This document shows, in pieces, positions 1 to 20,249 of a DNA stretch of 20,249 nucleotides (position 1 is its first letter; each line of letters begins with the position of its first letter). Source of the stretch: a virus; IMG/VR virus record IMGVR_UViG_3300030107_000117, positions 1 through 20,249 of that record. One strand, given 5' to 3'. The notes beneath the pieces were generated by a model. The model was not told where the DNA came from. It was given only the letters and a program-made list of their open reading frames with translations, and did not search any database. The translations under genes were made by a program, and so were the position numbers.

Positions 1-1889
1 ATACTTACATCACCAGAAAAAGTAGCATTACCAGCCTTATTTATTAAAAGACCAACGCCATCTGCACCCTGTATAGATACACCTTCATCAGCACTATTAC
101 CTCTGGATTTTATTAAGAAGTTTGCATTTAATGGGCCTGTTATCTGAGAATCGCCCTCGTTGAATATTAAATCTGGAGTTGTACCACCTGAACCTATAGT
201 TACATTTTGAGAAAAAGTAGCATTTTGGCTTGAGTCTATAGTGAGTGCAACAGCATCAACAGTAGAACCGCTTGGAGTGGTTTCAAAAACCATTTTAGTA
301 GGCGAAGATGAACTTGTAAAGTCTGCATCAGCGTTTACTCTAATTCTTCCTATATCAGTTTGAGATGACTCTCCACCTCTAAATATAATTGCTCCAATGC
401 CATCACCATCAGCTACAGATGTATCAACTCTTTCTAATTGTATAGTTGCATCTGTTGCGTGTGCAATATGTAAAGGCTGTGTTGGAGTTCCTGATGTGCC
501 TATACCAATTTTCCCAGAAAAAGTAGCACTACCATCATTAGCAATAGCCAAAGCATCAGTCCAAGTAATACTTGCATCTGCTGTACCACTTCCAGTAACT
601 CTAAATGTATGCGTACCAGAGTGTTGTAAATAACAACTTGCTTCATCTGTATCCATATAATCCATACCAGTATTGAAGTTGTTAGATACCATATAGGCGT
701 TTTGAGCTACAATAAATGCTTTACCAGCACCAGATGCAGAATGATTTATTAATGCTCCATTACCACCAAGTTCCAATGAACGCCAGTTTGAATCTGTAGA
801 TTCTAATGTCGATTTTCCTATACCAAAATTTCCATCCTTATTAAAGACTCCAATATCAGTGCCACCATCACCTCGAAATGTTATTCTACCATTAGCTACA
901 TTACCAGTTTGTAATATTACTTCACCAGCTTCAGAGCTGTGTTCATTTCCAAATACTGCTACATAACCACCTCTTGTAGAAGAACCTCCACCGCCACCAC
1001 CATCTATTCTGATACCTTTATTGTCAGATGCATCTGAAGTTCCAGTATGTATTAAGTTGTCTGTTGCCCCAGATAGAGTTACATCACCACCAAAAGTAGC
1101 ATTTTGGCTGTTATCTATGGTCAAGGCTAAAGTGTCTACATTATCTGTTGCTGTAAAAAATTTTAAATTACTATCTCTATTACCAAGTGCAGAATAGTTA
1201 AACACTCTTCCTGATACAATTTTACCAGCGTTCATATCTGCTGTTTGAAATATAAGTGACGATGTTTCATTTTGAGAGCCAACGCTTGCACTATTATTAA
1301 TAGTAAGTGATGAATCGCCACCATCAGATGATTTATCTATACTTACATCTCCAAAAAAAGTAGAGCCTGTTGAAGAGCTAAATGTAACAAAGTTAGTACC
1401 ATTGTCTTTAAATCTTATATCACCACCATCTGCATCAAGATTTATATCAGATGTAGCATCAATGGTAATGTCATCACCACTGCTTATAGTTAATGCACTG
1501 CTATCAGATATAGTTGAGCCAGATATAGATATTTCAGAAAAGGCAACATTTCCCGACTCATCTATCTCTAAATAATCTGATGTACTTCTTCTAATTTTAA
1601 ACTTATCACTATCAGAATTATCTACATATGCAAACCAATCAGTTGCACCAGTTAGGCTAAATTTTAAACTTGCATCACCACTACCATCATTTTCTATGAC
1701 TATATTATCATTTGTACCAACTGTACTTGAGTCATCTCTAAATGCTACTAATTGACCATTAACTATTTCATCGTAAGAATTAGTTGCACTACCATTAACA
1801 GTCAAGTCTCCAGATATAGTTACATCACCAGAGATTGTACCTCCAGCGCTTAAATTTTTTGCTGTATTATTAGTTATCGAACGAAACAT
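1..1889 (-). CDS. Repeat-rich tail fibre protein, N-terminal part (C-terminus beyond window)
   Basis: The frame is open from an ATG at 1887-1889 to the left edge, giving about 629 residues with no stop, so the gene is partial. It starts MFRSITNNTAKNLSAGG and runs straight into beta-repeat modules of the type SGDVTISGDLTVNG. Related units recur: FFGDVSID, ATFGGDVTLSG, ATFSGKIGIG, ATFSQNVTIG and ATFSGDVS. The segment GKIGIGTSGTPTQPLHI matches the 'GIGT..P...L.I' motif seen in phage fibres that often end in an S74 auto-cleaving chaperone; that end is not in view. The protein is rich in Gly, Ser, Asp, Asn and Thr and has no membrane segment. The start lies one base after the stop of the 121-residue gene, with AGAGGT as ribosome binding site inside that gene's end. 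The likely role is receptor recognition at the tail. Unlike the rest of the window, the gene contains no CTAG. Confidence 0.85.
   Translation of the reverse strand, partial: MFRSITNNTAKNLSAGGTISGDVTISGDLTVNGSATNSYDEIVNGQLVAFRDDSSTVGTNDNIVIENDGSGDASLKFSLTGATDWFAYVDNSDSDKFKIRRSTSDYLEIDESGNVAFSEISISGSTISDSSALTISSGDDITIDATSDINLDADGGDIRFKDNGTNFVTFSSSTGSTFFGDVSIDKSSDGGDSSLTINNSASVGSQNETSSLIFQTADMNAGKIVSGRVFNYSALGNRDSNLKFFTATDNVDTLALTIDNSQNATFGGDVTLSGATDNLIHTGTSDASDNKGIRIDGGGGGGSSTRGGYVAVFGNEHSSEAGEVILQTGNVANGRITFRGDGGTDIGVFNKDGNFGIGKSTLESTDSNWRSLELGGNGALINHSASGAGKAFIVAQNAYMVSNNFNTGMDYMDTDEASCYLQHSGTHTFRVTGSGTADASITWTDALAIANDGSATFSGKIGIGTSGTPTQPLHIAHATDATIQLERVDTSVADGDGIGAIIFRGGESSQTDIGRIRVNADADFTSSSSPTKMVFETTPSGSTVDAVALTIDSSQNATFSQNVTIGSGGTTPDLIFNEGDSQITGPLNANFLIKSRGNSADEGVSIQGADGVGLLINKAGNATFSGDVS
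203..262 (-). repeat. Fibre repeat copy A (LTIDSSQNATFSQ)
   Basis: This stretch encodes LTIDSSQNATFSQNVTIG and pairs with the copy near 1084-1141, which encodes LTIDNSQNATFGGDVTLSG. The identity extends to the DNA: AAAGTAGCATTTTGGCT (plus strand) occurs in both. It is the best-conserved pair among the beta modules of the fibre. Confidence 0.7.
1084..1141 (-). repeat. Fibre repeat copy B (LTIDNSQNATFGG)
   Basis: This is the second member of the repeat pair described for 203-262, about 290 residues nearer the N-terminus. Both copies are preceded by a similar beta stretch ending in a D.(L/V)AL motif, so the repeated unit is longer than the near-identical core. Confidence 0.7.
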
Positions 1890-1890
1890 T

Positions 1891-2256
1891 TTATACCTCT
1901 ACCAATCTTAAAGATTTAGTTGCAACTGAAGTTACTTGTTTAAAGTGAACTGTAATTGCTGTATCTGCGCTAGCTTTTAAGCCATTTGGGACACGAATGC
2001 TCATAAGTGTCTGAGCTGGTATAATTACATCGTTAGCAGTAGATACTGTATCGCTTGTTAGTTGGTCAAATCTTATATAAACATCTGAATCAGAATAAAT
2101 CAGGATTGAGTTTGTGCTAGCATCTAGCGTTTTAGATGCGTGAGCTGCGCTTGATATATCAAGTGCGCTAGAAACGCTCCAACTAGCTGATACATCGGCA
2201 TTTAGGGATTCAACCACACTTTTCTTGTGTGATTTTGATGGTAAATAATTACCCAT
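1891..2256 (-). CDS. Small beta-rich virion protein of unknown function (121 aa)
   Basis: I do not recognise the family. After a hydrophilic N-terminus (MGNYLPSKSHKKS) the protein reads as alternating short beta strands, e.g. NSILIYSDSDVYIRFDQL and IIPAQTLMSIRVPNG, with no signal peptide, cysteine or membrane helix. Such a compact beta sandwich is typical of small tail-tip, fibre-base or decoration proteins. The start has a good AAGGAG site 8 bases upstream. The stop is one base from the start of the tail fibre, so the two are probably translated together, and a role at the fibre's attachment point is a reasonable inference. The gene is separated from the giant virion protein by a 122-base leader holding alternative hairpins. 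Pentapeptides rich in Ala and Ser use the GCT-AGC codon pair common across the window. Confidence 0.75.
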   Translation of the reverse strand: MGNYLPSKSHKKSVVESLNADVSASWSVSSALDISSAAHASKTLDASTNSILIYSDSDVYIRFDQLTSDTVSTANDVIIPAQTLMSIRVPNGLKASADTAITVHFKQVTSVATKSLRLVEV

Positions 2257-2378
2257 AATATTCTCCTTGTGATTTTGTGCGCCTTACCGCCCAAGAATAG
2301 TTGACATGGGCGCATCAATAATAAATTGTGCTAGAATATAATAATAAAGTATACAATATTGTTATAGTAAAATAAAAA
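2257..2378 (-). promoter_or_regulatory. 122-base leader upstream of the 121-aa/fibre gene pair
   Basis: This is the largest gap in the window. The part next to the giant gene is extremely AT-rich and contains the 10-bp palindrome ACAATATTGT (2353-2362). The part next to the downstream gene is GC-richer and can form two competing stems (see 2278-2314), followed by the AAGGAG site. I see no convincing -35/-10 pair. It could be a promoter for a phage-specific polymerase, an mRNA processing site, or simply a leader. Nothing in it looks coding: a 37-codon minus-strand ORF begins within it, has no ribosome binding site and overlaps the 121-aa gene. Confidence 0.4.
2278..2314 (-). promoter_or_regulatory. 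Two mutually exclusive hairpins in the leader
   Basis: On the minus strand CGCCCA (2307-2312) pairs perfectly with TGGGCG (2288-2293) across a 13-base loop. Alternatively TGCGCC (2309-2314) pairs perfectly with GGCGCA (2278-2283). The two stems share bases and cannot form together. No T-run follows either, so this is not a standard intrinsic terminator. The structure ends about 15 bases before the ribosome binding site of the 121-aa gene. Confidence 0.45.
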
Positions 2379-5300
2379 TTATTGATTATATATAGCAGAT
2401 AAGCTATCTAAAAGGTCTTGATATTCTTTTTGTGGCTTTAGTGGGCCAATATTTCTAGAGCCAACATCTCTTCTCATTTGTTTTAAATACTCTTCTTTGT
2501 CCTCTGGAGTTTCAAAATCGCCTTTTAATTCTTTTACTTTCATTATTTGAGCAGGAACTGACAAATCTCCAGAAAACATAATTTCTCTATAAGTAGTAAC
2601 ATACTTTTCTTTTACAGAGTTTATTATTTGTCTTTTAACAGCATCTGACATATTAGACCACTCATCTACTTTTATTGCATTATCAATAAAATTATATAAA
2701 TTTTGTCCAGATATTTTTATTAAGGCTTGATGTTCGCCCGGAGTAAGTTTTATTGTTGCTAAATCAGAAGATGTAAAAAAAGCGCTAGCAGACTTAAATC
2801 CTCTTTTATTATCAAAGTATATTTTTTGTATTTCAGCATAAACTGGGTCATTTAGTCTTTGAGTTTGTCTCCATGCTAGTAAACCACCAACGGGGTCAGG
2901 TTTAGGTATTTCGTTGCCAAAAGGGTCTAGAGCTGGCATATTGCTACCTTCTACAAACCAAGGTAAAACATTTTCAGCTTGACTTTCTAATACATCAATT
3001 ATATCAATATTTTCATTTCTTTCAACTAATTTTAATCTTCTTCTTCGTACCGGGTCTACAACACTAAGCCATTGTCTATATGAACCCGGAACTAAAGCGC
3101 CAGCCATTTGATTAAAGCCATAATCAAGAAAGTCTCTTCTGCCATTAAGAACTTTAAATAAATCTCCAGTTCCTGCTAAGAATGGATTTTCTAAAAATTG
3201 TTTTGCAACTTCTTTTGTTACATTATAAACCACTTCTCCAGCTCTTTCAATACTAGATTGATTTTCATATGCTTTTTTATCGCTTCTTTGCAAAGCTTCA
3301 ATCATTGTAATATATGTCGAAACCGGTTCAAACCCTCTATAACTTACAGTTGAGCCATCTGGAAACTCTATTGAGTATTCTTGTTGACCCATTACAGTTC
3401 TCATATTTCTTTCTTCTGGTGAAAGATTTGACCAATCTCCAGAAATAGTTCCTTTCATATTTTCAACAAGAAACTCATTTAACAAATATAAAGTACCTAA
3501 ACCAGTTACTATTTTGCTTGACTCAGTAGCAAGTTTGCGACTACCAGCGCCTTCTCTTGAAAAAGCCTCAACAAAACCTTGTATAAAATTTTTAGAAACA
3601 ACATTTAAAGGAGTATGTTCAACTGTATATTTAAATAAATTACCAGCAGTATTAAAAAAGGGAACCATAATCTGAGTCAAAGCGTTCATTCTTGTGTTGC
3701 CAGTTCTAAGTTTATTTACAAACTTACCAACCTCACCAAGCTCTCTTTGAAATGTAACATACTCACCATCTTTAATTGCCTGTTCAAGTAGTTCAGGAGA
3801 TAGTTCTTGCATCTCCATAATTTCATTTGCTCTTTGAAGTATTTCCGTTTGTGTTTTTCTACCTTCTTTTATTGCTTGACGTACAGCATACCTATGCATA
3901 TAAGCGTTTGTCATAGGAACACGATACATAATATCAATCATTCCTTGCAGTCTCTGAGGTGTTCTTATGACTTTGCCTTTAAGTCCTTTTATATCTTTAT
4001 TTGTAAATCCTTCTCTTCTAAAAAATGGACTTTCTCTCAATGCAACATCGTTTTCTAAAAACATATCATAAAGAAGATTGCCGGTTTTTCTAAATCCTTT
4101 TGTATATCCAGTTACCTGAGCGCCTAATTCTAGTGCTGTAATTTGATTTGGGCTAAGATTGCCCCAATATCCATTAGTAAGTTCATATAAAGCACCGCTT
4201 GTTTTTCTAATAGCATAATCAAGGCCATACTCAAAAGGCATTCTAGCATAAGCGTCAACAGTAGCAAATGCGTTACCAGCTACACTACGAACTAAAGAAG
4301 AACCTGTTGCTAGTTTTGCATTTCTAGCCCACTCTGCTAGCTTAAACAACCTGCTTCTTTTTACTTCTTTGTTTTCATAAACCTTTCTCATTAATTCTAC
4401 AAGAGTGCCGTCATTATTAAAAAATTTTTCATACTGTTTCCAGTCTCTTATTCCCTCTGCTTTTAAATCTCTTAAAAATCTAGTTGCTCTTGCAGGTTCA
4501 GATATATATGCATTTGTCATTAGCAATGATTCAATCAAGGATTGTCTTATCGCAGGATTTTTTGTTTTAGCATACTCTACTAATAAAGAATAAGTTAAAT
4601 TTGCAGAGGCTGCCATTTTTTCCGGTAAAGCATCTACTGAAAGCTTGCCAGTTTCTAGCTCATTTATTACTGAAGCCATTACATCTTGTTCTTTAGAGCC
4701 TCTTTTTATAACATCTACACCTCTAGTTCCTTTTGCTTTTGATGATAACTCTCCTCCAACATTTTCTGCTGTGACTTCTAGTAAGTCAACCATAGAAACC
4801 CTTACATCATTAGTTTTGTCACCGCTAATTGTTTCTACTCTTATATTATTTATGTATTCCTCTTTGCCTCTTCTAGCAGTTCTAGTTGGAACAACCTCAC
4901 CGGGGCTAAGAGGTGTTTCTTTTGCTATCTCGTTAGCGGCTATCTTAGCTGATTGAATTGTTGCTGTATCATATAATTCTTTAAAATTTTCGTTTACGTG
5001 TTTAATAATTACCTTATCTGCACCTAACTCTTTTAAATAATTAATTAAGTTATTTTTTGTCATCTTCAAACCTGTTTCGCCACGTTCCCATATAGTCATT
5101 ATTTCATTAACAAGTTTTTGATTTTCAATTCTTTGTTTAGCTTTTTCTTTTGTTGACTTACCCACATTCCTACCAACTGCACCTTTTGCAGTTCTTTTTA
5201 AGATATTTTTAGAAACACTTTTTAGTAACTCTTTTGTAGGCGTTATTTGTCTTAATTGATTTTGAGATTTATTTATTAGCTTGTTTGTAGCATCTATAGA

Positions 5301-7631
5301 GTTTTTAATGAGCTGTATTCTTGGAGACTCAACACCAGTTTCTAGAACTTGTTTTTGTAAAGTTTCTAGCTCAACTAGCATACTTGATGTATTTCTACCA
5401 AGTTCTGATATTTCTTCCTTATACTTTTCTATTAATAAATCATTATTTTGTATTCTTCTACCAGTTTCCCCTGCTGGGCCTTTAGGGTCTCTCATTTTAG
5501 TAACCACTTCATCTGGTATATCTTTGGTAATTTTTACTCCGGGTCTCTTTGTTGCCGTAACTGGCAATGGTTGCTCTTTTGTTTTCTTAAATATCTTAAC
5601 AACAAACCCGCCTTTATCTAATTCACCATACCTAGCAATAACATTTTGACCAACATATTCACCAAGTTTAGTTTCTATGTAGTTATCTAGCTTTTCTTTT
5701 GTTTTAAATCTTCTAGCAGACTCACCTTTAATAGGTTCTATATTTTTACCAATATTTAAATCAGAAGATTTTGTGAGCTTTATTTGCTCAACAGGTTCTG
5801 TTGCAACATCTTTGAGTTTTGTTTTTTCTACTTTTACTTTATCTTGTTTTATTTTTTTAGAAACTTCTGCAACTTTTTCTTCAATCTTTTTTGCTTCTTT
5901 TTTTATTTTATTTTTCTTTACAGATAAAGAACTTTCTAGAGAAGGCATATCTCTGTCTAAATCAATTTCTGTAGATTTAGTTTTTTGCTTAGGTTTTTTT
6001 ACGGGTTTTAGTGGGCCAACATCTTTTGTTCCAACATCTAAATTTAATTCTAATTGTTCTGCACGAACTTCTGCTTTCTGTGTTCTATTTTCTATTTCCC
6101 ATTCTTTTAAATAATCAGTAAGCAATTCATTATTTTTTATTAAATCTGCTGTTTGTTTTAAGTCTGAATTTTTTTTAAGAACCTCGACTGCTTTATTCAT
6201 TTCTAGAGTAACATTACCAGAGACAGGCTTATCGTTGGCGAGGTCTATAATATCTGAAAATTCTTTATTTTTTTCTATAATCTTACTATTCTTTTTCCCT
6301 GCGTGTTTTAATCCAGCCGCAGCAAAATATGTATATACGCCACCTGTATCATATATGTGTTTTTGAGCATTAGCTCTCATTTGATTTAGTTCTTCCTTAC
6401 TAAAATCAATACCTTTTCCAGTAGACAATAACTTTCCAGATTCATCTCTTGTATAATCTTTAAGAAAAGGACTTAAAACATCTAAAACATTTGATGCTAT
6501 TACTAAATTATTAAACTCTTCTGGTATAAATTTTAAAAGACCAACAGTTGTTTCAACTGGGCTTGCGGCAAATGCGCTTGGTATATCAATAACTACTCCG
6601 GGCATTTCAGCTAAATGACTCATTACATTAACAGAAAGCTCTGCAAATTCTTTTGCGTTTTGAAATTCTTTTGTATTCCAACCGGGATTGTCAAGTTGAA
6701 ATACATATTTTAAAAGTTTTTCACTATTTTTTTGCAACCAAGGCCCAAAGCTAGTACCTGTTATAGGACTTGCAACATCAATTCCTTGCTCACCAAGTTG
6801 CTGAACCATAACACTTGTCATGTAAGGTGGTGGTTTCTTAGGAGCAACAGATGCTTCAAACTCGTCTGTAAACTGTTTACTTTCTTGTTTTGTTGTGTCA
6901 GAAATCGTTTCTTGACCCTCTTCTTGAGGAGTATAGTTTACATTTACAGCAGTAGATTTTCCACCTGACTCTGCTAACATTACTTGTTTTGCTAGCGCAG
7001 GGTTATCAAAAGATTGATTTATATAGTCAATTACATCTAATGGTATATTATAAGTCTCTGATATTTGTTCATCAGTAAGTTCTTTAAATTGTTTGTGATT
7101 ACCTTTGTTGAAAGCAACCCAATTATTCCAAGAACGAGGGTCTTCTCTTGCTATAAACGACGCTAGCTCAATATTTTCAATATCATTTAAATCACCCACA
7201 GGCTTACCAAACATAGAATTAGATGTTTCATTCCATGTTTTATCATTTATTTGAAACAAACCATAATCTGAGCTATCTACTTTTTGACCAGTTTCAAAAG
7301 TAGGACTGGTAATTTGTTTTAAAACCGCATCAGAAGAACCGGGATTGTCTATTTCATTTTTAAGAATTTGATTAGAATCTTCTACTGTTGTTAATGTAAA
7401 GTCCGAATCAACATTAAGTACCTCTTCTGGCTCAATATCTTCTGCATTTATATCATTGTAAAAGCTAGCAGAGTCTCCAAACTCTTCTTCGTTGTTTAAA
7501 TATATTCTAACCTTTTCTGCTTTTTTTGGGTCTTTTATTTGTTCATTAAAAAAATCAAAATCACCAAAAACTTCTGGGTCAGGATGATTTTCTTGTAAAT
7601 ATTTAAATAATTTTTGAGAATTTTCAGACAT
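2379..7631 (-). CDS. Giant internal virion protein with lysozyme-like motifs (1750 aa)
   Basis: Its size, its position after three small virion proteins and its lysozyme motifs indicate a large protein packaged in the head and ejected into the cell, comparable in role to T7 gp16 or the large virion proteins of N4-like phages. Near residues 122-170 there is SDYGLFQINDKTW followed by DLNDIENIELASFIAR and WNNWVAF, the second half of a lysozyme/transglycosylase fold. The glutamate motif MLAESGGKSTAVNVN lies after it, at about 218-232. A Lys-rich, coiled-coil-prone stretch covers about 543-605. The C-terminal third (about 1310-1530) resembles the large polyvalent-protein domains (LPD38-like, from memory), with PFFNTAGNLFKYTVEHTP and GALVPGSYRQWLSVVDP. 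The peptide DVG(T/S)xx(V/I)GPLKP occurs at about 532 and again near 1722. The start is one base after the previous stop and has only a weak, distant AAGGA. Confidence 0.8.
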   Translation of the reverse strand: MSENSQKLFKYLQENHPDPEVFGDFDFFNEQIKDPKKAEKVRIYLNNEEEFGDSASFYNDINAEDIEPEEVLNVDSDFTLTTVEDSNQILKNEIDNPGSSDAVLKQITSPTFETGQKVDSSDYGLFQINDKTWNETSNSMFGKPVGDLNDIENIELASFIAREDPRSWNNWVAFNKGNHKQFKELTDEQISETYNIPLDVIDYINQSFDNPALAKQVMLAESGGKSTAVNVNYTPQEEGQETISDTTKQESKQFTDEFEASVAPKKPPPYMTSVMVQQLGEQGIDVASPITGTSFGPWLQKNSEKLLKYVFQLDNPGWNTKEFQNAKEFAELSVNVMSHLAEMPGVVIDIPSAFAASPVETTVGLLKFIPEEFNNLVIASNVLDVLSPFLKDYTRDESGKLLSTGKGIDFSKEELNQMRANAQKHIYDTGGVYTYFAAAGLKHAGKKNSKIIEKNKEFSDIIDLANDKPVSGNVTLEMNKAVEVLKKNSDLKQTADLIKNNELLTDYLKEWEIENRTQKAEVRAEQLELNLDVGTKDVGPLKPVKKPKQKTKSTEIDLDRDMPSLESSLSVKKNKIKKEAKKIEEKVAEVSKKIKQDKVKVEKTKLKDVATEPVEQIKLTKSSDLNIGKNIEPIKGESARRFKTKEKLDNYIETKLGEYVGQNVIARYGELDKGGFVVKIFKKTKEQPLPVTATKRPGVKITKDIPDEVVTKMRDPKGPAGETGRRIQNNDLLIEKYKEEISELGRNTSSMLVELETLQKQVLETGVESPRIQLIKNSIDATNKLINKSQNQLRQITPTKELLKSVSKNILKRTAKGAVGRNVGKSTKEKAKQRIENQKLVNEIMTIWERGETGLKMTKNNLINYLKELGADKVIIKHVNENFKELYDTATIQSAKIAANEIAKETPLSPGEVVPTRTARRGKEEYINNIRVETISGDKTNDVRVSMVDLLEVTAENVGGELSSKAKGTRGVDVIKRGSKEQDVMASVINELETGKLSVDALPEKMAASANLTYSLLVEYAKTKNPAIRQSLIESLLMTNAYISEPARATRFLRDLKAEGIRDWKQYEKFFNNDGTLVELMRKVYENKEVKRSRLFKLAEWARNAKLATGSSLVRSVAGNAFATVDAYARMPFEYGLDYAIRKTSGALYELTNGYWGNLSPNQITALELGAQVTGYTKGFRKTGNLLYDMFLENDVALRESPFFRREGFTNKDIKGLKGKVIRTPQRLQGMIDIMYRVPMTNAYMHRYAVRQAIKEGRKTQTEILQRANEIMEMQELSPELLEQAIKDGEYVTFQRELGEVGKFVNKLRTGNTRMNALTQIMVPFFNTAGNLFKYTVEHTPLNVVSKNFIQGFVEAFSREGAGSRKLATESSKIVTGLGTLYLLNEFLVENMKGTISGDWSNLSPEERNMRTVMGQQEYSIEFPDGSTVSYRGFEPVSTYITMIEALQRSDKKAYENQSSIERAGEVVYNVTKEVAKQFLENPFLAGTGDLFKVLNGRRDFLDYGFNQMAGALVPGSYRQWLSVVDPVRRRRLKLVERNENIDIIDVLESQAENVLPWFVEGSNMPALDPFGNEIPKPDPVGGLLAWRQTQRLNDPVYAEIQKIYFDNKRGFKSASAFFTSSDLATIKLTPGEHQALIKISGQNLYNFIDNAIKVDEWSNMSDAVKRQIINSVKEKYVTTYREIMFSGDLSVPAQIMKVKELKGDFETPEDKEEYLKQMRRDVGSRNIGPLKPQKEYQDLLDSLSAIYNQ

Positions 7632-7632
7632 A

Positions 7633-8301
7633 TTAATTTTTTCTAAAAAAGCTTCCTTTTTTAGGTAATGTAGAATTATTGTTTTCTCCGCCTAATTGAC
7701 TATCATCTGCATCTTCATCAAAAAATTTAAAACCAAATGAAGTTAATTGTCTTTCTATAAACTTAAGTCTATTTTCATCTTCAGTTGAAAAATCTTCAGG
7801 AATCATTCCCATCTCCATCATTTGCCTATCTACAAGGTCAAAGTTCCTATTTTTTCTTTTTATTAATTCTTTTCGGTCAGAAACTAATCTAGCAATTCTT
7901 CTATCTTGTATTTGTATATCTCTTTTCTTAGGGTCTTCTGGTTTAAATTGTGCTTTTTTACCAACAGGCTCATAACCTAAAGGAACACCAACAAATGATT
8001 TATTAGTCCCAGTAAACTGTCCTTTTATAGTCATACCAGTAGGATTGCCATCTTTGTCCATTTGTGGAAACTCTTCAAATTTTGGTTCTTTTTTTTCTTT
8101 TGGAGCTTCATAAATTGTTGTGGCCTGACCTGTTCTAGGGTCTATTTTTATAATGTTGCCACCAGATGTTCTATATTCTGGCTTTGATAATGTTTGCTCA
8201 GCTTTAAAATACTTTTCTCGTTCTGACGATTGATTTTCTAGATATGTACTTAATAAGTCCGTAAAAAGGTTCGCATTAAATGTTGGGTCTCTATATGCCA
8301 T
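7633..8301 (-). CDS. Hydrophilic virion-associated protein of unknown function (222 aa)
   Basis: I do not recognise the family. The N-terminus (MAYRDPTFNANLFTDLLSTYLENQ) looks like an amphipathic helix. The middle holds a short beta stretch, GGNIIKIDPRTGQATTIYEAP, a pattern often seen in small phage virion proteins. The rest is charged and helical, with a basic segment RRIARLVSDRKELIKRK at about residues 134-150 and an acidic patch FDEDADDSQ near the end. There is no membrane segment or cysteine. A strong AGGAGG site directly follows the stop of the upstream gene. It lies between the 153-aa protein and the giant virion protein, so membership of the internal/ejection protein set is inferred from position only. 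Confidence 0.7.
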   Translation of the reverse strand: MAYRDPTFNANLFTDLLSTYLENQSSEREKYFKAEQTLSKPEYRTSGGNIIKIDPRTGQATTIYEAPKEKKEPKFEEFPQMDKDGNPTGMTIKGQFTGTNKSFVGVPLGYEPVGKKAQFKPEDPKKRDIQIQDRRIARLVSDRKELIKRKNRNFDLVDRQMMEMGMIPEDFSTEDENRLKFIERQLTSFGFKFFDEDADDSQLGGENNNSTLPKKGSFFRKN

Positions 8302-8310
8302 TATATCCTC

Positions 8311-8772
8311 CTAACTGTAATCTCTTCTTGTTAATTCTAGATTTCTTAATAAATCATCTATTCCAAACAATTCAGTTTGCTCTCTTCTGCCTAACTCAAG
8401 TGCGCTCATTTCTAACCTTCTTTTAGAACCTTCAATTAACTCTTCTTGATTTTCTCTCAGTCTTTTCATTCTTTCTGATTCATTGCCTGTTAATATATTT
8501 GCAAAACCAACCCTATCTCTTCTTTCATCTGATTCCATATTTATATTATACGACTCATCTAAAAATTTATCTAAATCACTTAATGTAGAAGATTCAATGT
8601 CTTCCATTTGCATATCACTTAAACTTCTATAATATGATGTTATGTTTTGTCTTCTTGCATTTATATCAGAAATCATTTGATTTATTTGATTTAGATTATC
8701 TCTTGCTTGTTTAGAGCCAGCAGTTTCTCCTAAAATTCCCCATTTTCCTGATGCTGGGTGAAATTTTGCCAT
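8311..8772 (-). CDS. Small coiled-coil virion-associated protein (153 aa)
   Basis: I do not recognise the family. After MAKFHPASGKWGILGE the protein is almost entirely charged helix: DNLNQINQMISDINARRQ, then MKRLRENQEELIEGSKRR, which look like coiled coil. There is no signal peptide or hydrophobic helix. The start has a good AAGGAG site and is separated from the stop of the 338-aa gene by only two bases. Placed between a putative ejection protein and the 222-aa and giant proteins, it may be an internal core or chaperone-like component. That is inference from position. Confidence 0.7.
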   Translation of the reverse strand: MAKFHPASGKWGILGETAGSKQARDNLNQINQMISDINARRQNITSYYRSLSDMQMEDIESSTLSDLDKFLDESYNINMESDERRDRVGFANILTGNESERMKRLRENQEELIEGSKRRLEMSALELGRREQTELFGIDDLLRNLELTRRDYS

Positions 8773-8774
8773 AA

Positions 8775-9791
8775 TTATCTTCTCCTTTTTGATATTAAAC
8801 TTAATAAACCTAATCCAACACCTAAAAGAGGATTTACAAAACCTGCTGCGCTAGCAAGACCAGCAGCTCCTGAAGCTGCTCCAGAGACATTAGATAAATC
8901 ACCTCTCCCTTGTGCAATATTAGAAAGTCCTGAACTCAAGCTAGATAAACTACCTATTGCGCCTAGAGCTTTTCCTGCTGTGCCTAGTCCAGAAGACACA
9001 CCTTCAGCACCTTCTAGTCTTTTTGAAGCTTCTTCCATTGCTTTGTCTATTGTTTCTTGAGAAGCTTTATTACCTGATATTCTAGTTACACCTTCAGGAA
9101 GTGTTCCCTCTGCAACGCCACTAAGCGCAGATGGCAAAGGTTTTCTACCTGCGCCTAACATATTTTGTAAACCCTGACTAGAAACGTCTCCCATAGGAGG
9201 AGGAGGTATAATTGACTCAACTTCTACATCTGGCATTATATCTGCATCAGCGCTAGGTACTGAGCTTCTTGCTTTTGACCTTGCCTGTTCAATCATAGCT
9301 CCACTTTTAACTGCCTCTGGATTTGGTTCAACATCAAAAGCAAAAGAATCATAAGCATTTCTAGTTCCAAAAGATGGAGTTGTTGTTTTTCCAAAACCTT
9401 CTTGAACATTAACCATACCATCATCGACCATGCTAACATTGTTAGTTCTTTGAGGTATTCCAAAAGTTTCTCGCAATGTTATAGGTGAAGATTCTCCGCT
9501 AGCTATTTTTCTAGAGCCTTCTAACATATATTGACCAGCAGTTTTAGGGTCTAACAAAAACTCTTTAAATGTTAGGTCTGGTTTAAATCTTTTAGCTAAA
9601 AGAAATTCACGCCTTGTTTTTATTCCTCCAAGAGCCGTCTTACCTGCACTTTTAATATTCTTTTTTAGCTGTTTATCTTCTTGCTGTGCTAATAATAAAT
9701 CTCTATTAAGTTTTCGTATTAAAAAGTTTACATCAGAGCTAGCTTGTCTAGCTCCTCCTCCGTACATATCTAATAATTCTCTTGTTGTCAT
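8775..9791 (-). CDS. Putative ejection (internal virion) protein with hydrophobic Gly/Ala C-terminus (338 aa)
   Basis: The N-terminal ~70 residues are a charged helix (NFLIRKLNRDLLLAQQEDKQ). The middle (about 100-240) is low-complexity and Pro/Ser-rich, including IIPPPPMGD. The last ~75 residues form a long Gly/Ala/Ser/Leu-rich amphipathic to hydrophobic stretch (SGLGTAGKALGAIGSLSSL, then AGFVNPLLGVGLGLLSLI) ending in SKRRR. A weakly hydrophobic Ala/Gly-rich helix with a basic end is typical of podovirus ejection proteins that insert in the host envelope, such as T7 gp14 or P22 gp7/gp20. No homology to a named family can be seen, so the role rests on composition and neighbours. An AGAGGT site precedes the ATG. 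Confidence 0.7.
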   Translation of the reverse strand: MTTRELLDMYGGGARQASSDVNFLIRKLNRDLLLAQQEDKQLKKNIKSAGKTALGGIKTRREFLLAKRFKPDLTFKEFLLDPKTAGQYMLEGSRKIASGESSPITLRETFGIPQRTNNVSMVDDGMVNVQEGFGKTTTPSFGTRNAYDSFAFDVEPNPEAVKSGAMIEQARSKARSSVPSADADIMPDVEVESIIPPPPMGDVSSQGLQNMLGAGRKPLPSALSGVAEGTLPEGVTRISGNKASQETIDKAMEEASKRLEGAEGVSSGLGTAGKALGAIGSLSSLSSGLSNIAQGRGDLSNVSGAASGAAGLASAAGFVNPLLGVGLGLLSLISKRRR

Positions 9792-9802
9792 ATTTTACCT
9801 CT

Positions 9803-11242
9803 TTATAAAAAATCGTCCTTACTTTGCAATCTTAGTGCAGATGCTTTTAATGTTGTAATTGAACCAGATGAAGAATGGTCATTTCTAAAAACTATTCCAC
9901 TACTACTTGTCCAACTTAAAGAACCACCAGCATCTGTTGATAATTCTTGTGCAACTAATGTAGCTGTGAGAGCTGTAGTTGAAACTCCAAAACATATATA
10001 AGACTGCATACAGTCATTTAGTGTTCCATGATGCCAAACAATTGTGACTAACCACACTGTTCCTAATCCATTATCATCATTCCCGGCAGAAACAATTGTA
10101 AATGTGCTTCCAGCGCTTATGCTTGAACCTGATGCCTTGTATGTTTGCGCTCTTACTAAATGATTTGTGTCTATTTGGTCAAATTTAACGCTATGAGTTG
10201 AGCAATCTATTGTATCACTTCCACTGTTATACAATGTTGATATTTCACATAAACCATGTATTTTTACTCTAGAATCTGAAGTATGAGGTGTTAAGCTAGA
10301 ACCAACTCCTATATCTATAGGGCCAGTAGCCCTCATTAATAAACCGGTACTAGCTCCAGTATTATCGTTTTCAGCTCTCAATCTAATGCCATTTTCACTT
10401 CTAACATCAACTCCAGCAGTACCGCCCTTACCTGCAACATTGTCACATTCAATTAAAATTCCATTAAAAGCAGACCCAGCTCCCTGAGAGTCTGTTTTTA
10501 TATGTATTCCTGTAAAATCAGAATTATTGCTATTTGCATTTTTTATTAAAATAGTATTTGAAGAATCGTCATTACCGCTACTGTCTCCATCTGCTCCATC
10601 TGTTTCTATTGTAATATTAGCCAAGGATGTTAATGTAAACGTGCTTGAGTTATCCCAATCTGTTACAACTGTATTCCAATCGCAGGTTCTAACTACATCT
10701 AATTCATAATCAAGGCCAACGCCAACATCTAATGTATTTCCACTTGTTAAATTTATATCATTACTTCCAGTAGTAGTTAGAGTTATAGGATTAGCGCCAC
10801 TTGCTAAAAACTCTCCATCTGCTGTATCTATAGTTGTTCTATCTAACTTAGTGTGACCATCAACATCTAAGGTGTCTACAGAGCCAATATCATTTGTTCC
10901 CATATTTAAATTACCACTCATTGCCCTAGAACCATTTACTAATAAATATTGAGAATGGTCATCGGAGCCTAGTCCTTGTAATGAACTGTGGTCAATTACA
11001 TTGTTAGAAGTCAGGGAAGACGGACGACGACCTATTGGTCTTTGTTGAGGAAGGTTTCCAGAAGATGATAGAGCTATCCAGTTGCCATCTTGTTTTAAAT
11101 ACTGAACAGTTCCAGAACCTTCTACTTTTCTAAAAGATATATCTCCTTCATTACCAGAGTTTTTATCTGGCTTACCAACTCCAAAAGTAGGTTGTTTAGA
11201 CTTTTGATGTATTAATTTTCTTTCGTCTCTTGTCAATGACAT
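9803..11242 (-). CDS. Fibre- or spike-like tail protein with DDHSQYL motif (479 aa)
   Basis: The N-terminal 60 residues have the pattern GVGKPDKNSGNEGDISFR and YLKQDGNWIAL, a small beta domain commonly found at the start of phage tail appendages. Then IDHSSLQGLGSDDHSQYL and GSRAMSGNLNMGTNDIG (about 84-120) match the 'DDHPQYL..G.R.MTG.L.M' motif of many tail fibres. Residues 120-330 are repetitive beta-helix-like sequence rich in Asp, Asn, Gly and Thr. The C-terminal ~120 residues, from about TYKASGSSISAGS onward, look like a separate globular beta domain with cysteines and Trp. The start overlaps the stop of the 917-aa gene (TAATG). It is a second appendage protein beside the larger fibre at 1-1889. 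It could be a spike, a fibre adaptor or a side fibre. Confidence 0.75.
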   Translation of the reverse strand: MSLTRDERKLIHQKSKQPTFGVGKPDKNSGNEGDISFRKVEGSGTVQYLKQDGNWIALSSSGNLPQQRPIGRRPSSLTSNNVIDHSSLQGLGSDDHSQYLLVNGSRAMSGNLNMGTNDIGSVDTLDVDGHTKLDRTTIDTADGEFLASGANPITLTTTGSNDINLTSGNTLDVGVGLDYELDVVRTCDWNTVVTDWDNSSTFTLTSLANITIETDGADGDSSGNDDSSNTILIKNANSNNSDFTGIHIKTDSQGAGSAFNGILIECDNVAGKGGTAGVDVRSENGIRLRAENDNTGASTGLLMRATGPIDIGVGSSLTPHTSDSRVKIHGLCEISTLYNSGSDTIDCSTHSVKFDQIDTNHLVRAQTYKASGSSISAGSTFTIVSAGNDDNGLGTVWLVTIVWHHGTLNDCMQSYICFGVSTTALTATLVAQELSTDAGGSLSWTSSSGIVFRNDHSSSGSITTLKASALRLQSKDDFL

Positions 11243-13995
11243 TATTTAACGCTTTTCATTCTGTAAACTATAGAAATATCATTTATTTCAAAACTAGCAG
11301 GAACTGACCCGGAACTTGCATCTACTTGAAATCTTAATCTAAATGAGAATATATTATTTGATTCTGAAGATACATCAGGTTTTAAAATAGCCTGTTGCCA
11401 TCCGGTAGCAGAATTTAATTTATTTGATGAAAAATTAGTTCCATCTTCAAAATCGTACGGAAATGATGTGCCACCATTTACATCATAATCTACCATAACA
11501 TTAGTAGCCGAACCTCCGCTTTTGTATGTTACATATACTTTATAAACCTTTTTTCTTACAGATGGTTGACCAAAATCAATATCTTTAGTTGTGTAAAGAA
11601 AGTTTCCAGATGATACAGGAGATGAACTCCAACTCATTATGTCAGAGTCATCATTAGTTACATATATTAAATTTTGATTTTCATCAATTGCAAAGTTAGT
11701 CATATTTGTAAAATTTGTATTATTAGATACTCTAAATATAAGCAACCTATTTTTTCCCCTAGTCCAAGCTTTTAATACAAAATCATATATGTATATATCT
11801 TTATCATAATTTTTTATTAATAATTGTCTTTTTTTAGGTATGTATCCTATATGGGCCTCTGACATATCAATATCATTTGATGTTATAAATGATTCCCAAT
11901 CAGACTCGCTTATCAGTCTAACTCCATCTTTTTCTAAAAGATTTCTAATATTTCTACCATCATAAAAGTAAACACCAAAAGAATTAAACCAAATAACTCC
12001 GTAATCTGTTTTAAAAACATGATAGTCAAACGAACAACCTTTATTTCTATATACATCCTCTAAAAAGTCAACGCTTTCAGCAACATTAATTATAAATAAA
12101 CTCTTTTGTTTAAATTGAAGTATTCTATCTGCAAATGCTTCTAGCTTTACTATGCTTTCTCCATCTCTTATTGCAACGTCAACAAGACCCATTCCAGATG
12201 GAAATGTATCAAATTTATTTACTCTGCTTTTTAACATTCTGTCTGAATGTGTTTCTCCATCTTTTTTTATATTTCCAATATAAACTCTTCTTCCATGAAC
12301 TACTGCTGTTTTATAAAAAGCATTTAAACTTTTTACTTCTGTATCAAAACCATTTATTGTTTTAAATGTATCTACAAGATTTGCTGAGTCTGGAGTTATA
12401 TCTTTTATCAGAGATGCTTTAGCCAATAATCCAGAAGGATGACTACTATTAACCATAGAGTATGATATTGTGTCAGATTCTGGAAAAAATTTAAATCCTT
12501 TTTCTATAAAATCTAACTCACCTATTAAAAAATAATTATCATTTTCTTCTAATTTATAATACAACCTAGAGCCAACAATTCTTTTATTAAAAGAGTATGC
12601 TGGACTTCCTGCGTTATTATAAGGTAGTATATAGGTATCAAAACTAAATAAAACAGAACCGCCTACTATGTTTACTTTGTTTGGTTGAATTGCACTCGTA
12701 TTAGTAAATAACATTGGTTTTGATTCTTGTTTTGCATCATCGTATAAAAAAGTATGATGAAAGGTGTATACTCCCGGTCTAAAACCATCTAAAACTGGAT
12801 TTAAAGCTATAACTGGAGTTGATAGATAATAATCAGGAGCATCATTGCTAGCGTTACCGCCTCCATAAGCTCCTCCAGTCTTTTGTTGCGCTCTTAATGT
12901 TATACTTAGAAATGTAGAGTCTATATCAGTTCCATCAGTTTGGTCAGAAAAATTGGTTCTATTAGCTACTAAAAAATTCCAACAATCTGCAACTAAATCG
13001 TCTGAAAAAAATTTCCATTGTAAACTACCTGTTCCACTTGACAATATTAATGAAAAGTAGTCTATTTTGTCTAATTCTGTTTGTGTTGTATTTACGCAAA
13101 ACAAGATACATTGTTCTTCTGAAAGAGTAAAAGAAAGATTAGTTCCGCTATCACCATTGTTTAAAGTAATACTATTAATAGTTTGTGAAGCATCTCCTTC
13201 AAATTTAAAAACATTATTTCCCAATGGTGGAAATATTACTGTCTCTGCTGGTTCTGATAAAGTTGCGTTTAGTGGAGAGCCTGAGTTTCTTGACCATGCA
13301 AGAGAACTATTTTCGAATGTTTCTAATTTTTGTATCCCAACTCTAAGGTTAACAGAAGTATGAGTTACTACTTCAGTAGCGCCACTTCCATCAGCTATAT
13401 TACCATCATACTCAGCATTAGTTGAATTTACTGTGTCACCATCAGAACCAATGGTAGGGTCAGATATTAAACAAATACCTGTAGTTGGAGATGCTATATT
13501 TTGGTCTGAACTAACCCAAGCATTAATAGAACCAGATGAAGCATTAAGGCTATCAAATTTTGTACTTGATATATATCCAAACCATTGTCCATTTTGCAAT
13601 AATGCACCATCTCCTATTCTTAAATTTCCATCAACAACATAAAACACAGGATGATTTGTTTGAAGACTTATTTGACTTGTTGACCAAGCAGTATCGTAAA
13701 TATCAAACTCAGTATCATCTACATCGTAAACAATTATTAAAGAAAATTCTCCTGTAGTAGATGGAGAGCTTACTTTTCTATCAGAACCCATCACAAATAA
13801 ACCCCTGTTAGGTAATATTTGTAATGTATTTGATTGATTATTTTGAGAAGATTGTCCTAATAATTTTAATTTACCTAAAGAATCAATGATTACATCCTCT
13901 AAGTCAGGAGATTGCAAATCAGATACATCTCTAGGGTCAGCATTAGTATTTAATCCTCCATGAAATCCAGTAATATTTAAGGTTGTTTTAGCCAT
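11242..13995 (-). CDS. Large tail nozzle/stabiliser-like tail protein (917 aa)
   Basis: The N-terminus reads NITGFHGGLNTNADPRDVSDLQSPDLEDVIIDSLGKLKLLG. This is the familiar start of podovirus tail proteins such as T7 gp12 and P22 gp10-like proteins ('GG.n....P..l...q...l.N..i...G.l..R.G'). Around residues 580-690 the region DRMLKSRVNKFDTFP, VKLEAFADRILQFKQKSLFII and GVIWFNSFGVYFYDGRNIRNLL has the repeated blade pattern of a beta-propeller. The whole protein is beta-rich with no membrane segment. It should form the distal tube or nozzle below the connectors. It overlaps both neighbours by one base (TAATG), implying coupled translation and similar stoichiometry. The assignment to the nozzle family is by motif pattern only. 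Confidence 0.7.
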   Translation of the reverse strand: MAKTTLNITGFHGGLNTNADPRDVSDLQSPDLEDVIIDSLGKLKLLGQSSQNNQSNTLQILPNRGLFVMGSDRKVSSPSTTGEFSLIIVYDVDDTEFDIYDTAWSTSQISLQTNHPVFYVVDGNLRIGDGALLQNGQWFGYISSTKFDSLNASSGSINAWVSSDQNIASPTTGICLISDPTIGSDGDTVNSTNAEYDGNIADGSGATEVVTHTSVNLRVGIQKLETFENSSLAWSRNSGSPLNATLSEPAETVIFPPLGNNVFKFEGDASQTINSITLNNGDSGTNLSFTLSEEQCILFCVNTTQTELDKIDYFSLILSSGTGSLQWKFFSDDLVADCWNFLVANRTNFSDQTDGTDIDSTFLSITLRAQQKTGGAYGGGNASNDAPDYYLSTPVIALNPVLDGFRPGVYTFHHTFLYDDAKQESKPMLFTNTSAIQPNKVNIVGGSVLFSFDTYILPYNNAGSPAYSFNKRIVGSRLYYKLEENDNYFLIGELDFIEKGFKFFPESDTISYSMVNSSHPSGLLAKASLIKDITPDSANLVDTFKTINGFDTEVKSLNAFYKTAVVHGRRVYIGNIKKDGETHSDRMLKSRVNKFDTFPSGMGLVDVAIRDGESIVKLEAFADRILQFKQKSLFIINVAESVDFLEDVYRNKGCSFDYHVFKTDYGVIWFNSFGVYFYDGRNIRNLLEKDGVRLISESDWESFITSNDIDMSEAHIGYIPKKRQLLIKNYDKDIYIYDFVLKAWTRGKNRLLIFRVSNNTNFTNMTNFAIDENQNLIYVTNDDSDIMSWSSSPVSSGNFLYTTKDIDFGQPSVRKKVYKVYVTYKSGGSATNVMVDYDVNGGTSFPYDFEDGTNFSSNKLNSATGWQQAILKPDVSSESNNIFSFRLRFQVDASSGSVPASFEINDISIVYRMKSVK

Positions 13996-14648
13996 TATTT
14001 ACCAGAACTCATATACGGAGCTAATGCATTTCCATACTCTGCTAACAGTTCTTGATACTGACTTCTATGTAAAATTACAACTTCACTATCTTCATCTTCA
14101 TTAAAAAAAGTTATTTGTCTTTGCTTTAGTCTTGCGCTAGCACCCAGGATTAAGGCGTGTTCTAGCTCATCTGGAAACTTAGAAACAGAGCTAGCACCAT
14201 GTAGTATTGTAGGATTTTCCATTACATAATATCTACTTGGATTTGCGCTTGTCGGCTCAGGATATACATAAACATCATTATCGTTAAAAGTCCACCTTGG
14301 AGACTCATCTGTTGCAAAAAATATACTATGAGGATTTTGAATTTTACCTTGCAATGATGCATCTACATAAACACAAGAAACATATAAATCAGTAGTATCA
14401 TCAGATTCTCTTCTTTCAACCAATACTATTCTACTGTTTTCAATGTTGCTAGCAATTGGATTTGAGGTAACATTCAAAGACTTAGTTGAATATTGTATTA
14501 AAATATCTGGTCGAACTTTATTTAAAATATCGCTAGCAGTATCCTGCAAAGCATCTTGAATTGCCTGTTGATTAGCTGAGGCATCATCACTGCCAACACT
14601 TGCAGTAGCTCCTATTATATCTTCTATTCTTGTTTGAAAATCAGCCAT
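13995..14648 (-). CDS. Connector/tail-tube-like structural protein (217 aa)
   Basis: The N-terminal helix (DFQTRIEDIIGATASVGSDD, then a Gln/Asp-rich helix ALQDTASDILNKV) is followed by a beta domain (about 50-150), including RWTFNDNDVYVYPEPTSAN. A C-terminal helical pair follows, PDELEHALILGASARLKQRQ and VVILHRSQYQELLAEYGNAL. Helix, beta core and a terminal helix with 'P..L..A...GA...L' are typical of podovirus head-tail adaptors and tail tubular A-like proteins. It lies between another connector-like gene and the nozzle-like gene, overlapping both by one base. A CAGGAGC site is 12 bases upstream of the start. The role as second adaptor or tube ring is inferred. Confidence 0.6.
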   Translation of the reverse strand: MADFQTRIEDIIGATASVGSDDASANQQAIQDALQDTASDILNKVRPDILIQYSTKSLNVTSNPIASNIENSRIVLVERRESDDTTDLYVSCVYVDASLQGKIQNPHSIFFATDESPRWTFNDNDVYVYPEPTSANPSRYYVMENPTILHGASSVSKFPDELEHALILGASARLKQRQITFFNEDEDSEVVILHRSQYQELLAEYGNALAPYMSSGK

Positions 14649-15565
14649 TAATCATCTGCTCCTGTTGTGTTCTCAATAGAACCATTTCTTGTGGTTACAA
14701 ATACCTGCATTGGATTTGGAATCAAATGAGGCATAGGTTCTTTTGCGCGTGATGTTTCTATGTAATCTTGTTCTATCTTTCTTGCCAATCCCATATGCCC
14801 GCTACCAACTTGAAGATTTCCTCCAAGATTTAAAAAATGACCCAAAGTGCAATGTATTGCCGCTGGAATTAGTTGTTGAGGGAGGTCAACCCTACTTGAT
14901 AAACTATTTTTTTCTTCTGGACTAGCATAATAATAAACTCTAAGATTTCCACCTGAGGTAGGATTTTTAGTTAAAAACAGTTTGTGAGTATCTTTTTGCC
15001 ATACGCCACCACTTGAATATGCTGTTGTTTCACTTGAAGAATCAATTTGTACAGTAAAGTTTGTGCTTGCATTATATGTTATAGGAAGTCTTTTGCCATT
15101 TAAGTGGGATTCTTTTGTTGCAGTAACAAAATGACCTTTTATCTCACTAAAAATTACATAATCGCCTGTAGATAGGCCATGAGATGCAGATGTAATAAAT
15201 GTAGGATTTTGTGAAGAAACATTTGTAATAACACCATTTGAAACATCTGTTTTAATATAATAACCAATTTTAGATATATCATCATCATCTACATTAGATA
15301 TAATTGCTGATTCATCTACAAAAGGAACATCTGCTTGGTCTAGTTCTACTTTATATATTTGCCCAGAGTAATTTGCTTTTGTAAAAATATACTCTTTACC
15401 GCTAGCAGTAAATGTTTGTGAGTCTTTTTTACGAACTGCCCTCATTGCGATTTCTTTTATTGCTTGGTCAAAGTATATCTCAATTAAATTATGAGACACA
15501 GGCAGTTCTATTCCACCAGCTATAACCCCAGCATCAATAAGTTCGTATGCTTCTTGGTATCGCAT
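14648..15565 (-). CDS. Head-tail connector-like protein with inserted beta domain (305 aa)
   Basis: Helical ends surround a beta insert. Residues 1-50 (YQEAYELIDAGVIAGGIELP, then NLIEIYFDQAIKEIAMRAV) and 228-270 (LPQQLIPAAIHCTLGHFLNL, then the helix MGLARKIEQDYIETSRA) resemble adaptor helices. Residues ~108-190 contain TFITSASHGLSTGDYVIF, LNGKRLPITY and TAYSSGGVW. These follow the 'T.A.HGLstGD.V.i...G...LNG..y.it.......F.l......t.YtsGG' pattern of a small beta domain that recurs in phage and other proteins (E1 FCCH-like in family databases, from memory). The start overlaps the last 32 bases of the small basic gene, with a purine-rich AGAGAAAG as weak binding site. The function as connector is inferred from position and architecture. 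Confidence 0.65.
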   Translation of the reverse strand: MRYQEAYELIDAGVIAGGIELPVSHNLIEIYFDQAIKEIAMRAVRKKDSQTFTASGKEYIFTKANYSGQIYKVELDQADVPFVDESAIISNVDDDDISKIGYYIKTDVSNGVITNVSSQNPTFITSASHGLSTGDYVIFSEIKGHFVTATKESHLNGKRLPITYNASTNFTVQIDSSSETTAYSSGGVWQKDTHKLFLTKNPTSGGNLRVYYYASPEEKNSLSSRVDLPQQLIPAAIHCTLGHFLNLGGNLQVGSGHMGLARKIEQDYIETSRAKEPMPHLIPNPMQVFVTTRNGSIENTTGADD

Positions 15566-15686
15566 TTTTCTTTCTCTTTTTACGTTTTTTACGAATACGA
15601 GATTTTTTAGTTCCTAACGTGGTCATCAACCTTGATGAACCATCGCTAAATCTTGTTGCCCCAGTTCCGTATGTTATTTCTTTCAT
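15534..15686 (-). CDS. Small basic protein with major-capsid-like N-terminal peptide (50 aa)
   Basis: The ATG start at 15684-15686 is preferred, because it follows GGAAAC and lies downstream of a strong hairpin. A longer 62-residue reading would use a TTG at 15720-15722 inside that hairpin. Residues 1-26 contain YGTGATRFSDGSSR and LGTK, which align with YGSGTALQFSDGSQR and LGDK at the same distance from the start of the major capsid protein. Residues 27-50 are extremely basic (SRIRKKRKKRKK). I infer a minor capsid component that uses the shared peptide to join the capsid shell, leaving a positive tail to contact packaged DNA or to steer assembly. The last 32 bases overlap the next gene. The family is unknown and expression is not proven, but the aligned motif in frame argues strongly that it is real. 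Confidence 0.7.
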   Translation of the reverse strand: MKEITYGTGATRFSDGSSRLMTTLGTKKSRIRKKRKKRKKNAIPRSIRTY

Positions 15687-15697
15687 ATTGTTTCCAA

Positions 15698-15723
15698 TTT
15701 GAGGGCGGTTACCCGCCCTCAAA
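15698..15723 (-). promoter_or_regulatory. Strong GNRA-loop hairpin between capsid and small basic genes
   Basis: On the minus strand TTTGAGGGCGG, loop GTAA, then CCGCCCTCAAA form a perfect 11-bp stem capped by a GNRA-type tetraloop. It begins 20 bases after the capsid stop and ends 11 bases before the ATG of the small basic gene. No T-run follows on either strand, so it is unlikely to be a classical terminator. It fits an mRNA 3'-end stabiliser, an RNase processing site or a regulator of downstream translation. Confidence 0.75.
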
Positions 15724-15743
15724 CGATTATTGGATTATGAACC

Positions 15744-17204
15744 TTAAGTTAGCTTTAGGATAGCGTGTGTTTGTTCATTACGAACTTCCATGCCAACTTC
15801 CATTAGCCACTCATCAGTTTGACCATCACGACCATCCTGAACGATGTCTTTACGAAGTTGCATATCGCGACCAGCCAAAGGACGAACTGAAAAGTTCGCA
15901 GGGTCAACCGCAATTGCATAATCTTCATATGCACCTTTCAAATATGGATGAGGAACAAAGTCAAGTTCACCAACAGGGCCAAGATAAGAACGAACTCTTA
16001 ATCCACCTTTGGTTTCTTCACCAGTATCATAGAATCCAGTATCTGCACCTCTTGTCATAGATGCTAACTTAACCATCCATTTATTTGATGCAAAAACTGT
16101 TTTTCTCATGCTACCTGCTACCATATCTGAAAATATAAACTCAACAACTGAATCCATAGCATCCAAATCACCACTAGAGTAACTTAATTGCAAGTTTGAA
16201 TTGTCAAATCCATTCAAGGATGAAATAGAACCATTAGAAGTTCCAAGACCTATTCCTTGAAATGTTCTTTTTGGATTTTCAGAACTAGCATCAAGAGAAA
16301 TAGCACCATTAGTAAGCATTGCCCACTCAATATTGCCTTTAATCTTAGCTAATTTTCTAGCTTGTAATCTTGAAAGCTCAGGCCCACCATACTGTTCTGA
16401 TACTTTTGCAGTATTTGTAATGGTATATGGTTCGCGAAAAATTTGCGTACAGTTTTTCAACCTACGTACTTTTTTACGAGTTTCAACTCCAACAGCAGAA
16501 CCTTCAGCAATTCCAGATATTCCATTTTCTCTAATAAAATAGTCAGCATCAGCAAAATTAGCTTCGCCAAAACCATTACTTCCACTATTTACTTGATAGC
16601 CATAGAAAGATGTTGCGCTTCCATTATCATAAAATAGACCAGCATTTGCAACAAAACTCAATGTTAAAACGCCAGAAGCATCTGCTGTAATAAGGTCTGA
16701 ACCATCAGCACAGGCTTCTACATTGTAAGCATCAAGACTTGCATGGACGTGCGCTCCAAGAAACTGAACCATCTTATCTGTTGCGCTAGCATGATTAACA
16801 TCTTTACCAACAGCAATACAAATAAAATGAGTAACATCAGTTTGAAGAGCTGCTGAGCCACCTGCAATGCTAGCAGAATAAATACCACCAACTTCAAACA
16901 TTTCCATTTGAGCTTGTCTTTCTAGAATTAGAATTGTGTGATGACCATTTATACCACCTGATGCTGTATCAGCAACATCTGAAGAAGTTACGTTGAACTT
17001 CTCGCTTTTTTTAATCATGTACTCGTCTTCCATCCACTCAAATATAGGGACTGGAGTCACAACTGACTGTTGTCCAAAAAGTGAGAAAATGGGAGTAACA
17101 TTTGGATTGTAGTAATGGATTTTATCACCAAGTTCTAAGACTTGTCTTTGCGACCCGTCTGAAAACTGCAAGGCGGTTCCACTACCATAACTAGTTGTAG
17201 ACAT
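15744..17204 (-). CDS. Major capsid protein, SU10/DUF5309-like (HK97 fold)
   Basis: The central segment CTQIFREPYTITNTAKVSEQYG with PELSRLQARKLAKIKGNIEW (about 252-294) matches the conserved core of the SU10-type major capsid family: a beta strand, a threonine-rich turn and the long spine helix. Downstream, DAMDSVVEFIF, KTVFASNKWMVKLAS and LRVRSYLGPVGELDFVPHP look like the axial and peripheral domains. At 486 residues it is larger than the usual ~330-400; the extra length sits at about 105-240 and is probably an inserted surface domain. The N-terminal peptide (YGSGTALQFSDGSQR) reappears in the next gene. There is no obvious fused scaffold. A very strong GGAGGT binding site precedes the ATG, fitting high expression. 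Directly upstream is the scaffold gene, and hairpins lie on both sides. Confidence 0.85.
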   Translation of the reverse strand: MSTTSYGSGTALQFSDGSQRQVLELGDKIHYYNPNVTPIFSLFGQQSVVTPVPIFEWMEDEYMIKKSEKFNVTSSDVADTASGGINGHHTILILERQAQMEMFEVGGIYSASIAGGSAALQTDVTHFICIAVGKDVNHASATDKMVQFLGAHVHASLDAYNVEACADGSDLITADASGVLTLSFVANAGLFYDNGSATSFYGYQVNSGSNGFGEANFADADYFIRENGISGIAEGSAVGVETRKKVRRLKNCTQIFREPYTITNTAKVSEQYGGPELSRLQARKLAKIKGNIEWAMLTNGAISLDASSENPKRTFQGIGLGTSNGSISSLNGFDNSNLQLSYSSGDLDAMDSVVEFIFSDMVAGSMRKTVFASNKWMVKLASMTRGADTGFYDTGEETKGGLRVRSYLGPVGELDFVPHPYLKGAYEDYAIAVDPANFSVRPLAGRDMQLRKDIVQDGRDGQTDEWLMEVGMEVRNEQTHAILKLT

Positions 17205-17231
17205 TTCTACCTCCGTTTATGTTACAGCAAT

Positions 17232-17256
17232 GCTACAATCCTATATAGGTTATAGC
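17232..17256 (-). promoter_or_regulatory. Hairpin between scaffold and capsid genes
   Basis: On the minus strand GCTATAACC and GG(A)TTGTAGC pair around a short TATATA apex, with one T-G wobble and one bulged A. It starts one base after the scaffold stop codon and ends 19 bases before the GGAGGT of the capsid gene. There is no T-run after it. With the hairpin at 15698-15723 it brackets the capsid reading frame, which suggests mRNA processing or protection. Confidence 0.5.
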
Positions 17257-17257
17257 A

Positions 17258-18148
17258 CTACGTATTTGTATTATTAAATTCCATAATCCCTTTCCAAAAA
17301 TCATCAACTGCTTTTTCTTCAGGTTCAATAGCTTGAGGAGCATTGCCACTTACAGAGGCCGCGCTATTCTGCTTGTTTTTTACCTTTGGAGCCTGTTGAG
17401 CTACTTCTGGTTTAGAATTATTCCCTTTGTTTGCCAATGTTTTCCAAATCTCAACTAAGTTCTCCTGAGATACATTATTTGGGTCAGCCATAAATTGCCT
17501 ATATTCAACAATATCTGTATCACTTAACCCCATTTTCTGTAGCTCTATAGTTTCTGCGTCAAATGCCTGAGACTGACTAAGTTCAGACTTTAACTTTTCA
17601 ACTTCTAGCATGGCTTGAGTAGCGCCCTGACTTATAAGCCATTTGTCATGCTCTGCTCTCCATTTTGCGGAGCTAGAGTTTTCAATGCCTTCATCGAGAA
17701 TATCATAATCATCTGGCTTAACAGGCGGTGCATTCATATCCTTTTGTTTTTCTTGAACTGATTCTGTCAGCTTTTGAACTACATCTGGATTATTCGAAAG
17801 AAATTCATCTAACTGCGCTAGCTTTTCATACTTACCCTTCTCATTAGCCCATTCATTTCTATCTTTATCGGACTTCGATTGAAGTTGTTTATATGCGTCA
17901 GCGAGTTTTTGAACTCCTTCCTCATCATTTGCGAATTTATTCTCAATTAACCATTGCTCAACTTTTGATTGCTCATTTGGTTCTTCATTGTCATTATTCT
18001 CATCAGGTTGAGTTTCTAGAACTTCTTCTTCCTGAGATTCTTCAACCTCTGGTTCCGATGAAGAGCCTGAGTTGAACTCATCAAGTTCAGCTAAAAGGTT
18101 ATCTTCGTTCATTACTTCTTCCTGATTGTTTTGGTCTTCATTTGTCAT
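17258..18148 (-). CDS. Capsid scaffolding protein (296 aa)
   Basis: The protein is strongly acidic at the N-terminus (residues 1-60, with runs such as EEVEESQ-like Glu/Asp/Gln/Asn sequence). Then come charged helices (SKVEQWLIENKF, VQKLADAYKQLQSKSDKDR, MLEVEKLKSELSQSQ), a basic linker at 245-262 (KPEVAQQAPKVKNKQ) and a final short helix EEKAVDDFWKGIMEF. An acidic, coiled-coil protein with a basic C-terminal helical tip just upstream of the capsid gene is the usual picture of a podovirus scaffold, whose C-terminal tip binds the capsid shell. There is no protease motif and no sign of fusion to the capsid. An AAGGAG site precedes the ATG. The gap from the portal stop is 23 bases. Sequence homology cannot be shown by eye, so the call rests on composition and order. 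Confidence 0.8.
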   Translation of the reverse strand: MTNEDQNNQEEVMNEDNLLAELDEFNSGSSSEPEVEESQEEEVLETQPDENNDNEEPNEQSKVEQWLIENKFANDEEGVQKLADAYKQLQSKSDKDRNEWANEKGKYEKLAQLDEFLSNNPDVVQKLTESVQEKQKDMNAPPVKPDDYDILDEGIENSSSAKWRAEHDKWLISQGATQAMLEVEKLKSELSQSQAFDAETIELQKMGLSDTDIVEYRQFMADPNNVSQENLVEIWKTLANKGNNSKPEVAQQAPKVKNKQNSAASVSGNAPQAIEPEEKAVDDFWKGIMEFNNTNT

Positions 18149-18171
18149 TCGATGCTCCTTAAAGTTATCCG

Positions 18172-20178
18172 CTATGCTTGCGGAGCTTTTGGTTCTGAGT
18201 TAATCGTTTGTTTTGCAATAGATAGTTCTTCACCGACCATGCGAGTCCTATCTCTTTGTCGCGCTTCTTCCAGCTTAGCATTTGATTTGATTTTGCTTAC
18301 TGCTTCACTTACAGGTTTAGTAGCTTCGCTAATCTCAGCTCTCATGTTAGCATGAAATACTTCACGCTCTCTAGTTTGCAAGTCACCTTGCATTCTCTTG
18401 AGTTCTTGTTGCGCTTGTTGCAATTGCGCTTGTAAGTTTCCTATCTCTCCCATTCTCTGCATAAGCGATGCTTTATCAATATCGCCTTTCATATTCATAA
18501 TAACTTGAGTTTTATCATAAATACCAGCACTTAGAAGAGTTAAATCTTTTTGAAGTTCAGCCATTGGCGACTTACTTCTAGTAGAACCGACTACAACCCT
18601 AACATCAAATCTAGCCGTTTCCATATCATATAATTTTTTAACTGCACCTGTTTTGTCATCTATAACAGGAATATTTAATCTTACTTCATTCTCATCACCT
18701 GTAGGGCTTACAATTCTTAATGTTCTTTGCTGGTCATAAACATTAGGCATCCATTGAGTTATGACCTTTGCAGTTCTTGTAAGCATATCATATATAGGCA
18801 ATATTTTCCAATTTTGTTTTCTTGATGATGATTCATCCATTATTTGCGCTTCACCAACAGTACCGGGTGCGCCTTGAGCGTTTCCTTGAAGAAACTTATA
18901 AGCGCCAAAAACTGTTTCTATATCAACCTCGTATCTGCCTTTTTCTGCATATAAACTCGATGATACTGCTGGTGGAGCAAATTCTTTTATTTTACCAGAT
19001 GCTAATGCTCCGGGGTTTGCTCTTATTATAGCATTTGGTATGTGCCATTTCTGTATTTCGCTAGCATCTATAGCTCCATCTTCATACAATAGCTTAAAGT
19101 TAGTAGTAGCATTTGTATGAGATATAATTAAAGCTTCAGTTCTATTTAACATTCTCTGAGGAGTCTTTGCATGACGAACATCTCCACTTGGATATGGTGT
19201 TCCAGCGTGTTCATTACAAGCAACAGCTATAGGATATTCAGAAATAGGTAGTATTTCATCATACAGAACAGTGTCTCCAACTACAAACACTTCTCTTACC
19301 CTCGTTTTGTAAACAAGTTGTTCTGTAATAATTCCTTGTTTTATAAATTCTTCGTACTGCTCATCCTTTACAAGTTCTTTATACTCATCTCTTGTATATG
19401 ATTGAGTTCTTCCAGTATTTGTATCTAAAATAAGAGCATGAGGTATATTTACTTTTACAAAGTAACAGTATTTTCTTACTCTACTTTGATGGTCTAATAC
19501 ACCATTACCTTTTGTTTCAATAAAATCTCTTGAATATTTACCAGAACTTTGTTCGTTTCTGTAATGGTCTTCCTTAGCATTTTCTATTTCTTTTGCATAT
19601 TGAGGAAATAAAATCTTTAAGTGTTCTTTTGTATGTAGGTCAGAGTATATAATTGCGCTAGCATCTGAAAAATCTGGTAAAGAACTATTTGGGTCAACAA
19701 ATATAGATTCAGGTGGCATTCTTTTTACTTTGATTGTTCCAAGTCCACCATCTCCTTGATAATCAGGGTATATGTACATATAAGCTATACCCTTTACAAT
19801 AAAATCTTTACAAGATTGCCTAAAGTGTACATCCGCATCAGATTCGTACCATATTTTATCAAGTAGTTGGTCAAAGACGAACGCCGCATCATTATCTGTT
19901 TTGCCCACAGCGTGAACATCCCATTCAGGAGCAGATGCGGCGATATTCGCTAAAACCTGCTCGACGGCGGGACGTATTTTGTTGTTAGCTTCGGGGGGCT
20001 GACCCACACTGAGCAAGTAATTCTTTTGAGACCTTGTAAGCTGAGAGCCTAAATAAAACTCATGGTCTTCCGCCATTTGATAACGATATTCGCTAGAAGA
20101 GCTTTCGAACAATAAATAGTCCGACCTTACCTCTTCCGCCGAAATTTCTTTTGTTTCTAGCTTACGTAAGTCTAACAT
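18172..20178 (-). CDS. Portal protein, P22-like (668 aa)
   Basis: The first 130 residues carry the portal signature: a helix with FYLGSQLTRSQKNYL, then NNKIRPAVEQVLANIAASAPEWDV, DNDAAFVFDQLLDKIWY and CKDFIVKGIAYMYIYPD. This corresponds to the 'N.I.p.V....g....n.p...v.p...D...A..........' pattern of P22-type portals. FVDPNSSLPDFSDASAII and the helix-rich segment around 335-455 (ATTNFKLLYEDGA, ETVFGAYKFLQGNAQG) form the stem and crown core. Residues ~578-650 are a long helix rich in Gln, Glu and Arg (QLQQAQQELKRMQGDLQTRER), resembling the C-terminal barrel of long portals. Length is typical. It forms the dodecameric DNA channel at one vertex and would dock the terminase, expected upstream outside the window. 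The ATG has no evident Shine-Dalgarno sequence. Confidence 0.85.
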   Translation of the reverse strand: MLDLRKLETKEISAEEVRSDYLLFESSSSEYRYQMAEDHEFYLGSQLTRSQKNYLLSVGQPPEANNKIRPAVEQVLANIAASAPEWDVHAVGKTDNDAAFVFDQLLDKIWYESDADVHFRQSCKDFIVKGIAYMYIYPDYQGDGGLGTIKVKRMPPESIFVDPNSSLPDFSDASAIIYSDLHTKEHLKILFPQYAKEIENAKEDHYRNEQSSGKYSRDFIETKGNGVLDHQSRVRKYCYFVKVNIPHALILDTNTGRTQSYTRDEYKELVKDEQYEEFIKQGIITEQLVYKTRVREVFVVGDTVLYDEILPISEYPIAVACNEHAGTPYPSGDVRHAKTPQRMLNRTEALIISHTNATTNFKLLYEDGAIDASEIQKWHIPNAIIRANPGALASGKIKEFAPPAVSSSLYAEKGRYEVDIETVFGAYKFLQGNAQGAPGTVGEAQIMDESSSRKQNWKILPIYDMLTRTAKVITQWMPNVYDQQRTLRIVSPTGDENEVRLNIPVIDDKTGAVKKLYDMETARFDVRVVVGSTRSKSPMAELQKDLTLLSAGIYDKTQVIMNMKGDIDKASLMQRMGEIGNLQAQLQQAQQELKRMQGDLQTREREVFHANMRAEISEATKPVSEAVSKIKSNAKLEEARQRDRTRMVGEELSIAKQTINSEPKAPQA

Positions 20179-20185
20179 ATGTTAT

Positions 20186-20213
20186 GTTATAATCTTACAA
20201 AACTAGAACCCAA
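20186..20213 (-). promoter_or_regulatory. Possible sigma70-like promoter just upstream of portal gene
   Basis: On the minus strand a TATAAC box (20186-20191) is preceded at 16 bases by TTGGGT (20208-20213). The -10 box is 5/6 to consensus and the -35 box is weak at 3/6. The -10 box ends only 7 bases before the portal ATG, so transcription would start at or next to the start codon, giving a leaderless mRNA. In such AT-rich DNA this may be chance. The rest of 20179-20249 holds no gene that I can support, though an upstream gene could end in it. Confidence 0.25.
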
Positions 20214-20249
20214 TATTCAAAATTTTTTATTTAATAAAATTAAAGTTGA

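Follow-up and report, generated by a model that had tools for sequence, protein, structure and literature searches.

What does a perfect RNA hairpin do directly behind the capsid gene of a marine virus of bacteria, when the U-tract of a terminator is missing from it? A virion is built from much more capsid than tail protein, and the two seem to share one long late transcript in the stretch of viral DNA analysed here (20,249 nt, hereafter the window). An RNA element that follows the capsid gene, fixed in position and free in sequence, would be a simple answer to the problem of the capsid-to-tail ratio, and such an element is recognizable in metagenomic phages without culture. We therefore examined the hairpin in the window, its conservation in related phages and its counterparts in other capsid families.

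A stable hairpin in the 3′ UTR of the capsid gene

The hairpin sits in the 3′ UTR of the major capsid protein (MCP) gene, in the 57 nt that separate the MCP stop (15744) from the next ATG (15686), and starts 20 nt past the stop (Table 1). Read as mRNA from 15723 to 15698, it is TTTGAGGGCGG-GTAA-CCGCCCTCAAA, with a stem of 12 bp if a terminal G-U pair at 15724/15697 is counted, and with a loop that is of GNRA type on the minus strand, which carries the genes, and TTAC on the plus strand. The mRNA strand following the 11-bp stem reads TTGGAAACA, has a single T in 8 nt and is without a U-tract. Position, stem, loop and gap are as the first-pass annotation described them, and its claim that this is the most stable local structure is upheld: the plus-strand fold of 15680–15740 has a z-score of -4.7 against dinucleotide shuffles, none of 200 being equally stable, and no other Watson–Crick stem of at least 11 bp (loop 3–8) occurs in the window. 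Any such stem appeared in 6 of 100 first-order Markov simulations, and a stem of at least 9 bp with at least six G-C pairs in 1 of 100. The fold energy is -22.5 kcal/mol on the minus (mRNA) strand vs -19.6 kcal/mol on the plus strand, and that of the stem is -21.9 kcal/mol. A simple terminator scan of the window did not include the post-MCP hairpin among its matches, and an Rfam search of the window gave no match at E 1. A repeat of the REP/BIME kind, which has many genomic copies, was rejected because the 20-kb window holds one strong hairpin locus.

Table 1. Features of the window around the post-capsid hairpin
Feature	Position	Strand	Remarks
Capsid-cistron 3′ hairpin	15698..15723	-	11-bp perfect stem, GUAA loop, without U-tract
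Second G-U-rich RNA hairpin	17223..17264	-	Just upstream of the MCP ribosome-binding site
Major capsid protein gene, 486 aa, SU10_MCP family	15744..17204	-	Pfam PF17236 E 6e-38; PHROG 1328 (major head protein) E 1e-29
Next gene, 50-aa peptide, 34% Lys+Arg	15534..15686	-	N-terminus resembles MCP N-terminus
Following structural gene	14648..15565	-	phrog_584 tail, E 1.3e-4
Putative scaffold gene upstream of MCP	17258..18148	-	By position and composition
P22-like portal gene	18172..20178	-	Pfam PF16510 E 2.5e-67

The capsid identity given earlier to the upstream gene is borne out by its Pfam and PHROG matches, and the capsid gene is assumed to be the most expressed; the putative scaffold gene has no family match in Pfam or PHROG. 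Beyond the hairpin, the start codon of the small basic peptide gene lies 10 nt past the 12-bp stem, and the genes that follow overlap or are at most 11 nt apart down to position 2379, where a 122-nt gap occurs. This packing leaves no room for intergenic promoters, so read-through of the hairpin is likely, and the tail-side genes are probably transcribed through it unless a promoter lies inside a gene. A strong terminator at this site is unlikely, with the same proviso of promoters inside genes, because the downstream genes probably need read-through.

The 50-aa peptide matches the MCP N-terminus of the window at 13 of 26 positions (BLASTP E 6e-5 for the pair). Peptides of this kind in relatives, here termed YGTG-type, have 36–50 aa, 26–39% Lys+Arg and an MCP-like N-terminus such as TTYGTGATxFSDGSSR; from these sequences, they may dock like a capsid arm and bind DNA.

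Conservation of the hairpin in related phages

Relatives were fetched from IMG/VR with the MCP. Among the best 80 of 137 matches, 72 loci extend past the MCP stop and the other 8, which end inside the MCP gene, were dropped; MCP identity to the window ranges from 93% to 58% for the full-length loci among these 80. Further searches gave 43 new locus ids, of which 16 were used (15 after removal of L138, which has no stop), the remainder being contigs fetched again or fragments ending inside the gene. Some added loci were picked with another member (L077) and may be further from the window. The full set comprises 88 loci with 62 distinct downstream sequences, the window included; as these sequences are related, the counts below are not of independent events.

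A stem follows the MCP stop in all 73 sequences formed by the window and the 72 relatives, with 8–17 bp (G-U allowed) and 41 distinct hairpins. It begins 4–32 nt past the stop in every case, so that the position of a capsid-cistron 3′ stem-loop, within about 35 nt of the MCP stop and before the next gene, is occupied in 73/73. Every one of the 62 distinct downstream sequences has a stem of -11.4 kcal/mol or better, and 60 reach -14 kcal/mol. Within 60 nt of the stop, a stem of -14 kcal/mol or better was found at 57 of 62 MCP ends vs none of 217 ends of other ORFs (at least 100 aa) in the same loci.

The gene behind the hairpin is readable in 59 of the 62 sequences and not readable in three. 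It encodes a YGTG-type basic peptide in 30 of the 59, all with the hairpin; in the other 29 it is mostly another small basic (Lys/Arg-rich) gene, and again the hairpin is always present. A large other gene follows the hairpin in four loci (L013, L028, L035 and L153), and a gene resembling the tail gene of the window (P0003) in three (L145, L155 and L157). The hairpin is thus kept whatever the next gene, which indicates that it belongs to the capsid cistron. The finding that could have overturned the first-pass annotation, relatives with the same gene order and no stem, did not turn up among the 62 distinct post-MCP sequences of this SU10_MCP-type capsid family. We conclude that the post-MCP hairpin is a real, conserved RNA element. 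Our literature search brought up no paper that we recognized as treating the post-MCP hairpin of this clade, and the available portions of PMC3483164, PMC6316719, PMC3517404 and PMC12282133 contain nothing bearing on a capsid hairpin.

Two side observations concern the same loci. The motif AATCG adjoins the stem (15724–15728, minus strand); it is invariant and mostly unpaired in 18 aligned near relatives, and it occurs in the first 40 nt past the MCP stop in 30 of 62 distinct sequences vs 1.6% of background windows. A lower stem (CCTAA/TTAGG) with AATCG as a bulge, spotted by eye, was not recovered by RNAalifold and is not claimed. The 52.8-kb contig of one relative (G008, the contig of locus L009) carries two MCP genes of different families, at 10–1449 and 48788–49681, and is possibly a chimeric assembly.

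Covariation and strand preference of the stem

The first-pass annotation had proposed looking for compensatory changes in the stem in related phages, and these are present. In the alignment of 18 near relatives, 96.8% of cells are paired and 12 are double-change cells, vs a shuffled mean of 2.5; none of 500 shuffles was as high, and sliding the partners left 0–1. RNAalifold gave the same 12 pairs, four of them with double changes. When 36 distinct inner stems were anchored at the loop, changes on both sides numbered 18, 19, 18, 10, 2, 2, 8 and 9 at pairs 1–8, with one unpaired cell in these pairs and five at pair 9. This table is partly circular since the stems were picked for pairing, and it carries less weight than the alignment and the tests in which strands were treated independently.

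These tests favour the sense strand. For hairpins chosen on the sense strand, folding is favoured on that strand by more than 0.5 kcal/mol in 54 of 62 sequences and on the antisense strand in 3. With the best hairpin of each strand chosen independently, sense is the more stable in 50/62 and antisense in 3, and extension from a strand-neutral Watson–Crick seed gives a longer stem on sense in 37, on antisense in 7 and an equal one in 18, with 31 bracketed G-U wobble pairs vs 3 A-C. Loops on the sense strand are GNRA in 22 sequences and UNCG in 3 (25/62 together), and none of the antisense loops is of these types. The presence of G-U pairs and of GNRA or UUCG loops on the mRNA strand indicates that RNA is the conserved molecule. 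Although the sequences are related, the direction and size of the asymmetry point clearly to the mRNA strand as the functional molecule, and conservation of structure in this strand is also what marks a hairpin of the puf type.

A second hairpin upstream of the capsid gene

The second, G-U-rich hairpin of Table 1 overlaps the stop codon of the gene before the MCP gene. Reading by eye, we found a 5′ hairpin in 22 of 56 distinct upstream sequences, the window included, and none in the other 34; each of the 22 folds better on the sense strand. An alignment of 17 of the 22 contains 12 double-change cells vs a shuffled mean of 4.4 (0/500 shuffles as high), while the count of double-change pairs was equalled or exceeded in 93 of 500 shuffles and that of pair types in 191. 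Covariation of the 5′ hairpin is weaker than that of the 3′ hairpin. A promoter inside the 5′ hairpin, suggested by TGnTATAAT in several relatives, is not claimed, as the window has TATAAC and others have TATAGT.

Absence of a U-tract within the clade

Of the two components of an intrinsic (Rho-independent) terminator, the G+C-rich stem-loop is present and the U-tract directly after the stem is absent. Across the 62 distinct sequences, the 8 nt after the stem contain on average 2.08 T (26%, vs a background of 27%) and 4.0 A; six sequences have at least five scattered T, and none has a run of four T, although L117 gains one such run if the last 4 nt of its stem are counted. Hairpins with T-runs occur elsewhere in relatives, at 16512 in G010 and at 31204 and 40938 in the perhaps chimeric G008. 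Between tandem genes of relatives we also observed a few hairpins that have a G-rich 5′ arm and are not followed by a T-run, at G003 36535–36561, G009 29456–29484 and G015 4843–4868.

A T7-type RNA polymerase (PF00940) was not found in any of 17 long relatives, some perhaps incomplete, the window itself being a 20-kb fragment; the built-in control of this search was silent, and T7, used as a separate positive control, was found by the same search. The hairpin shares with the T7 terminator Tphi its position right after the MCP gene; a phage polymerase of the T7 type was not detected in these relatives.

Hairpins after the capsid genes of other phages

The second capsid gene of contig G008 led us to a second marine capsid family (phrog_267), for which 5 of 80 loci were left out as truncated and 1 of the remaining 75 was too short. 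A hairpin of -11 kcal/mol or better follows the stop in 46/46 distinct loci, at -14 or better in 44, vs 0/143 other ORF ends at -14. The sense strand is better in 44 of the 46 and the antisense strand in 2, and the 8 nt after the stem hold a mean of 3.3 T, with at least five T in 4 loci. As a side observation, the capsid gene of this family carries a frame-breaking insertion of about 241 nt in L172 (about 2321–2561), L173, L174, L179, L181 and L182, and a similar one at another site in L244 (from about 1585), after which the capsid gene resumes. With their R/S-like motifs, these insertions look like small group I introns, but Rfam gave no match at E 1 for those of L172 and L244.

A panel of 17 phages, hand-picked and not sampled, included 7 of 12 MCP-matching records. 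A post-MCP stem of -10 kcal/mol or better is present in 14 of the 17: T7, lambda, HK97, P22, P-SSP7, HTVC011P and eight distant relatives (seven by MCP, one by portal). None was found in HMO-2011, HTVC010P or phiEco32; in phiEco32, as in SU10, a terminator-like hairpin stands one gene later. Nine of the 14 hairpins have at least five T in the following 8 nt, those of T7, P-SSP7, lambda, P22, the Vibrio phages VS-ABTNL-3 and SJSY21, Roseobacter phage CRP-810, Aeromonas phage BUCT695 and Escherichia phage ECO319P1. In ECO319P1, BUCT695 and SJSY21 a second large gene follows the matching capsid gene, labelled major capsid protein in the first two and hypothetical protein in SJSY21; it is followed by a U-tailed hairpin in BUCT695, and nothing similar is apparent behind it in ECO319P1 or SJSY21. 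The statement of the first-pass annotation that the hairpin is not a typical terminator thus holds within the clade, where T is at background, but does not extend to the distant relatives and classic phages, in which five or more T in 8 nt are frequent.

Possible functions of the hairpin

We propose that the hairpin is a leaky 3′ boundary of the capsid cistron that acts mainly by mRNA protection, a reading to which the sequence comparisons lead us to give about even chances. The hairpin would form in the 3′ UTR of the MCP gene within a late polycistronic mRNA, presumably a single transcript, and transcription would pass it into the tail genes. The capsid segment would end in, or be trimmed back to, a hairpin that 3′–5′ exonucleases find hard to pass; the capsid message could then outlive the downstream part, principally through protection of its 3′ end, and synthesis of capsid protein would exceed that of the small basic protein and of the tail proteins. 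Selection for 3′-end protection would be expected to yield such a stem: stable, U-less and frequently closed by a GNRA or UUCG loop. The first-pass annotation had likewise suggested that the capsid message may be protected, or processed, at this site; both are inferences from sequence. According to the available part of PMC11696848, strong terminator hairpins with U-tracts go with higher abundance of the upstream transcript. Against protection, the U-richness of the nine panel hairpins and the T content of the phrog_267 family would fit termination.

Weak termination is the main rival to mRNA protection. The hairpin would be a leaky intrinsic terminator without a U-tract, the counterpart of Tphi, at which the host RNA polymerase partly stops so that fewer tail transcripts are made. 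Tphi itself and the putative terminator of HK97 occupy this place, as do the U-tailed hairpins of P-SSP7 and of the Vibrio and Roseobacter relatives; the stem energy in the window is ample, and the available text on LUZ100 reports ‘an apparent strong terminator sequence’ right after the MCP gene (PMC10134795). Within the clade, however, the tails are without T-runs, relatives have real T-run hairpins at other sites, and no T7-type polymerase was detected in the 17 long relatives; we regard this explanation as possible but rather doubtful. Some bacteria may terminate at U-poor hairpins.

The remaining explanations appear less probable still. A translational insulator or attenuator, in which the stem before the next start codon limits or separates downstream translation, might be suspected because the first ATG lies 6–30 nt past the stem and at 6–7 nt would be near enough to hinder ribosome binding; as the hairpin stays while the next gene differs and the distance to the next ATG varies, such a role is unlikely. 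The long perfect duplex could also be a processing site for an endonuclease of the RNase III type, parting capsid mRNA from downstream mRNA, but many stems have just 8–12 bp. Stems of that length are short for RNase III, and processing is in our view very unlikely as the main function, even though cleavage sites for RNases shape the mRNAs of T7, as the available text of PMC5592923 states. That downstream genes differ among relatives at the hairpin point might reflect a DNA-level signal, such as a recombination or module boundary or a packaging site; however, a DNA palindrome would not be expected to show the strand asymmetry seen in G-U pairs and GNRA loops, and this asymmetry makes such a signal highly improbable.

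We put forward more tentatively than mRNA protection in this clade the idea that unrelated capsid families independently keep a hairpin that is free in sequence and fixed in place and strand, and that in AT-rich marine lineages, where it is U-less, it acts by mRNA protection alone. If true, it would be a general stoichiometry device for virion assembly and not a terminator.

Comparison with known systems

A hairpin behind the capsid gene is already known in public records for T7, P22, HK97 and lambda. Tphi likewise stands directly after the major capsid gene and before the tail genes, and T7 genes 11 and 12 are expressed solely via Tphi read-through, according to the available text of PMC5592923; Tphi includes a U-run and its target is a phage RNA polymerase, whereas in the clade of the window we saw no U-run and found no T7-type polymerase. 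A predicted terminator downstream of the capsid gene is given for JG068 in the available part of PMC3765740. The P22 record annotates a stem_loop as ‘similar in location to stem-loops in phage HK97 and phage lambda’, and the HK97 record lists its post-capsid hairpin as a putative terminator. These three phages have the stem-loop at the same position after capsid genes of other protein families. In lambda and P22 the stem is shorter (7 and 6 bp, respectively) and the tail U-richer than in the window, whereas the HK97 hairpin, with stem GAGGGGGCGGG/CCCGCCCTTTT, a GAAA loop and 2 T in the following 8 nt, resembles that of the window, although its own 3′ arm ends in TTTT.

Outside phages, the puf operon of Rhodobacter similarly places a stable intercistronic hairpin between genes that differ in expression, reportedly described by Klug in 1987 as stabilizing mRNA; that hairpin is bacterial, and the one in the window is known here from its sequence. 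Within the phages compared, the hairpin of the window falls into a known class of post-capsid hairpins, as a form without a U-tract.
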